A stretch of DNA of 64,000 bases. Origin: Rhodobacterales bacterium (GTDB lineage: Bacteria > Pseudomonadota > Alphaproteobacteria > Rhizobiales > Stappiaceae). Both the position numbers and the translations under genes were made by a program. The DNA lies in the NCBI GenBank assembly GCA_008107755.1, contig VIRH01000087.1, positions 1 through 64,000 on the forward strand. Direction: 5' to 3'. This document shows positions 1 to 64,000 of this stretch, piece after piece. Position 1 is the stretch's first letter. Each line of letters opens with the position of its first letter. The notes beneath the pieces were generated by a model. That model was not told where the DNA came from. It did no database searches and saw nothing but the letters and a program-made list of their open reading frames with translations.

Positions 1-99
1 AGCGACAAAACCCAACATCTCCGCCAACAATTGCGCGTCCGGCGTCTCTGACAAAAGCGCGCGCAAAGAGGCTGTCTCTGATAGTTTGTCCTTGGTCAT
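1..99 (-). CDS. Transposase N-terminus, IS256-family-like (partial, runs off window)
   Basis: This open frame starts with ATG at 97-99 (minus) and continues without a stop to the window edge, giving 33 residues beginning MTKDKLSETASLRALLSE. A clear AGGAG ribosome binding site sits about seven bases upstream. The short hydrophilic start followed by a leucine- and acid-rich helix resembles the N-termini of IS256/Mutator-type transposases. The catalytic DDE part is not in the window, so activity cannot be judged. The family call is tentative. Confidence 0.45.
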   Translation of the reverse strand, partial: MTKDKLSETASLRALLSETPDAQLLAEMLGFVA

Positions 100-179
100 G
101 GTTGTTCTCCTAAGCTCAAAGGTCGGTGTGCAAACCAAACCTTAGCCGAAGAACAACCGTGGCCGCCAAGCGAACCGCC

Positions 180-218
180 CGGGCTTCGCTTCGCTACGCG
201 AAGGCTCCGCTCAGCCCG
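180..218. repeat. Nested hairpin upstream of the transposase start
   Basis: An outer stem CGGGCT/AGCCCG (180-185 with 213-218) encloses an inner stem TTCGC/GCGAA (190-194 with 198-202). It lies between the putative IS end and the transposase start codon. Structures like this commonly protect transposase genes from read-through expression from outside; that role is inferred here. Confidence 0.5.
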
Positions 219-220
219 CG

Positions 221-943
221 CTAACCACACAAATTACACCACTCCGTGGGACACCATCGAACAGAAACCAGATTCATGTCACTGCGCCGTTCACCTTCAT
301 CCCAAGAAGCAGCTTGCAACGGCATCGTCCCGGGTTTGTGTCTTGGCACCGGCGTAGCCAAGATATTTACGTCAACGACACCTTGGGTATCAGAGATAGT
401 GGCCTGCTGCGGCACCCCACGTTCGCCAGCGAGGAGGTTGGACAGGTCCGCATCAGCCTCAGTCTTTCTGAGAAAGTTCTTTAGCTCATCGGTAGGAGGG
501 GAATAGCTTTCTCCAATCCGGCGCTCGACATATGCAAGCTTTTCACCGTAATGAGAGTCGGTCGCATATCCATCGGGCCTTCCATAGCGCAAACCTCTCA
601 TAGCATCTTCAAAAGTTGTCGCAATCATTGCATCGGGCCAGCGTCGGGTAACTGTGCCGACCCAATCCTTCAAGCTTTCTTCCAGATTTTCGTATTTTCG
701 GAACTTGTCTGAAACGTTGACTTTTTGACCATTTACTTCTTCCCAGGTACGAAAATTCTGAACGGACCCTGACCAGGACTTTCCCGCCTTTATCCCAAAG
801 TAATTGTTTCCCTTGACAGATTTTCCATAACCCGTTTCAACTGAAGCTTGTGCTGCCGCCAAGCGCGCCTGCGGTTCGGCCAGACCGATATTTCGAGCGG
901 CAACATATACGCGACGTGCAAATTCATTTACGCGAGCTGACAT
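221..943 (-). CDS. Phage peptidoglycan hydrolase, glucosaminidase domain; 3' end altered by an IS
   Basis: A 240-residue protein with a FlgJ/LytG-type glucosaminidase domain over about residues 10-145. It shows the family motif A-AQASVETGYGKS around a catalytic-type Glu, then a NYFGIKAG segment, a KFRKY region, and GLRYGRPDGYATDSHYGEK near the domain end. It would cleave peptidoglycan glycan strands as an endolysin or virion lysin. Residues 145-227 are a hydrophilic tail, and the last stretch (RWCPTEWCNLCG) is rich in Cys and Trp and coincides with the IS end, so the original C-terminus is probably lost. The start codon CAT at 941-943 shares bases with the opposite-strand ATG at 942. An AAGAAGGA-type site precedes the start. 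Confidence 0.75.
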   Translation of the reverse strand: MSARVNEFARRVYVAARNIGLAEPQARLAAAQASVETGYGKSVKGNNYFGIKAGKSWSGSVQNFRTWEEVNGQKVNVSDKFRKYENLEESLKDWVGTVTRRWPDAMIATTFEDAMRGLRYGRPDGYATDSHYGEKLAYVERRIGESYSPPTDELKNFLRKTEADADLSNLLAGERGVPQQATISDTQGVVDVNILATPVPRHKPGTMPLQAASWDEGERRSDMNLVSVRWCPTEWCNLCG

Positions 944-1262
944 GAAAAAAATCCTTCTTTTGGTTTCGCTGTTTACTTCCGCGACACCGGCTTCCGCGCA
1001 ACAGTACTTCTGCCCGAAAGAAGAAATCCCCTACGACTTCGTGCTCTTTGAAGATGTGCTGATGATCAACAGGGCTTACCACAAGGCGTTTTGCCAGAAG
1101 AAGGAAGGCACTGAGTACGAGTGTCTGGAAAAGTACCCCGATGATGCCGACGTTAGCGTTTACACCGTCTACGCGGAAATTCTCGAGAACGGAAATCTTG
1201 GATTTTGGTACCCGGACCAGACGCCGAACGAGCCCCCCCTGGTCGTTCAGAAATGTGAGTAG
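942..1262 (+). CDS. Small secreted Cys-containing protein, unknown function
   Basis: A 106-residue protein with a textbook Sec signal peptide (MKKILLLVSLFTSATPASA, cleavage before QQ). The mature part is acidic and aromatic and carries four cysteines, suggesting disulfides in the periplasm or outside the cell. It is oriented against the surrounding phage genes, and its start overlaps the start of the lysin gene on the other strand. No good ribosome binding site is visible. I do not recognise the family. Its placement between scaffold-like and lysin genes in opposite orientation is typical of cargo (moron) genes. Confidence 0.6.
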   Translation: MKKILLLVSLFTSATPASAQQYFCPKEEIPYDFVLFEDVLMINRAYHKAFCQKKEGTEYECLEKYPDDADVSVYTVYAEILENGNLGFWYPDQTPNEPPLVVQKCE

Positions 1263-1305
1263 TCTTTGACCGCCGCCTGTAATGGCCCCAGTTCAATTCG
1301 AATCC

Positions 1306-2190
1306 TTAAAGCCCGAACAGCCTCGGATCCCGTCCCGCCGAGGCAATCAGTTGCCGGGTGCGCTCCGGGCTTCGTTCCAGAAGCTCCGACTGCTGGCGCA
1401 GATCCGGATTGTCCTTTTCAAACGGGTTGGTCCCGCCGCTGCCGCCGCCAGCAAGTCCGGACAGGCCGTCCTCGGCAAAGGCATTGTGGTGGATGAAGGC
1501 CAGCAACTTTACCGCCGTCGGGTCGGCCACCTGTTGCAGCCCATGGGCATCGGCGGCCGTCAGGGCGCCCTTCTCGGCAAACCAGCCCGATAGATCGAGG
1601 CCGGCGGATCTCAGAGCATTCATCGCCCGGTCCGCGCGGGCCACCATGTTCTGGTAGCCGTCGCTTTCCGGCGGGCCGTATTCCTTGATGAGCGACATAT
1701 GGGCAGCTTCCGCCCTGCCGGCCTGCTCCTGCGCGGCCTTCGAGGACGCCTGTTCCTCGGCGGAAAAATGCTCGGCCATCTTGCCGACCCACCTGTCGTG
1801 GAGTTTCTGCGCGGCGTCCGGATGGAGCCCCGCCTCCTTGAACCAGTTGCCGGCTTCCTGCGCGAAGGCCTGGTCGTAGGGAAAGCTCTCCGGCAGGTCC
1901 GCCGGCATCTTGAAGCGGTAGCCGTCCTTCGGTGTCCAGCTTTTCGAAACGTCCTGGTAGAAGGCTGAAAGCTCGTCCGCCCCGGCATCCTCGTCCGGCA
2001 CCTTCAGTGTGTCCGCCAGCTCCCCCTCAAGCCGGCGATAGCCATCGAGCAGGCTTTGTGCGTCCTCCCAGTCAGCGTCCGCCACAAGCGCGCGGTCGTC
2101 TTCTCCAGGCGCTTCTGAAAACTCCGGCGCTTCCGCCTCCATCTCCGGCAGGTCGAAACTCTCGTCGCTCGCGTTCATCGCGTCTTCCAT
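1306..2190 (-). CDS. Phage scaffolding-like protein
   Basis: A 294-residue, strongly acidic and helical protein. Its N-terminus is rich in Glu and Asp, followed by a conserved-looking core around residues 75-160 (WTPKDGYRFKMP, then WFKEAGLHPDAAQKLHDRW) and a Gly-rich hinge near residue 250. The core is characteristic of podovirus scaffolding proteins, which sit just downstream of the portal gene and guide capsid assembly. The start lies two bases after the stop of the upstream Bbp19-like gene, and an in-frame ATG four codons later is an alternative. The capsid gene normally expected next is absent. Confidence 0.65.
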   Translation of the reverse strand: MEDAMNASDESFDLPEMEAEAPEFSEAPGEDDRALVADADWEDAQSLLDGYRRLEGELADTLKVPDEDAGADELSAFYQDVSKSWTPKDGYRFKMPADLPESFPYDQAFAQEAGNWFKEAGLHPDAAQKLHDRWVGKMAEHFSAEEQASSKAAQEQAGRAEAAHMSLIKEYGPPESDGYQNMVARADRAMNALRSAGLDLSGWFAEKGALTAADAHGLQQVADPTAVKLLAFIHHNAFAEDGLSGLAGGGSGGTNPFEKDNPDLRQQSELLERSPERTRQLIASAGRDPRLFGL

Positions 2191-2192
2191 CG

Positions 2193-2507
2193 TCAGTAAT
2201 CCTCGTCCTCGTCAAATTCCGGCAGGGTTTCCAGCCTCGCGGCCTCCTGAAGGGCGGCGTGTTCTTCCGGCGGAATGCCGATCATGGTCAGGATGCGCGC
2301 AAACAGCGCCTTGCGCCCGTCCAGATAGCCGCTCGCCCGCGGCTCCAGGGCAATCGGCGGGGCCTGGTAAATGCCGCACTCGGCGGCAAGATCCGCCAGC
2401 ACCGCCTCGCCCTCAGGGCACAAAAAAACGGACCGATAGGCCCGCTCGATTGCCGTCCGCCGTTCTTCCCGCCGCCGGGCGATCCGCTTAAGACTGTGCC
2501 AGACCAT
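2193..2507 (-). CDS. Bbp19-like phage protein
   Basis: A 104-residue protein with an N-terminal basic helix (RIARRREERRTAIERAYR), then VFLCPEGEAVLADLAAECG and a later GRKALFARILTMIG segment. This pattern matches the Bbp19-like domain found beside podovirus portal genes, whose exact role is not known. It is tightly spaced (two bases) before the scaffold-like gene, so both are probably one transcript with the portal gene. The acidic end EFDEDEDY is unusual but plausible. Confidence 0.65.
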   Translation of the reverse strand: MVWHSLKRIARRREERRTAIERAYRSVFLCPEGEAVLADLAAECGIYQAPPIALEPRASGYLDGRKALFARILTMIGIPPEEHAALQEAARLETLPEFDEDEDY

Positions 2508-2659
2508 GGTGGCTCCTTTCGTTGACGTGGCAACCGGACATCTGTCTGCAAGCTCCGGGGCGCTTTTCTTTGCGCGGCAGACCGTTTAGTCTTTCCGCAA
2601 CCATCCCGTGCGCTTCCCGTTCGGGCGTTCCGTCAGCTCTCATCGGTTTGATTTCATTC

Positions 2660-2944
2660 ATGGGTTTTCTATTTTTCAGGCAGCGCCGGGGCTCTTTGAT
2701 TGCCGCGCTCGTCGTGCTTTTTTCCCTGTCGTTCTTCGTGGACGACATCGGCGGAACCAAAGCGAGCGACTTCCTTGTCGCGCATTTTGGAACCGAAACA
2801 ACGCTCTGGATCTTTCGCGGCCTGTCGCTGGTCATGCTCGCCATTGTCGGCGCGCTCTACCTCCGGGACGTGAAGACCCATGACAAGGTTGATGAAGAGA
2901 TCATGCGGCGGAGTTTCGCCAGGCAGCGCGATAGACGTCCTTAG
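2660..2944 (+). CDS. Small membrane protein, unknown, probable phage cargo
   Basis: I chose the internal ATG at 2660, which gives 94 residues starting MGFLFFRQRRGSLIAALVV. There are two hydrophobic segments (about residues 11-27 and 50-68) with a short loop containing DDIGGTKASDF, and a charged C-terminal tail. It is oriented against the phage late genes and sits between the portal and Bbp19-like genes. The frame is open further upstream to 2522, but that part has no protein-like character. No ribosome binding site is obvious, so confidence is moderate. The family is not recognised. Confidence 0.5.
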   Translation: MGFLFFRQRRGSLIAALVVLFSLSFFVDDIGGTKASDFLVAHFGTETTLWIFRGLSLVMLAIVGALYLRDVKTHDKVDEEIMRRSFARQRDRRP

Positions 2945-2974
2945 GGTGTGGCCGCAAGGCGTTCTGGCCGGCTG

Positions 2975-4792
2975 TTATTGTGTCTGCACCGGTGCCCCCT
3001 GAAGAGCGCCCTGAAGCAGTTCCATACCGTCTACACCGCCAGGATCGCTCAGCGCCCCAAGGCCGCCCGAAGCCCCCAGGCCGCCAAGACCACCCGGGCC
3101 GCCTGCGCCACCTTGCGCGCCAAGCGCCTCCAGCATCGGTGCACCGTCCTTTGCCATGCGCGCCATGCTCTCGCCTGCGGCAAGCTGCTGTTGGCGCGCG
3201 GTTTCTTCTTCCCGCTTGCGGCGCAGCTCCTCCACCTCTTCGGGCCTCCGTTTCAGCCGCGCCGGAAGTCCCAGCGCGCGCCGGGTCAGGTCGTATTCCT
3301 CCTGCCGGTCGTGCAGATCCATGATGGTCGGGTCCGCACCGGCGGCAACGCCCAGATATTGCTGGAAACCCATGATCGCCTCGAAGTGGCCCGCCTCGCG
3401 CATCTGGTCGATCGGAGCCGTCGGCACCAGGGTCACGTCCTTGTCGGCAAGGTTCTCCGGCGGCGCCAGCGGAGATCCGGGGGCAAACGCACCGCGCCGC
3501 CCGAGAATCCCGACTTCCCGTTCGAAAAGCGCCTCGTTGCCGGCCATGATGTTGGTCGAGAACGGACCGATCATGTCGGCCATTTCCTTTCGGCGGATAT
3601 TGGCTTCCGTCGCCGTGCGGCCGTTTCCTTCCAGCAGCGTCTGCCACAGGTCGCCATAAAGCCCGATCCGCAGTTTCTCGCGAATGTTCTCGATCTGGCG
3701 GTCTGCCGCTCCGGGGTTCACCGTATCGATCATCGGACGAAACAGCGGTCTTCCCTGCTCGTCGATAAGCCCCGGATTGGTTCGGCCCGGATTGAGGTCG
3801 AGCTGACGCTCCATCATGTGGGTAGCGATCGGCGGGCGCACCGCCTGTGAACTGGCGATCAGCCCGTCCCGTGCAAGGCTCTGCAGGCTCTTGATGTCAC
3901 TCATCAGCTTGGCCTGCGGCGGCGAACCGTAGGGCGACAGCCCGTCGCGGTCCCAGCGGCTGATCACCAGCGGATATTCGAAGAACCCGCCGCGCCGGCA
4001 GATGTGTTTGCTGTCTTCCTCGAAATGCACGCTCTCATAGCGGGACCGGCGAATGTCGGTGGCATCCTCGTAGCCACCTTCGCGGGCAAAGCACGCATGA
4101 ACGAACGTGTGTTCATTGTTCTTCCGCTTCGGGTCCTGCGCATCTTCGCGGACCTGCCGCGAGACCTTGTCGCCATACTCCTTGACCGCCTGCCAGGCCT
4201 TCAGCCTGCGCACGCGGAAAAAGCCGCAGTCGGCGCCCTGACCGTCGACGATCAGATAGACCTCGTAGAGTGGAACATAGCGGTAGTGGATCGGTGTGCG
4301 GATATCGGCAAGGCTGTCCTCGTTTTCGACCGGAAAAAGAACACCCGTGCCCAGCTTGACCGTGGACAGCAGCCGCGACCGATTGGCGAGTGCAAAACCC
4401 GAACGCCCCGTCGCCCGTACGCGGAACAGGTGATCGCGCACCAGTTCGAAGAATTCTTCGTCCGCCTGCGTTGGCGGCGGCGCAAACGGATCGCCGAAGC
4501 CAACGCCGTGCCAGTTGAAGCCTTCCGGCATCGTCAGGGAGCCAACACCGGAGGCAAGCCTGTCCAGCAGCCAGACCGCCGTCGGATCATAGAGCTTGCG
4601 CGAGCGTTCGCGTGCCGCCGATTGGCGAAACGCGCTCATGCCGTCCGGCGCGGCAATTCCTCCCGGCCGGTTGAAGGCGCGTTCCATATCCGGCGCCGTA
4701 TAGGTGACGTAATCCTGCCAGTCGTTTTCGTACCACAGGCGCTCGGATTTAGCGGCCTGCAGTTCCGTTTTCAGATCATCGACAAGACCCAT
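2975..4792 (-). CDS. Podovirus portal (head-tail connector) protein
   Basis: A 605-residue protein beginning MGLVDDLKTELQAAKSERLWYE, with the tyrosine- and tryptophan-rich N-terminal region, the PTAVWLLDRLASGVGSLTMP segment and the later R-YFRGW-free connector core seen in T7/BPP-1-like head-tail connectors. Twelve copies would form the ring through which DNA enters the capsid. The C-terminal 60 residues are Gly/Ala-rich and low complexity. It follows the 74-residue gene by three bases and precedes the Bbp19-like gene, the usual podovirus late order. No disruption is visible, so the protein appears intact. Confidence 0.85.
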   Translation of the reverse strand: MGLVDDLKTELQAAKSERLWYENDWQDYVTYTAPDMERAFNRPGGIAAPDGMSAFRQSAARERSRKLYDPTAVWLLDRLASGVGSLTMPEGFNWHGVGFGDPFAPPPTQADEEFFELVRDHLFRVRATGRSGFALANRSRLLSTVKLGTGVLFPVENEDSLADIRTPIHYRYVPLYEVYLIVDGQGADCGFFRVRRLKAWQAVKEYGDKVSRQVREDAQDPKRKNNEHTFVHACFAREGGYEDATDIRRSRYESVHFEEDSKHICRRGGFFEYPLVISRWDRDGLSPYGSPPQAKLMSDIKSLQSLARDGLIASSQAVRPPIATHMMERQLDLNPGRTNPGLIDEQGRPLFRPMIDTVNPGAADRQIENIREKLRIGLYGDLWQTLLEGNGRTATEANIRRKEMADMIGPFSTNIMAGNEALFEREVGILGRRGAFAPGSPLAPPENLADKDVTLVPTAPIDQMREAGHFEAIMGFQQYLGVAAGADPTIMDLHDRQEEYDLTRRALGLPARLKRRPEEVEELRRKREEETARQQQLAAGESMARMAKDGAPMLEALGAQGGAGGPGGLGGLGASGGLGALSDPGGVDGMELLQGALQGAPVQTQ

Positions 4793-4795
4793 CGC

Positions 4796-5020
4796 TCACG
4801 CCCTCCCCAGCAGTGTGACGCCGGACTGCGAATATCGTCCGTAGTCCGAAACGCCCAGCGGGCTGGTGTGGTTGGTTGCCCGCGTGCCATAGGCAGCGGC
4901 CCGGCGACGCCGTTCGTTTTCCTGAAGGTTTTTCGCCTGGCGCTGCGGGTCCGGCTCGCGCGGCGGCGGAGGCGTGGGTTCGGGTTCCGGCTGTTTCGAG
5001 CCACCACCAAAAAGGCACAT
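4796..5020 (-). CDS. Small Pro-rich phage protein upstream of portal
   Basis: A 74-residue protein starting MCLFGGGSKQPEPEPTPPPP, followed by a basic Arg/Gln helix and a polar C-terminus ending TLLGRA. The start at 5020 is preceded by a GGAAAGGGG stretch at suitable distance. The open frame extends to 5194 but the extra residues look unlike protein. Short proteins beginning MC-F-GG with a proline stretch occur just before podovirus portal genes; their role is unknown. It is translationally linked to the portal gene (three-base gap). Confidence 0.6.
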   Translation of the reverse strand: MCLFGGGSKQPEPEPTPPPPREPDPQRQAKNLQENERRRRAAAYGTRATNHTSPLGVSDYGRYSQSGVTLLGRA

Positions 5021-5204
5021 GAGGAGCCCCTTTCCGAATTTTGATTGAAGATGAAATGTCGGCACAAACGCCGTGATGCCGTCAGGTCGCAGACAAGCCA
5101 AAGCCACCCGCCACCTCGCAGTGGCGTCGGCAGGAACGTCATTCGACGGATTGATCGATGAGGACCGGCACCACCTCGCAACGCGCTCGGGCACGCTGCG
5201 GCGC

Positions 5205-5310
5205 TCCCCGAAAGGTGCATTTTTCCAAGGTACCGGTATGAGGTCTGTTTTAGCCGCGTTCTGACGAACCGTCCAGCCACCGGATTTGTCTCAAATCATT
5301 GGCTAGACAG
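5205..5310 (-). repeat. Degenerate regulatory repeat, copy A (upstream of portal operon)
   Basis: This 100-bp stretch resembles 9690-9810. Read on the minus strand, both share GTCT-G, then TTGAGAC, TGGACGGTTCGTCA, CTCATA, TGGAA and TTCGG-GA-GCGC in the same order. Each copy lies about 190-210 bp upstream of a minus-strand phage gene (the 74-residue gene here, small terminase for the other). The spacing between copies is almost exactly 4500 bp. A duplicated phage promoter or operator region is the simplest reading. The rest of the 5021-5472 gap shows no gene. Confidence 0.5.
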
Positions 5311-5472
5311 ATGAATTCAAATTCGACTGAACGAACAACCGTTTATCAGAAGTCACGCTTGAGCGCGCCGGGAGAAGATTGCGGCGCGCTCGCATTTGAA
5401 GGAAAGACCTTCCTCCAGCCGAGCAGATCGGCCTTGAATTCGAGACTATAGTGAAAGGCTCTGTTGCCAGCC

Positions 5473-5871
5473 TCACTCTGCTCCCGTTGCCAGGTCGAAC
5501 CCTTCATCCAGCCATCCGGTGATCCCGCCTGCCATGATCTTCACCGGCCGCCCGAGCTCGGCAAGACGCAGCGCGCCGCGCGCTGCCCCATTGCAGTGGG
5601 GTCCGGCGCAATAGGTGACGAAAAGCGTCTCTTCCGGCCAGGCCGCCAGCTTTGATCGGATGATCTTGCCATGCGGCAGGTTGATTGCTCCGGGCACATG
5701 GCCTTTCGCAAACAGAGCCGGACTGCGCACGTCGAGGAGGACAAAGCCGGGCTCGCCCCTCAGCGCGTCATGCACGTCCCAGCAGTCAGTCTCGAATGTA
5801 AACTCGGCAGCAAAATGCTCCCGCGCCAGATCGCTGGGCGCTGCGGCAACGGCGGTCACATTGTTCGGCAT
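5473..5871 (-). CDS. Rhodanese-like sulfurtransferase domain protein
   Basis: A 132-residue single rhodanese domain. It shows FVLLDVRSPALFAKGHVPGA (the D-R and GHIPGA-type motifs), LPHGKI, and the active loop YCAGPHCNGA with the catalytic Cys, then GGITGW. It may transfer sulfane sulfur or act as a stress protein. It is divergent from the FtrA-like regulator at 5963, a pairing seen repeatedly in proteobacteria and suggesting the regulator controls it. It sits within the phage late gene block and is presumably cargo rather than phage structure. Confidence 0.8.
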   Translation of the reverse strand: MPNNVTAVAAAPSDLAREHFAAEFTFETDCWDVHDALRGEPGFVLLDVRSPALFAKGHVPGAINLPHGKIIRSKLAAWPEETLFVTYCAGPHCNGAARGALRLAELGRPVKIMAGGITGWLDEGFDLATGAE

Positions 5872-5962
5872 CGACTTCTCTCCGGTTCAATTTTTCCAAC
5901 CCGATTTCGCGCAACAAAGAGACAATTTGCAATTGGCGCGAATGACTATATACGTAAAATTC

Positions 5963-7003
5963 ATGCCAAACGTTGAAACAACCAACCCATCTCGCCTCAC
6001 CGGCCCGCTTGCTGTCGCTCTGGTCTATGACGGTCTGTGCACGTTCGAATTCGGCCTCGTCGCCGAGGTATTTGGCCTGAGCCGTCCTGAATTCGGGTCC
6101 GACTGGTATCGCTTTGCCAGTTGCCCCATCGAACCCGGACCACTCAGGGCCCAGGGCGGGCTGACGATCGTGCCGGACGGTGCTCCGGAGCTGATCGACG
6201 AGGCCGACATAATCGTCGTCCCCGGTTGGAAGGGTGCTGACATTCCGGTGCCCGAAGAGCTTGCCGATCGTCTTCGCAGGGCCTACCGCCGCGGCGCGCG
6301 TCTCATGTCCATATGCTCAGGCGCTTTCGTGCTCGCCGCCACCGGCCTTCTTGACGGCCGCACGGCAACCACCCACTGGCGCTATGCGGAAACACTGCGC
6401 GGCCGCTACCCGATGGTCGGCGTGGACGAGGCATCGCTCTACAGACAGGAAGAGCGGATCTTCACGTCCGCCGGCAGTGCCGCCGGGCTCGATCTTCTGC
6501 TGGAAATCATTCGCCAGGACTACGGACCGGAAAAAGCCAATTCCGTCGCCCGGCGCCTGGTGATTTCAGCTCACAGGACTGGTGGTCAGGCGCAGTTCCT
6601 CGAGCGCCCGGTTGCTCTTCGCCCGGGCAGCGAAATCGCGCCACTTCTGGAAAAAGTCCGCGCCACGCTTTCGCGCTCATGGACGATCGCCGGCATGGCC
6701 AGGGAAAGCCGCATGAGCCCGCGCACCTTCCAGCGGCGCTTTGCGGAAGCAACCTGCCTGACGCCCGGCGTCTGGCTGGTTCATGAAAGAGTGGAGGCTG
6801 CCAAGGATATCCTGACGCGAGGCGACGAGGATATGGAAACCGTCGCATCCCGCGTCGGCTTCGGAAGCGCCCACGCGCTGCGTCATCATTTCCGGCAAAA
6901 GGTCGGCTCGCGTCCGACGGATTACCGCATGCAATTCAGGGCGGGCAACGCCTCTTTCGAACATGCGACGCCTTCGGAGCGATCCTCCCTTACCCAGGCA
7001 TAG
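5963..7003 (+). CDS. ftrA: GlxA/FtrA-type AraC-family transcriptional regulator
   Basis: About 346 residues from ATG 5963 (an in-frame ATG at 5942 is possible). The N-terminal half is a DJ-1/PfpI-like domain (VALVYDGLCTFEFGLVAEVFG, then LMSICSGAFVLAATGLLDGRTATTHW with a nucleophile-elbow-type Cys). The C-terminal half is a two-helix-turn-helix AraC domain (SWTIAGMARESRMSPRTFQRRF, later VASRVGFGSAHALRHHFR). It is divergent from the rhodanese gene, which it probably regulates. Its last 82 bases overlap the 3' end of the oppositely oriented gp13-like phage gene, so its tail after about residue 325 may be junction sequence. Confidence 0.75.
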   Translation: MPNVETTNPSRLTGPLAVALVYDGLCTFEFGLVAEVFGLSRPEFGSDWYRFASCPIEPGPLRAQGGLTIVPDGAPELIDEADIIVVPGWKGADIPVPEELADRLRRAYRRGARLMSICSGAFVLAATGLLDGRTATTHWRYAETLRGRYPMVGVDEASLYRQEERIFTSAGSAAGLDLLLEIIRQDYGPEKANSVARRLVISAHRTGGQAQFLERPVALRPGSEIAPLLEKVRATLSRSWTIAGMARESRMSPRTFQRRFAEATCLTPGVWLVHERVEAAKDILTRGDEDMETVASRVGFGSAHALRHHFRQKVGSRPTDYRMQFRAGNASFEHATPSERSSLTQA

Positions 7004-7449
7004 AGGTAAAAGTCCTCGCCGCCCCGCCCGTAGCTCCTCAGGACACCCTCGCGCCTGCCGCCGAGAGCCTCGATCCAGCCATGCGAGATATCGTGCTGCG
7101 CATGGGTAACGACCTGTAGCCGCCGACACTCCTGCTCGACCAGAGGCCGAATCCGTTTGAAGTGCCGGGTGATCAGCGGCACGCAGCGCCGGAACCTTTC
7201 GGTTCCGAAAGCCCAGGCCTGCCAGTGGTCCGGATCAAAGGCCGCCGCCTGACTGAAGCCATAGGCCGCGGCTGGCTCGCCCTCGTACCAGACCGACCAG
7301 GCCATGCCCGGCACGGAGGTTTTCACCGCACAGGTGCCAAGCACACGCGTATCCAGTTCCTTCCACAGACAGCCGATCTCCCCGAGATCCGCAGGCCGCA
7401 TGTTGGCGGCGATGAAGGTCGCATCGCGCACGCACAGATCGCGGATCAA
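6922..7449 (-). CDS. Phage gp13-like internal virion protein / acetyltransferase-like (DUF2833-type)
   Basis: I place the start at a TTG (7449) overlapping the large-terminase stop, giving 175 residues; no ATG fits in a non-overlapping position. The protein reads as a GNAT-like fold, with RDATFIAANMRPADLGEI, a WSVWYEGEPAAAYGFSQA strand pair, WAFGTERFRR and a late VTHAQHDISHGWIEALGG. Podoviruses often encode such a protein (T7 gp13-like) close to terminase or virion genes. The end overlaps the convergent ftrA gene by 82 bp, suggesting that the original 3' neighbourhood was altered when ftrA/rhodanese came in. Confidence 0.6.
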   Translation of the reverse strand: MIRDLCVRDATFIAANMRPADLGEIGCLWKELDTRVLGTCAVKTSVPGMAWSVWYEGEPAAAYGFSQAAAFDPDHWQAWAFGTERFRRCVPLITRHFKRIRPLVEQECRRLQVVTHAQHDISHGWIEALGGRREGVLRSYGRGGEDFYLYAWVREDRSEGVACSKEALPALNCMR

Positions 7450-9026
7450 AAGCCGTCCAGCGGATCTTCGAGAGCCGCTGTTCTCGCCCGCTCCGCTTTC
7501 CTCGAAACCTGCCTTACGACAGCCTTGTCCTTCCATCCCAGTGCCTCGACAATTGCATCTGCTTCGTCAGGGGAAGACCCCAGCCGCTCACGAATTTCTT
7601 CCTTGCTTTCGATCAGGATCTTGCCGCCCTTGAGCTTCCAGCGATGGGCGGTCAGCTGCGCCTTCACCGTTGCCGATCGCTTGATGGCAAGCCCCAGTCC
7701 GCTTTTCGGGTGCAGGGCCTCGCGCAGGCGCCAGTAAAGCTGGGCCCGCAAGTTGTAGAACGGAATGCGGCTGTCCCTGGCATATTCACCCGACTGTGCG
7801 GAGAAGACGCATTTTTCGACCGGGATACTGTTTTCCCGCGTCAGGAAACCGACCGTATCTCCGCCCCACCCACCGGTGCAGTCGACAACGATCAGCGCGT
7901 TATCCCGCCGCTCGCGAACGATCAGAGACCCGACGTCCGAGCCGTCCCGCGTGTCCGTCCCCTTGCGGACGATGTTTTCCGCGAACCTTCGCCCATGCAG
8001 AGGCTGCAGCACCGTCCGGTCCTTGCCGCCCTGCGCCACATCAACCGCAAGCACGTCCATCGGCTTGTCCCGATCAACGCCCGCATCGTATCTGAGGAAA
8101 GCAAGCTCGACCCATTCCGACGGGATCACCTGCCAGTCATGATCCTGCCTGGCAGCCTGAAAGTCGCCGGTCTTCAGCGCCGTGCGCATCGGCTCCGGCA
8201 TCTGGTCCAGCTGCGCGTCGTAGCTTTCGCCCAAATAGACGTTGTCCTTGCGCCGCGCGGGAATGAAGGTCCGGCTTTTCGGCGTCCTGACCTCGCCCTC
8301 AATTTCCACCGGCTCGGGCCCGTCTACCCAGACGGTGCGCACGGCGTCGCCGTCATCAATGAAAACCGCCCACAGCAATTCCCCCGGCGAGACACTTCCG
8401 TAAAGCGGATGCAGAGGGTCAAGCCAGGGCGCGAACCACTCCATCAGGAAATCCCCCTGCCCACCAAGCGGCGGATTGGTGGCGATGAGGCCGCGGCAAC
8501 GCTGGCCGGGCCGTGTCGTCCTCAACCAGCCAAGCACGAACAGGATCTTGCGCGGGTCCAGCTGCGCACCTTCGTCGAAGGCCTTCAGGTCGTGGTCGCG
8601 TCCCTGCCAGTCCTCTTCCGATCCGGGCAAGCCCAGGTGGCCAAACTCGATCATGCGTTCGTCCGGCCCGACCCAGCGCGGCGGCGCCCCGCTGATCTTG
8701 CCCATACCGGCCCTTGCCATCAGCGTGTTCATCCGTTCGATCAGACCTTTGAGCGATTTCAGCGACTGCCGGAAGATCGCCGTCTTGTGATGAGCAAACA
8801 GCGCCAGCCCGGCGATCAGATCCGTCTTGCCCCCACCGGCCGCGCCTCCGTAAAGCGTCAGATCCGCCTGGCTGAAATAACCGTCTGCCTGCGGTCCCGC
8901 TTGCGGCCGCCAGACGTCGAACTGGTCCAGCACACCGGCTTCGTCCAGTTGCTTTTGCAAGGCCACCCGTTCAGGCGGTTCCATGCCGGTGATATGGTCA
9001 ATCAGCGTTTCCAGAGCTGTTGTCAT
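7446..9026 (-). CDS. terL: Phage large terminase subunit (ATPase and nuclease)
   Basis: A 526-residue packaging motor. Walker A is GGAAGGGKTDL near residue 60, and Walker B is LKAFDEGAQ near residue 150. The C-terminal RNase H-like nuclease carries acidic motifs VDVAQGGKD, VDCTGGWGGD and SPDEADAIVEALGW. All key residues are present, so the protein appears functional. It overlaps the small subunit gene by 29 bp and is followed by the gp13-like gene in the same operon. It docks on the portal and translocates DNA into the prohead. Confidence 0.92.
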   Translation of the reverse strand: MTTALETLIDHITGMEPPERVALQKQLDEAGVLDQFDVWRPQAGPQADGYFSQADLTLYGGAAGGGKTDLIAGLALFAHHKTAIFRQSLKSLKGLIERMNTLMARAGMGKISGAPPRWVGPDERMIEFGHLGLPGSEEDWQGRDHDLKAFDEGAQLDPRKILFVLGWLRTTRPGQRCRGLIATNPPLGGQGDFLMEWFAPWLDPLHPLYGSVSPGELLWAVFIDDGDAVRTVWVDGPEPVEIEGEVRTPKSRTFIPARRKDNVYLGESYDAQLDQMPEPMRTALKTGDFQAARQDHDWQVIPSEWVELAFLRYDAGVDRDKPMDVLAVDVAQGGKDRTVLQPLHGRRFAENIVRKGTDTRDGSDVGSLIVRERRDNALIVVDCTGGWGGDTVGFLTRENSIPVEKCVFSAQSGEYARDSRIPFYNLRAQLYWRLREALHPKSGLGLAIKRSATVKAQLTAHRWKLKGGKILIESKEEIRERLGSSPDEADAIVEALGWKDKAVVRQVSRKAERARTAALEDPLDGF

Positions 9027-9480
9027 TCGCAGAACGGTCCTCGCGCGTCAGTAGTGCCATCACGCCCAGAGCGATTTCTTCCGGGCTTCGGGGCTTGAAG
9101 GTTTCCAGTTTCGAAAACTCGTCCGGCCCGCCCCAGATGCTCCAGGTTTCGACCTGCGATCGATCGCGCCAGCCGGCCCGGTTTTTCATGTTGAAGGCCC
9201 AGGCGGTCGCGTTGAATTTCGCCAGGTCGCCCCGCACCCCGTCCTTGCCGATCTTCTCCCACTCCAGAAGGCCGTTCCTTGCGGCTTCCTCCAGCTTTTC
9301 CGACGGAAAGTCCTCCGGAAACTGCTCGGCGTGATAGCGCAGTGTCCTTCGGTCCGCGTCCGGGAAACTGTCGATCGAATATCCCGCCGCCAGATGCGTA
9401 CAGAACGCCGTACACGCCTTGCGCCGCGCCGCACGCGTCGGCCACTTCAGCGCGGCGTCGTCATCGCCCGTATCAGCCAT
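8998..9480 (-). CDS. terS: Phage small terminase subunit
   Basis: A 160-residue protein located directly before and overlapping the large terminase gene. It has an N-terminal helical part (AARRKACTAFCTHLAAGYSIDSFP, resembling a DNA-binding helix pair), a middle with WEKIGKDGVRGDLAKFNATAWAFNMKNRAGWRDRS, typical of podovirus small subunits, and a C-terminal oligomerisation/ATPase-contact tail. It would recognise the packaging site. A 5' region with several hairpins and repeat copy B lies upstream. Confidence 0.85.
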   Translation of the reverse strand: MADTGDDDAALKWPTRAARRKACTAFCTHLAAGYSIDSFPDADRRTLRYHAEQFPEDFPSEKLEEAARNGLLEWEKIGKDGVRGDLAKFNATAWAFNMKNRAGWRDRSQVETWSIWGGPDEFSKLETFKPRSPEEIALGVMALLTREDRSANDNSSGNAD

Positions 9481-9609
9481 GTCTTGCCTTTCGTGTTGTC
9501 AGAAAAAGAAAGCCGGAATGCGCGACGCTGTTGGTGCGAGGCTGGCAACCGGTTTGATCAGGGATCTGTGAAAATTCGTTTTGGGAACAAGCGAGGCTCA
9601 AATGCCTCA

Positions 9610-9661
9610 CGGATGTCGGGGTTTGACATCCGCAGGACCGATCAATGATCGCACATCGGTC
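9610..9661. repeat. Hairpin cluster upstream of small terminase
   Basis: CGGATGTC/GACATCCG (9610-9617 with 9625-9632) is followed directly by GACCGAT/ATCGGTC (9637-9643 with 9655-9661). They lie about 130 bp before the small-terminase start in a gap (9481-10178) without a convincing gene. They could shape the leader mRNA or be protein-binding dyads. No T-run follows, so a terminator is unlikely. Confidence 0.45.
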
Positions 9662-9689
9662 GACAAGACCAGATCATGGGCAGCCTGTG

Positions 9690-9810
9690 CTGGCCGCGCT
9701 CGCCGAAGACCTGTCTACAATCTTCCAGATTGCTCTTATGAGGCTCTCAGTACTCCGATTTTGACGAACCGTCCAACGCGCCTGGACGTCTCAAGTCCCC
9801 GTCCAGACAC
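9690..9810 (-). repeat. Degenerate regulatory repeat, copy B (upstream of small terminase)
   Basis: Partner of 5205-5310: the block TTGACGAACCGTCCA at 9761-9775 matches 5261-5275 except at one base, with further matches on both sides, including TATGAGG and the flanking GTCTCAA. See copy A for the interpretation. The AT-rich remainder up to 10178 has short overlapping minus-strand frames that I do not accept as genes. Confidence 0.5.
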
Positions 9811-10178
9811 CACCCCGGTATTCCTGCCGAGAAGCCAACAGCTTGAAGGTGTCACCGATTAAGCGCCTGACGTCACTTTTCATTCGCTTGTACCGACGGA
9901 GCGCAAATCGGGAGGACATGACGAGATCGGTAAGCTTGTAATTGGCGGCGTTTTCTGACGATAAAAACAGGAACCGCCAGATCAAGTAGATACCCTTTTG
10001 AAAACCACACCTGAGGCGCGAATATTGCCGAAACTGTCGCAATAGGCGATCCGTTTGGGTCACACCAAATAATTTCATTACATTTATTTAACTTCCGCTC
10101 AATCGGACAAGTACCTAGGTCTTTCTTCACCCAGAAGGCGCGACGGTGGATGCCGCGCTGGGTGACATGGAGTTACTC

Positions 10179-10919
10179 ATGAAAATTCGCTTTGTCTTGA
10201 CGGCTGCGGCCGCGATCGCTTTCACATCGTCGGCTATGGCGGCGGCGCCTCAGCATTGGTCGTACGAAGGCGCGGGCGGACCCACGCACTGGGGCGAACT
10301 CTCAGCAAAATTCGAAGCTTGCGAAACCGGCATGGACCAATCTCCGGTCGACCTTACCCATGCAGTGAAGGCAGAACCATCTGCCATAAATTTCCATTGG
10401 AAGAAGGACGCCGATTGGACTGTCGTCAACAACGGGCATAGCATCCAGGCAAACTCCGACGACGCAGGTTATCTGACCCTCGACGGGAAAGATTACAAGC
10501 TCGCACAGTTCCATTTCCACACTCCCTCGGAGCACGCAATCGACGGCAAGCGATTTCCGATGGAAGTCCATTTCGTGAATGTTGCGAAAGACGGTGAATT
10601 CGCCGTTATCGGTGCGATGATCGAAGGCGGCGGGGACAACACCTTGTTCGATGCGGTCATGGATTCCGCTCCCGCAAAGGAAGGTGGTTCCGCTGAGATC
10701 GGCAAAAGCGACCCTGCATCCCTGCTGGGCTCGAAAGACAGTTTCTACCGCTATGAGGGCTCGCTCACGACGCCTCCCTGCTCACAGACAGTCGTCTGGA
10801 CGGTCATGAAAGACCCGCTGAAGGTTTCCGATGCCGAAATCGAGAAATTTCAGAACCTTTACCATATGAACGCCCGACCGCTTCAGGAAATCGGCCGCCG
10901 GTTTATCCTTGAAAAATAA
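10179..10919 (+). CDS. Alpha-type carbonic anhydrase, secreted
   Basis: About 246 residues from ATG 10179, which has a GGAG site seven bases upstream. It has a Sec signal peptide (MKIRFVLTAAAAIAFTSSAMA). The zinc ligands are visible as QFHFHTPSEH (two His) and MEVHFVN (third His), with the downstream YRYEGSLTTPPCSQTVVWTV motif of the alpha class. It would hydrate CO2 in the periplasm. The gene is oriented opposite to the terminase operon and lies between phage genes, so it behaves like prophage cargo. The coding frame is complete. Confidence 0.9.
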   Translation: MKIRFVLTAAAAIAFTSSAMAAAPQHWSYEGAGGPTHWGELSAKFEACETGMDQSPVDLTHAVKAEPSAINFHWKKDADWTVVNNGHSIQANSDDAGYLTLDGKDYKLAQFHFHTPSEHAIDGKRFPMEVHFVNVAKDGEFAVIGAMIEGGGDNTLFDAVMDSAPAKEGGSAEIGKSDPASLLGSKDSFYRYEGSLTTPPCSQTVVWTVMKDPLKVSDAEIEKFQNLYHMNARPLQEIGRRFILEK

Positions 10920-11159
10920 GCTGCCAGGCATGTCCTGAACTAACGGACCGGACCGGCTTGCGCTGTTGGTCCGGTCGCCGGTTGAGAGCGAGCATCTCTC
11001 GGCATGAAGCAGCGCGCAGATCGGCCTTGGCTCGCCGAAGAAGCGGCGCCAGGCAGTCCAGTGAGCCTCAACACCCCTCCGAAGACGATGACCGTGTCAG
11101 CGTGATGATATCTGCCTTGGCGGTCTCCAAAGCAGGACGTAAGCGCCTCACTCAACCAT

Positions 11160-11429
11160 TCAGTCGATCCGCGTCTCGTTGGCTGATGTGACATGGTTGA
11201 TGGTGATGTCGGGCGTAAACATCGCCCTGGTGCGCTCGTTCGCGGCATACACGGCCGATGGAATCAGGAACAGGTCGACGATTTGCCAGATAATCGCGCC
11301 CACGCCAACTGTCAGCACCATGACCGCAAGCCAAATCAGCCAAACCTTGAGGCCGTTTATGTAAAGCCGATGGACGCCGAATGGCGCCAGAAAAAACCAG
11401 AGGAGGTATGCCAGCGTCTTGGTCTTCAT
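11160..11429 (-). CDS. TM2-domain membrane protein
   Basis: About 89 residues from ATG 11429 (an AAGAG site precedes it). The TM2 signature is clear: AYLLWFFLAPFGVHRLYINGLKVWLIWLA, then a second membrane segment ending IIWQIVDLFLIP. TM2 proteins are small two-helix membrane proteins of mostly unknown function, common in phages and bacteria. It lies between the early phage operon and the carbonic anhydrase gene, same strand as the phage genes. The 240 bp between this gene and the anhydrase hold nothing I can identify. Confidence 0.8.
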   Translation of the reverse strand: MKTKTLAYLLWFFLAPFGVHRLYINGLKVWLIWLAVMVLTVGVGAIIWQIVDLFLIPSAVYAANERTRAMFTPDITINHVTSANETRID

Positions 11430-11668
11430 TTTGTTTCTCTTGTTATTACGCGTTTGATCGCGCGCTTGCGTGCGACTGAAATCTATTTCCAGAACTCGCA
11501 ATAATCTTAGCGGTCGCCCCTTTTATCGGAGGATGGACGCTGGTCAAGACCAGCTCTTTCAAGCTCTTACGTGACATCTCCAGCCCTGACCTGAAGGAAG
11601 GATCGCCCCCGCCGCAAAAATCATTCGCGGCGGGCGCGGCGTTTCACGCGCAAAGCCGAGGGTCCGCC

Positions 11669-12043
11669 TTAAGCCGAGTGCCGCAGCCTCTCGGAGAGCC
11701 GCCTCAGGAGCGCTCTGTTGCGGCTTGTGACCGTCGTACGCGTCCAGCCGTAGTTCTCGCAAACCTTGCTGAAGGAGCCACCACCAGCCTTGCATAGAAC
11801 CTCGAACTGGAGAGCACGCCGCGAGTCCGCGTCCTCGACCATCGAGAACCAGGTGATCGCCTCATCCGCCCGACTGATTGCCGCAGGGGAAAAGGTCCGC
11901 CGATGGCGGCGAGCGACCTTCCGGCGATAATCCGGCCAGGCAGCCATGATCGCCTTCGGACCATCCCTCTTGCCGGTTGCCGCAATCACCTCGAATGCCT
12001 CGATCAAACGTGTCATCACGTCTTCCGGTGTCTCAGGCGTCAT
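11669..12043 (-). CDS. DUF6362-type phage helix-turn-helix protein
   Basis: About 124 residues from ATG 12043 (GGAGG site nine bases upstream). It shows AAWPDYRRKVARRHRR, then SPAAISRADEAITWFSMVEDADSRRALQFEVLCKAGG, then a helix-turn-helix-like VCENYGWTRTTVTSRNRALLRRLSERL. This order (a WP motif, an IxRMDE-type helix, a W-xW helix and a terminal HTH) is that of DUF6362 proteins, common in alphaproteobacterial prophages near terminase genes and possibly late regulators or small-terminase-like. It is probably part of the minus-strand early operon. Confidence 0.65.
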   Translation of the reverse strand: MTPETPEDVMTRLIEAFEVIAATGKRDGPKAIMAAWPDYRRKVARRHRRTFSPAAISRADEAITWFSMVEDADSRRALQFEVLCKAGGGSFSKVCENYGWTRTTVTSRNRALLRRLSERLRHSA

Positions 12044-12153
12044 CTCGGCAGACCTCCGGAATGGTCGAATACACGTCACCCAATCGCTGAAATCGGCTCA
12101 CATTGGCGTTCAGGCAAGCCAGCTTCCGATTCGAAGACCCGGCACAAGCCGCC

Positions 12154-12357
12154 TCAAGCCCGACCGCAGTCGGTGCGCTCTTCCAGTTGCTGGAAGTAAC
12201 CCCGCTTCCAGAAGTCGAAATAATCGGCTTGCGGAGGATACGGATTATCCTCCAGGCTTTTTCCTTCCCTGCAGGCCGCGATGCCGCGTTCGAATGCATA
12301 AACCTGCGCTTTGGTCCGGTACTCCTGCATCTCCTCCAACCCCTGTTTGAAAAACAC
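12154..12357 (-). CDS. Small ribosome-modulation-factor-like (Rmf/CrpP fold) protein
   Basis: The conserved part reads AFERGIAACREGKSLEDNPYPP, then FWKRGYFQQLEE: a G-x-A-A-x-x-G-K...NPY...W-x-x-G-x pattern as in RMF and CrpP-like proteins. I place the start at GTG 12357, with GGGAG eight bases upstream; ATG 12330 is an alternative, with a GGAGG that is too close. That gives 67 residues. Phages carry such proteins, but whether this one binds ribosomes or modifies something else cannot be told. It belongs to the repressor-controlled minus operon. Confidence 0.55.
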   Translation of the reverse strand: MFFKQGLEEMQEYRTKAQVYAFERGIAACREGKSLEDNPYPPQADYFDFWKRGYFQQLEERTDCGRA

Positions 12358-12490
12358 TCTGGACGCTCCCAACGCCCGACACCCGGCCAATCCGCAGCGA
12401 AAAGGTCTCCAACCGGAACATCGCAACCCGAATACAGCCGTAAATTGTCCTGCCGCATACTACTCACCCTGTTCATTTTGACAATGATGT

Positions 12491-12907
12491 TCACGCTGCT
12501 TTTCCGCGCGCTTCGGCGGCAATTTTCCTGTCCAGCTCATAGGAGAGCAGGACGGAGAGCGTCACAGTCGGCGCCGAAGGGTTGAGGTCCTTGGCGCTCT
12601 TGAGAAGGGCGCCAAGGTCGACCCGGTCGAAAAGCTCCAGAAAATCCCGCCGCCGGACCCAGTCCGGCTTGTTCAGCACGACCCAGGACACGGCCGTGAT
12701 GACCGGGGAGGACCAGTTGCCCCGGTTCTCCTCCGTGTTGATGAGACTAAGCACCAGCCGCAAATGGTCCGCACCGTGCTTGTTCAGAATTGAAAGACAG
12801 GTCCCGCGGGCCTTGGACTGGTGCCGTCCGTCAGCCCGCCGGGCGGGGCTGACGAAATGGACACCGACTTCCGCTGCAATCCTGTCGACATATCCACCCG
12901 ACGCCAT
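12491..12907 (-). CDS. Phage-associated protein of unknown function
   Basis: A 138-residue protein. Its core (GADHLRLVLSLINTEENRGNW, then ITAVSWVVLNKPDW and FLELFDRVDLGALL) looks like a well-folded helical domain. I recall similar proteins from mobile elements of Rhizobiales, with no assigned function. The start ATG overlaps the stop of the preceding gene (TGATG), so the two are translationally coupled in the early minus operon. Confidence 0.65.
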   Translation of the reverse strand: MASGGYVDRIAAEVGVHFVSPARRADGRHQSKARGTCLSILNKHGADHLRLVLSLINTEENRGNWSSPVITAVSWVVLNKPDWVRRRDFLELFDRVDLGALLKSAKDLNPSAPTVTLSVLLSYELDRKIAAEARGKAA

Positions 12908-13233
12908 CAGGAATCTCCCTTCTTCCGTTCCTCCAACCGGACCTTGCCATCCTGCAAGGCCTTGAAGGCGACTTCCGCCCGCTCCCGCGCGGAACCAATT
13001 CTATATTCACTTTTTGTTCTTTTGCTGAAGGTGTTCGCTGTGACTGGCCGCGTCGGGCTCTTGGGCTCCCCACCGCCCCGTTTCATTTGGCGCAGCTCCA
13101 GTGTGAGCAGCCGGTTGCGCGCCTTTTCCAGGGCAAACTCATCCTCCAGGCGAGACCCCGGCCGCTCGGCCTTGATGCGAAGATGGGCGACTCGCGCGCT
13201 CGCCTCTTCGATCTCGTTCTTCAATCCGTTCAT
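12907..13233 (-). CDS. Small coiled-coil protein, first gene of early phage operon
   Basis: About 108 residues from ATG 13233, with GGGAG five bases upstream. The first 60 residues are predicted coiled coil (MNGLKNEIEEASARVAHLRIK, then EFALEKARNRLLTLELRQMK), followed by a basic hinge and a second charged helix. It is the first gene after the divergent promoter region controlled by the S24 repressor. The function is unknown; an early regulatory or host-interaction role is possible. Confidence 0.6.
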   Translation of the reverse strand: MNGLKNEIEEASARVAHLRIKAERPGSRLEDEFALEKARNRLLTLELRQMKRGGGEPKSPTRPVTANTFSKRTKSEYRIGSARERAEVAFKALQDGKVRLEERKKGDS

Positions 13234-13266
13234 CTCAACTCCCGATCGCTGAAAACCGATGCTCAA

Positions 13267-13317
13267 TTCGTACGCTTTTTACGTACGCTTGTCAACGCTT
13301 GGATCATCGGATATTGA
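13267..13317. promoter_or_regulatory. Divergent phage promoters with repressor operator O1
   Basis: On the minus strand, TTGACA (13290-13295) and TACGAA (13267-13272) with a 17-bp spacer form the early-operon promoter. On the plus strand, TTGTCA (13289-13294) and TATTGA (13312-13317), also 17 bp apart, could serve the repressor gene. The dyad TACGCTTTTTACGTA (13271-13285, TACG-N7-CGTA) lies inside the minus promoter. It differs at two positions from the dyad at 14148-14162. Repressor binding here would block early transcription. Confidence 0.6.
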
Positions 13318-13355
13318 TAACGCTGCGTACACCTCGAACAGGATCGGTATCGGTA

Positions 13356-14081
13356 ATGGACAGACCCGGCGAGTCGCTTCATCAGAAACTACAGGCGTTG
13401 AAAGACAGGACAGGATTGTCACTGCGTGCGATCGCCCGGGAGATGGGATATTCGCAGGCCTCCTCCATTCAGCGGTACTTTTCACCCGACTACTCCGAAC
13501 CGGCACTTCCGGCCAATTTCGTCAGCAAGCTTCTCGCCGTCTTGCCCGGCAAAGGATCGCCCCCGATAACGCGGGAGGAGGTGCTTGAACTTGCATCCGG
13601 CACGGTCGCAGAGATCCAGCGCAAGCGCCCGTCCCTGCCACGTAGCGGCGTTCCTGTGGTGGGCGAGGTCGCGGCAGGCTTATGGATGGAAGCTGCTTTG
13701 TTCGAGACAGAAAACTTAGAAGAATCAACGATATCGTATGATGTTCGCTTTCCGCCTCAGGCCCAGTATGTGGTCAAGGTCCGCGGCGAATCCCTCAACA
13801 GGATCGCAGCCAACGGAGACCTGTTGCTGTGCGTCGATTATTTGGCCGCCGGTCTGGAGTTGAAGGAAAACGACCTCGTGCTCGTCGAACGCTCTCGCGA
13901 CAACGGCATGACGATCGAACGCACTGCCAAGAGACTTATCAAGCTGAACGGCGAATCGGAACTGATGCCCGAATCCGACGACCCGCGCTTTCAGGAAACG
14001 ATCGTCTACCGCGAGGGTGACTTCGACCACACCGAGGTCAAGATCAAGGCGAGGATCGTCATGGTGTTCAAGCCCCTCTGA
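13356..14081 (+). CDS. Phage repressor, HTH plus S24 (LexA/CI-like) peptidase
   Basis: About 241 residues from ATG 13356 (AGGA site). The N-terminal helix-turn-helix reads LHQKLQALKDRTGLSLRAIAREMGYSQASSIQRY. A linker leads to VPVVGEVAAGLW, which contains the AAG-type self-cleavage site. The S24 domain has the Ser nucleophile in VRGESLNRIA and a Lys in TIERTAKRL, so RecA-stimulated autocleavage is likely. It would bind the two TACGC-TT-TACGTA dyads at 13271 and 14148, keeping the flanking promoters silent until DNA damage. Confidence 0.85.
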   Translation: MDRPGESLHQKLQALKDRTGLSLRAIAREMGYSQASSIQRYFSPDYSEPALPANFVSKLLAVLPGKGSPPITREEVLELASGTVAEIQRKRPSLPRSGVPVVGEVAAGLWMEAALFETENLEESTISYDVRFPPQAQYVVKVRGESLNRIAANGDLLLCVDYLAAGLELKENDLVLVERSRDNGMTIERTAKRLIKLNGESELMPESDDPRFQETIVYREGDFDHTEVKIKARIVMVFKPL

Positions 14082-14139
14082 CACACTTGACTCACCCGCA
14101 CATTTGCGAACGAGAGCATACGCACATAACGCCTAACTC

Positions 14140-14168
14140 TTGATATTTACGCATTATACGTATATATT
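14140..14168 (+). promoter_or_regulatory. Promoter with repressor operator O2
   Basis: TTGATA (14140-14145) and TATATT (14163-14168) are 17 bp apart, a strong sigma-70 promoter for the gene at 14192. The spacer contains TACGCATTATACGTA (14148-14162), a TACG-N7-CGTA dyad matching 13 of 15 bases of O1. Its placement between -35 and -10 is the classic repression geometry. Confidence 0.7.
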
Positions 14169-14191
14169 AGGAGGCAATTTGGAGGACGTTT

Positions 14192-14524
14192 ATGGCGGTG
14201 AATTTGGATGTTTCGTTCTTTTCCGTGGTCTGCGACCTGGGGTCCTGCCTCTATGTGCCGGAGACCGAGCTGGACAACATGAGCTTCCGACAGATCGTGA
14301 AAGACATTCGCGACGGGCAGCTTGAGAATGTTCGCGCGGTCCTGGAATACAATCCCGCCGAGGGATGGTGCAGCGACGTCACGGACGAGATTCTCGCGGC
14401 CGCACAGCCTCAGACAGATCTGAACCAGGACGAGGAGGCCGAGACGCCGGAATACTGGTCGGACTACCGCAGCGAACGGATCGATGCCGCCCGCGCCGGC
14501 GTAAAGGTCCATGCCGCTGCCTGA
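14192..14524 (+). CDS. Repressor-controlled phage gene of unknown function
   Basis: A 110-residue acidic protein starting MAVNLDVSFFSVVCDLGSCLYVPE, with strong ribosome binding sequences (AGGAGG and GGAGGA) upstream. It contains MSFRQIVKDIRDGQLENVRAVLEYNP, resembling a short helical regulatory domain, and a polar, acidic C-terminus. It is the only gene to the right of the repressor and is expected to switch on when the repressor is cleaved. I do not recognise the family. It marks the right-hand end of visible phage sequence. Confidence 0.6.
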   Translation: MAVNLDVSFFSVVCDLGSCLYVPETELDNMSFRQIVKDIRDGQLENVRAVLEYNPAEGWCSDVTDEILAAAQPQTDLNQDEEAETPEYWSDYRSERIDAARAGVKVHAAA

Positions 14525-14550
14525 TCCCGGACGCCACCGTCGCGCTGGCA

Positions 14551-14574
14551 CCGGGCTGCTTCACAGCAGCCCGG
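14551..14574. repeat. Perfect hairpin at the phage/chromosome boundary
   Basis: CCGGGCTGCT-TCAC-AGCAGCCCGG is a perfect 10-bp stem with a four-base loop. It lies between the last phage gene (ends 14524) and the 3' end of the convergent exonuclease gene (14582). It has no T-run, but convergent genes make a termination role plausible. Confidence 0.5.
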
Positions 14575-14581
14575 CCGATCC

Positions 14582-15994
14582 TCAGTTGAGATCCTTCAGC
14601 AGGCGCCCGTGCCGGCGCGTCTGCGCGACGAGATCGGCAAAGGTGCGATAGCCACGGGACACGAGTATCGGCAGCATGGTGCAAAGAGCCTCGGCGGTCA
14701 CGGTCGCATCCCCAAGTCCGGTGTGCCGGACGTCTGCCGAAACGGCAACACCGAGCCGGGCACAGACGGAGTCCAGATCATGTTTTTCCGTCTCTCCGAA
14801 GAGAACGGCCGACAAAAGCACCGTATCAAGCTTTGGATTGTCCCAGTCGAGACCAAGCGAGCGGCTGTGGCGCTCCACGAATGCCATGTCGAACGGAGCG
14901 TTGTGAGCCACCAGCACAGCCCCCTGGGCAAAATCATGCAGCGTCTCGACAGCGGCCGTCGCGTCCGGTGCACCGGCGACCATCTCGTCCGTTATTCCGT
15001 GAACCTTCGTTGACGACGGCGGTATCGGGCGCCCCGGATTGACCAGAATGTCGAGCGTCTCTCCCTCCACCACATGCCCCTTTCTCACACGCACGGCGCC
15101 AATCTGGACAAGCTCGTCCTTGTGGGGCGTCAGGCCGGTCGTCTCGGTATCGAAAACAACGAACGTCAATTCATCGATAGGTGTGTCCTCGATGGCCTGT
15201 TCCCCGCGCTGCTCGCTGAGGTCGAAATCATAGATGAGCGGTCTTGCTGCATCCGGAGCAATGCAGGCCTTGGCCGCATCGATCAGGATCATGTAGCCGG
15301 ACGCTTTGCTCAGTCTTTTAAGCCGCAGCTCGAAGGTCAGCTTGTTGCGCGTACACCTCACCTTCCCGGTCACCTCCGTCAGCGTTTCGCTGAACTTCGA
15401 CAGCGCAGCCTTCAGGTCGTCCTCGTTGAAGTATTCGAAAATCGACGCACTCAGCCGAGGCACATGCACCTGCCCCAGAATGTCGGCAGCCTGTCCGTCA
15501 TAGAGCATGATCTGGTTACCCGGACTGACCAGAATGATCGCGACCGGTATCTCCGTCAGCAAGATCGCCAGATGAGCCTTCTCCGCCATCAGCCGCGCGG
15601 TTTCCGCTTCGACCATCGTTTCGGCTTCCTGCGAAACGCGCTTCAGTTTGCCTGTCACCGCATCGACGGCCGGCCCTAGGTCCCCAAGATAGCGTGCTTC
15701 GTTCAGATCGAGCATCAGCGCCTCGTCGGTCTGGGACCGCACCCGGATCGCCGCCGAAAGTCGCTCTATCGGCTTGGCGACGTTTTCGTCGAAGAGCAGC
15801 CAGACCCCGGTGGCGACGGCCAGAATGCCGAAGACGGACAGGATACCGGAAAGGACAAAGCCCGAGCTGTCTCCTGGAACTGGAGATTTGAGATACCCGG
15901 CATAGAGCGACACGACGACGACACCTGCACAGGCTGCCGCGACGCCCAGAAAAAGCAGGAAAATGCGCAAGCGAAGGCTCAGTGAGATCAGCAT
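14582..15994 (-). CDS. Membrane-anchored sensor-like protein with DnaQ-type 3'-5' exonuclease domain
   Basis: About 470 residues from ATG 15994, which overlaps the stop of the upstream gene (TGATG). Two N-terminal membrane segments (residues ~8-30 and ~45-68) are followed by a HAMP-like helical region, a PAS-like part (PVAIILVSPGNQIMLYDGQAADILG) and a C-terminal DEDDh exonuclease (FVVFDTETTGL, HGITDEM, VAHNAPFDMAF, HTGLGDATVTAE). All four catalytic motifs are present. Such proteins occur with the DUF294 and SSS-symporter genes and are often annotated as pol III epsilon-like. The role is unknown; it may act in signalling rather than replication. Confidence 0.8.
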   Translation of the reverse strand: MLISLSLRLRIFLLFLGVAAACAGVVVVSLYAGYLKSPVPGDSSGFVLSGILSVFGILAVATGVWLLFDENVAKPIERLSAAIRVRSQTDEALMLDLNEARYLGDLGPAVDAVTGKLKRVSQEAETMVEAETARLMAEKAHLAILLTEIPVAIILVSPGNQIMLYDGQAADILGQVHVPRLSASIFEYFNEDDLKAALSKFSETLTEVTGKVRCTRNKLTFELRLKRLSKASGYMILIDAAKACIAPDAARPLIYDFDLSEQRGEQAIEDTPIDELTFVVFDTETTGLTPHKDELVQIGAVRVRKGHVVEGETLDILVNPGRPIPPSSTKVHGITDEMVAGAPDATAAVETLHDFAQGAVLVAHNAPFDMAFVERHSRSLGLDWDNPKLDTVLLSAVLFGETEKHDLDSVCARLGVAVSADVRHTGLGDATVTAEALCTMLPILVSRGYRTFADLVAQTRRHGRLLKDLN

Positions 15995-16515
15995 CAGCCG
16001 GCTCCGCAAAGGGTCGACAGAAGCGGGTCGCCCTCTCCCGCCTGCACCCAGTTTGCACCATCCACCGTCCCGTCGTCTTCGAACGTGGCCGCATCGGTCA
16101 CGATGGCCCGACGGTTCTTCTCGCAATCGACCAGCACCGGCGCCTCCCGGATGGGGGCCCAGCGCCCGAAGTAATAGACCTCCGTCAGCCTCAGTCCCGG
16201 CTGCTCGTCATGTTGTTTGACGAGTGCCGTATCGACAGCAACGAAACGGTCGACGAAAGGCACCAGATAGGTCCAGGGCCTGTAGGCGGAGCGGCTCTCC
16301 ACCGACTGCGCGACAACGACACCTTCCGGCAAGACCAGGACGCTGCGCGAATACCAGGTGTACTCGTTGTAGATCGTCACACCGATCATCATCACCCCGG
16401 CTGCAACGGGCGCCAGCCAGCGCGGCAACAATCCCCCCACAAGCCGATTCAGGAGCATGACGAAGCCCGCCGCGGCGATCCCGGCAACGAGCGTTGCGAT
16501 CAACTCCAGATACAT
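15994..16515 (-). CDS. Conserved membrane protein of unknown function
   Basis: A 173-residue protein with two N-terminal membrane segments (MYLELIATLVAGIAAAGFVML and WLAPVAAGVMMIGVTIYNEY). A periplasmic or cytosolic domain follows, carrying WYSRSVLVLPEGVVVAQSVESRS and YRPWTYLVPFVDRFVAVD. Its stop overlaps the start of the exonuclease gene, so it belongs to the symporter operon. I do not recognise the domain. The 97 bp separating it from DUF294 hold no clear signal. Confidence 0.65.
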   Translation of the reverse strand: MYLELIATLVAGIAAAGFVMLLNRLVGGLLPRWLAPVAAGVMMIGVTIYNEYTWYSRSVLVLPEGVVVAQSVESRSAYRPWTYLVPFVDRFVAVDTALVKQHDEQPGLRLTEVYYFGRWAPIREAPVLVDCEKNRRAIVTDAATFEDDGTVDGANWVQAGEGDPLLSTLCGAG

Positions 16516-16612
16516 TCCTGTCCTCCCTCTCCGGCAACGGGGCGCTCCCTCACCCCGGCCTCAATGTTCCGGTCTTTGCATGGCCGGATGCCTTCCACGG
16601 ATGCACCGCGAC

Positions 16613-18442
16613 CTACCCCAGGACACCGCGCCCGTGACCAATAGCGGATTGCATCGTCTTCACCACGACGAACGCATCGCGAAGATGACTTCGTTCGAAG
16701 TCGGACAAGGTCGACGGCCGCAGGAAGTTATCCGGCATCAGCCCCTCCTTGATCAGATCCGCCTGGTGCGTCAGCCGGGCCTCGGCAATAAGATCATAGG
16801 CATCCAGCAGATCGCTTGCCCCGGATTGGCTAAGCTGCCCCAGCCTGCGCGCCTCGACCAGCCGCGCACGCGTATTGACGGCCCCGATCTGTCCACGCAG
16901 GGCATGGATGCGTGCAAGATCCACGATTGGCACCACACCATTGTGCTTCATGTCGAGTGCATTCTTGTGCTCGCCTGAGCGTATCGTCGCAAGTCCGCGC
17001 AGAAGATTGAGCGGCGGTGAATGCTTCAGCGAATTGCTGATCATATGGGCGACGAAGATGGAATTCTCACTGGCGGCCTTCAGCGTTTCCGCCTGCAGGT
17101 CCTCGAAAAGTCGCGTGTCCCCACCGATCGGTCGCAGATCGAACATGACCGAACTCAGCATTTGTGCCTCGGGAACAGGCTTGTCGATCCAGCCACGGAA
17201 ATAGCTGCGCCACACCCGCACCGGCTGACACCAGCGCGCGTTGGTCGCCATCATGTCACCGGGGCAATAGACGTAGCCGCAGGTGTGCAGGCCATCGGAA
17301 ACGAAGCGCGCCAGTTCCGCGAAATAACCCTGCCGGTCCGCCTCGCTGACGTCATCTTCAAGGAAAAGGCAGTTGTCCTGATCACTCACCCCTGTCTGCT
17401 CCTGTCTCCCCTGCGAACCACAGGCGAGCCAAAGATAGCGAACCGGCGGCGGCCCGAGCTTCGCCTCCCCCAGAGCCAGCAATCGCCGCGTCGCGGCGTC
17501 CGCCACATCGGTGATCAGCCGCGTGACGATATCGTGCCGGCTCCCGCCCGCAACCAGTTGCAGAAGAACAGACGAAATTCCGGCGGTCACTTTCGCCATC
17601 TCCTCGGCGGATCCGGCACGCGAAACATCGCTGACAAGGCTCGCGGAGCTGACGGCCTGGAAACGCGTCAGATCGGTCTGGGTGACCATCCCCACCAGCC
17701 GGCCGCCCTCAACGATCGGCACATGCCCGATGTTGCGCTCCATCATCAAATTGAGAATGTCCGAGCCGATGGCCGTCGGCGCGAGCGTCACCGGGTTCGC
17801 CGTCATGACCTCGCCAACCGGCGTGGCGGCCGGCAGCCCTTCGGCAAGCACCTTGCCCGACAGGTCCCGGATCGTGACGAGCCCCAGCAGGCCATTCGAC
17901 CCATCGGTCACACACAACGAGGAAACGCCCTTGTTCCGCATCAGCAGGGCCGCGTCCTGCACGCTTGTCTCGAGCCTGCAGGTAATCGGGTTTCGGGCCA
18001 TCATGGCCTCGGCAAGGCTCGTCACGAGCTCCGCCCCTTTCGCCGCCGCGCGGCGGGCCCTGTCGAAGAAGCGCGCCACTGCCTTGCTCTCGTCCATCAG
18101 GGTCCGGAAGGCCGCCGGCGGCAAAAGCAGCACCAGCGTCTCCTCAAGCGCGCGAGCCGAAGTCGCGGCAAGTCCGTCCAGCAACAAACCGCGCTCCCCG
18201 AAGGTGTTGCGCGGGCCGAGTTGGCTGACCACCACCCCGTGCTGGTCCCGAACTTCGACCGCGCCTTCGTAAATCAGATAAAGGCCGGCAAGAGGCTCGC
18301 CAAAGCCATAGATGTCAGCACCCTGTTCGAAGGTCCTTCGCTCGAAGTCACCAGCAAGGCTCTGACGACGGTCCGGCGCCAAAGTATCGTAGGGATGCAC
18401 GGTGGCCAGAAATCTCTGGATCTCGTCTGATGTCGAAGCCAT
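16613..18442 (-). CDS. DUF294 nucleotidyltransferase-like protein with cNMP-binding and CBS domains
   Basis: About 609 residues from ATG 18442 (GAAGG site upstream; an upstream GTG at 18457 is possible). The order is: cyclic-nucleotide-binding domain (~15-130; LYLIYEGAVEVRD, NTFGERGLL), a CBS pair (~150-270; VSSLCVTDGSNGLLGLVTIRDL and NIGHVPIVEGGRLVGMVTQTDL), and a DUF294 nucleotidyltransferase domain (WLACGSQGRQEQTGVSDQDNCLFLED, with the GS...D-D metal motif) plus its C-terminal helical partner. This architecture accompanies acetate/SSS symporters and probably modifies or senses something for the transporter. It resembles GlnD-type uridylyltransferases. Confidence 0.85.
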   Translation of the reverse strand: MASTSDEIQRFLATVHPYDTLAPDRRQSLAGDFERRTFEQGADIYGFGEPLAGLYLIYEGAVEVRDQHGVVVSQLGPRNTFGERGLLLDGLAATSARALEETLVLLLPPAAFRTLMDESKAVARFFDRARRAAAKGAELVTSLAEAMMARNPITCRLETSVQDAALLMRNKGVSSLCVTDGSNGLLGLVTIRDLSGKVLAEGLPAATPVGEVMTANPVTLAPTAIGSDILNLMMERNIGHVPIVEGGRLVGMVTQTDLTRFQAVSSASLVSDVSRAGSAEEMAKVTAGISSVLLQLVAGGSRHDIVTRLITDVADAATRRLLALGEAKLGPPPVRYLWLACGSQGRQEQTGVSDQDNCLFLEDDVSEADRQGYFAELARFVSDGLHTCGYVYCPGDMMATNARWCQPVRVWRSYFRGWIDKPVPEAQMLSSVMFDLRPIGGDTRLFEDLQAETLKAASENSIFVAHMISNSLKHSPPLNLLRGLATIRSGEHKNALDMKHNGVVPIVDLARIHALRGQIGAVNTRARLVEARRLGQLSQSGASDLLDAYDLIAEARLTHQADLIKEGLMPDNFLRPSTLSDFERSHLRDAFVVVKTMQSAIGHGRGVLG

Positions 18443-18491
18443 TCCGCGGACCTTCACGCGTGTGTCAAAAATGCTGGCAACAAGTCCTGAA

Positions 18492-18552
18492 ACCCTGCCC
18501 GGTCGGAACCGGACAGGGTCACTTTCTTCAAAGGCAGGGTTTGAACCCTGCC
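18492..18552. promoter_or_regulatory. Two intercistronic hairpins between symporter and DUF294 genes
   Basis: The first is ACCCTG-C-CCGGT loop ACCGG-A-CAGGGT (18492-18519). The second is GGCAGGGTT-TG-AACCCTGCC (18533-18552), a perfect 9-bp stem. The arms share the ACCCTGCC sequence, so alternative pairing between them is possible. They lie between the symporter stop (18577) and the DUF294 start (18442) and may set differential expression within the operon by mRNA stability or partial termination. Confidence 0.6.
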
Positions 18553-18576
18553 GCTCCGTTCATGCGCGGCAGAACC

Positions 18577-20364
18577 TCAATGGTCCTGGGCCACCCCGGC
18601 GCCGCGCGGAATGCGCACGCTTTCCACCAGGTCCTTGATCGCCTGCGGAGTTTCCTTGGTCATTCCTGCCACGATGTAGGCCACAGCGAAGTTGACCGCC
18701 GCACCGATCGCACCGAACGACGTCGACTTGATCGGGCCGAGCAGCGGATCGGCATCGGTGAAGCTGTTCGTATCAGGAATGAACAGCCAGCCCTTGTGCA
18801 GGAAGATGTAGACCAGCGTCACGATCAGTCCCGCCAGCATGCCGGCAACCGCGCCCACGTTATTGATGCGGGTCGAGAAGATCCCCATCATCAGTGCAGG
18901 AAAGATCGATGCCGCCGCAAGGCCGAAGGCGAGCGCCACCGTCTGGGCTGCGAACCCGGGTGGGTTAAGCCCCAGATAGGTCGCAATGACGATCGCGACA
19001 GCCATGGCAATTCGGGCGGAAAGAAGCTCCCCGCGTTCCGAAATCCTCGGATTGATCGCTCCCTTGATCAGGTCGTGACTGACGGCCGAGGAGATGGCCA
19101 GCAGCAGTCCGGCAGCCGTCGACAACGCGGCGGCAAGACCGCCCGCCGCAACGAGCCCGATCACCCAGCTTGGCAGATTGGCGATTTCCGGGTTGGCCAG
19201 CACCAGGATATCCCGGTTGAAATTGGTCAGCTCGTTACCGACCCAGCCATTTTCAGCCGCAACAGCCTCCAGATCCGGGTTTGTGTCATTGTAGTACTGG
19301 ATCCTGCCGTCGCCGTTCTTGTCTTCCCAGCCGAGAAGACCGGTCTTCTGCCAGGTATCCATCCAGTCGTAGCGCGGATCGTTCTGGATCTGCTCCACGG
19401 CAACGGCGCCGCCGCCGATCCCGCCGTTCGGCCACATCATCTGCGTGATGTTGAGGCGTGCCATTGCTCCGACGGCCGGTGCCGTGAGGTAGAGAAGAGC
19501 GATGAACACCAGCGCCCAACCGGCGGACCAACGGGCATCGGACACCTTCGGCACTGTGAAGAAGCGCATGATCACATGCGGCAGCCCCGCCGTACCGATC
19601 ATCAGCGACAAGGTGAACAGAACCATGTCGAGCGTGTTGGAATGGTGGGCCGTATAATTGGCAAAGCCCAGTTCCGACACCAGCCCGTCAAGCTTAGCCA
19701 GAAGCGGCTCGCCCGTTCCGGTCTCATCGCCGAACAGGCCGAGTGCGGGCACGGGGTTGCCGGTCAGCTGCAGGGAAATGAAGATTGCCGGAATGGTATA
19801 GGCGAAGATCAGCACGACATACTGGGCGACCTGGGTATAGGTCACCCCCTTCATGCCGCCGAACACCGCGTAGGCGAAGACGATACACGCGCCGATCAGC
19901 AGGCCGGTCGTGCTGTCCACCTCCAGGAAGCGGCCGAAGGCCACGCCGACCCCCGTCATCTGGCCGATCACATATGTCGTCGATGCGACGATCAGGCAGA
20001 TCACGGCCACGATCCGGGCCGTCTGGCTGTAGAACCGGTCGCCGATGAATTCGGAGACGGTGAACTTGCCGAACTTGCGCAGGTAAGGCGCAAGCAGCAG
20101 GGCCAGGAGAACGTAGCCGCCTGTCCAGCCCATCAGGTAGGTGCTGTTGTCATAGCCGACGAAGGCAATCAGCCCGGCCATGGAAATGAAGGAAGCCGCA
20201 GACATCCAGTCCGCGGCGGTCGCCATGCCGTTGGTAACGGGGTGAACGCCCCGGCCGGCGGCATAGAACTCGGACGTGGTCCCCGCCCGGGCCCAGATCG
20301 CAATGCCGATGTAGAGGGCGAAAGAACCGCCCACGAACAGCAGGTTGATTGTAAACTGATCCAT
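18577..20364 (-). CDS. SSS-family sodium:solute symporter (VC_2705/ActP-like)
   Basis: About 595 residues from ATG 20364. Thirteen or so membrane helices are visible. The SSS signature is present (GWTGGYVLLALLLAPYLRKFGKFTVSEFIGDRFYS, then AVFGGMKGVTYTQVAQY). Loops include an unusual EF-hand-like segment GWEDKNGDGRIQYYND around residue 360, as in the VC_2705 subfamily. It would import a carboxylate such as acetate with Na+. The small DUF4212 subunit gene lies 13 bp upstream and DUF294 downstream, a well-known cluster. Confidence 0.9.
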   Translation of the reverse strand: MDQFTINLLFVGGSFALYIGIAIWARAGTTSEFYAAGRGVHPVTNGMATAADWMSAASFISMAGLIAFVGYDNSTYLMGWTGGYVLLALLLAPYLRKFGKFTVSEFIGDRFYSQTARIVAVICLIVASTTYVIGQMTGVGVAFGRFLEVDSTTGLLIGACIVFAYAVFGGMKGVTYTQVAQYVVLIFAYTIPAIFISLQLTGNPVPALGLFGDETGTGEPLLAKLDGLVSELGFANYTAHHSNTLDMVLFTLSLMIGTAGLPHVIMRFFTVPKVSDARWSAGWALVFIALLYLTAPAVGAMARLNITQMMWPNGGIGGGAVAVEQIQNDPRYDWMDTWQKTGLLGWEDKNGDGRIQYYNDTNPDLEAVAAENGWVGNELTNFNRDILVLANPEIANLPSWVIGLVAAGGLAAALSTAAGLLLAISSAVSHDLIKGAINPRISERGELLSARIAMAVAIVIATYLGLNPPGFAAQTVALAFGLAAASIFPALMMGIFSTRINNVGAVAGMLAGLIVTLVYIFLHKGWLFIPDTNSFTDADPLLGPIKSTSFGAIGAAVNFAVAYIVAGMTKETPQAIKDLVESVRIPRGAGVAQDH

Positions 20365-20377
20365 CTGTCCCCAGCCC

Positions 20378-20638
20378 CTATTCTTCGTCCACGCCGTGTT
20401 CACGGTCGAGCCTGTTCATTCGCCAGGCGTAGAAAAAGATGATTGCCAGGAACACCAGGATCGAACCCTGCTGGGCAAACCAGAAACCGAGATCGGTGCC
20501 GCCGACCGCGATTCCGCTCAAGAGCGGCCGCAGCAGGATTCCGAACCCGAACGAGACCAGCGCCCAGATAATGAGGCTGACCAGAATGATGCGCATATTG
20601 GCGGACCAATAGGCGTTGTTGGGTGAATTGTCGGACAT
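20378..20638 (-). CDS. DUF4212 small symporter subunit
   Basis: An 86-residue protein from ATG 20638, preceded by GGAGG five bases away. Two membrane segments are visible (MRIILVSLIIWALVSFGFGILL and FAQQGSILVFLAIIFFYAWRMN), with the DUF4212 hallmark of FGFAILLRPLL-type and WFAQQGSI-type stretches. It is the partner of the VC_2705-type SSS transporter immediately downstream. It is the first gene of the operon, so the promoter lies in the long gap to the right. Confidence 0.9.
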   Translation of the reverse strand: MSDNSPNNAYWSANMRIILVSLIIWALVSFGFGILLRPLLSGIAVGGTDLGFWFAQQGSILVFLAIIFFYAWRMNRLDREHGVDEE

Positions 20639-21440
20639 GTCGTCTCCTCCACATGAAACCGGACGGTCCAGAAGGCTGAACACGCCGGAACGCCGCTTCT
20701 ATGGATTGGGAGAGCCGCGGACCGTCGCGGTCCTTCGCCGGAGCCATTTTCCCGACGTTCGCCAGCCGGATCGACCAACCGCGTTCGCCAGCAGCCCGAA
20801 CGCAGTCAAAGACTGCCGGAAAAACTGCTTCCTGAAATTTTTCTCAGGCGACACCCCAATGCACCAGAACTGGCACGGAGGGACGTTACCAGTAACGACA
20901 AAGCGTTCAACTCAACTTAGGGACTACTCCGATCAGCTAGGATAAGACCTATGTCGTAAGTGGTTAGACGTATTCTGCAAAAAGCCTGAAAACGTGCACG
21001 CCCGTCAGGGTTGCGGTCAGCCAGCCTTGAAGAAACGCGGAAGAGAAGCATTCTTCCGCATCAACAAACCGCCGCCGGCAAAAGAGTCTGCACCGCCTTC
21101 GGAAGCGCTTTGCATCGGGCCATCCTGGGCGGCGACGGCAGAAAATGTCAGTCCTTCCGGCTTTGCAGCCCGAGAGCCCCTGCGCACTTGGGCTCCCGCC
21201 CGGACGTAAGCGCTGCCCTGTCGCCGATCCCGGTTCGTGCGCAACCAATTCGGGATCTGGCGCGTTGATGACCCAAGGACGCTTTTCCGGCTGCCGTGTT
21301 CGTCTTCGACAGTCGATCCTGCCGATTGCTTCCCGCCGAACTCCGCGGCCTTTTAGCCAGAATTTGGCGTCTCAATCTTGAACCAGATGAAAATAGAAGG
21401 ATCGAACCTGAACCGATCCCGCCAGACAGGAAGGTTTTCC
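20639..21440. other. Long intergenic region, divergent promoters of symporter and molybdenum-enzyme operons
   Basis: An 800-bp gap without a convincing gene. It must hold the promoters of both flanking operons. One dyad is visible, GTTAC-CA-GTAAC (20885-20896), in the middle of the region. Short open frames on both strands (for example 20964-21248 minus) lack ribosome binding sites and protein-like composition. Confidence 0.5.
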
Positions 21441-22082
21441 ATGCCCCCAGCTACCGCTCCCGACATGCGCAGCCAGATGCGGCAAAACGATCACTCCTCG
21501 GACGCGTCCGCACGGCGCAAAAGCCCCGGCCAACAGTCGCCAGCCCAGGCCGAGGGAATAGCGTCCGGAGAAATGACCACAGTTTCCCTCAAGGTGAACG
21601 GCACGGAGCACACCGTCACGCTCGACAACAGGACGACGCTGCTTGATGCCCTTCGCGAAAAACTACAGCTGACCGGACCGAAAAAGGGCTGTGATCACGG
21701 CCAGTGCGGCGCCTGCACCGTCTCGGTCAACGGCAAGCGCATCAATTCCTGCCTCAGTCTCGCTGTCATGCATGAAGACGACGAGGTCACCACCATCGAA
21801 GGGATCGGCACAGCCGATGATCTCGACCCGATGCAGCAAGCCTTCATCGATCACGACGGCTTCCAGTGCGGATACTGCACCCCCGGCCAGATCTGCTCTG
21901 CGAAAGCCGTGTTGGAAGAAATTCGCGCTGGCAGTCCGAGCCATGTCACGGAAGATCTGACCGCCCGCATAGAGGTCACGGAAGCGGAAATCCGCGAACG
22001 GATGTCGGGCAACATCTGCCGTTGCGGCGCCTACGCCAACATCCTTGCAGCCATCACCGAAGTTGCGGAGGAGCGGGCATGA
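21441..22082 (+). CDS. 2Fe-2S subunit of a PaoABC-like aldehyde/xanthine dehydrogenase
   Basis: About 213 residues from ATG 21441 (AGGAAGG six bases upstream); ATG 21573 would remove a 44-residue low-complexity leader. The [2Fe-2S] plant-type ligands are [10 protein letters not shown] and the second cluster has CGYCTPGQ and GNICRCGAY. The operon order 2Fe-2S, FAD, molybdopterin matches PaoA-B-C. Unlike E. coli PaoA, I see no twin-arginine signal peptide, so the enzyme may stay in the cytoplasm. Its stop overlaps the FAD-subunit start (ATGA). Confidence 0.85.
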
Positions 22083-23029
22083 GACCTTTCACCTATGAGC
22101 GCGCGCTTGATCCCGTCTCCGCCGCCGCACGCGCGGCTGAAGTTCCTGGCGCCCGGTTTATCGCCGGCGGCACCAATCTTATCGACCTGATGAAGCTGGA
22201 AATCGAGACGCCCGACCATCTGATCGACGTCAACGGTACGGGGCTGGACGAAATCACGGTCACAGAGGACGGCGGCCTGCGCATCGGAGCGCTGGTATCA
22301 AATACTGATCTCGCCGATCATGATGTTGTGAGACGCGACTATCCGGTCCTGACACGCGCCCTCGTCGCCGGAGCCTCCGGACAGTTGCGCAACAAGGCGA
22401 CCACCGGCGGCAATCTGCTGCAGCGAACCCGCTGCCCTTATTTCTATGACACGGCCCAGCCCTGCAACAAACGCGCGCAGGGAAGCGGCTGCGCGGCACT
22501 TTCGCCAGGCGCTCACTCGCGCCAACTCGGCATCATCGGTGTTTCGGACGCCTGCATTGCCCAGCACCCCTCGGATATGGCGGTCGCCCTCCGCGTGCTC
22601 GATGCGGTTGTGGAAACCATGACGCCCGCAGGCGACATCCGCCTCATTCCATTGAAGGACTTCCACTGCCTTCCCGGCAGCACACCGGAGAAGGAATCCG
22701 TTCTCATGGACGGTGAGATCATAACCGCCGTCTACCTTCCGCCCCCGGTCGGCGGCAAGCAGGCCTATCACAAGGTCCGGGACCGGGCCTCATACGCCTT
22801 TGCACTCGTGTCCGTCGCCCTCATCCGTCATCCGGATGGCTCCGGCCGCGTAGCCCTCGGCGGCGTCGCCCCCAAGCCCTGGGCTATGGACGAGGCCGAC
22901 GCCGAGCTGCCCAACGGCGCGAAGGCCGTGATGGCAAAGCTTTTGGAGGGCGCACGTCCGACAGAGGAAAACGCATTCAAGATCAGACTGGCCGAACGCA
23001 CGCTCGCCGCGATGCTGGCCGGGGAGTGA
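22079..23029 (+). CDS. FAD-binding subunit of the PaoABC-like molybdenum hydroxylase
   Basis: About 316 residues from ATG 22079. FAD-binding motifs are [13 protein letters not shown] and [14 protein letters not shown]. The following CPYFYD...[13 protein letters not shown] stretch provides the cysteines that bind a [4Fe-4S] cluster in PaoB-like subunits. The C-terminal CO-dehydrogenase-type domain ends around residue 315. The gene overlaps its upstream neighbour by four bases, so expression is coupled. Confidence 0.88.
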
Positions 23030-23033
23030 CGGC

Positions 23034-25223
23034 ATGAAATTCGAAGAACCCACAAGTGACAATCTGTTCGACCGCGCAATGGTCATCGGCAAGGCCACGC
23101 CCCGCATCGACGGGCCGCTCAAGGTCTCCGGACAGGCGCCCTACGCCTATGAGCGCCACGATGTCGTCGAGGACCAACTCGTCGGCTATCCGCTCGGCGC
23201 GACCATTGGGCGGGGCCGCATCACCGCAATGGACACCGAAGCCGCACGCAACGCGCCCGGCGTCGCTGCCGTGGTCACCACCCTCGACATCGACCCGCTC
23301 GAGATTTCTTCCTTCAACAACGCCCGTCTGTTCGGTGGTAACGAAGTTCGCCACTACCATCAGGCAATAGCAGTCGTGGTTGCGGAGACGCTCGAACAGG
23401 CGCGCCATGCTGCTGAAATGATCGACGTCACCTACGAGGAAGAGGAAGGCAACTTCGACCTTGAGAAAGCGTGGCAAAATGGTCTCGGGACAGATGAGGC
23501 CGACGCAGAGACAGGCAACGTCGACGAAGCCTTCGCGTCCGCCGAGGTCACGCTTGACGAGACCTACCGAACCCCGGACCAGTCCCACGCCATGATGGAA
23601 CCGCATTCGTCCATCGCGGATTGGTCGGACGGCGAAAACATGACCGTCTGGACCTCCAGTCAGATGATCGCCTGGGCTCGCAAGTCACTGGCCGAAACCT
23701 TCGACATCGACGAGGACCGGATCCGCGTCGAGAGCCCCTTTGTCGGTGGTGGTTTCGGCGCCAAGCTGTTCCTGCGGTCGGATGCGGTTCTCGCAGCGCT
23801 CGGCTCGCGGGCGGCGCAGCGTCCGGTCAAGCTCACCCTGCCCCGTCCGTTCATCTTCAACAACGCGACGCATCGCTCCGCCACGATCCAGCGCATCCGG
23901 CTGGCAGCCGGCCAGGATGGACGCCTGACGGCGATCGAACACGAAGCCGCGGCCCACGAGTTCGAGGGAGGTGGCAACGAAGAGAACCCCACGAACCTCA
24001 CAAAACTGTTTTATGCCGGCGCCAATCGGCGGGTGAAACATCATGATGTCGTCCTCGACCTCCCCGAGAGCTCCTCGATGCGGGCACCGGGCGAAGCATC
24101 GGGCCTCATGGCTTTCGAAATCGCAATGGACGAGATGGCGGAAAAACTGGGCATGGACCCGGTCGAGTTTCGCATTCTGAACGACACCCAGGTCGATCCG
24201 ATGAACCCGGATGTTCCCTTCTCCGACCGTAACTTTGTGGACTGTCTGAAGGTCGGTGCCGAACGGTTCGGCTGGAGCGACCGAAACAGGAAACCCGGCG
24301 ACACCCGCGACGGCCTCTGGATGGTCGGACATGGCATGGCGGGCGCATACCGCGGCGCCCCGACCCTGACGTCCGGTGCCCGTGTGCGTCTGGAACGGGG
24401 CCACCTCACTGTCGAAACGGATATGACCGATATTGGAACCGGCTCCTACACCATCCTGGCCCAGACGGGCGCGGAAATGCTCGGACTGCCCCTTGAGCAG
24501 GTGACCGTAAAGCTTGGCGACAGCCGCTTCCCGGCATCCTCCGGCTCCGGCGGCCAGTTCGGTGCCGCAAGTTCGACGGCGGGCGTCTATGCCGCCTGTG
24601 TAGCCTTGCGGGAGGAGATCGCACGTCGCCTTGAGACGGATGATGTCCGCTTTGAAGATGGAAATGTCATCGCAGGCAACAAGGCCATCCCGCTTGAGGA
24701 GATTTCAGCCGATGCGGAAATCACCGCCGAGGACACGATGGAATTCGGCGACTTCCAGGATGATCTTGAGATTGGCACCTTCGCCGCGCACTTTGTGGAA
24801 GTCGGTGTCCACGCGGCGACCGCCGAAGTCAGGGTGCGCAGAATGCTCGCGGTGTGTGACGCCGGCCGCATCCTCAATCCCGTCACCGCCCGCAGCCAGG
24901 TAATTGGCGGCATGACCATGGCTTTGGGCGCCGCCCTGTCTGAGCAACTGGCCGTCGACAAACCACGCGGCTACTTCGTCAACCACGACCTGGCAGGATA
25001 TGAAGTCGCCGTTCACGCAGACGTCCCGGATCAGGAAGTCATCTTCCTGGACACGCTGGACCCGGCGATCTCTCCCCTCAAGGCCAAGGGCGTCGGCGAA
25101 CTGGGCATCTGCGGCGTCGCCGCGGCAATCGCGAATGCCACTTACAACGCCACCGGCATCCGCGTCCGCGATTACCCGATCACCCTAGACAAAATGCTTG
25201 ATCGGCTGCCTGAAACATTCTGA
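23034..25223 (+). CDS. Molybdopterin-binding catalytic subunit, PaoC-like
   Basis: A 729-residue xanthine-dehydrogenase-family large subunit starting MKFEEPTSDNLFDRAMVIGKATPRIDG. Visible cofactor motifs are GGFGAKLF, SSMRAPGE, QTGAEMLGL and GSGGQFGAASS. The C-terminal KGVGELGICGVAAA contains the catalytic Glu. The protein is full length. It oxidises aldehydes or N-heterocycles; the substrate cannot be read from sequence. No XdhC/PaoD-type chaperone gene lies nearby, so maturation must use one elsewhere. Confidence 0.9.
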   Translation: MKFEEPTSDNLFDRAMVIGKATPRIDGPLKVSGQAPYAYERHDVVEDQLVGYPLGATIGRGRITAMDTEAARNAPGVAAVVTTLDIDPLEISSFNNARLFGGNEVRHYHQAIAVVVAETLEQARHAAEMIDVTYEEEEGNFDLEKAWQNGLGTDEADAETGNVDEAFASAEVTLDETYRTPDQSHAMMEPHSSIADWSDGENMTVWTSSQMIAWARKSLAETFDIDEDRIRVESPFVGGGFGAKLFLRSDAVLAALGSRAAQRPVKLTLPRPFIFNNATHRSATIQRIRLAAGQDGRLTAIEHEAAAHEFEGGGNEENPTNLTKLFYAGANRRVKHHDVVLDLPESSSMRAPGEASGLMAFEIAMDEMAEKLGMDPVEFRILNDTQVDPMNPDVPFSDRNFVDCLKVGAERFGWSDRNRKPGDTRDGLWMVGHGMAGAYRGAPTLTSGARVRLERGHLTVETDMTDIGTGSYTILAQTGAEMLGLPLEQVTVKLGDSRFPASSGSGGQFGAASSTAGVYAACVALREEIARRLETDDVRFEDGNVIAGNKAIPLEEISADAEITAEDTMEFGDFQDDLEIGTFAAHFVEVGVHAATAEVRVRRMLAVCDAGRILNPVTARSQVIGGMTMALGAALSEQLAVDKPRGYFVNHDLAGYEVAVHADVPDQEVIFLDTLDPAISPLKAKGVGELGICGVAAAIANATYNATGIRVRDYPITLDKMLDRLPETF

Positions 25224-25260
25224 CGCTGGCGCGATAACGGCAAACCGTATCGGGCACGTA

Positions 25261-27453
25261 TTACTCGCGCACGACATGTGTTTCGCAAAGGCTGGCAATG
25301 GCCATGGCAGCCTGCCGGGCGCCATTGCGTTTGAACCTGTCTGCGTGCGGCAGGTGGGCGGAGCGCATTTCGGCGCGGCCGTCAGGATCGCTCATGCGAT
25401 CGAGCGCGGCCGGGAGGTCGAATTCGGCGCAATGACGGACGAGACAGCCGAGCCCGCGCGCTTCGGCAAAACGCGCCCGCAGGATCTGTCGATCCTGTTC
25501 CGCGTGCTCGTTCGGTACCCAGATTGTCGGAAGGCTTTCGCTCAGGTGCTCGGAAAATGTGTTGTATCCGGCAGCCGCGACGGCGAAATCGAAAGCACGC
25601 AGGAATTTGCCGAATGGATAGTCGGCAAGTCTCGTCACCCCGGCAGGCAGATCAGCCTGCACGCCCGCGATGCGCCACTGCGCGACTGTCATCCCGAGAC
25701 CGTGTCGCCCATGGAGATGCGCCAGCGTCCGGGCCGTCATCGCTGCGGTATCGATATTGTTGCCCGAGCCCAGCGCAACCAGCACGTTGGCCTTTTGCGG
25801 ATCGAGGCCAATCTGGGCGCAGGCCGCTTCCCGGCCGATGAGATCGCCTTGTTCCAGCAGTCTGATGGGCGGAACCGGCAGCACCTGGTGCCTGTATGGA
25901 ACCGTCGGGCCGTCGTCACGCGCCCAGGCCTCCTCCCCGGGCTCCACAATCAGATCGAACACACCCGCTCTTTCAAGCGCTTCAGTGTCGCGGCCCGGTC
26001 CCCACATGGCGCGGCGGATCCAGACGCGCGCCACGTCCGGGCACCTCTCCATCGCCTTCATCAGCCCGACGAACGGGACATTGCCGTCAAAGACCATCGC
26101 CCTTGGCCGATAAAACCCGATGGCCGTGGCGAGCGCATCCGCCAGAGCCGCGTTCCAGTGCTCCCGGCGCTCTCCATAAGCGGCGTGGTAAGGCAGATAT
26201 TCCGCCGCATAGCCATAGCGCCGCACCAGATCCACCGCATGGGAATGGCTCACGAAGACAGGCGTGATGCGGTCAGGAAGCCGGCGCGCAATGGCAAGCT
26301 GCCGGGTCAGATGTCCGAGCCCCACACCATTGGTCGAATAGAACAACACCCGGCACTCAGGCGCCGCATGGACGGCGGGCGCATACGGGTCGCTTCTTGG
26401 CTCTCCAATCAAGCCCCGCACCCGGGAAGCAGCAGCCTTTGCGGAGAACCTTCCGGCGAGCAGATCCCCTGCACTTTCCCTCAGGTCCTCGGCCAGCCCC
26501 CTGTCTTCGTGAAACTCGATCGCCCGCGTGGCAATCTGGGTCCGGCCGCCATAGAGCGCCGTGCCGGCAAAGACCATCCGGTAGTGCGGCTGCAGATAGG
26601 GCACCACCCCGCTGCTTAGGGCGTAGAGCGCCTCTACCGGGCAGGGATCATCCGATGCAACATCGGCATTTGCCAGAATGTCCACCTTCGACAGAAAGTC
26701 GGCCAGCGAGATCCGGTCATCATTCCAGACCTCGATCGGCGCGGGTTGCGGCCAGACCGGCCAGTCCGCCGCCGGTCCACCACGCAGCCGCCACATGACA
26801 TTGGCAACGCCCAGCGCCCGCGTCCCGTCTGCCACCGAGAGGGACCATGGTCCCGGCCGTGTCCGCGCGATGCGCGCCATCCCGATGGCCGGGCGTGCGC
26901 GCTCGATCGCATCCCTCGGCGTTGTTCGCCCGGACGGAACCACCGGATACCAGTCCTCATCGGTCGTCGGCCAATCTGGCGCGGCATATGACAACGCGTC
27001 CCGGCAGATACTGGTCGTCGGCGCCCATATGACCGGTCCGCCAAGGACTTCCTCAGCGATATCTCGGAGGCGCTCCCGCTCCTCATGCGCAAGCGATGCA
27101 AACACCCGTGGCCGCTCGAGCGTGACAACCCTCTGAGCAGCGCGGATCGTGACCGCGGAACCGAACGGTACAGCGAAAACCCGTGCGTCAAAGCCGATCG
27201 CCAGAGCGCAGTCGACTTTCGCGCCTGGTCCGAGGCGCTTGACCTCGCCGGCCTCGAAAAGCTGGGCATAGTCCGGATCAAGCACATAGGGATCTGCCCT
27301 GATCAACGCCGGAGCGACGGGCAGGACCCCGACCCGGTAACCGGCCGCAACAAATGCCTCGATTGACGCAGCATGTGACGGAGCCGCCACGTCTCCTTTT
27401 CGGATATCCGCCAACACACAGATATCCAGCCTCAGAAAACCGGAACGTTTCAA
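25261..27453 (-). CDS. Two-part glycosyltransferase with MurG/GT28-like C-terminal half
   Basis: A 730-residue protein. Residues ~1-355 form a domain with GT-B-like features and low similarity to anything I know (SLADFLSKVDILANADVASDDPCPVEALYALSSG is the best motif, with an end-of-domain acidic EA pair as in GT4). Residues ~370-720 are a GT28/MurG-like unit (FYSTNGVGLGHLTRQLAIARRLPDR; VLVALGSGNN; VAAAGYNTFSEHLSESLPTIWVPNEHAEQDRQ). It probably builds a surface polysaccharide or glycolipid. It lies 14 bp upstream of the lipoprotein gene stop. Confidence 0.75.
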   Translation of the reverse strand: MKRSGFLRLDICVLADIRKGDVAAPSHAASIEAFVAAGYRVGVLPVAPALIRADPYVLDPDYAQLFEAGEVKRLGPGAKVDCALAIGFDARVFAVPFGSAVTIRAAQRVVTLERPRVFASLAHEERERLRDIAEEVLGGPVIWAPTTSICRDALSYAAPDWPTTDEDWYPVVPSGRTTPRDAIERARPAIGMARIARTRPGPWSLSVADGTRALGVANVMWRLRGGPAADWPVWPQPAPIEVWNDDRISLADFLSKVDILANADVASDDPCPVEALYALSSGVVPYLQPHYRMVFAGTALYGGRTQIATRAIEFHEDRGLAEDLRESAGDLLAGRFSAKAAASRVRGLIGEPRSDPYAPAVHAAPECRVLFYSTNGVGLGHLTRQLAIARRLPDRITPVFVSHSHAVDLVRRYGYAAEYLPYHAAYGERREHWNAALADALATAIGFYRPRAMVFDGNVPFVGLMKAMERCPDVARVWIRRAMWGPGRDTEALERAGVFDLIVEPGEEAWARDDGPTVPYRHQVLPVPPIRLLEQGDLIGREAACAQIGLDPQKANVLVALGSGNNIDTAAMTARTLAHLHGRHGLGMTVAQWRIAGVQADLPAGVTRLADYPFGKFLRAFDFAVAAAGYNTFSEHLSESLPTIWVPNEHAEQDRQILRARFAEARGLGCLVRHCAEFDLPAALDRMSDPDGRAEMRSAHLPHADRFKRNGARQAAMAIASLCETHVVRE

Positions 27454-27467
27454 TATTCAGGATCCCG

Positions 27468-27926
27468 TCAGGCTGCGCGGCAGGTCAGGCCGGAGGCAAG
27501 TGAGCCGTTTTCGAGTGGACCGAAGGTGGTGCCGCTCAGCGTTCTGCGGCCGCCGCCACTCCTGCGGATCGTCATGACATAGATCCCGTCCCGCTCATAC
27601 TTCGTCAGGATGCCGTCTTGTCCGGGCGAAAGCCGCAGATACGCATCGAGGGTGATTGTCTGTGTCTGACCGGATGCAAGGCGGCGCCGCGCCGGGACCG
27701 GAGCAAAGTCGGAAGACCCCTGCCGGCATTCCACGGCGGATGTCACCGGCCCACTATATTGCAGGACAACAGTTCCCTCGGCGGTCTGCGTCACCTTTCG
27801 GAAACCGAGCCCCTTGAGGCGCGCCATTTCCTCGGCGATCGGGACATCTCCCAGCTTGGGCGACAGGCTGGCACAGCCGGCGAGAAAGACCGTCAGAACG
27901 ACGAGATACACACTGCCTTTGATCAT
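27468..27926 (-). CDS. Lipoprotein of unknown function
   Basis: About 152 residues from ATG 27926 (GGTGGGA site upstream). A lipobox is clear in the signal peptide: VVLTVFLAGCASL, with Cys lipidation expected at about residue 18. The mature part contains MARLKGLGFRKVTQTAEGTVVLQYSGPVTSAVEC and two further Cys. The domain is not recognised. It follows the caspase-type gene by 17 bp in the same orientation, so it probably shares its transcript and location (outer membrane or periplasm). Confidence 0.75.
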   Translation of the reverse strand: MIKGSVYLVVLTVFLAGCASLSPKLGDVPIAEEMARLKGLGFRKVTQTAEGTVVLQYSGPVTSAVECRQGSSDFAPVPARRRLASGQTQTITLDAYLRLSPGQDGILTKYERDGIYVMTIRRSGGGRRTLSGTTFGPLENGSLASGLTCRAA

Positions 27927-27943
27927 GAAAATCCCACCTGCGC

Positions 27944-30850
27944 TCACTGCATTTGCGTCAATCTCGACAGAACGTCGAGTGTGATATCGTCTCCGGGCGC
28001 CGCAAGCTTGTTCAAGGCGAACGCCTGATTGAGGGCACGCCGCGTCGCCGGTCCCATTTGCCCGTCGGCGGGCCCGGAGAGGGCCCCGAGGCGCTTCAGA
28101 ATGGTCTGCGCCGCTGCGACATACTCTTCCTGCCCGTACTGCGACGTTCTGTCGGCGACGACTGAAGTGAGGTTTGGATCGCTGCTTTGTCCAAGTGCGG
28201 TCGCGTACCAGACCAGAGCTTTCGTCCGATCCTGGGGGACACCGCGCCCTGCTTCACTGAGGCGCGCCAGATCCAGCGAAGCCCAGGCAACGCCCCCTTC
28301 TGCGGCAACGCGATACCACCGCGCGGCTTCCTCGAAATCAGGTTCGACACCGTCGGACGACGCCCACGCACGGCCCGCGTCCCGGGCCGCCCAGGGGTTG
28401 CCGCCGGCCTCCGTCACCAGCAGCTCGCGCGCCCGTGCTATATCCTTCGGAAGGCCGCGCCCGTCCATCATCAGGCTTGCAAGCCCGCGCGCGGCCCCAT
28501 AGACATTTTCCGCCACCGCCCGTTCATAGAGCGCTGCAGCCCGCTCCGGCTCGTCGAAAAGCGGATGCCCTGAGGAATAGACCCGGGCAAGACGGTAATA
28601 GGCTTCCGGATCATCTTCGCGCGCGGCCTGCGCAAACAGGCGGACGGCTGCTTCCACGTCCTGCCTCACGCCCTGTCCGTCCTCGTACATGATCCCGAGC
28701 CGCGTCAGCGCATTCGGGACGCCCCGGCCGGCGGCCGTCTCAAACCAGAAGCGCGCCTCGTCGAAATCCTGCGGTATGCCGTCGCCGGTCTGGTACATCC
28801 GCGCAAGCCGTGTCTGTGCGGTCAACTCACCGCTCTTGGCCGCCGCCGTATACCAGCGCACCGCCTCATCGGCGTCCTTTTCCACGCCGAGCCCGTTCTG
28901 GTAGAAATCGGCAATATTGGTCATCGCCCAGTCGTTCCCGAGGGCGGCTCCCTGCCGATAGAACTCCATCGCCCGCCCGTAATCCTGCGGAACACCGACA
29001 CCTGCGCGGTAGATCCAGGCGAGCGCCGTATAGGCCGCCGTTTCGCCCTGCGCCGCAGCTTGCTCGAAAAGCGCCTTCGCACGGGCGAAGTCCTGCGGCA
29101 CGGCCTGCGCATCGAGATGCATCTGGCCAAGATAGACCTTGGCGGACGCATACCCGGCCTCAACCGCCTTTTGCTGCCAGACGACGGCCTTGTCGTAATC
29201 ACCTGCCGAGCGGTAGGCGCGTGCAAGCTGCGCCCAGAAGCGGGCGACATCGGGATAGCGCGCAACGGCGATCTCGCACACCTCGATCGCCGCATCGAAA
29301 TTCCGGTCGATGATGAACTGCCGCGTCCCCGCCGTGACACGCTGGCTGTCATAGGGATTGCCCGCGAGTATGTCACACGCATCGACATAGACATCCAGCT
29401 GCGCCTCGATCGGCTCCGTGTCTCCTTCCGGTCGCAATGCCAGACTGCGAAAAACATCCCGGCCACCGTTCGAGCCGACCTGGGGGCGATAGGCAAGCTG
29501 ATCGTCTTTCGAGATCCAGTGAACGGTCCCGCCATGCAGCGGCACACCGGTCTCCTCGAGGACAACCCCGAGACGAGCGGCATTCTTGACGTAGAGCCAA
29601 CCGCTTTCTTCCGGTTCCGCCTCAAGCGCCGCATCGCCGACGCCAATGGGAACAGTCAGACGAGCGCTATCGAGATCCGAAACGATTTCCGCACGGGTCG
29701 TGCCGTCGGCGGCAATCGCAGGCCTGGCCTCCCGTTCCGGCAGAGAAGTATCGGAGACCCGGATCGCATCCGGGTCGCCGCCAAGGTCCAGCAGCCGTGT
29801 GCGCGCATCCTCGACGAAAGCCCCGCCCGGCATGGTGCGGATGTAGGCTGCAAAGGCCTCAGGGCGGTCCGCATCGCGTATCGAGCGCCAGAATGTCCGG
29901 TCGATGATACGCCGGGGTGGCAGCCCGCCCAGCGTGTCGGAGGCAACGCCCATGCCCGTCGTGGCGCTGCGCAGGTCATCGACGATCGGCATGAAATAGA
30001 ATCGCGTCTCGAGCGTGCTGGTCGTCCAGGTGATCTGCTCGCCGGATGTCGTTTCGCGCACGTGCCCGCGGATCCGCCGGAAGAGATCCGCAATCTCCAG
30101 CCCGGGCTCGTCGATATTTTCGGCGATCGCCTCCGTATAGGGGCTGTGCCGGCCATCCCCGTCATAGGCGACGGAACCTGGTGCGGTCGCAAAGCTGATC
30201 ACCGTTTCCGTATCGCCGGCCGTCATTTCCGCAAGCCCGCCCCCGCTCGACTGCGACAGGGCTTCGAGACCGCGGGACACCTCTTCCCGCGAGGCGCCCA
30301 GACTGATGGCACGCGAGGCGATCACGTCCGCCTCGTCCTCGTCAATCTCTCCGAAAGGGTTGTTCCGACACGCATCGAGCAGAATGATGTTCAGCTTCGC
30401 GCCGGAATTAGCCATGATGTCGACGAAAAGCTGCGCATCGATTGCCTGGTCGAGAAGATCCTCAACGGACTTCGGCGCGACGGACACCGGCAGAAGGTAG
30501 TTGCGTCCACCGATCTGGACACCATGGCCGGCATAATAGAAAAGCGCTTCACTGCCCTCGCGCAGTCGGCTGCGGAACGTCGCCAGATCCGCAAGCATTT
30601 TCTCCCGGTCCCCATCGATCGTCTCGATCACTTCGAACCCGGCTTCCCAAAGTCTTTCGGCAACGAGTTCCGCGTCGTTGGCCGGGTTGGGCAGTGCCGC
30701 GACGGCGCGGTAGGCGGAATTTCCGATGACAAGCGCGACACGCGACGTCGACTCGGCCGGCGTTTGTGCCCTCGCGGGTGCGAAGATGACCAACACCGCA
30801 AAGGTCGCGGCGGCGGTGGACTGAAGCAGACCTCTCAGCGACTTCTGCAT
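27944..30850 (-). CDS. Exported caspase-fold (C14) protein with Sel1 repeats and a peptidoglycan-binding-like end
   Basis: About 968 residues from ATG 30850. A Sec signal peptide (AAATFAVLVIFAPARA) leads to a caspase domain at ~30-290 with YYAGHG (catalytic His near 109) and LLDACRNNPF (catalytic Cys near 161). A SH3-like linker follows at ~350-500, then about nine Sel1-type repeats (~530-890, A-x-x-WYR-x-AA-x-G-x-x-xA-x-xxLG patterns). The last 60 residues (AAQTILKRLGALSGPADGQMGPATRRAL) resemble a peptidoglycan-binding domain. Both catalytic residues are intact. The gene follows a small secreted-protein gene and precedes a lipoprotein gene. Confidence 0.85.
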   Translation of the reverse strand: MQKSLRGLLQSTAAATFAVLVIFAPARAQTPAESTSRVALVIGNSAYRAVAALPNPANDAELVAERLWEAGFEVIETIDGDREKMLADLATFRSRLREGSEALFYYAGHGVQIGGRNYLLPVSVAPKSVEDLLDQAIDAQLFVDIMANSGAKLNIILLDACRNNPFGEIDEDEADVIASRAISLGASREEVSRGLEALSQSSGGGLAEMTAGDTETVISFATAPGSVAYDGDGRHSPYTEAIAENIDEPGLEIADLFRRIRGHVRETTSGEQITWTTSTLETRFYFMPIVDDLRSATTGMGVASDTLGGLPPRRIIDRTFWRSIRDADRPEAFAAYIRTMPGGAFVEDARTRLLDLGGDPDAIRVSDTSLPEREARPAIAADGTTRAEIVSDLDSARLTVPIGVGDAALEAEPEESGWLYVKNAARLGVVLEETGVPLHGGTVHWISKDDQLAYRPQVGSNGGRDVFRSLALRPEGDTEPIEAQLDVYVDACDILAGNPYDSQRVTAGTRQFIIDRNFDAAIEVCEIAVARYPDVARFWAQLARAYRSAGDYDKAVVWQQKAVEAGYASAKVYLGQMHLDAQAVPQDFARAKALFEQAAAQGETAAYTALAWIYRAGVGVPQDYGRAMEFYRQGAALGNDWAMTNIADFYQNGLGVEKDADEAVRWYTAAAKSGELTAQTRLARMYQTGDGIPQDFDEARFWFETAAGRGVPNALTRLGIMYEDGQGVRQDVEAAVRLFAQAAREDDPEAYYRLARVYSSGHPLFDEPERAAALYERAVAENVYGAARGLASLMMDGRGLPKDIARARELLVTEAGGNPWAARDAGRAWASSDGVEPDFEEAARWYRVAAEGGVAWASLDLARLSEAGRGVPQDRTKALVWYATALGQSSDPNLTSVVADRTSQYGQEEYVAAAQTILKRLGALSGPADGQMGPATRRALNQAFALNKLAAPGDDITLDVLSRLTQMQ

Positions 30851-30858
30851 CGAAACTC

Positions 30859-31158
30859 TCAATAAAGGCCGGGAGCCTGAACCTGGCTCTGAGGCACGTT
30901 AATGGCGGCAGAAGCTTTCTGATTGGAGGTGGCGATGATCTGGTCCCGCGTCAGTCCTGGATTCTCGGATATCAACCTGAACTCCACGAGCGCCAGAAAA
31001 GCGGCATTCGCTTCGGGTCCATCCGGATTGTTGCGCAGATATGTCCGGGCGGATGCGGCTGTCTCGAACTGGCGGGAGTTTTGTGCCAGTGCGCTGGTCA
31101 GCGGAATTCCAAGCACGCTGAGCAATGCCAGCACCTTTCCAATCACCCAACGCGACAT
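30859..31158 (-). CDS. Small secreted protein, first gene of caspase operon
   Basis: A 99-residue protein with a signal peptide (VLALLSVLGIPLTSALAQ). The mature part is a helical domain (FETAASARTYLRNNPDGPEANAAFLALVEFRLISENPGLT) and a polar tail. Its stop lies eight bases before the caspase-gene ATG. The family is not recognised. Export and position suggest that it works with the caspase protein in the periplasm. Confidence 0.65.
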   Translation of the reverse strand: MSRWVIGKVLALLSVLGIPLTSALAQNSRQFETAASARTYLRNNPDGPEANAAFLALVEFRLISENPGLTRDQIIATSNQKASAAINVPQSQVQAPGLY

Positions 31159-31285
31159 GACAGCCTGACCTCACCCGCTTGACGTAAAGAAAACCAGCCG
31201 TACGTTTATCAATAGTATGACTGACAATGCCGGGATTAGATGCGAGCGCGAATAGACTGTCAACCCAAGCCTTACGCTTCGTCAC

Positions 31286-32413
31286 ATGACGAAAGGAAGC
31301 GCTCCCGTCTGGCGCCAATGGACATGCCTGAGTGACGTCATGAACAAGGCCGCGCCGAGAACCACGTTTCCGATCACCTTCTTTCCCGATTATCGATCGA
31401 CCAACCCCTATCAGACGCTGCACTACGAGAGCCTGACGCCGCTTTTTCACGCAGAGCCCGGCACGATCAAGGATGCCATCGCGGCACAATCGGTCTCATC
31501 CGGTAGCGCGCACCTCTTCCATCTCCACTGGGAGCACGCGGTCTTCGCGGGAACCGGAGATCCGCGCGCTGTGGACGACTTTCTGGACGACGTCGAAAGG
31601 TTCCGGGCGCTGGGCGGCAGGGTGATCTGGACCGTCCACAATCTTGCGCCCCACGAGGAGACGAAGCGCAGGGCCAATGCCGACCTGCAGTTGGGCCTTT
31701 GCAAACTCGCGGACATCGTTCACCTGCACTCCCTGCCCGCCTTGGCTGCCGCGAAGTTGGAGCTCCCCCTTCAGTCCCGCAGGGTCCGGGTGATTGCCCA
31801 CCCGAACTTTGAAGGCGCCTATCCGGTTTACCCTCGCGAAATCGCCCGCAAGGAACTCGGCCTGCCGGAAGACGGCAGGATCGTGCTGTGCCCCGGCCGC
31901 ATCGCTGCCTACAAACAGCCGGTTGAACTGGTGGCGGCCTTTCTCGCCCACGCAGGCGCCAACGACCGCCTGATCCTGGCCGGAGAAACCGCAAGAGGCT
32001 TCGTCTTCGAGGTCCCTTGCGACGCGCGCATCATCCACCGCCCGGGTTTTGAAACACCTGAGGATGTCGGCAGACTGCACGCGGCGGCGGACTTCATCGC
32101 CCTGCCCTACCGCGTGTCACTGACCTCCGGTTCCGCCATTCTCGCAGCAACCCTCGGCAGGGCAGTCTTGGGCACGGATACGCCTGGACTTCGGGATGCG
32201 GTGGGCCCACCGAAAACGGGCCACCTCTATCCGCCGGGCGCCTTGAACGACGCCATGCGGGAGGCCCTTCAAGAGCCAGTGGAAATCTGGGCTGAACGCG
32301 GCCTGGCCGCCGCGGCAGAGGCCGGCGCACGCGATCGGGCCGTCATCGCCGCCGGTTGGCTGGATGTCCTGACCTTGCTTGCCCGTCCACCATTTCAACG
32401 AACTGGAGACTGA
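31286..32413 (+). CDS. GT-B glycosyltransferase
   Basis: About 375 residues if the ATG at 31286 is used; ATG 31340 (18 codons later) is as likely, because neither has a good ribosome binding site. It shows FPDYRSTNPYQTLHYESL, then VIWTVHNLAPHEETKRRANADLQLGLCKLADIVHLHS, and a C-terminal Rossmann part with IVLCPGRIAAYKQPVELVAAFLAHA and YRVSLTSGSAILAATLGRAVLGTD. The fold is GT4/GT-B type. Target sugar and acceptor are unknown. It starts a three-gene cluster ending at 33790, divergent from the caspase operon. Confidence 0.75.
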   Translation: MTKGSAPVWRQWTCLSDVMNKAAPRTTFPITFFPDYRSTNPYQTLHYESLTPLFHAEPGTIKDAIAAQSVSSGSAHLFHLHWEHAVFAGTGDPRAVDDFLDDVERFRALGGRVIWTVHNLAPHEETKRRANADLQLGLCKLADIVHLHSLPALAAAKLELPLQSRRVRVIAHPNFEGAYPVYPREIARKELGLPEDGRIVLCPGRIAAYKQPVELVAAFLAHAGANDRLILAGETARGFVFEVPCDARIIHRPGFETPEDVGRLHAAADFIALPYRVSLTSGSAILAATLGRAVLGTDTPGLRDAVGPPKTGHLYPPGALNDAMREALQEPVEIWAERGLAAAAEAGARDRAVIAAGWLDVLTLLARPPFQRTGD

Positions 32414-32415
32414 CC

Positions 32416-32859
32416 ATGATCAGGTTGTTCAGGCGACACCGCCCCACCGAAATCGAGCCAATGCAGGAGATCGACGCACCCGTGCCGGAAGAAGCGTCCT
32501 GGCCCTTTATTCAGGAAAGTCCGGTTCTCAAGGATGCTCCGCAGTCCGGCCACGCCGTCTCGATCATGCTCGTCAACATGTGCGGGCTCGATTGGGAGGA
32601 CATCGAAAGACTGCTGCCCGTTGCCCGGCAGGGCGCCAACAAGCAGAAGATGGTGCCGGTCCTCGTCGTCGACCTTGCCGACGTCGTGCCCCTCCGCAAT
32701 GCCGGGCTTGCCTATGACATGCTGCCCAACATTCCGGCAAACGCCACCCTGCTGCCGGATCTCGACTGGAACGCCTATGCTGCCCGCCGCCGCGCCCTCC
32801 TGATCGAGAAATGGCGGCCGGAAGCCATCGTCCATCTTGGCAGTGACCGGAACTGGTAG
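32416..32859 (+). CDS. Small protein between two glycosyltransferases, unknown
   Basis: A 147-residue protein from ATG 32416, placed two bases after the upstream stop with GGAG close by. It contains VSIMLVNMCGLDWEDIERLLPVARQGANKQKMVPVLVVDLADVVPLRNAGLAYDMLP, which looks like a Rossmann-type half, and a tail with AYAARRRALLIEKWRPEAIVHLGSD. It may be a degenerate or accessory glycosyltransferase domain. I do not recognise the family. The next gene begins five bases after its stop. Confidence 0.55.
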   Translation: MIRLFRRHRPTEIEPMQEIDAPVPEEASWPFIQESPVLKDAPQSGHAVSIMLVNMCGLDWEDIERLLPVARQGANKQKMVPVLVVDLADVVPLRNAGLAYDMLPNIPANATLLPDLDWNAYAARRRALLIEKWRPEAIVHLGSDRNW

Positions 32860-32863
32860 ACCG

Positions 32864-33790
32864 ATGCTGGACCTTGCCCGCTGCGATGCCGTTTTCCTGA
32901 GTTTCGACGAGCCCAACGCAGACCCGAACTATCAGCGGGTCCAGGACATCATGCCCAGGGCCAGGCGCGTCAACGGCATCAAGGGCTTCGATTCCCCCCA
33001 TCGCAAGGCCGGCGAGATTTCGGAAAGTCCCTACGTCATCACGATCGATGCCGACAACGTTCTCATCGACGAGAGCTTTTTCGCCGGCTGTCTCGACATC
33101 TCCCCACGCGACAGGGGAGCCGTCTTTTCATTTTGCGCCCGCAACGTCGTCAATGGCCTGAAGTACGGCAACGGAGGCGTCAAGATCTGGCCACGCGAAA
33201 CGCTGATCACCCTGCGCTCGCACGAAAACGCACGGCGCAAGGAGGCCGCCGTCGACTTCTGCTGGACGGTTCCCTATTTCCAGATCAACCGGGTGCTATC
33301 CGAAGTCCACATGGCAACGACGCCGTTCCAGGCGTTTCGGGGTGGCTTTCGCGAAGGTGTCAAGTTCAACCTTGCCGGCGGCACCCTGGCCTATGACGCC
33401 TTTCCGGACTTGCCGAAGAAAGACGCGCTCCTGCGCCACATCGGCCTGACCAACCGCGAACGCCTGCGGGTCTGGTGCAGCGTCGGCATGGACATGCCCA
33501 ACGGCGATTGGGCCATCCTCGGCTCCCGCCTCGGCTGCTGCATGACCGCCCTGGACCGATTCGACCCGGCAAAGGTCGCCGACTACGCCTGGTTCCTCGC
33601 ATTCTGGCAAAACGACATCTCACCCAACTACCGGACCGAACCCACCAGACACGCGGCCATCACGACCCTCGGCCACCGCCTGAACGCGGCCCTCTCCCTC
33701 GACATCACCACCTTCCCCCCATCCGCATCCCGCACCTTCAAATCCACCCACCAAATCCCCCGCGCCTCCGGCCTGACGCCAACGGTTTAG
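32864..33790 (+). CDS. Putative glycosyltransferase, GT-A-like with DxD
   Basis: About 308 residues from ATG 32864. It starts MLDLARCDAVFLSFDEPNADPNYQRVQDIMPRA, continues with SPYVITIDADNVL (DADN metal-binding-type motif), and has RNVVNGLKYGNGGVKIWPRE and FCWTVPYFQINRVLSEVHM. This is a GT-A style scaffold seen in bacterial surface-glycan clusters. The C-terminal 60 residues are Pro- and Ser-rich, and the DNA is notably C-rich near 33680-33790, so the real end could be less conserved. It belongs to the cluster beginning at 31286. Confidence 0.65.
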   Translation: MLDLARCDAVFLSFDEPNADPNYQRVQDIMPRARRVNGIKGFDSPHRKAGEISESPYVITIDADNVLIDESFFAGCLDISPRDRGAVFSFCARNVVNGLKYGNGGVKIWPRETLITLRSHENARRKEAAVDFCWTVPYFQINRVLSEVHMATTPFQAFRGGFREGVKFNLAGGTLAYDAFPDLPKKDALLRHIGLTNRERLRVWCSVGMDMPNGDWAILGSRLGCCMTALDRFDPAKVADYAWFLAFWQNDISPNYRTEPTRHAAITTLGHRLNAALSLDITTFPPSASRTFKSTHQIPRASGLTPTV

Positions 33791-33850
33791 GGTGGCCGTG
33801 AGACAGCAGGCCGGCGGCAATAGATGAGGGGATTTTTTTGATTGGGAGAA

Positions 33851-33927
33851 TGGTGGGCCCGGAGGGACTCGAACCCCCAACCAATCCGTTATGAGCGGAC
33901 GGCTCTAACCAGTTGAGCTACAGGCCC
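33851..33927 (-). tRNA. tRNA with CAT anticodon, probably Ile2
   Basis: Read on the minus strand from 33927, the 77 bases fold into a cloverleaf: acceptor GGGCCTG/CGGGCCC (one G-T pair), D-stem GCTC/GAGC, anticodon stem GTCCG/CGGAT with loop CTCATAA, T-arm GGGGGTTCGAGTCCCTC, and an encoded CCA. The CAT anticodon is shared by elongator Met and lysidine-modified Ile2. The variable region TGGTTG and the GGGCC acceptor favour Ile2. No integrase gene flanks it. Confidence 0.9.
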
Positions 33928-34158
33928 TTGAACCTGGCTCCGCCGCAGACGGCGCGCATGGTTCATGACCCCTATACCACGGCAATTTCGCGGGGCAAGG
34001 GGTTTGCGGGCATTGGTTGAAAAACTCCTTGGATACGCAGGCATTCAAGACGCGGGCGGAAAATAGGATTGGTTCGGGGTTTCCATGGCGGACCGGGTGT
34101 GTTTTCGATAATCAGAACAAAGCCGTCGCAGTTCGCGCCCGCCTGATCGTGATGTTCC

Positions 34159-35310
34159 ATGTCCCAATTGCCTGATTCCCATCGCCAGCCTTCAGCCAGT
34201 CCCTCGCGTGCGCCCGCGGGAGACTTCATGAAATCGCCGCTTCTCTCCGTCACCCTCTCCGTCCTGCTCATCTGCCTGATAGGATGGCTGCTTGTGGTCG
34301 GGCGGTCGCTGGTTCTGCCGTTCGTCATCGCGCTTATCGTCTGGTACATGATCAATGCGCTTGCGCATGTCTTTCGCAGCATTCCGCTAGGTTCCTGGCG
34401 CCTGCCGGGTTTCGTCTGCTTCACGCTGTCCCTGCTGACGATTTTTGCCGTCAGCACAGTCGTGCTCGACATCGTGATGGTGAACCTCACGCAGCTCGCC
34501 AGGGATGCGCCAGACTATCAGCAGCGCCTGGAGGAGCTTTTCACTCAGGCCAATTCACTCATCCATCTGAACGATCCGATGGAACTGAAGGATTTCCTGC
34601 CCGACTCCATTCTCCCCCGCATGGTCACGGCCGGCGCCAGCCTCGTGACCACGATCGCCGGCTCCGCGAGCCTCGTTTTCATCTACGTCCTGTTTCTGTC
34701 GCTCGAGCAGTCCACCTTCGATCGCAAGTTCGAAAAGCTGTTTTCCTCGCCGGAGCGCAGCAAGGCTGCCTTTGCCATGCGGGCCGAGATCAACCGGTCG
34801 ATCCTGCACTACTTCACGATCAAGACCGCCGTTTCGGTCGCCACAGGCGTGCTCACAAGCCTTGTGCTGATGGGAATCGGCCTGCCTTACGCGACGCTTT
34901 TCGGCTTCATTGCCTTTCTGCTCAACTATATTCCGACCATCGGTTCGCTCATCGGCGTCATCTTTCCCAGCCTGCTGGCGCTCGTCTATTACGACAGCCT
35001 CGGCCCACCCCTCGTCATCGCAACCGGCCTCGGCGCCATCCAGTTCGCCGTCGGCAACCTGATCGAACCGCGGCTGATGGGCTCCAATCTCAACCTCTCC
35101 GGCCTCGTCATCATGCTGTCGCTGGCCTTTTGGGGCGCAATCTGGGGCGTCGTCGGCATGGTCCTGTGCGTCCCGCTGACGGTCATGATCGTGATCGTGT
35201 GTGCCAGGTTTGAAAGCTCGCGTCCGATTGCCGTCCTCCTGTCCCAGACCGGCGATGTCGGCCTGCTGCAGGTGCGCCGGGAAGCCGGAGAGGACGCCGG
35301 GTCGAAATGA
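34159..35310 (+). CDS. AI-2E/YdiK-family transporter
   Basis: A 383-residue membrane protein with about seven helices. The AI-2E family pattern is visible: an N-terminal helix block (SVTLSVLLICLIGWLLVVGRSLVLPFVIALIVWYMINAL), a long soluble loop of residues ~95-170, and the C-terminal core GFIAFLLNYIPTIGSLIGVIFPSLLAL and VGNLIEPRLMGSNLNLSGLVIMLSLAFWGAIWGVVGMVLCVPL. The family exports varied small molecules; the substrate is unknown here. It is a single-gene unit. Confidence 0.88.
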   Translation: MSQLPDSHRQPSASPSRAPAGDFMKSPLLSVTLSVLLICLIGWLLVVGRSLVLPFVIALIVWYMINALAHVFRSIPLGSWRLPGFVCFTLSLLTIFAVSTVVLDIVMVNLTQLARDAPDYQQRLEELFTQANSLIHLNDPMELKDFLPDSILPRMVTAGASLVTTIAGSASLVFIYVLFLSLEQSTFDRKFEKLFSSPERSKAAFAMRAEINRSILHYFTIKTAVSVATGVLTSLVLMGIGLPYATLFGFIAFLLNYIPTIGSLIGVIFPSLLALVYYDSLGPPLVIATGLGAIQFAVGNLIEPRLMGSNLNLSGLVIMLSLAFWGAIWGVVGMVLCVPLTVMIVIVCARFESSRPIAVLLSQTGDVGLLQVRREAGEDAGSK

Positions 35311-35441
35311 CGTCTATCTGACAGACAAGAAAACAGGCCCAAGTCCTTGAAAATGAACGGATGCTGAACCGACAAGCCTTAACCCTGCCGCATTGGCTGG
35401 CAATTGTTGCAAGACGAATGCAAAAGCAAGAGGTCCAAGTC

Positions 35442-36212
35442 ATGCAGATCGTTTCCGCCGCCCGCAAGAGCACGCGTTCCATTCCCTTTCGCAATGCCTT
35501 TCTCGCCGCCGGCCTTGCGGTCGCCATTGCCGGTTCGCCGGCTCAGGCCCAGGATTCCGGCGTTCAGGAAATCGCCTCCAGGGGAACCATCACCATGGAC
35601 GGCCAGGGAAGCGTCGCCGTCTCGCCCGACATGGGTGTCATTTCCGCAAGCGTCGTGACGACGGCAGACACGACCGAAAAGGCCCTTTCGGAAAACAACG
35701 CCCTGATCGGCAAGGTGATCTCGGCCATGAAGGAGCAAGGGATCGAATCCCGCGACATTCGCACCAACGGCTTCAACATTTTTCCGCGCTACGACCGCAG
35801 CGAAAACAAGGATGGCGGTCAGCCGAAGATTGTCGGCTACGAGGTCCGCAACGGCATCGAAATGAAGGTGCGCGATCTGGCCAAACTTGGCGACCTGATC
35901 TCCAGCGCGGTCGACAATGGCGCCAACGCGATTGACAGCGTCCGTTTCGAAGTCAGCGAACCGGATGAGAAGCTCGATGAAGCGCGCAAGAGGGCCGTTG
36001 AGGAAGCCCGTCACAAGGCGGAGATCTTCGCCAGCGCCGCTGGCGTCGAACTCGGCACCATCGTCTCCATCACGGAAACCGGCATCCAGATGCCCCAGCC
36101 GGTGCTGATGCGCGCAGAAGCAAAGGCAATGGCCATGGCAAGCCCCGTTCCGGTCGAAGCGGGTGAAGAAACGATAGCCGCCAACGTCACGATCCGCTGG
36201 TCGCTGAATTAA
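35442..36212 (+). CDS. SIMPL-domain (DUF541) periplasmic protein
   Basis: About 256 residues from ATG 35442, with AGAGG upstream. A signal peptide (RNAFLAAGLAVAIAGSPAQA) precedes the SIMPL domain, which shows GSVAVSPDMGVISASVVTTADTTEKALSENNALIGKVISAMKEQGIESRDIRTNGFNIFP and the later ARKRAVEEARHKAEIFASAAGVELG. It forms large periplasmic assemblies in other bacteria; the function is unclear (stress or envelope). It is probably monocistronic. Confidence 0.85.
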   Translation: MQIVSAARKSTRSIPFRNAFLAAGLAVAIAGSPAQAQDSGVQEIASRGTITMDGQGSVAVSPDMGVISASVVTTADTTEKALSENNALIGKVISAMKEQGIESRDIRTNGFNIFPRYDRSENKDGGQPKIVGYEVRNGIEMKVRDLAKLGDLISSAVDNGANAIDSVRFEVSEPDEKLDEARKRAVEEARHKAEIFASAAGVELGTIVSITETGIQMPQPVLMRAEAKAMAMASPVPVEAGEETIAANVTIRWSLN

Positions 36213-36312
36213 GCCTGGCGAGGCTTTCAAGGCTCGCCGCAGACGGCAGGGCGCGGCATGGTCCGCGCCCGTTCGGTCGTCGCGGGCTCTCTCCGCGCCC
36301 AGCGCGAGGCGG

Positions 36313-36900
36313 TCACAGGGCGCGGTACCAAACCTGCATCGGCTTTTCCGTTTCCTCGGCCTCGCCAACGTCACGCCAGGGAAATCTGACCAGGGCGCCT
36401 TCCAGCTTTTCGTAACCGCGTTTGCGCCAGAACGGATCGAGCGGCTGATAGTCGGCCGGCTTCATGGGGTGGTCCTCGGACCGAACCACCGCGCAGAACA
36501 TCGCCTCCGCGTAGCCGAGCTTTCTGGCATGCTCTTCCCGAGCATCGAAGAAACGGTTTCCGATCCCCTGCCCGCGATATGCCGGCTCCAGAACGGACTC
36601 CGCCATGTAGAAAATTGTCTGCGGATTGTATCCACGTTCGATCAGCGGGCTCCGGAACGCCTCCAGTTCCTGACCCAGCGGTTCGCCCGTGGCGGCCCCG
36701 ACCAGCCGGCTTCCGTCAAAGGCGCCCACGAGTACGGCCCCTTCTGTCTGCGCATAGCGAGCCAGATAGCGGGCCTCGTATTCCGGTGTTCCGTCGTAAA
36801 GGTAGGGCCAGTCGCGAAACACGCTGATGCGCAGGCGTGCAACCTCCTCGAGATTCTCTTCCAGCTCGTTGCCGGTCAGGCATCTGATATCGATCGTCAA
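36313..36900 (-). CDS. GNAT-family N-acetyltransferase
   Basis: A 195-residue GNAT fold. Its CoA-binding motif A reads ESVLEPAYRGQGIGNRFFDAREEHARKLGY (R-x-x-G-x-G/A). The N-terminus starts MTIDIRCLTGNELEENLEEVARLRISVFRDWPYLY. The acceptor is unknown. It is convergent with the SIMPL gene. The gap to the cytochrome gene (36901-37336) has no gene that I can support. Confidence 0.8.
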   Translation of the reverse strand: MTIDIRCLTGNELEENLEEVARLRISVFRDWPYLYDGTPEYEARYLARYAQTEGAVLVGAFDGSRLVGAATGEPLGQELEAFRSPLIERGYNPQTIFYMAESVLEPAYRGQGIGNRFFDAREEHARKLGYAEAMFCAVVRSEDHPMKPADYQPLDPFWRKRGYEKLEGALVRFPWRDVGEAEETEKPMQVWYRAL

Positions 36901-37336
36901 CGAAATCTCCTCTTCTGGCGAAAGGATCTGCCCTAGCAGCTTCGTTCAGCCGGTCAAGTGTGTCGATGGCAGCTTGTCCCGCCGGAGGCATGATCAGCCA
37001 CGCAACGCGACAACTCGAAGGGATATTCGTTCGCAGGCGTTGGTTTTGGAGGCCATGCCGCAGTTTCCGGATTGATGGCTGAGGCAATCTCGCGCGGGCA
37101 CCCTTTTGCCGCCGGCCACACGCGTGTGGCCCTTGGGCGTTTCATCGCAGGGTAGGCCCGCTGAAAACACACATGGACATGACGTCACGCTCTCGTCCCG
37201 CTTTGCTGCCTGGCCGCATGTAACAGCCGGATACGACTTGTTACATCTACCATGTTTCCGCCACCTGCCGCGTGTGGCAAGAAGTTTGGGCGGCTCCGTC
37301 AGAAAGCCGTTCGAACGTGAGGAGTTCAAGCCAGCC

Positions 37337-37837
37337 ATGTCTCGTACAAAGCCAGCCGCCTACAGTCCCTTCCACATCCTGCTTCACTGGGTGATCGCGG
37401 CGCTCATTCTGTTTCAGCTCATTTTCGGTGAAAGCATAAAGGATTTCGGCCGGGCGTTGCGCGACGGCGGAACGGCGGGCACGATGACCGCGATCATGGG
37501 CAATGCCCACATCTGGGTCGGTGTCTCCATTCTGGTCCTCACGCTCCTGCGGCTTGTCGTGCGGGGGCTGCATGGCGTGCCCGCGCCTGCGCCTTCGTCC
37601 CGCGTGCAGGAGCTCGCGGCACGGGCCGTGCATGTTCTGCTTTACCTGCTGATGATCGTCGTTCCGATCACCGGCCTGCTTGCGTGGTTCGGCGGCCTTC
37701 ACACGGCCGGCGAGATCCATGAACTCGGCAAACCGGCCTTCATCATCCTGATAGGCCTGCATATTGCCGGCGCTCTCTATCACCAGTTCGCCCTCAAGGA
37801 TCACCTGATCCGGCGGATGATGACCAGCCGGGTGTGA
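37337..37837 (+). CDS. Cytochrome b561-family membrane protein
   Basis: About 166 residues from ATG 37337. It has four membrane helices with the family signature YSPFHILLHWVIAALILFQLIFG, then NAHIWVGVSILVLTLLRLVVRG and ARAVHVLLYLLMIVVPITGLLAW. The haem-ligand His residues lie in helices 1 to 4. It transfers electrons across the inner membrane, in this family often to quinone or superoxide. It is a single gene. Confidence 0.85.
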   Translation: MSRTKPAAYSPFHILLHWVIAALILFQLIFGESIKDFGRALRDGGTAGTMTAIMGNAHIWVGVSILVLTLLRLVVRGLHGVPAPAPSSRVQELAARAVHVLLYLLMIVVPITGLLAWFGGLHTAGEIHELGKPAFIILIGLHIAGALYHQFALKDHLIRRMMTSRV

Positions 37838-37887
37838 TCGCTTGCCAGCTGCGCGCGGACCTCAGCCCGGCCCGCGCGCTTATCCGC

Positions 37888-38985
37888 TCAGTCCCGTGCT
37901 TCCAGCCAGACACGCGCCTTTTCAAGCTCGCCGGTGACGACGCCTTCGGCGATCTTCTGGCCGACCACAGCCCCGAATTTGTAACCGTGCCCGGAACAGG
38001 CCGAGACGACGCTTGTCCTGTCTTCGTTGCGAACGAAGAAATGCTCGTCAGACGTAAAGGTATAGGCACAGGTCACCACGTCATCGACGCGATAGTCGCC
38101 GATCCGTGCAAAGGGAGGCGAAAAGAGGTTCCGAAGTGTCTCCCCCTCGCCGTCTGCCGGCGTCCGGTCCTGGCTCGGCGGCGCCTTGTACTTGTGAATG
38201 CCGGCACCGAATTTAAGCCCGGTCCCCCGAACCGGTGGCACCACATAGCCATCGATCGGCCCACCCGGGTCCAGGATGGCCGGAGAGCGTTCCCAGGCTT
38301 CCCGCAGATCTTCCGGCGGCTTCAGATAGGCCACCGCCGTGCGGTAGGTCGTCAGCTTCACATCCAGCTTGGGAAAGAGACCGAGCGTCCAGGCGCCCGA
38401 CGTCACGATGACATGATCCGCCGTCACCTGAGCGCCGTCCTCAAGGATCACGCTTGCAGCAGACGGATCAACAGCGGCAACACGAACGTTTTCGCGTACA
38501 TCCGCGCCATTGGCGATCAGCCAGCCGCGCAGGCCTGCCGCAATCTTTCGACAAAGCAGAACCCCGCCTTCCTCGCTGACGGCACCGTAGCGAATCGTCT
38601 GCGGATCGACGAAAGGGAACTGCTCCGCGGTCTCCGCCGGGGACAGCATCTCGAACGGATACCCGCCCTCTACCAGACCCTCGCGCAAGCCATCCGCGCC
38701 ATCGCCCTCCTGCTGGCAGAGAAGCATGAAGCCGGTATCGACGAGGTGCTTCTGGCCGAGATCAGACCACATCTCGTCCCACGCGGCATAGGCATCCGCG
38801 ATCCGGCGCTGATACCCGCCCTGGCCGCCGTAGGCCCTGCGGATCAGGCGATGATGGTCCCCCGACGCCGACAACGGATTGGGAATGGGTCCCTGTTCCA
38901 GAAGAGTGACCGGCACGCCACGCTTTGTAAGTGACCAAGCTGTTGAAAGACCGGCTATTCCGGCCCCGACGATTACAACTGTCAT
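37888..38985 (-). CDS. FAD-dependent oxidoreductase, DAO family
   Basis: About 365 residues from ATG 38985 (AGGAAGG five bases upstream). The dinucleotide motif is TVVIVGAGIAGLSTAWSLTKRGVPVTLLEQG, followed by HHRLIRRAYGGQGGYQRR. The C-terminus has SACSGHGYKFGAVVGQKIAEGV, typical of sarcosine oxidase-like enzymes with a covalent-flavin Cys candidate. It likely oxidises an N-methyl amine or amino acid. It is divergent from dddL (about 200 bp apart), so a shared regulator is possible but not shown. Confidence 0.82.
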   Translation of the reverse strand: MTVVIVGAGIAGLSTAWSLTKRGVPVTLLEQGPIPNPLSASGDHHRLIRRAYGGQGGYQRRIADAYAAWDEMWSDLGQKHLVDTGFMLLCQQEGDGADGLREGLVEGGYPFEMLSPAETAEQFPFVDPQTIRYGAVSEEGGVLLCRKIAAGLRGWLIANGADVRENVRVAAVDPSAASVILEDGAQVTADHVIVTSGAWTLGLFPKLDVKLTTYRTAVAYLKPPEDLREAWERSPAILDPGGPIDGYVVPPVRGTGLKFGAGIHKYKAPPSQDRTPADGEGETLRNLFSPPFARIGDYRVDDVVTCAYTFTSDEHFFVRNEDRTSVVSACSGHGYKFGAVVGQKIAEGVVTGELEKARVWLEARD

Positions 38986-39193
38986 GAATACCTTCCTGTG
39001 GTGTTCCGGAAAGATGAGCTGCTTCGGTGAACGGCGCAAGGTACCTTTGGCCCGTCCGCGGATGCAGCAGCTTCGGCCCGCCCTGCCTCACCAAACGTCG
39101 TTTTCGTTGATTTTCATGCCGGATTGGAAGACATCTTTCCTGTGCGGACAGCTATCTCTATGCACTGTCCATTTTCATCGGAGACGACTGGCC

Positions 39194-39874
39194 ATGACGG
39201 AAACCGGTCTGAACATGCCTGTGCAACACCGCCTGTCCAACCATCCGGACTGGGGCTACCTCCTGCGAGAGTTCTACAAGACCTACCGCTTTCTCTCGTC
39301 AGGTGGCAGTGACCAGATCCGGGGACATCAGCGTACGGTTCGGGAAGCGATCAGCCGGGTGAGCAAGTCGAATGCGGAGGTTCGCTTCAATGCGCCTGCG
39401 CACAAGCCGGTCACCGCACACCTGAAGCGTGCGCTCAACGAAGGCAAAGAGGAACGCACAGCTCCGTTGATCCGGGCAATCGAAAGCGTGCAGGATCACT
39501 TCATCTGGCAATACGGTTATGAACGCGTGCCACGCGGATTGGACAGAACCTTTGCCTATGCGGAGATCTGCGGCCCGAACGGTCCGGTCCTGACGACGGA
39601 CATCATTCTCGGCGTCGTGCTGTTTGCCCCGGGCTGCACCTACCCGGCCCATGCCCACACCGGCATTTCCGAAAGCTATGTCTGCCTGTCGGGCTCCGTT
39701 TCGGAAAACCATCAGGGCGTCTACGCGCCCGGTTCCATGATCTTCAATCCCCCGGAGCACATGCACCGCATTACCGTGTCCAAGCTCGAGCCGGCCCTTC
39801 TGGCCTATGCCTGGACCGGAACGCACGAGCGGCTGGCGAACCAGAAAATGGTGTTCAGCCGCAAGCGGAGTTAG
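39194..39874 (+). CDS. dddL: DMSP lyase, DddL-type cupin
   Basis: About 226 residues from ATG 39194 with GGAG ten bases upstream. The N-terminal part HPDWGYLLREFYKTYRFLSSGGSDQIRGHQRTVRE and the cupin core VLFAPGCTYPAHAHTGISESYVCLSGSVSENHQG match the DddL subgroup of dimethylsulfoniopropionate lyases. The metal ligands are HAH, Glu-Ser-Tyr (E with a catalytic-type Tyr) and the later His in EHMHRI. It would split DMSP into DMS and acrylate. No other ddd gene lies next to it, so acrylate must be handled by genes elsewhere. The assignment is from remembered sequence resemblance. Confidence 0.8.
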   Translation: MTETGLNMPVQHRLSNHPDWGYLLREFYKTYRFLSSGGSDQIRGHQRTVREAISRVSKSNAEVRFNAPAHKPVTAHLKRALNEGKEERTAPLIRAIESVQDHFIWQYGYERVPRGLDRTFAYAEICGPNGPVLTTDIILGVVLFAPGCTYPAHAHTGISESYVCLSGSVSENHQGVYAPGSMIFNPPEHMHRITVSKLEPALLAYAWTGTHERLANQKMVFSRKRS

Positions 39875-40017
39875 ATGGCCGGCTGAAGAGCCTGGTCAAA
39901 CCACCATCGCGGCGTGACGACCGGCACCCTGGGCCATCAGCGCACCGGCGCGAACGCCACTCGGGCCGTCTCCTGCGAAGCACCTGTGACAGTTATCTGC
40001 GCAGGTCCGGCGCTCTC

Positions 40018-41118
40018 TCAGACAGTCACCTGGAAAACCACCCCGGCGACAACCGCGCCGAGAAAGCCGAGGCCGAGATAGGCTGCAAAGACCTGCGGGC
40101 GAACCAGAGACCAGACGGCAGCCATCGCCGGAATGGAACTGACGGCGCCGGCAATCATGAAGGCCATGGCCGCGCCCGAACTCATGCCCTGCTCCATCAG
40201 CCCGGAAAGCAGCGGCGGCGCCACATAGCTGTTGAGGTAGGCCGGCATTCCGACAAGAGCCGAGATCATGATCGCGCCGAGGCCATCTCCGCCGACGACA
40301 CGTGCGATCAGATCGGCCGGAACATAGGTGACAAGCGCCGCCTCCAGAACGTAAGCGAGAGCCAGCCACTTCATCAGAAACAGGGCATTGACCTTCAATT
40401 CGGCTCCGAAGCGGCTTCGGCGCTGGGGCTCTCGCCAGAAAGCCCAGACAGGACGGCCCGTTTGCGGCGCTGCGCCGCAACCGCATCCGCCCGCCTGGGC
40501 GCCTGGCCGCGCAGGGTTGGCAAAGGCGCCGCGCCGCATCGCGATGGCGACGGCAGCACCACCGAACAGCCCCAGGGCGACCGCGGCAACGGCCTTGCCG
40601 ACGGCGAACGGCCATCCGAGCGCGCCTGCCGTAATCAGCAGCGTCGGCGGGTCGATCAATGGCGAAGATAACCAGAAGGCCATGATCGCCGACAGAGGCG
40701 CCCCGACTGCGAGAAGCCCGGCAATGAACGGAATGACCTCGCACGAACAAAAGGGCGCAAGGCCGCCGAACAGGGCGGCCATGACGATCGCCTGCGTCTC
40801 CCGCCCCTCGAACGCCTTTCCGATGGCCGCATCCGCTCCCGCCGCCTTGAGCCACGCGATCAGAGCGACGGCAAAGGCGATGTAGGGAAGCGTGCTTAGA
40901 AACGCATTCACCGCAAAGCGGACGAAAGCCGGAAACTCGGGAGTGTCCAGAAGAAGCACCAGCACGGGCACGGCAAGAATGACCGTCCAGGCGGAGAAGA
41001 AATACGTCCTGCCGGGAATGGACTTCCAGGACCATCGGGCCCTGGTTGGCGTGCAGCAACTCGTCTGGGGCGCACAGCAGCTTGCCTTGATCGCCTCCGT
41101 TTCCAATGCATCAGCCAT
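40018..41118 (-). CDS. ArsP/UPF0718-type permease
   Basis: About 366 residues from ATG 41118 (GGAG site). Around eight to ten membrane helices are visible. The family core AALFGGLAPFCSCEVIPFIAGLLAVGAPLSAIMAFWLSSPLIDPPTLLITAGALGWPFAVGKA contains the CSC motif and repeats later as AIMISALVGMPAYLNSYVAPPL. The N-terminus has extra Cys pairs (ASCCAPQTSCC), and a loop has GGCGCG, both metal-binding-like. It follows the ArsR gene with an eight-base overlap and probably exports organo-arsenicals or another metal(loid). Confidence 0.82.
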   Translation of the reverse strand: MADALETEAIKASCCAPQTSCCTPTRARWSWKSIPGRTYFFSAWTVILAVPVLVLLLDTPEFPAFVRFAVNAFLSTLPYIAFAVALIAWLKAAGADAAIGKAFEGRETQAIVMAALFGGLAPFCSCEVIPFIAGLLAVGAPLSAIMAFWLSSPLIDPPTLLITAGALGWPFAVGKAVAAVALGLFGGAAVAIAMRRGAFANPARPGAQAGGCGCGAAPQTGRPVWAFWREPQRRSRFGAELKVNALFLMKWLALAYVLEAALVTYVPADLIARVVGGDGLGAIMISALVGMPAYLNSYVAPPLLSGLMEQGMSSGAAMAFMIAGAVSSIPAMAAVWSLVRPQVFAAYLGLGFLGAVVAGVVFQVTV

Positions 41119-41461
41119 GGGTCTGCTCCAGTTCCGCATCGCCGCACTCGCACGCATCCACACTCGAACAGTCGTTTTCGTCGGCGCAGCATTCCTTCAG
41201 GATGTAACCTGCAAGCTTTTCCAGATGGCCAAACGCGGCCCTGTTGATCACGGAGCGCCCGTTCTTTTCCTGTCCGACCAGCCCGGCGGAGGCGAGAAAC
41301 TTCAGATGATGCGCCAGCGTCGAGGCAGGCATTCCCGTACGGGACTGGATATCTCCAACTGCCAACCCCGTCTGCCCCGCCCTGACCAGCGTCAGCAGCA
41401 CCTGAAGCCGCGCTTCGGAGCCCAGAGCAGCAAAACCCTGGGCAGCTTCTTCCAGAACCAT
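41111..41461 (-). CDS. ArsR-family metal(loid) repressor
   Basis: A 116-residue winged-helix protein: LGSEARLQVLLTLVRAGQTGLAVGDIQSRTGMPASTLAHHLKFLASAGLVGQEKNGR. The C-terminal tail KECCADENDCSSVDACECGD holds six cysteines, suitable for sensing arsenite or a soft metal. It overlaps the permease start, forming an operon with a 38-bp operator palindrome at its promoter. It is autoregulated by inference. Confidence 0.88.
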   Translation of the reverse strand: MVLEEAAQGFAALGSEARLQVLLTLVRAGQTGLAVGDIQSRTGMPASTLAHHLKFLASAGLVGQEKNGRSVINRAAFGHLEKLAGYILKECCADENDCSSVDACECGDAELEQTHG

Positions 41462-41471
41462 GTCAACGCTC

Positions 41472-41519
41472 CTAACATAACCATTATTCTAGTTATATGG
41501 TTATGTTAGCTCCTGTCAA
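41472..41519 (-). promoter_or_regulatory. ArsR operon promoter and 13-bp inverted-repeat operator
   Basis: CTAACATAACCAT (41472-41484) and ATGGTTATGTTAG (41497-41509) are perfect 13-bp inverted arms with a 12-bp spacer. Read on the minus strand, TTGACA (41514-41519) and TATAAC (41492-41497) with a 16-bp spacer form a promoter lying across the dyad. A ribosome binding AGGAG follows. This is the expected arrangement for ArsR-type autorepression. Confidence 0.75.
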
Positions 41520-41608
41520 TGGATCTGCAGACGTTGTCTGTTTCCACCGCCATCTGGCCAACCACTTCGGCTCCCTTGCGGACGCCGGTCACCGTCAGCA
41601 GATACCCG

Positions 41609-41652
41609 AAAAGCAAACCGCCGGGGCGTTACCTCCCCGGCTGTTTGCTTTT
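41609..41652 (-). terminator. Bidirectional intrinsic terminator of the NTF2-like gene
   Basis: A stem with arms AAAAGCAAAC-CG-CCGGGG and CCCCGG-CT-GTTTGCTTTT, loop CGTTACCT, gives A- and T-runs on both sides. It lies 45 bp beyond the stop of the minus-strand gene at 41697. Confidence 0.75.
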
Positions 41653-41696
41653 CAATAGTGTGTAGGACGACCAGTTCCGACCGGCATCGGAACCCT

Positions 41697-42137
41697 TTAT
41701 GTGCCTTCGCTTGCGGTCTCGCCCGTATCCTCGCGCACCTGGTCGATCCAGTCCTGAAGATTGTAGTAGGTCGTGATACGGGCGATCTTTCCGTCCCGGA
41801 TTTCGAAGAAGCTGCCGGCCGGCAGATTGTAGGTCTGGCCGTGGGCATGCGGGAGACCTTCGTCCGTTTCCAGATACGTTCCGTGCACAACGAATTCGGC
41901 AGCCGCCCGCGTCCCGTCCTCATTCACGAACAAAACGATGTCCGAGAGCCTCTCCTTGTAGCAGCGGCTCATATGCACGTTGAAGGACCAGAAATTATCC
42001 TTCCCGATCCGCCGGGCTCCCTGGTTGACGTCGTGGATCATGTCCTCCGTCACCAGATCTTCCATCTTGCGGGTGTCGCCTGCGTTAAACGCGGCGAAAT
42101 AGGTATCGATCAGAAAGCGGGATTGCTTGTTGGGCAT
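41697..42137 (-). CDS. NTF2/SnoaL-like polyketide-cyclase-fold protein
   Basis: A 146-residue cone-shaped alpha/beta fold beginning MPNKQSRFLIDTYFAAFNAGDTRKMEDLVTEDMIHDVNQGARRIGKDNFWSF, with a late FFEIRDGKIARITTYYNLQDWIDQ. NTF2-like proteins cover enzymes and small-molecule binders; the substrate cannot be told. It is a single gene with its own terminator. The 208 bp to the next gene on the right hold nothing recognised. Confidence 0.75.
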   Translation of the reverse strand: MPNKQSRFLIDTYFAAFNAGDTRKMEDLVTEDMIHDVNQGARRIGKDNFWSFNVHMSRCYKERLSDIVLFVNEDGTRAAAEFVVHGTYLETDEGLPHAHGQTYNLPAGSFFEIRDGKIARITTYYNLQDWIDQVREDTGETASEGT

Positions 42138-42345
42138 GGAAATTTCCTGCGGCTTGGCGATTTTCTATGTCAGTCGACGTCCACCGGCGCAAACGGCGAA
42201 TTCCTATGTGTGCGCAGCCTTCAATGAAACCGGCGCAAGCTTTCCTCAGGCTGGCAGCGTCGAAACATTTCGCGAGTTTGCCCGCGAGGCGTTCAGCGTG
42301 CAAGCACGGGTTCTCGGCTCGGCTGCGCTTTCAACCGCAGTGGGC

Positions 42346-43689
42346 CTAAAACCCGCTCAGCCCCCGCGACCCCCATTGGCTTTGCGGAATCTCGTTGCCG
42401 ATCTTGAACGAGAATTTCTCGACGCGTGTTACCTCGCTGTCGGTCTCGCACCGAAAGGCTACGTTGAACCAGCGGCCGAGACTGCGGAAGGCGGCATTGC
42501 GCGGTTCCAGCACGGTGCCGGCCGGCGGCCTGAAAGACGGCAGCATGTCTGGCGGCACGGAGCTGACGACGGAAATCTGCGCCCTGAGCTCCGTCATGCA
42601 CAGAAGGTTGAGCCGCTGACCGGGTGTCATGCCCCGCATTGCGGTCTGCGCGCTCGGCTCATCCAGAAGCGTCCTGGAAAACAGCTCCCGCGCCGGAAGC
42701 AGATTGCCACGTCGCGCGGAGCTCTGGCCGGAGGACTGCCCCTCACCCTGCCGGCCCTGCCCATTGGACGTTGACGCCGAAGCTCGGGGCGGAGACGGTT
42801 TTCGGTTGGGAACAGCCGATGTTACGATCCGGCCAACGGTCCCGAACGTCTCGTCCGCCGGCTCCCCCTCTTCAGCGAGGGGCACACCATCTTCCGAAGA
42901 CGGCGTCTGCACTGGCTCTTCCTCCGCGGCCGTCTCATCCGGCACCTGTTCTTCTTCGGCCTGTTCCTCTGGCGTCTGTTCTTCTGGCGTCTGCTCTTCT
43001 GGGGCCGGTTCCTCACTCGGCTGCGCATCGGCCGTCTGATCTTCAGCCGTTTCAGACTCGGGTGCCTGCTCGGGATCTTCGGCCTCCGGAGCCGCGGCGG
43101 CCTCATCTTCCGACTGACCGGCCTCTTGCAAGGGATCAGGCTCGGTTTCGGATGCGTCATCGGCCGTGCCCGCTTCCCCGGGCGCGTCGTCGGGTTGAGC
43201 GTCGGCATCTGTCACCGCGTCTTCCGCGGGCTCACCTTCCTCGGCATCTTGCGGGGCCGTATCTTCCTCTCCGAATTGCTCGACCGGCTGCATGACGGTA
43301 GGCGCGGGCGGCTGCTCGGTGGCCTCTGCTGCTTGCTCTTCGGAGGGCGGTGGTGGTGGCGGAGGGGGCGGCGCCGGCTGGGTCTCTTCCTGGGTAGCCT
43401 CTTCCTGTTGCTTCGGCTGCTCGGGTGGCTCGGGAAGCTCAGGTACCTGTTCTTCCGGCTGGACCGCCGGGGGAACGTCTTCCTCCTGCTCGGGCGGAGG
43501 CACCAGTTCCACTTCCACGGCCTGCGGCTGGGACGCTGGCTCGTAGCCGCTGATCCGGTCCATCAACACCAGAGCGGCAACGACATGCAGAGCGATGGAA
43601 ATCGCCAGCCCCCAGAGCAGAAAACGCCGGTCGTCCGAGGGCGCTTGCTCCGCCGGCCTTTCCATGTCTGCAATCAGGGCCAAAACCAT
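42346..43689 (-). CDS. DUF930 protein with TonB-like Pro/Glu-rich region
   Basis: A 447-residue protein. An N-terminal membrane anchor (FLLWGLAISIALHVVAALVLM, ~22-42) is followed by ~250 residues of repeated acidic PEE/PQ/QE segments of TonB type. The C-terminal DUF930 domain (~330-440) reads GQRLNLLCMTELRAQISVVSSVPPDML, then AFRSLGRWFNVAFRCETDSEVTRVEKFSFKIG. The architecture suggests an energy-coupling or periplasm-spanning role. ATG 43665 is an alternative start. It is typical of Rhizobiales-like genomes. It lies downstream of rpoD in the same orientation, past the rpoD terminator. Confidence 0.78.
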   Translation of the reverse strand: MVLALIADMERPAEQAPSDDRRFLLWGLAISIALHVVAALVLMDRISGYEPASQPQAVEVELVPPPEQEEDVPPAVQPEEQVPELPEPPEQPKQQEEATQEETQPAPPPPPPPPPSEEQAAEATEQPPAPTVMQPVEQFGEEDTAPQDAEEGEPAEDAVTDADAQPDDAPGEAGTADDASETEPDPLQEAGQSEDEAAAAPEAEDPEQAPESETAEDQTADAQPSEEPAPEEQTPEEQTPEEQAEEEQVPDETAAEEEPVQTPSSEDGVPLAEEGEPADETFGTVGRIVTSAVPNRKPSPPRASASTSNGQGRQGEGQSSGQSSARRGNLLPARELFSRTLLDEPSAQTAMRGMTPGQRLNLLCMTELRAQISVVSSVPPDMLPSFRPPAGTVLEPRNAAFRSLGRWFNVAFRCETDSEVTRVEKFSFKIGNEIPQSQWGSRGLSGF

Positions 43690-43830
43690 GCTCCAAAGGA
43701 ACGCCGGAGCGGCCCGTGGTCAGCTCTCACAGGTGCTCCAACACTGAAACTGCGATCAACCGGCGCCTCTTCGCTGGCATTTCGATGAAGGTCGGTTGAT
43801 CTGGCGGGTCGAGGCCGTGGGGCCTTCAAT

Positions 43831-43857
43831 AAAAAACCCGGCACACAAGCCGGGTTT
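43831..43857 (-). terminator. rpoD terminator
   Basis: On the minus strand, AAACCCGGC-TTGTGT-GCCGGGTTTTTTATT forms a nine-base stem followed by six T. It lies about 35 bp after the rpoD stop. Confidence 0.8.
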
Positions 43858-43890
43858 CCATGGTCTCTAGCAAGTGCGCCCGTGTCCGGA

Positions 43891-45882
<1,992 letters not shown>

Positions 45883-46333
45883 ATCGTGCTCCAGTTCGTG
45901 GCCGGCCCGGCCACGCAGCGCCCATTTATCGGCTTCAACCCAATTGACCCTCAGCGCGCCAGCGTGCAGTGCGGCGGCGACTGAAAGCGTCCATCTTTGA
46001 AGGTTTGTAAGCCGTGTCCCTTAAGTCCCAATTAACCGTACACTTTTCGACATTGACATTTTTCAGCATCGACAAAGCAAAAGGCCTTTTTTCGTCGCAC
46101 ACGCGTAAACGAGTGCGAAAGCGATATTCAAACGGGTCGCAGCTATTTTCAGACTATATGCCGCGAGCAAGCGTAAGGTCTGCGGCGCGTTAAGGCTGCA
46201 AAACTCCTATTTAGCTCGACACACACGATTCGCAAGTGTGATTCGTCACCGGTCAAATGGAAAATGCACTTTTTGACGATCTTGCTGCCCCGCTAAGGCT
46301 GGCTCCGGTGACACATGCCCGCAACAGATGAAT

Positions 46334-46356
46334 GAACCGGCATGCACCGCCGGTTC
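46334..46356. repeat. Hairpin in the rpoD-dnaG intergenic region
   Basis: GAACCGGC-ATGCACC-GCCGGTTC is a perfect 8-bp stem in the 592-bp gap (45883-46474) between dnaG and rpoD. There is no strong T-run, so termination of dnaG transcripts is only possible. The rest of this gap, with the rpoD promoter expected in it, has no clear motif. Confidence 0.45.
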
Positions 46357-46474
46357 GGGGAAAAGGCTTCATGGAGCCTCTCGCTACGAACTCATATATA
46401 TGAATGACGTACGTGCTTTCCAGTCATTTTCGAAAAACAATGGCGACCGGCACCACTCAAGTACACACCGGCGT

Positions 46475-48406
46475 CTATTGTGCGACGGCGGCCGCGGGTG
46501 GCGCGGTGCGGATCTTCTTGGCGCGTTCGGCAAGTTCCGCCTCATCGCGGGCGCATTCCTCCCGCCGCCGGCTCAAATCCTGCGTCAGGGCCTGAATGCG
46601 GTTCCAGGAGTATTCGTCCAGCTGCTCGTCGGCCCCCGAAAGCTCGCTCGACAATTCGTCTTCCAGCGCATTCAGTTCCAGCAAGTCGAGAAAATGCAGA
46701 TACGCAGCCTCGATGAAATCCTCCGGCGGATTCGATTTCAGCAGTGGGAAACGGTGGTTGAGCGCCGAGAATTCCGCCTGCCTCTGCTCCTGCAGACCGA
46801 TCGTCTCCAGCATCATCTCGTACATGATGTCGCGCAGCGGCTCATCGAACGCACTGGTCAGATCGGCAATCGGCGTCGCCTCCAGGTCATCGACGATGCG
46901 GCACAGGATATCGCGCAATTGCCGATGCAATTCGTTGACGAAGGGCATCCTGGAAAAGCGTTCGAAGTTCCGGTCGAGAAGATGCGGATAGCGCATGCAC
47001 AATCCCAGGACCAGCCGCTCCGTGCCGAAGTCGTCACTGGCCGCCACCCGTTCGCGCGCAATGCCAAGCGGGGAAGCGGTTTCACCCCCTCGCTTGTTGC
47101 CCTGACGGTTCTGTCGCGCCTGCTCGAAGAAGAGATTGGACAGCTTGAACTTCAGGTCGAGCTGGTAGCGCCGCCGGACGCGCTCGTCCCGGATGAGCGC
47201 AATCAGATCGTCGAAGCGCTTTTCAAGAGCCGCCTTGCGCTCTGGCGTGTCGAGGCGCGAGACGGAGATCTCCCTGTCCCAGACGACATCGAAGAGCGAT
47301 TGCGCCCTTTCCGTCTCGTCCCGGAAACCCTCCGGACCACGCTGCTTGATCAGGTCGTCCGGGTCCATCCCGTCCGGAAGAAAGCAGAACTGGAACGAAT
47401 ATCCACTCCGGAGCACCGGGAAGATTCGATCGATCGCCCGGTGCGCCGCCGATACGCCGGCTGCGTCGCCGTCAAAACAGATCACCGGCTCGGGCGCGAA
47501 TTTCCACATGCGCAGGATCTGGTCCTCGGTGAACGCCGTGCCGAGCGATGCCACCACATGATGCAGTCCGGCCTGGAAGAGCGCGATCGCGTCGAGATAG
47601 CCCTCCACGACGATCGCCTCTCCCGCCCGGAAAGCCGCCTCCCGCGCCCTGTGGGCATTGAACAGCATGACGCCCTTGTGAAAGAGCGGTGTCTCCGGAG
47701 AGTTGAGATATTTCGGCTGCCCGTCCGGCAGCAGCGTCCGGCCGCCAAAGGCGACCACCCGGCCCCGGTCGTCCTGAATCGGGATCATCAGCCGCCCGCG
47801 GAAACGGTCGTAGGCTGGTCGGCCGTCATCAGGACGGATCAGCAGACCGGCCTCGACCATCGCCGCTTCAGGCACATCCTGCGCTGCCAGATGGGACTTG
47901 AGTGCATCCCGGCTCTCCGGCGCAAAGCCGAAGCGAAACTCGCGCAAGGTCTCCGGTGTCAGCCCGCGTTTGGTCGCATAGTCCCGCGCGCCCGATCCAC
48001 GCTGGCCGGCAAATTCGTTCTGGAAGAACTTCGCCGCCATCTCGCAGATGTCGACAAGCCCGGCGCGCTTCTTCTCGCGCCGCGCGGCCTGAGGGTCGGG
48101 GGCCGGCAATCCGACACCGGACTGCTCGGCAAGCCGCTCCACGGCCTCGGGAAAGCTCAGGCCCTCCGTTTCACACAGGAAGGTGAAATGATCCCCTGAA
48201 GCGCCGCAGCCGAAACACTTGTAGCGATTGCGCCGGTCGTCGACGTGGAAACTCGGGCTTTTTTCCTGATGAAAAGGGCAGCACGCCCAGTAATCGCCCT
48301 TACCGGGCTGGGTCTTGCGTCGATCCCAGGTCACCCGGCGGCCCACGATATCCGACAGGGTCAGACGGGCGCGAATTTCATCAAGAAGACGCGGTTCAAA
48401 GCGCAT
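46475..48406 (-). CDS. dnaG: DNA primase
   Basis: A 643-residue protein from ATG 48406 (MRFEPRLLDEIRARLTLSDIVG; an upstream TTG-initiated extension is less likely). The zinc finger is CCPFHQEKSPSF then CFGCGASGD. The TOPRIM core contains EGYLDAIALFQAGL and CFDGDAAG with the acidic metal-binding residues. The C-terminal helicase-interaction part follows. It synthesises RNA primers for replication. The macromolecular synthesis-like order dnaG then rpoD is conserved in alphaproteobacteria. Confidence 0.97.
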   Translation of the reverse strand: MRFEPRLLDEIRARLTLSDIVGRRVTWDRRKTQPGKGDYWACCPFHQEKSPSFHVDDRRNRYKCFGCGASGDHFTFLCETEGLSFPEAVERLAEQSGVGLPAPDPQAARREKKRAGLVDICEMAAKFFQNEFAGQRGSGARDYATKRGLTPETLREFRFGFAPESRDALKSHLAAQDVPEAAMVEAGLLIRPDDGRPAYDRFRGRLMIPIQDDRGRVVAFGGRTLLPDGQPKYLNSPETPLFHKGVMLFNAHRAREAAFRAGEAIVVEGYLDAIALFQAGLHHVVASLGTAFTEDQILRMWKFAPEPVICFDGDAAGVSAAHRAIDRIFPVLRSGYSFQFCFLPDGMDPDDLIKQRGPEGFRDETERAQSLFDVVWDREISVSRLDTPERKAALEKRFDDLIALIRDERVRRRYQLDLKFKLSNLFFEQARQNRQGNKRGGETASPLGIARERVAASDDFGTERLVLGLCMRYPHLLDRNFERFSRMPFVNELHRQLRDILCRIVDDLEATPIADLTSAFDEPLRDIMYEMMLETIGLQEQRQAEFSALNHRFPLLKSNPPEDFIEAAYLHFLDLLELNALEDELSSELSGADEQLDEYSWNRIQALTQDLSRRREECARDEAELAERAKKIRTAPPAAAVAQ

Positions 48407-48624
48407 GGATGGCTTCTGGCCCCAGGAGTTCGAGAAATCAGGCAATGGGCGCTCGCCGGAAACCGAAGGTCCCCGGTGCCTTGCCTAAAATAGAGGGTCT
48501 TTCCGCCAGAGGCCAGCCTCACACGGTGGCCGGCCCCTAGACGGGAAAATCTGTTGAAAGACTGTGGGCAGTGTCGACGCAAGACCGCAGGTAGCAATGC
48601 TTTCCCGTGCCCCCGGTCACGGGA

Positions 48625-49125
48625 TCAGTTCGCGTCACTCGCCTTGCGTTCTGCGCTGGCGTCGGACCGAAGCATATCCTTGACGAAGCAGGATGCCTGG
48701 ACGAAATCCATCTGGCCGGTGTAACGGGATTTGAGTTCGTTCATGCAGCGGCTGATGTCACGAAGGCCGTGCGCATCGATTTCCTTGACCGTTTCCTCGC
48801 AGATTGCACGTGTTTCCTCGTTCGTCAGCTGCACGGGAAGCAGATCGCGTATGATCTTCTGCTCCTCGCGCTCCTGCTCTGCAAGGTCCAGCTGGCCACC
48901 GCTTTCGAATTCGGCAGCGGAGACTTCCCTTTGGCGCACCATCTTCTGAAGGATTTCAATCACTTCTTCTTCTTTTACGCCGTCTTTGCCGTTTTCGCGG
49001 GCGGCAGCTTCGCGGTCTTTCACCGCGGTTTGCACCAGACGCAGTGTCGCGCTCTTGCGCTTGTCACCTTCGTCCTGTGCTTTTTTCAATGCAGCGCTGA
49101 TTCTGTCGCGCATCGCTTCGCTCAT
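48625..49125 (-). CDS. GatB/YqeY domain protein
   Basis: A 166-residue protein: MSEAMRDRISAALKKAQDEGDKRKSATLRLVQTAVKDREAAARE, then EEVIEILQKMVRQREVSAAEFESGGQLDLAEQEREEQKIIRDLLP. This is the YqeY family, related to the tail of GatB, often next to dnaG in this lineage. The function is probably tRNA-linked and not fully known. It is divergent from carA. Confidence 0.88.
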   Translation of the reverse strand: MSEAMRDRISAALKKAQDEGDKRKSATLRLVQTAVKDREAAARENGKDGVKEEEVIEILQKMVRQREVSAAEFESGGQLDLAEQEREEQKIIRDLLPVQLTNEETRAICEETVKEIDAHGLRDISRCMNELKSRYTGQMDFVQASCFVKDMLRSDASAERKASDAN

Positions 49126-49220
49126 GGTTTACCCCACCCCTGCCGCGCTGAGGCACGGGGCCGAGGGCACCCGTTCGCATTACTCAGACAAGCTGTTGAA
49201 TTTTAAAGATATTTTTTAAC

Positions 49221-49259
49221 GGGATCAATGTTGACGATCCCAGCCGCTTCCCATAGAGT
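49221..49259 (+). promoter_or_regulatory. Probable carA promoter with overlapping dyad
   Basis: TTGACG (49231-49236) and TAGAGT (49254-49259), 17 bp apart, lie 100 bp before carA. The dyad GGGATC-N9-GATCCC (49221-49241) overlaps the -35 and could be an operator. Confidence 0.45.
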
Positions 49260-49358
49260 CCCGCGCTTGATGCAGGCGGTCGGCAGCGGGTAACTTTCCC
49301 TGCGCCAAACGCCCTTCCTGCAGCGCATGATGTCACCAACAGACTCTGGAAACAAGAC

Positions 49359-50540
49359 ATGACGACTGCTGACGCATGGTCACAGACCCCGGCGACCGCC
49401 CTCCTTGTGCTCTCGGATGGCAGCATTATCGAGGGACAGGGCCTGGGAGCGACAGGCCAAGCCGTTGGTGAGATTTGCTTTAACACGGCCATGACCGGTT
49501 ACCAGGAAATCCTGACCGACCCTTCCTACTCCGGACAGATCATCACCTTCACATTTCCACATATAGGAAATGTCGGCACCAATGACGAGGACATCGAGAC
49601 CGTCAACATGGCTGCCGACAGCGGAATCAGAGGCGTCGTTCTCGCCGCCTCGATCACTGATCCGTCCAGCTACCGCAGCGCCAAGCACCTGGATGCCTGG
49701 CTCAAGAGCCGCAACCTGATCGGCATCAGCGGGATCGACACGCGTGCCCTCACGGCCCTGATCCGCGAGAAGGGCGTGCCCAACGGCGTGATCGCCCATT
49801 CGCCGGATGGCACGTTCGACATTGACGCCCTGAAGGCGGCGGCCGCCAACTGGCCGGGCCTCGTGGGCATGGACCTGGCAAAGGACGCCTCCACCACGCA
49901 GACCCATCACTGGACGCAGAAGACCTGGGAATGGGACAAGGGCTACAGTGAGGCGACCGGCGGCAAGTTCAAGGTTGTTGCCATCGACTACGGGATCAAG
50001 CGCAACATTCTGCGCCTGCTGGCCGATGCCGGCTGCGACGTCACCGTGCTTCCGGCAACGGCAACTGCGCAAGACGTTCTCGCCCACAAGCCGGACGGCG
50101 TCTTTCTGTCCAACGGCCCCGGCGATCCGGAAGCGACCGGCGCCTATGCGGTCGACACGATCCGTGGTGTCGTCGAAAACGGCGTCCCGACCTTCGGCAT
50201 CTGCCTGGGTCATCAGATGCTTGCGCTCGCGCTTGGCGGAAAGACCGTGAAGATGCATCAGGGCCATCACGGCGCGAACCACCCGGTCTTCGATCACACC
50301 ACCGGCAAGGTGGAGATCACCTCGATGAACCACGGCTTTGCAGTTGATGCCGACAGCCTTCCGGAGAATGTCCGGCAAACGCATGTTTCGCTGTTCGACG
50401 GCTCGAACTGCGGCCTGGCGATGCAGGACAAGCCGGTGTTCTCGGTCCAGTACCATCCGGAAGCCTCTCCGGGCCCGCGTGACAGCCACTACCTGTTCCG
50501 CCGCTTTACCGATCTGATGGAAGCCGCTCGCGCCGCCTGA
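49359..50540 (+). CDS. carA: Carbamoyl-phosphate synthase small (glutaminase) subunit
   Basis: A 393-residue protein. The glutamine amidotransferase triad is visible as FGICLGHQ (Cys) and YHPEASPGP (His-Glu). The N-terminal CPSase small domain begins AWSQTPATALLVLSDGSIIEGQGLGATGQAVGEICFNTAMTGYQEILTDPSYSGQ. With carB it makes carbamoyl phosphate for arginine and pyrimidines. carA and carB are separated here by a MerR gene and an XRE gene, so they are probably separate transcripts. Confidence 0.97.
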   Translation: MTTADAWSQTPATALLVLSDGSIIEGQGLGATGQAVGEICFNTAMTGYQEILTDPSYSGQIITFTFPHIGNVGTNDEDIETVNMAADSGIRGVVLAASITDPSSYRSAKHLDAWLKSRNLIGISGIDTRALTALIREKGVPNGVIAHSPDGTFDIDALKAAAANWPGLVGMDLAKDASTTQTHHWTQKTWEWDKGYSEATGGKFKVVAIDYGIKRNILRLLADAGCDVTVLPATATAQDVLAHKPDGVFLSNGPGDPEATGAYAVDTIRGVVENGVPTFGICLGHQMLALALGGKTVKMHQGHHGANHPVFDHTTGKVEITSMNHGFAVDADSLPENVRQTHVSLFDGSNCGLAMQDKPVFSVQYHPEASPGPRDSHYLFRRFTDLMEAARAA

Positions 50541-50730
50541 TCCGGCCCGGGCCCCTGCGCCCGGAAACTGAGCCTGAAATGCCCGGACACGCTCGTACAG
50601 TCAGTTGTGCCCGGGGTCATACCGCCCATACGGGCAACTGGCACCAGTCGATCGGCAACAGATTGCCCGAACGGGCAGACAGTCCGAATGCGGATCGCAG
50701 TCGGAACTCGCCGCAGCAGTATTCAGACAC

Positions 50731-50771
50731 AAAAACCCCCCGGTGCCGGTAAAAGGCGCCGGGGGTTTTTT
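50731..50771. terminator. Bidirectional terminator between carA and the MerR gene
   Basis: AAAAACCCCCCGGTGCC-GGTAAAA-GGCGCCGGGGGTTTTTT forms a stem with one G-T pair. It has a T-run on both sides and serves two convergent genes. Confidence 0.85.
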
Positions 50772-50789
50772 GTTCAGCTATCGAAGAGG

Positions 50790-51227
50790 TCAGCTGACCA
50801 GCTTGTCGAACACCGTCAGGATTTCATCCACTTCGGTGATCTGCTCTTCAAGCATCTGCTTTTGTTCAAAGAGGATTTCCTGCTGTCCCTTGCAGATTTC
50901 CTGCAATTCGCGGAACTGCTGCTCACGGCTGTCGTTGCCTTCGACCAGCTTGATCACCCGGCGGATTTCAGCCAGCGTCAGACCAATCTTTTTCGCCTGC
51001 AGAATGACACGCATTCTGGAAACGTCGCGTGCGCCGTAGAACCTGCGCGCCCCTTTGCGCACCGGATTGAGAAGACCTTTCTCCTCGTAGAAACGAAGTG
51101 TCCGAAGAGTGACTTCGAACCTTTCCGACATTTCCGAAATCGCAAGAGAGCGATCTTCGCCGATTCCATCTGGTCCTGGTCCGGCAATATCCGGAATCAC
51201 GACCATTTTGGTAGCCACATTGTTCAT
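50790..51227 (-). CDS. MerR-family transcriptional regulator
   Basis: About 145 residues from ATG 51227. The N-terminal winged helix is RSLAISEMSERFEVTLRTLRFYEEKGLLNPVRKGARRFYGARDVSRM, followed by the dimerisation coiled coil with FRELQEICKGQQEILFEQKQMLEEQITEVDEIL. There is no obvious metal-binding cysteine set, so it may sense a small molecule or be of the LiuR/SoxR-like type. It is conserved next to carA in related genomes as I recall. Its target is not deducible. Confidence 0.85.
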   Translation of the reverse strand: MNNVATKMVVIPDIAGPGPDGIGEDRSLAISEMSERFEVTLRTLRFYEEKGLLNPVRKGARRFYGARDVSRMRVILQAKKIGLTLAEIRRVIKLVEGNDSREQQFRELQEICKGQQEILFEQKQMLEEQITEVDEILTVFDKLVS

Positions 51228-52088
51228 AGTTAAGCCCGATGTTGTCTTTTCTTGTTCCGAGTTCGACGCAGTCTTGCGACACCCCTGCCCGCTGATCCCA
51301 CCACCAGCCAACCAGGTCCCACTGGCACCGCAAACTTCAAAGTTTCGGCCTCTGGCAGAGTTTCCCCTCCCCGACAGCCTCTACGTCAAACACTTATGAG
51401 ACTAAGCGTGTAAAGTAATACACCGCATGACGTGTAAAAATCTAGAAAAATTTGGTACTGAATCGACTATCCAGTCAAATTTTCGTCCTTTTGAAAATTA
51501 AAAGGCAGCATAGGCCTGCAACTCTGCACAACAGGTGACAATAAATTCGAAGAGTTCGATCAAAATCACGAACAAATATTAATTATCGATAATCTGCCGC
51601 AAATAAATATACTTCCCGGAAATCAAGTCAACAGGAACAAGAATAGGTGACCTCACGGCATCTAATGGCAGGAAAATACTTTAAGATGATCACCTTAAGT
51701 CTGACAAATATTACATGCAGCTGACAGACTGTAAGAAAATTTATCATCGGACAGCATTTTAATTGTCGACTGAACATCTCAACAAAACCCACCGTCACGT
51801 AAAACCGCTCTGGATGGTTTGCATGCGCCTGCGTTAACCTGAGACCTCATGACGCGGTTTGCATGTGGACAATTGCGGTTCAAAACGATTTACCCGGGCG
51901 AAAATACCTCTTTCCACGCAATCAAGCTCACCTCTGCCCGGCTGTCGGCGAGATCACGCACATCGAAAAAGAGCACATTGTGCACTTCTTCATTGACAAT
52001 CCCGCACCGAGGTTATTTCTGTCACAGCTCCAGGGCCGCTCCGCGGCTGCAAAACTCCCGGCACCAAGGCATCCGGATCGAACGAAGT
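51228..52088. other. AT-rich intergenic island
   Basis: An 860-bp stretch, AT-rich compared with its surroundings, between the MerR gene and a small XRE gene. It has one dyad GTGTA-N6-TACAC and tandem CGTGTAAA-type copies near 51408-51445. No gene or structured RNA is identified. It may contain the promoter and leader of the gene at 52089. Confidence 0.45.
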
Positions 52089-52367
52089 ATGGCCGAATCA
52101 AAAACAAAAAACGCTGTGCCCGGAATGACACCGCAACAGTTCCGGCTCTGGCGTAGGACCCTCGGGTTGAAGCAGAAGGACGCCGCCGACAGGCTCGGCC
52201 TGAAAAAGCGGATGATACAGTATTATGAAAAGGGCAACCGCGACGGTCGCCCTGTCGAGATCCCCAAGTCGATCCGTCTTGCCTGCTACGCTCTCAGCGA
52301 AGGAATCGGCGATTTTGACGGCCAGACCGTCACCCCGCTCCCGGACGAACTGCCCGAGACGGAATAA
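52089..52367 (+). CDS. Small XRE-type helix-turn-helix protein
   Basis: About 92 residues from ATG 52089. The HTH is MTPQQFRLWRRTLGLKQKDAADRLGLKKRMIQYYEKGNRDG, and the tail PVEIPKSIRLACYALSEGIGDFDGQTVTPLP is of the type common in alphaproteobacteria. The upstream frame extends to 51849 without convincing composition. It may regulate itself or carB. It lies 235 bp before carB. Confidence 0.75.
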   Translation: MAESKTKNAVPGMTPQQFRLWRRTLGLKQKDAADRLGLKKRMIQYYEKGNRDGRPVEIPKSIRLACYALSEGIGDFDGQTVTPLPDELPETE

Positions 52368-52477
52368 TTCCCGCGGGTCTGCCCCGGAATGACACGGCAA
52401 ACGTGCTGTAATCACGTCTCCTTGCAATAATGTCGTGGCTGCTGTCGGGAAAACGACATTGAGTCCCTCAGGCGGGG

Positions 52478-52506
52478 TTTCCTAGCGCTGCGCTTTTCCC
52501 TATAAG
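52478..52506 (+). promoter_or_regulatory. Probable carB promoter
   Basis: TTTCCT (52478-52483) and TATAAG (52501-52506) are 17 bp apart, about 100 bp before the carB ATG. Confidence 0.4.
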
Positions 52507-52601
52507 ACGCGCTCAGCCAACATCGTCATTCACTTAAGACACGCGCCGAACCGGAAAGTGACACCGCTTTTCGGATTGGCCGACGCAAGCTGCGAGCCGA
52601 G

Positions 52602-55600
52602 ATGCCCAAACGCACAGATATCTCTTCAATCCTGATCATTGGTGCCGGTCCGATCGTTATCGGTCAGGCCTGCGAATTCGACTATTCCGGCACCCAGGCC
52701 TGCAAAGCACTGCGCGAAGAAGGGTATCGCATCATCCTGGTCAACTCGAATCCGGCAACCATCATGACGGATCCGGACCTGGCCGATGCGACCTATATCG
52801 AACCGATCACACCGGAACTCGTTGCCAAGATCATCGAGAAGGAACGCCCGGACGCGCTGCTGCCGACCATGGGTGGCCAGACCGCTCTGAACTGCGCCCT
52901 CGATCTTCAGGAAATGGGAGTTCTCGAGGAGTTCGGCGTCGAGATGATCGGCGCACGTGCCGAAGTCATCGAAAAGGCCGAAGACCGCGAGAAATTCCGC
53001 GCCGCCATGGATGTGATCGGTCTGGAGAACCCGCGCGCTTCCATTGCGTCTTCACCGCCCATCCGCGACGCCAACGGCCGCATCACCGGCTACGACCGCA
53101 ATTCAGGTTACATGGAGGCAATGCGCGCGCTCGACGAGATCGGCCTTCCGGCCATCATCCGCCCGGCCTTCACCCTCGGCGGCACCGGTGGCGGTGTTGC
53201 CTATAACCGTGAAGAATACGAGACCATCGTCCGCTCGGGCATCGACGCCTCGCCGGTCGGCCAGGTTCTTATCGACGAGAGCCTGCTCGGCTGGAAGGAA
53301 TACGAGATGGAAGTCGTCCGCGACAAGGCGGACAACTGCATCATCATCTGCTCGATCGAGAACGTCGATCCGATGGGCGTCCACACAGGCGATTCCATCA
53401 CCGTCGCCCCGGCTCTGACCTTGACCGACAAGGAATACCAGATCATGCGCGACGCCTCGATCGCGGTTCTGCGCGAGATCGGGGTGGAGACTGGCGGCTC
53501 AAACGTCCAGTTTGCCGTCAACCCGGAAAACGGCCGTCTCGTCGTGATCGAAATGAACCCGCGCGTTTCGCGGTCGTCCGCCCTCGCATCCAAGGCCACC
53601 GGCTTCCCGATCGCCAAGGTCGCGGCCAAGCTCGCTGTCGGCTACACGCTCGATGAGCTGGAAAACGACATCACGGGCGGCGCAACGCCGGCCTCCTTCG
53701 AACCGACCATCGACTACGTCGTTACCAAGATCCCGCGTTTCGCCTTCGAGAAATTCCCGGGCTCCGAAGCAACGCTGACCACGGCAATGAAATCCGTCGG
53801 TGAAGTCATGGCCATCGGCCGGACCTTCAACGAAAGCCTGCAAAAGGCTCTGCGCGGCCTTGAGACCGGCCTGAACGGTCTTGATGAGACCGAAATTCCG
53901 GGCCTCGATCAGGGTGATGACAGAAACGCACTGCGCGCGGCCGTGTCGACACCGACGCCGAACCGTCTGCTCTGCGTTGCCCAGGCCATGCGGCTTGGCA
54001 TGAGCCTTGAGGAAATCCATGAGGCGAGCGGCATCAATCCGTGGTTCCTGGAACAGATGGCAGACATTCTGGCCATGGAAGCGAAGGTGCGCAGCATCGG
54101 CCTTCCCAAGGACGCGACCAACCTGCGCAAGCTGAAATCCATGGGCTTTTCCGATGCGCGCCTGGCAAGCCTTGCCGAGCTGGAAACCGATGACATCGTC
54201 CGGCTGCGCGGCGAACTCGACGTCCATCCGGTCTTCAAGCGCATCGACACCTGCGCGGCGGAATTCGCCTCGCCGACCGCCTACATGTACTCAACCTACG
54301 AGACCCCGTTCATGGGGAAGGCAGCCTGCGAAGCCAACCCGTCCGATCGCAAGAAGGTCGTCATCCTCGGCGGCGGTCCGAACCGGATCGGCCAGGGGAT
54401 CGAATTCGACTACTGCTGCTGCCACGCCGCCTTTGCGCTGGAAGATGCAGGCTTCGAGACGATCATGATCAACTGCAACCCGGAAACGGTTTCCACCGAC
54501 TACGACACGTCCGACCGGCTCTATTTCGAGCCGCTGACTGCCGAGGACGTTCTGGAAATCATCCGCAAGGAACAGGAAAAGGGCACGCTGCACGGCGTGA
54601 TCGTCCAGTTCGGTGGTCAGACCCCGCTCAAGCTCGCCCAGGCGCTGGTCAAGGCGGACGTGCCGATCCTCGGCACCTCGCCGGACATGATCGACCTGGC
54701 CGAAGACCGCGACCGCTTCCAGAAGCTGCTGGTCAAACTTGACATGAAGCAGCCGGAAAACGGCATTGCCTACTCGGTTGAGCAGGGACGCCTGATTGCC
54801 GGACAGCTCGGCCTTCCCCTGGTCGTGCGCCCGTCCTACGTGCTCGGCGGCCGCGCCATGCAGATCATCCGCGACGACGAAGCGCTCAACTCCTACCTGC
54901 TCGGCACGCTGCCCGAACTGGTTCCGGCGGAAGTGCGCGCGAAGTACCCGAACGACAAGACCGGACAGATCAATACGGTGCTGGGCACCAATCCGCTGCT
55001 GTTCGACCGTTACCTGGACGGTGCGATCGAAGTCGACGTCGATGCCCTCAGCGACGGCACGGACGTTTTCGTCTGCGGCATCATGGAGCATATCGAGGAA
55101 GCCGGCATTCACTCCGGCGACAGCGCGTGCTCGCTGCCTCCCTTCTCGCTGTCCGAGGAGCTTATCGAGGAGCTCAAGCGCCAGACCAAGGCCCTTGCCC
55201 TTGCTCTTGAAGTCGGCGGCCTGATGAACGTCCAATATGCCATCAAGAACGGCGAGATCTTCGTTCTGGAAGTGAACCCGCGCGCCTCGCGCACGGTGCC
55301 TTTCGTTGCAAAGACGATCGGCGTGCCGGTCGCCAAGATCGCAAGCCGCGTCATGGCCGGCGAAAGCCTTGCCTCCTTTGGCCTTGCCGAAAAGAAATTC
55401 GACCACATCGCGGTCAAGGAAGCCGTCTTCCCCTTCGCCCGCTTCCCGGGCGTCGACACGATCCTCGGCCCGGAAATGCGCTCCACGGGCGAGGTCATGG
55501 GCCTCGACACGGCCTTCGCAAAGGCCTTCGCCAAGGCCCAGATCGGCAGTGGCACCGGCGTACCGGAAACGGGAACGGTTTTCGTCTCCATGCGTGACGA

Positions 55601-55964
55601 GGACAAGGTCGGCGTCGTCGACGCCGTGCGCCAGCTGGAAGCGGCCGGCTTTGCCATCATCGCCACCGGCGGGACGCAGAAATTTCTGGAAGACAACGGC
55701 ATAGCGGTGAAGAAAATAAACAAGGTTCTTGAAGGCCGCCCGCATATCGTTGATGCTATCAAGAATGGAGAAGTTCAGCTCGTCTTCAACACGACCGAAG
55801 GTGCGCAGGCCATCTCCGACAGCCGGTCAATGCGCCGGGCTGCGCTCCTGAACAAGGTTCCCTATTACACGACCCTTGCAGGTTCCGTGGCCGCTGCCAA
55901 AGGCATCGTCGCCCACAAGGCGGGGAGCCTTGAAGTAAGACCTTTACAATCCTACTTCGGCTAA
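52602..55964 (+). CDS. carB: Carbamoyl-phosphate synthase large subunit
   Basis: A 1120-residue two-lobed synthetase. Each half has an ATP-grasp domain: the first shows [24 protein letters not shown] and the second [24 protein letters not shown]. The EVMAIGRTF-type allosteric and oligomerisation segments lie between. The C-terminal MGS-like domain is near residue 960 onward. It produces carbamoyl phosphate from ammonia (from CarA), bicarbonate and two ATP. All motifs are intact. Confidence 0.97.
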
Positions 55965-55986
55965 GGCTAAATATACGCGACGACCG

Positions 55987-56023
55987 GCCGGGAAAGAGCT
56001 CTTTCCCGGCTTGGTTTATTTTT
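55987..56023 (+). terminator. carB intrinsic terminator
   Basis: The perfect 24-base palindrome GCCGGGAAAGAGCTCTTTCCCGGC (55987-56010) is followed by TTGGTTTATTTTT. It lies just after the carB stop. Confidence 0.8.
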
Positions 56024-56077
56024 GTAATGCGTGGTCCCTGAATTAGGCAGGACCCAATAAGCGAAGGTCTGAGACCC

Positions 56078-56551
56078 ATGGAAAAAGTTCCGATGACCTC
56101 TGCCGGATACAAGATGCTTCAGGATGAACTGAAGGAGCGTACCACGGCCGAGCGTCCGCGCATTGTCGATGCGATTGCGGAAGCCCGCGCGCACGGCGAC
56201 CTGTCGGAAAACGCGGAATACCATGCAGCCAAGGAAGCCCAGAGCCACAACGAGGGCCGCATCGCGGAGCTGGAAGACAAGCTTTCGCGCGCGGAGATCA
56301 TCGATGTGTCCAAGCTGTCCGGCGATATCGTCAAGTTCGGTGCAACCGTGTCCCTGATCGATGAGGATACGGAAGAGGAAAAGCACTACATGATCGTCGG
56401 CGACGTTGAATCCGACGTGAAGCAGAACAAGGTCTCCATCTCCTCGCCCATCGCGCGCGCCCTGATCGGGAAATCCGTCGGCGACAGCGTTGAGGTCTCC
56501 GCTCCCGGCGGAGCCCGCTCCTACGAGATCGTCGAAGTCAAATTCGTCTGA
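56078..56551 (+). CDS. greA: Transcription elongation factor GreA
   Basis: A 157-residue protein. The N-terminal coiled coil carries [16 protein letters not shown], with the tip acidic residues that reactivate backtracked polymerase. The C-terminal FKBP-like domain ends [11 protein letters not shown]. The length is standard. It follows carB, with its own leader. Confidence 0.96.
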
Positions 56552-56646
56552 TTTCGCCGAAGCCGCGACAATCAATCCACCATTCGCTCCTTTGACGTGT
56601 GCCTGATGGCGATTACACTGCCCGACGGCAACGTCGGGAGCGAATT

Positions 56647-57108
56647 ATGGTTTTTCACACACTGATCGTCTGGCTCCTTGTGGCTGCGTTTCCGCTGTGG
56701 GTCGTCCGCTGGGTCCTTTATCTGCGACTCGCGCCGCGCGAACGCACGATGTTCGCCCGGCTGGTGACCAATCGGCACGAAAGCGCGGTCATGTTCGGCC
56801 TGCGCCTGTTCGGGTTCCTGGTCGGACTTGCCGTGGCGATCATGGCGCTGATTTTCACATTGGGATATCTGAAGGACGGGGTCCTGCGGATCGGCGCTTT
56901 CCGGGACTATATTCGCGGCCACACCTATTCCGGCCTGGAAGGCGTCGACCGGGCCATCGATACGTTTCACTACAACCAGTATCTGCCCGTGGCGCTCCTG
57001 ACGACGGCGGCTCTCCTCACCATTGCATTCACTCTGGTGATGGCTGCCAGCAGGGATATCGTGCTGATCCGGCGCCTGAACGGCAAGATCCGCCGCCTGA
57101 CGTCATGA
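56647..57108 (+). CDS. Small membrane protein, unknown
   Basis: About 153 residues from ATG 56647, with GGGAG seven bases upstream. There are three hydrophobic helices: MVFHTLIVWLLVAAFPLWVV, LRLFGFLVGLAVAIMALIFTLGYL and VALLTTAALLTIAFTLVMA. The C-terminus is basic. The family is not recognised. It is convergent with the Lrp-type gene. Confidence 0.65.
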   Translation: MVFHTLIVWLLVAAFPLWVVRWVLYLRLAPRERTMFARLVTNRHESAVMFGLRLFGFLVGLAVAIMALIFTLGYLKDGVLRIGAFRDYIRGHTYSGLEGVDRAIDTFHYNQYLPVALLTTAALLTIAFTLVMAASRDIVLIRRLNGKIRRLTS

Positions 57109-57163
57109 TCACAGCCAGGCAGGCACCTCTGCCCGCCTTTGCCTTGCAGAGGCCCATGCAAGC

Positions 57164-57655
57164 TCAGTCGATCGGAACGACGGGCTCGTCCTTGGTGCGG
57201 CGGATCGTCAGGGCTGTCCGGACGCTGTCGACGTTCGGCGCGGCAGTCAGTTCCCGGATGACGAAATTCTGGAACGCCTGCAGGTCGGGCGCGACGCATT
57301 TCAGAAGGAAATCGACCTCGCCGGACAGCATGTAGCTTTCGCGCACGAGCGGCCACTTCTGGACCGTTTCCTCGAATGCGATCAGATCCGCTTCGGTCTG
57401 GCTGTGCAGACCGACCATGGCAAAGGCGGTGACATCGAAGCCAAGCTGCTTCTCGTCCAGCAATGTCCGGTACCCCAGGATCAGGCCAGCCTCTTCCAGG
57501 GCACGGACCCGTCTCAGACAGGGCGGCGCGGAAATGCCGACCCGTCTGGCCAGCTCCACGTTCGTCATCCGGCCATCATCCTGCAATTCCTTCAGAATCT
57601 GCCAGTCAATGGCGTCAAGCCGCGCTTTCAATCCTGTCTCCTTCGCGCTCACCAT
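57164..57655 (-). CDS. Lrp/AsnC-family transcriptional regulator
   Basis: A 163-residue Lrp-type protein. The HTH reads ARLDAIDWQILKELQDDGRMTNVELARRVGISAPPCLRRVRALEEAGLILGY, followed by the RAM domain with LKCVAPDLQAFQNFVIRELTAAPNVDSVRTALTI. It probably senses an amino acid. It lies divergent from the ELM1-like gene. Confidence 0.92.
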   Translation of the reverse strand: MVSAKETGLKARLDAIDWQILKELQDDGRMTNVELARRVGISAPPCLRRVRALEEAGLILGYRTLLDEKQLGFDVTAFAMVGLHSQTEADLIAFEETVQKWPLVRESYMLSGEVDFLLKCVAPDLQAFQNFVIRELTAAPNVDSVRTALTIRRTKDEPVVPID

Positions 57656-57899
57656 ACGGGTGATCTCATGTCTGCACCGGGCATGAAGAGGGTCCGTCCC
57701 GCCGCCTGCCGCTCTCTCGTTCCCCCGGCTTCCACCTGTGGGTAGAAAGCGGGGCTGAGGCTCTGCATCTTGCGGCTTTGCGGACTCCCGCGCTAACCTG
57801 TGCGTCCGGAGCCCGATTACGGTTTTTTGCGCGTTTGTGCAAGACTATAACAATTTCACGCATTAAATCGAAAGATTACGACAGGTGCTATCTCCGAAA

Positions 57900-59928
<2,029 letters not shown>

Positions 59929-59962
59929 GCTCAACTGAAGAGCTTCCCGCGGAGGGGCACGC

Positions 59963-60859
59963 ATGGATTGGGATAAACTGCGCATCTTTCACGCGGCTGC
60001 GCAGGCCGGAAGCTTCACCCACGCAGGTGATGCGCTTCACATGAGTCAATCCGCCGTCAGCCGGCAGGTCAGCGCTCTGGAACAGGATCTGGGCGTGGCG
60101 CTGTTTCACCGCCACGCCCGGGGCCTGCTGCTCACCGAGCAGGGCGAGTTGCTCTACCGCACCGCCAGCGACGTTTTGATGAAGCTCGAAGCGGTCCAGA
60201 CCAGCCTCACGGACAGCAAGGAAAAGCCCTCGGGCATCCTGAGGGTCACGACGACGGTCGGCCTCGGATCGACCTGGCTGACCTCGAGGATCAAGAATTT
60301 CATCGATCTCTATCCGGACGTCGACCTGCACCTGATCTTCGATGACGACGAGCTCGACCTCGGCATGCGCGAAGCGGATGTCGCGATCCGGCTGCGCCAG
60401 CCGACCCAGCCGGACCTGATCCAGCGCAAGCTGTTTACCGTGCATTTCCACGTCTATGCGGCGCCGGAGTATCTGCAGCGCTTCGGAGCGCCCGCCTCGA
60501 TCGAGGATCTCGACAATCACCGCATCGTCACCTTCGGGGAACAGGCTCCTGCCTATTTGAGGTCCATGAACTGGCTGGAAACCGCCGGCCGACCGTCAGG
60601 CGAACCGCGGCGCTCCGTCCTCAAGGTCAACAACCTCGTCGCGATCAAGCGTGCCGTCCAGACAAGCGTCGGCATCGCCATTCTTCCGGACTACATCATC
60701 GACAAGGCAACCAATCTTGTGCCGGTGATCTCCGAGCAGGAAGACAAGGTCCCCTCGTTCGACACCTATTTCGTTTATCCGTCTGAATTGAAGAACACTG
60801 CACGGGTGACAGCCTTCCGCGAGTTTCTGCTGACGACCGCTGAAAACTGGGTTTATTGA
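59963..60859 (+). CDS. lsrB: LysR-family regulator, LsrB/VtlR-like
   Basis: A 298-residue LysR protein starting MDWDKLRIFHAAAQAGSFTHAGDALHMSQSAVSRQVSALEQDLG. The substrate-binding domain follows (TTTVGLGSTWLTSRIKNFIDLYPDVDLHLIFDDDELDLGMREADVAIR). The MDWDKLR-IF start and the position after trxB match LsrB (Sinorhizobium, Agrobacterium) and VtlR (Brucella). Those proteins control envelope, oxidative stress and the AbcR small RNAs. A candidate sRNA lies just downstream here, which supports the assignment. Confidence 0.8.
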   Translation: MDWDKLRIFHAAAQAGSFTHAGDALHMSQSAVSRQVSALEQDLGVALFHRHARGLLLTEQGELLYRTASDVLMKLEAVQTSLTDSKEKPSGILRVTTTVGLGSTWLTSRIKNFIDLYPDVDLHLIFDDDELDLGMREADVAIRLRQPTQPDLIQRKLFTVHFHVYAAPEYLQRFGAPASIEDLDNHRIVTFGEQAPAYLRSMNWLETAGRPSGEPRRSVLKVNNLVAIKRAVQTSVGIAILPDYIIDKATNLVPVISEQEDKVPSFDTYFVYPSELKNTARVTAFREFLLTTAENWVY

Positions 60860-60941
60860 TACTTTTGACAATAAATCTGCCTTAAAAAAGTGCTGTCACG
60901 CCGTTTCCCAGGCCCAAAAAACAACCTTTGAGGGATTTCGA

Positions 60942-60965
60942 CAACCTGAAATTATCTTCAGGTTG
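60942..60965. repeat. Perfect inverted repeat after lsrB
   Basis: CAACCTGAA-ATTATC-TTCAGGTTG is a 9-bp perfect dyad with a six-base loop about 85 bp after the lsrB stop. There is no T-run. It may end lsrB mRNA or bind a regulator. Confidence 0.5.
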
Positions 60966-60975
60966 CATTCCCGCT

Positions 60976-61251
60976 TCCGATTCTGCATAGCTGCTCGGAA
61001 ATCGGAGATTCATCGTGTTGATTCCCACATATGGCGACGAATTAAGCAGAGATTTTGTTGATTTCGATTTGTGCAATTCGTCAAAAAAACGCCAAATCAA
61101 CAGGAAAACCAAATTTTTTTACCGTTTGGAAAAAGAAAAATCTGCGATTTCAAGCCACGACCATCCGGCTAAGCGATTGTTTTTTATAAATAAAATAAGA
61201 TATGACAGAATTTTGGCAGAAGATCCGCAGAATTTGCATAGCTGATCTGCG
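60976..61251. promoter_or_regulatory. Paired TGCATAGCTG boxes in AT-rich region upstream of the sRNA
   Basis: TGCATAGCTG occurs at 60984-60993 and 61235-61244. The flanks form dyads: TCCGATT...AATCGGA (60976-60982 with 61000-61006) and CGCAGA...TCTGCG (61226-61231 with 61246-61251). The second box is about 40 bp before the candidate sRNA -10 element. They could be LysR-type (LsrB/VtlR) binding sites. The surrounding 400 bp are AT-rich, with another 8-bp dyad (GACGAATT...AATTCGTC, 61036-61082), and hold no convincing gene. Confidence 0.5.
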
Positions 61252-61297
61252 TCGATGCCTCTTGTTTATGCAGCTTGTGCACTGCATATAAGCATCA

Positions 61298-61430
61298 CTG
61301 TTGGTCACACGGACATCACGTCCTCCTCCCAGTGATGTTCGACCAGCTGTTCCCCTCTGGAAGGTGATTCCACTGTTTACAGTTGAATCAATTCAAACTG
61401 CCGGGTCTTTTTAAGACCCGGCTCTTTTTT
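61298..61430 (+). ncRNA. Candidate AbcR/alpha-r15- or CcsR-like small regulatory RNA
   Basis: A strong intrinsic terminator ends a transcript that has no gene in front of it. Upstream of it, ACATCAC/GTGATGT (61313-61319 with 61332-61338) forms a hairpin whose 12-base loop carries CCTCCTCCC (61322-61330), an anti-ribosome-binding-site motif. A second C-rich run (TTCCCCTC, near 61350) follows. TATAAG (61287-61292) is a -10-like element, so the RNA would be about 130 nt. Position after the lsrB-like gene matches the AbcR loci of Rhizobiales; the loop motif also fits the CcsR/alpha-r14 group. Expression is not shown by sequence. Confidence 0.6.
61400..61430 (+). terminator. sRNA intrinsic terminator
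   Basis: GCCGGGTCTT-TTT-AAGACCCGGC (61400-61422) is followed by TCTTTTTTT, a textbook Rho-independent terminator. Confidence 0.9.
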
Positions 61431-61448
61431 TGCCCATTTGCCCCTCAC

Positions 61449-61486
61449 AAAAAAAGCCCGCCCCGACGCGGATAGCCGGAACGGGC
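61449..61486 (-). terminator. msrP intrinsic terminator
   Basis: On the minus strand, GCCCGTTCCG...CGGGGCGGGC is followed by TTTTTTT, 22 bp beyond the msrP stop. It faces the sRNA terminator. Confidence 0.8.
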
Positions 61487-61507
61487 CATGGCACAGATTT
61501 GCCTCGG

Positions 61508-62479
61508 TTACATGAACAGGCGCTCGCCGGTCATGTCCTTGTAGAGCCCTGCGACCTGTTCTGCGTAGCCGTTGTAGAGAAGCGTATCACGGCGCTCGTC
61601 CGTTCCCAGCAGGCGTTCGGAGGCCTGCGACCAGCGCGGATGGGGCACCTCCGGGTTCACATTGGCCCAGAAGCCATATTCCTGGTCCTGAAGGGACTGC
61701 CAGAAGTTGACCGGCCGTTCGTCGGTGAAGGAAATCCGAACCACCGACTTGATCGACTTGAAGCCGTACTTCCACGGCGTCACCAGCCGGATCGGCGCGC
61801 CGAACTGTTTCAGGAGCGGCTTGCCGTAGATACCTGTCGCCATGAACGTCAATTCGTTCGTGGCCTCTTCCAGCGTCAAACCTTCGACATATGGCCACGG
61901 ATACCATGACTGCTTCTGCCCGGAGGCGATCGACGGGTCCATGAAAGTCTCGAAGCGAAGATACTTCGCACCGCTCTGCGGTCCGGCCATCTTCACCAGC
62001 TCCGAAAGCGCAAAGCCCGACCATGGCACCGCCATCGACCACGCCTCGACGCAGCGGTGCCGATAGAGCCTTTCTTCCAGCGGCATCTTGTTGACCAGCG
62101 TGTCGATGTCGACGACCTGCGGATTGTCGATCATCCCGTCAAGCGTCACGCTCCACGGCCGAATCTCCAGCTTCTGGGCCGCCCGGTAAACCTGCTTGTC
62201 CGTACCGAACTCATAGAAATTGTTGTATCTGGAGGTCACGTCTTCCGGCGTGACGGCCCTGTCCAGCGTGTAGGAGGCATCGCGCTCCGGCGGATAGAGA
62301 CCGCTGCTCGGGTCTTCCTCGGCAAAGGCAGCCCGCGGCACAAACCCGGTTCCGGCAAAAGCGGCGATCGCGCCGGTACCGGCGAGCCCTGCCAGAATCT
62401 TGCGCCGATTCAGGAACACGCTCTCAGGCGTCGCCTCGCGCTCCGGCATTTCCCAGCTGCGCTTCTTCAAAATATGCAT
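61508..62479 (-). CDS. msrP: Periplasmic methionine-sulfoxide reductase catalytic subunit
   Basis: About 323 residues from ATG 62479, with GGGAG seven bases upstream. A Tat signal is present (LNRRKILAGLAGTGAIAAFAGTG). The molybdopterin domain shows YNNFYEFGTDKQVYRAAQKLEIRPWSVTLDG and the Mo-ligand Cys in YRHRCVEAWSMAVPWSGF. It repairs oxidised methionine in periplasmic proteins. The usual haem-membrane partner gene msrQ is not beside it. Confidence 0.93.
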   Translation of the reverse strand: MHILKKRSWEMPEREATPESVFLNRRKILAGLAGTGAIAAFAGTGFVPRAAFAEEDPSSGLYPPERDASYTLDRAVTPEDVTSRYNNFYEFGTDKQVYRAAQKLEIRPWSVTLDGMIDNPQVVDIDTLVNKMPLEERLYRHRCVEAWSMAVPWSGFALSELVKMAGPQSGAKYLRFETFMDPSIASGQKQSWYPWPYVEGLTLEEATNELTFMATGIYGKPLLKQFGAPIRLVTPWKYGFKSIKSVVRISFTDERPVNFWQSLQDQEYGFWANVNPEVPHPRWSQASERLLGTDERRDTLLYNGYAEQVAGLYKDMTGERLFM

Positions 62480-62665
62480 CGTCAAACTCCCGTTTGCACC
62501 AAGAGAAGCGCAAACGTTTCTCAATGGCAAATAACGCCATGGTGACCTCTTCGGTTTGCGAAGCAGTATCCTCGAAAGTTCGACCCGTTCAAGTGACCGC
62601 CACCCTCTGCACCACGGCAGAGGCGATGCGCGTGACAATCACGTTGATCTCGCCGATCGCGCTGT

Positions 62666-64000
62666 TCAGGCTGCCTGCTGCTTGCCGGATCGCTGCAGGG
62701 CAAGATCGGCCGCTTTTCCGGAAAGCTCGGCCATGTGATCGAATTTGGAGGTATAGCTCGCAACCCCCGCCGTCGCCGAGCGAAGCTCCACGATCAGATC
62801 GCCAATCTCCGCCTCCGGCATAAGGGCATGGACCTCGTCCCAGCCGAGCCAGTCGAGGCGGGCTTCGAACCCCAGCAGTTGCCCACGCCTTACAGAGACG
62901 ATGGCATTGACCTTTGCCGTCGTGTCGCTTGGGCAGGAGACGACGACTTTCCGCACAGGCTCCAGAAGCACCGGCTTGCAGTTGGAAAGTCCCTCGCGGA
63001 TCGCAAGTGCGCCGGCCATCTTGAACGCCTGGTCCGAGCTGTCGACCGAGTGATAGGAGCCGTCCGTCAGGCAGATGGAAACATCGACAACGGGGAACCC
63101 GAGCGGTCCCTGAGCCAGCGCCTCAAGCACACCTTCACGAACCGAGGGAATATACTGTTTGGGAACGACACCGCCGGTGATGGTGTCCGTGAACTGGATC
63201 CCCTCGCCGCGCGGCAGCGGCGCGATTTCCAGAACGACGTCCCCGAACTGTCCATGCCCGCCCGACTGCTTCTTGTGCCGACCACGAACCCTGGTCGAGC
63301 CGCGGATCGTTTCCGCATAGGGAACATGCGGGGTCGTTGAAGCGACATCCAGACCGTATTGTCCCGCAAGCCGCTCCATGGCGACCCTCAGATGCATTTC
63401 TCCCTGGCCCTCCAGCAGCGTTTCGCCGGTCGTCTGGTTCTGGCTGACGGTGAGACCTCGATCTTCTTCGACGAGTTTCGCAAGCGCCGCCGACACTCTC
63501 ACCTCGTCCTTCCGGTGGTTCGCGGCGATTGCAAGCGGCAGCACGGAACTGCGGGCATCCGCATCGTAAAGACTGCGAAGCTCCCGCTCCTCCTGACACA
63601 GAAGGTCGCCTGTCTGGACCTCGTCCAGTCGCCCCAGCGCCACCAGATCGCCCTTTCGCGCCGTCGCGATCTTGTTCGCCTGCTGGCCGAACAGGGTGAA
63701 CAGACCCGAGACCCGCACCTCCCGACCGCCATTGGCGAACAGGCTGTCGCCGTCGGACACCTGCCCCTCCAGCACCCGCGCGATCGAGAGCTTTCCACCA
63801 TGCTGCGTATGAAGGGTCTTGATGACCTGCAACGTGTCGCGAATCTCCCGCCCAAGAAGGCGCTTGCCCAGCAGATCCACTTGCGGGACCTCGTGCCGCA
63901 GAGCTTTCAGGAGCCGTCCGACCCCGTTGCCGTGTTCGGCCGAGCCGAAAAAGACCGGGCAGATCAACCCATCATGCATCTCGTTGACCAGGTCAGAGAA
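62666..64000 (-). CDS. EF-G-like translation factor paralogue (C-terminal part; runs off window)
   Basis: About 444 residues are visible, from the last GTPase part (HDGLICPVFFGSAEHGNGVGRLLKALRHEVP) through domain II, domain III, domain IV (KKQSGGHGQFGDVVLEIAPL) and domain V (VDVSICLTDGSYHSVDSSDQAFKMAG; LLEPVRKVVVSCP). It ends with a tail rich in Ala and Gln. It resembles the EF-G-like (FusA2-type) paralogues of alphaproteobacteria rather than the main fusA. The GTPase domain is outside the window. Confidence 0.9.
   Translation of the reverse strand, partial: FSDLVNEMHDGLICPVFFGSAEHGNGVGRLLKALRHEVPQVDLLGKRLLGREIRDTLQVIKTLHTQHGGKLSIARVLEGQVSDGDSLFANGGREVRVSGLFTLFGQQANKIATARKGDLVALGRLDEVQTGDLLCQEERELRSLYDADARSSVLPLAIAANHRKDEVRVSAALAKLVEEDRGLTVSQNQTTGETLLEGQGEMHLRVAMERLAGQYGLDVASTTPHVPYAETIRGSTRVRGRHKKQSGGHGQFGDVVLEIAPLPRGEGIQFTDTITGGVVPKQYIPSVREGVLEALAQGPLGFPVVDVSICLTDGSYHSVDSSDQAFKMAGALAIREGLSNCKPVLLEPVRKVVVSCPSDTTAKVNAIVSVRRGQLLGFEARLDWLGWDEVHALMPEAEIGDLIVELRSATAGVASYTSKFDHMAELSGKAADLALQRSGKQQAA

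Follow-up and report, generated by a model that had tools for sequence, protein, structure and literature searches.

A predicted AbcR1 orthologue beside a cysteine-free LsrB/VtlR-type regulator in Roseibium

The window analysed here, a stretch of 64,000 nucleotides from a Roseibium genome of the family Stappiaceae (assembly GCA_008107755.1, contig VIRH01000087.1, positions 1 to 64,000), contains a LysR-type regulator gene, behind which the initial annotation placed a candidate small RNA at 60860–61430, considered AbcR-like by synteny and similar to CcsR/alpha-r14 in its loop. The locus thus raises the question of which part of that interval forms the feature, to which family the RNA belongs and to what signal its neighbouring regulator may respond. 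The account favoured here, with a probability of about 0.88, is that of an AbcR1 orthologue which would be activated by LsrB/VtlR and would repress the mRNAs of ABC binding proteins through anti-Shine-Dalgarno (anti-SD) pairing, extending a well-studied uptake-control RNA of rhizobia to the marine genus Roseibium.

The conserved island and its neighbours

The forward-strand gene pair preceding the RNA is conserved and consists of trxB (58960–59928, start codon inferred), which encodes a thioredoxin reductase (NCBIfam TIGR01292, 402.5 bits, over the cut-off, 58966–59925 scanned), and an LsrB/VtlR-type LysR regulator gene (59963–60859), an order that is also reported for trxB and vtlR in A. tumefaciens (PMC7486931). 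The convergent neighbour on the reverse strand is msrP (61508–62479, start codon inferred; NCBIfam NF003767, 427.3 bits, over the cut-off, 61508–62497 scanned).

In an alignment of 30 Roseibium loci, the window's own among them, conservation begins at approximately 61235–61236 with a predicted regulator box and stops at approximately 61430 with a T run, while none was seen in 60860–61230. The feature is therefore the island 61236–61430 on the forward strand, comprising a VtlR/LsrB box, a promoter and an RNA of approximately 134 nt with three hairpins and a terminator. The interval 60860–61430 is ruled out by this alignment as a single conserved unit; its downstream part stands, but the quoted span was about three times too long. 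The 370–375 nt of unconserved sequence between the LysR gene and the island include a 9-pair hairpin after lysR (60942–60965) together with a near-copy of the VtlR box that deviates in one letter (60985–60997).

The predicted box (61236–61248, forward strand; GCATAGCTGATCT) matches exactly the VtlR box GCAT-N3-TG-N3-T described at −61 to −49 (PMC7486931, PMC8844928) and occupies the same position relative to the RNA start, as it does before AbcR1, with which the promoter layout is also shared (PMC8844928). The predicted promoter (61261–61289, forward strand) combines CTTGTT (61261–61266) with the −10-like element noticed in the initial annotation, GCATAT (61284–61289), at a distance of 17 nt, and both hexamers are near-invariant in the 30 Roseibium loci; the published PabcR1, CTTGAC-N17-CTATAT, has the same spacing (PMC8844928). 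A scan of 60000–62500 with an E. coli-type consensus returned no promoter. The 5' end of the RNA, at approximately 61297, is inferred from the promoter and the start of the covariance model.

As the RNA lies on the same strand as lysR, downstream of it, and has a strong terminator, it might be taken for the 3' end of a trxB–lysR mRNA, or merely for its terminator, rather than for an independent RNA. This reading is very improbable, since a conserved box and promoter directly precede the RNA and the 370 nt behind lysR are unconserved. The LysR gene lies within 1.5 kb of the RNA in 25 of the 30 Roseibium loci and 1.6–2.6 kb upstream in another four, where the promoter nevertheless stays with the RNA, while in the remaining locus the contig ends first. 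In two of those four, which were examined, an ORF on the opposite strand follows lysR, and one of these two has a further ORF on the same strand, closer to the RNA. As read from the sequence, the intervening ORFs are peptidase-like (reverse strand, directly after lysR) and AsnC/Lrp-like (forward strand) in L376 (12164–14660), and alcohol-dehydrogenase-like (reverse strand, likewise directly after lysR) in L378 (13938–15450).

The box is exact in only 5 of the 30 Roseibium loci, the other 25 having A for T at one position, and this deviation, together with the lack of cysteines in the regulator, could suggest that VtlR control has been lost and that the AbcR1 homologue is constitutive in Roseibium. 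However, the window itself has an exact box, conservation covers the box block and not its flanks, and 29 of the 30 loci retain a LysR gene next to the RNA or not far from it, the remaining contig ending too early; loss of control is thus regarded as unlikely. In the favoured account, LsrB/VtlR made from the gene just upstream would bind the box at −61 to −49 and activate a housekeeping promoter.

Structure of the RNA and its relationship to AbcR1

The predicted RNA (61297–61430, forward strand) contains no ORF of at least 40 amino acids, in agreement with the transcript without coding capacity that was originally proposed, and a coding gene of at least that length within these limits is rejected. 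Its predicted fold has an energy of −52.4 kcal/mol, compared with a mean of −30.1 for shuffled sequences (z −6.16), and none of 200 shuffles was equally good. All features described below lie on the forward strand. Hairpin 1 (61300–61347), delimited by the fold, covariation and motif positions, exposes the motif M1/aSD1 in a 12-nt loop (61320–61331), where the M1 8-mer CTCCTCCC occupies 61323–61330. The motif M2/aSD2 (61349–61357) follows, comprising GTTCCC (61349–61354) and TTCCCCTC (61350–61357) inside the longest invariant block. Hairpin 2 (61365–61390) is retained in the Roseibium consensus, and the A/U-rich single strand behind it (61391–61399), as indicated by the fold, is a candidate Hfq site; such a stretch is reported to be conserved in alpha-r15 RNAs (PMC3712013). 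The third hairpin is an intrinsic, Rho-independent terminator with 10 pairs, a 3-nt loop and a T run (61400–61430), as indicated by both a terminator call and the fold. The C-rich loop, the second C-rich run and the strong terminator of the initial annotation are accordingly all present.

That annotation had made its proposal depend on conservation of the stem-loops in close relatives. In 27 aligned Roseibium copies, the hairpins are kept and 11 of the 38 predicted pairs, 8 of them in hairpin 1, have changed on both sides with pairing retained. RNAalifold applied to an order-wide sequence alignment did not recover hairpins 1 and 2, whereas in single-sequence folds M1 occupies the loop of a hairpin in 71 of 73 cases. 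M2 is invariant in the 27 aligned copies and no more than half open in the fold of the window RNA (0.49, compared with 0.83 in Agrobacterium).

As for family membership, the covariance-model search suggested at the outset gave a full-length match (1–112) to the Rfam model ar15 (RF02345, AbcR1/2) with 31.3 bits (E 0.0016, 6 kb searched), which does not reach the gathering score of 40 bits. The model ar14 (RF02344), which we take to represent the CcsR/NfeR1 group, also matches over its full length, with 27.1 bits (E 0.042), and shares with the window RNA the loop word CCTCCTCCC, the C-rich second run and the terminator. An RNA of the CcsR/alpha-r14 type, whose CCTCCTCCC loop would pair with ribosome-binding sites, is nonetheless hardly credible. 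The score is well below the 58.8 bits required and lower than that of ar15, M2 is absent from the ar14 consensus as far as it is printed, and the synteny is that of AbcR1. Furthermore, two other RNAs of the same genome, neighbours on contig C60 (L175 and L174; 28533–28658 and 29195–29306), pass the ar14 cut-off with 60.4 and 60.7 bits. The proposed resemblance to CcsR/alpha-r14 was therefore rejected, given the low score and the separate ar14 RNAs of the genome. Rfam matches to L20 leader, JA03 and HOTTIP_3 have E values of 2.3 to 4.3 and are ascribed to chance.

As both ar15 and ar14 score under their curated cut-offs, homology to AbcR1 was tested by another route, with a covariance model (R1) built from Roseibium copies alone and applied to 80 named LsrB/VtlR-orthologue loci that had been fetched via the LysR protein and not via the RNA. 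A forward-strand match downstream of LysR was found in 73 of the 80, the first copy lying within 0.9 kb of LysR with one exception at 1.8 kb. In an Agrobacterium locus (L157), R1 matches 3587–3709 (E 1.3e-7), with Rfam ar15 reaching 121.7 bits over 3589–3702, and again 3787–3892, where ar15 scores 68.5 bits; by the published gene order, these two matches are AbcR1 and AbcR2 (PMC7486931), so that the Roseibium model finds the experimentally known AbcR1. An exact VtlR box lies at −75 to −30 of the match in 56 of the 80 loci (73 with a match), mostly at −56 to −62, the chance expectation for that range being 0.006 per match.

Seven of the 80 loci lack a forward-strand match. The contig of L114 stops 124 nt after LysR, L124 and L165 have R1 matches above E 0.1 only, and L104 and L128 have none up to E 1. 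In the remaining two, L163 (Faunimonas; 4–110, reverse strand, E 0.00016) and perhaps also L106 (Propylenella; 116–234, reverse strand, E 0.029), an AbcR-like match lies not behind LysR but on the opposite strand, over 2 kb upstream of the gene, an arrangement that looks as though the RNA had moved.

Across the order, ar15 exceeds its cut-off in 20 of 297 genomes and in none of 14 control genomes, and matches at E <= 0.01 in 67 of the 297; at E <= 10 it also matches in 12 of the 14 controls, never over the cut-off, and its weaker matches are therefore meaningless. In 23 of 30 loci from the order-wide ar15 search, a LysR gene lies within the fetched 1.5 kb. R1 matches at E <= 0.01 in 142 of the 297 genomes and 62 of 117 genera, its E values being rough and about three genomes being expected by chance at that threshold. 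The ar15 cut-off looks too narrow for this order, because 20 genomes pass it and R1 finds 142, with the two models meeting at the same loci, and the standard Rfam threshold thus misses this RNA in most genomes where R1 has a match. The sub-cut-off score of the window RNA weakens its standing as an Rfam member, not its orthology. At the DNA level, the RNA matches 35 of 36 Roseibium relatives, G020 being the sole one without a match, and 6 of 24 genomes from other families of the order.

On the sequence evidence, 61297–61430 is identified as the AbcR1 orthologue of Roseibium, present in single copy and adding a new member to a family already known. The AbcR likeness initially based on synteny is now backed by the full-length ar15 match, the mutual detection of R1 and ar15, the trxB–LysR order and the VtlR box. 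With AbcR1 and AbcR2 of A. tumefaciens and S. meliloti it shares the place behind trxB and lsrB/vtlR (PMC7486931), and with AbcR1 the three hairpins and identical aSD1 (CUCCUCCC) and aSD2 (UUCCCCUC) motifs; it differs from AbcR1 in the sequences of hairpin 2 and the terminator, and in its score under the Rfam cut-off. In contrast to the two copies in A. tumefaciens and S. meliloti, only one was found in the Roseibium genome, where R1 matches once at E <= 0.01 and ar15 once below E 7, neither search revealing a second copy within these limits. A weak R1 match elsewhere in the window (41524–41654, forward strand, 18.1 bits, E 0.0018 for the window) is absent among the genome-level matches. No treatment of AbcR in Roseibium, Labrenzia, Stappia or Pseudovibrio is among the literature matches listed, consistent with the view that the RNA is undescribed in this lineage.

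Anti-SD motifs and predicted targets

In the proposed mechanism, the RNA of approximately 134 nt, folded in silico into three hairpins and ending at the intrinsic terminator, would pair with ribosome-binding sites through M1, exposed in the hairpin 1 loop, and M2, located between the first two hairpins, probably with the involvement of Hfq. Its chief targets would be mRNAs encoding the periplasmic ABC-transporter binding proteins, whose translation it would block. Both motifs (defined in PMC5461406 and PMC8844928) are present as exact 6-mers and 8-mers at 61323–61357, and the anti-SD 8-mers reported to act in S. meliloti (PMC8844928) are both intact in the window RNA.

The region from −60 to +30 of 82 binding-protein genes was compared with that of 1300 other genes of the same genome, the latter drawn from the window and 1.6 Mb of the 6.1 Mb genome. 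The 82 derive from 90 Pfam matches (22 + 36 + 12 + 20) at 84 loci, with labels taken from these matches and gene starts from our own script. Read from the sequence, L239 in the binding-protein set appears to be a lytic transglycosylase that carries a binding-protein domain, and L272, which has an M2 site, appears to be a binding protein within the other set; both stayed in the sets to which their Pfam labels had assigned them.

Among the sites for 128 7-mers of the RNA, the three most enriched at binding-protein genes belong to M2 (two sites) and M1 (one site). The M2 sites GGGGAAC and GAGGGGA each occur in 5 of 82 genes against 5 of 1300 (nominal p 1.3e-4; 0.017 after Bonferroni correction over 128), and the M1 site GGGAGGA occurs in 10 of 82 against 40 of 1300 (nominal p 4.6e-4; 0.06 after correction). 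The site GGGAAC, complementary to the hexamer GUUCCC known from Brucella work (PMC5461406), is present in 8 of 82 against 28 of 1300 genes (p 8.5e-4), and TGGGAG, the site for the Brucella M1 hexamer, in 7.3% against 3.2%. The Shine-Dalgarno words AGGAGG (1 of 82 against 45 of 1300), AAGGAG and GAGGAG are not enriched at the 82 binding-protein starts. The SD-like GGAGGAA, which the RNA does not match in full, is also enriched (8 of 82 against 26 of 1300, p 5.6e-4), and ribosome-binding sites of a certain make may therefore account for part of the M1 signal. ATGAAAA and AAATCAC are enriched above any RNA site. Duplex energies separate binding-protein genes from the others only weakly for M2 (p 0.026); with M1 (p 0.43) and with the 5' half (p 0.94) there is no separation.

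One binding-protein gene with an M2 site (L231) is present in all 41 Roseibium genomes, and the GGGGA core of the site is found in all 30 loci fetched, with the full 7-mer in 15; part of this conservation is as expected for any ribosome-binding site. Conservation of the site at L182 is uninformative, its protein being matched at E <= 1e-150 in only 2 of 41 Roseibium genomes. G020 shares the L182 protein with the window's genome at 94% identity.

A regulator without cysteines

Agrobacterium LsrB (L162) finds its best match in the LysR protein of the window (298 amino acids), with 64% identity against 29% for the next of 1300 ORFs drawn from about a quarter of the same genome as the window. A quick tree places the window protein with other LsrB/VtlR proteins, while four paralogues from the same genome stand apart on long branches (support 94). 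A LysR–AbcR locus is also present in a record titled Bacillus subtilis SK6B4 (L144), which groups with Pseudochrobactrum in the tree and is probably mislabelled or contaminated.

LsrB of A. tumefaciens, likewise adjoining trxB and orthologous to the window protein, is described with four cysteines in two pairs (C144, C236, C244 and C273), of which C144 and C273 are stated to be conserved on the basis of a comparison with two other species, and replacement of C273 alone is reported to raise peroxide sensitivity (PMC11975290). A thiol redox switch is reported for LsrB of Agrobacterium and of Sinorhizobium. In contrast, the window protein has V140, V232, I240 and V271 at the four positions, and no cysteine was found over its whole length. 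Lacking the equivalents of C144 and C273 as well as any other cysteine, it cannot operate an LsrB-type thiol redox switch, and direct thiol oxidation is therefore unlikely as the input of the regulator in Roseibium, which suggests that the signal differs from that of the rhizobial circuits. Of all parts of the locus, only this regulator without cysteine might surprise a specialist, and it raises the question of what VtlR senses where thiol oxidation cannot be sensed.

Among the Roseibium relatives for which the full LysR protein was read, 21 of 22 are likewise without cysteine, and the exception (L031) has one elsewhere. In the wider set of 81 proteins (the window's and the 80 named), both C144 and C273 are present in 45, a count that bears on the conservation stated from three species in PMC11975290. 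None of the four LsrB cysteines is present in 19, the window's included, of which five have one or two cysteines at other places; the 19 come from Roseibium, Stappia, Pseudovibrio, Pleomorphomonas, Cohaesibacter and others, including one Aurantimonas. The distribution of the cysteine pair requires 2 changes on the quick tree, compared with 19.4 in shuffles. The RNA and its place are thus common to many loci in which the regulator lacks the redox cysteines. At about even odds, the VtlR–AbcR1 circuit may be older than its redox input: the regulators of Roseibium and several other families of the order, which lack the LsrB cysteine pair, would answer another signal, perhaps a metabolite bound in the ligand pocket, and thiol sensing would be a later addition, made in the rhizobial, agrobacterial and brucellar lineage to an uptake-control circuit that already worked.
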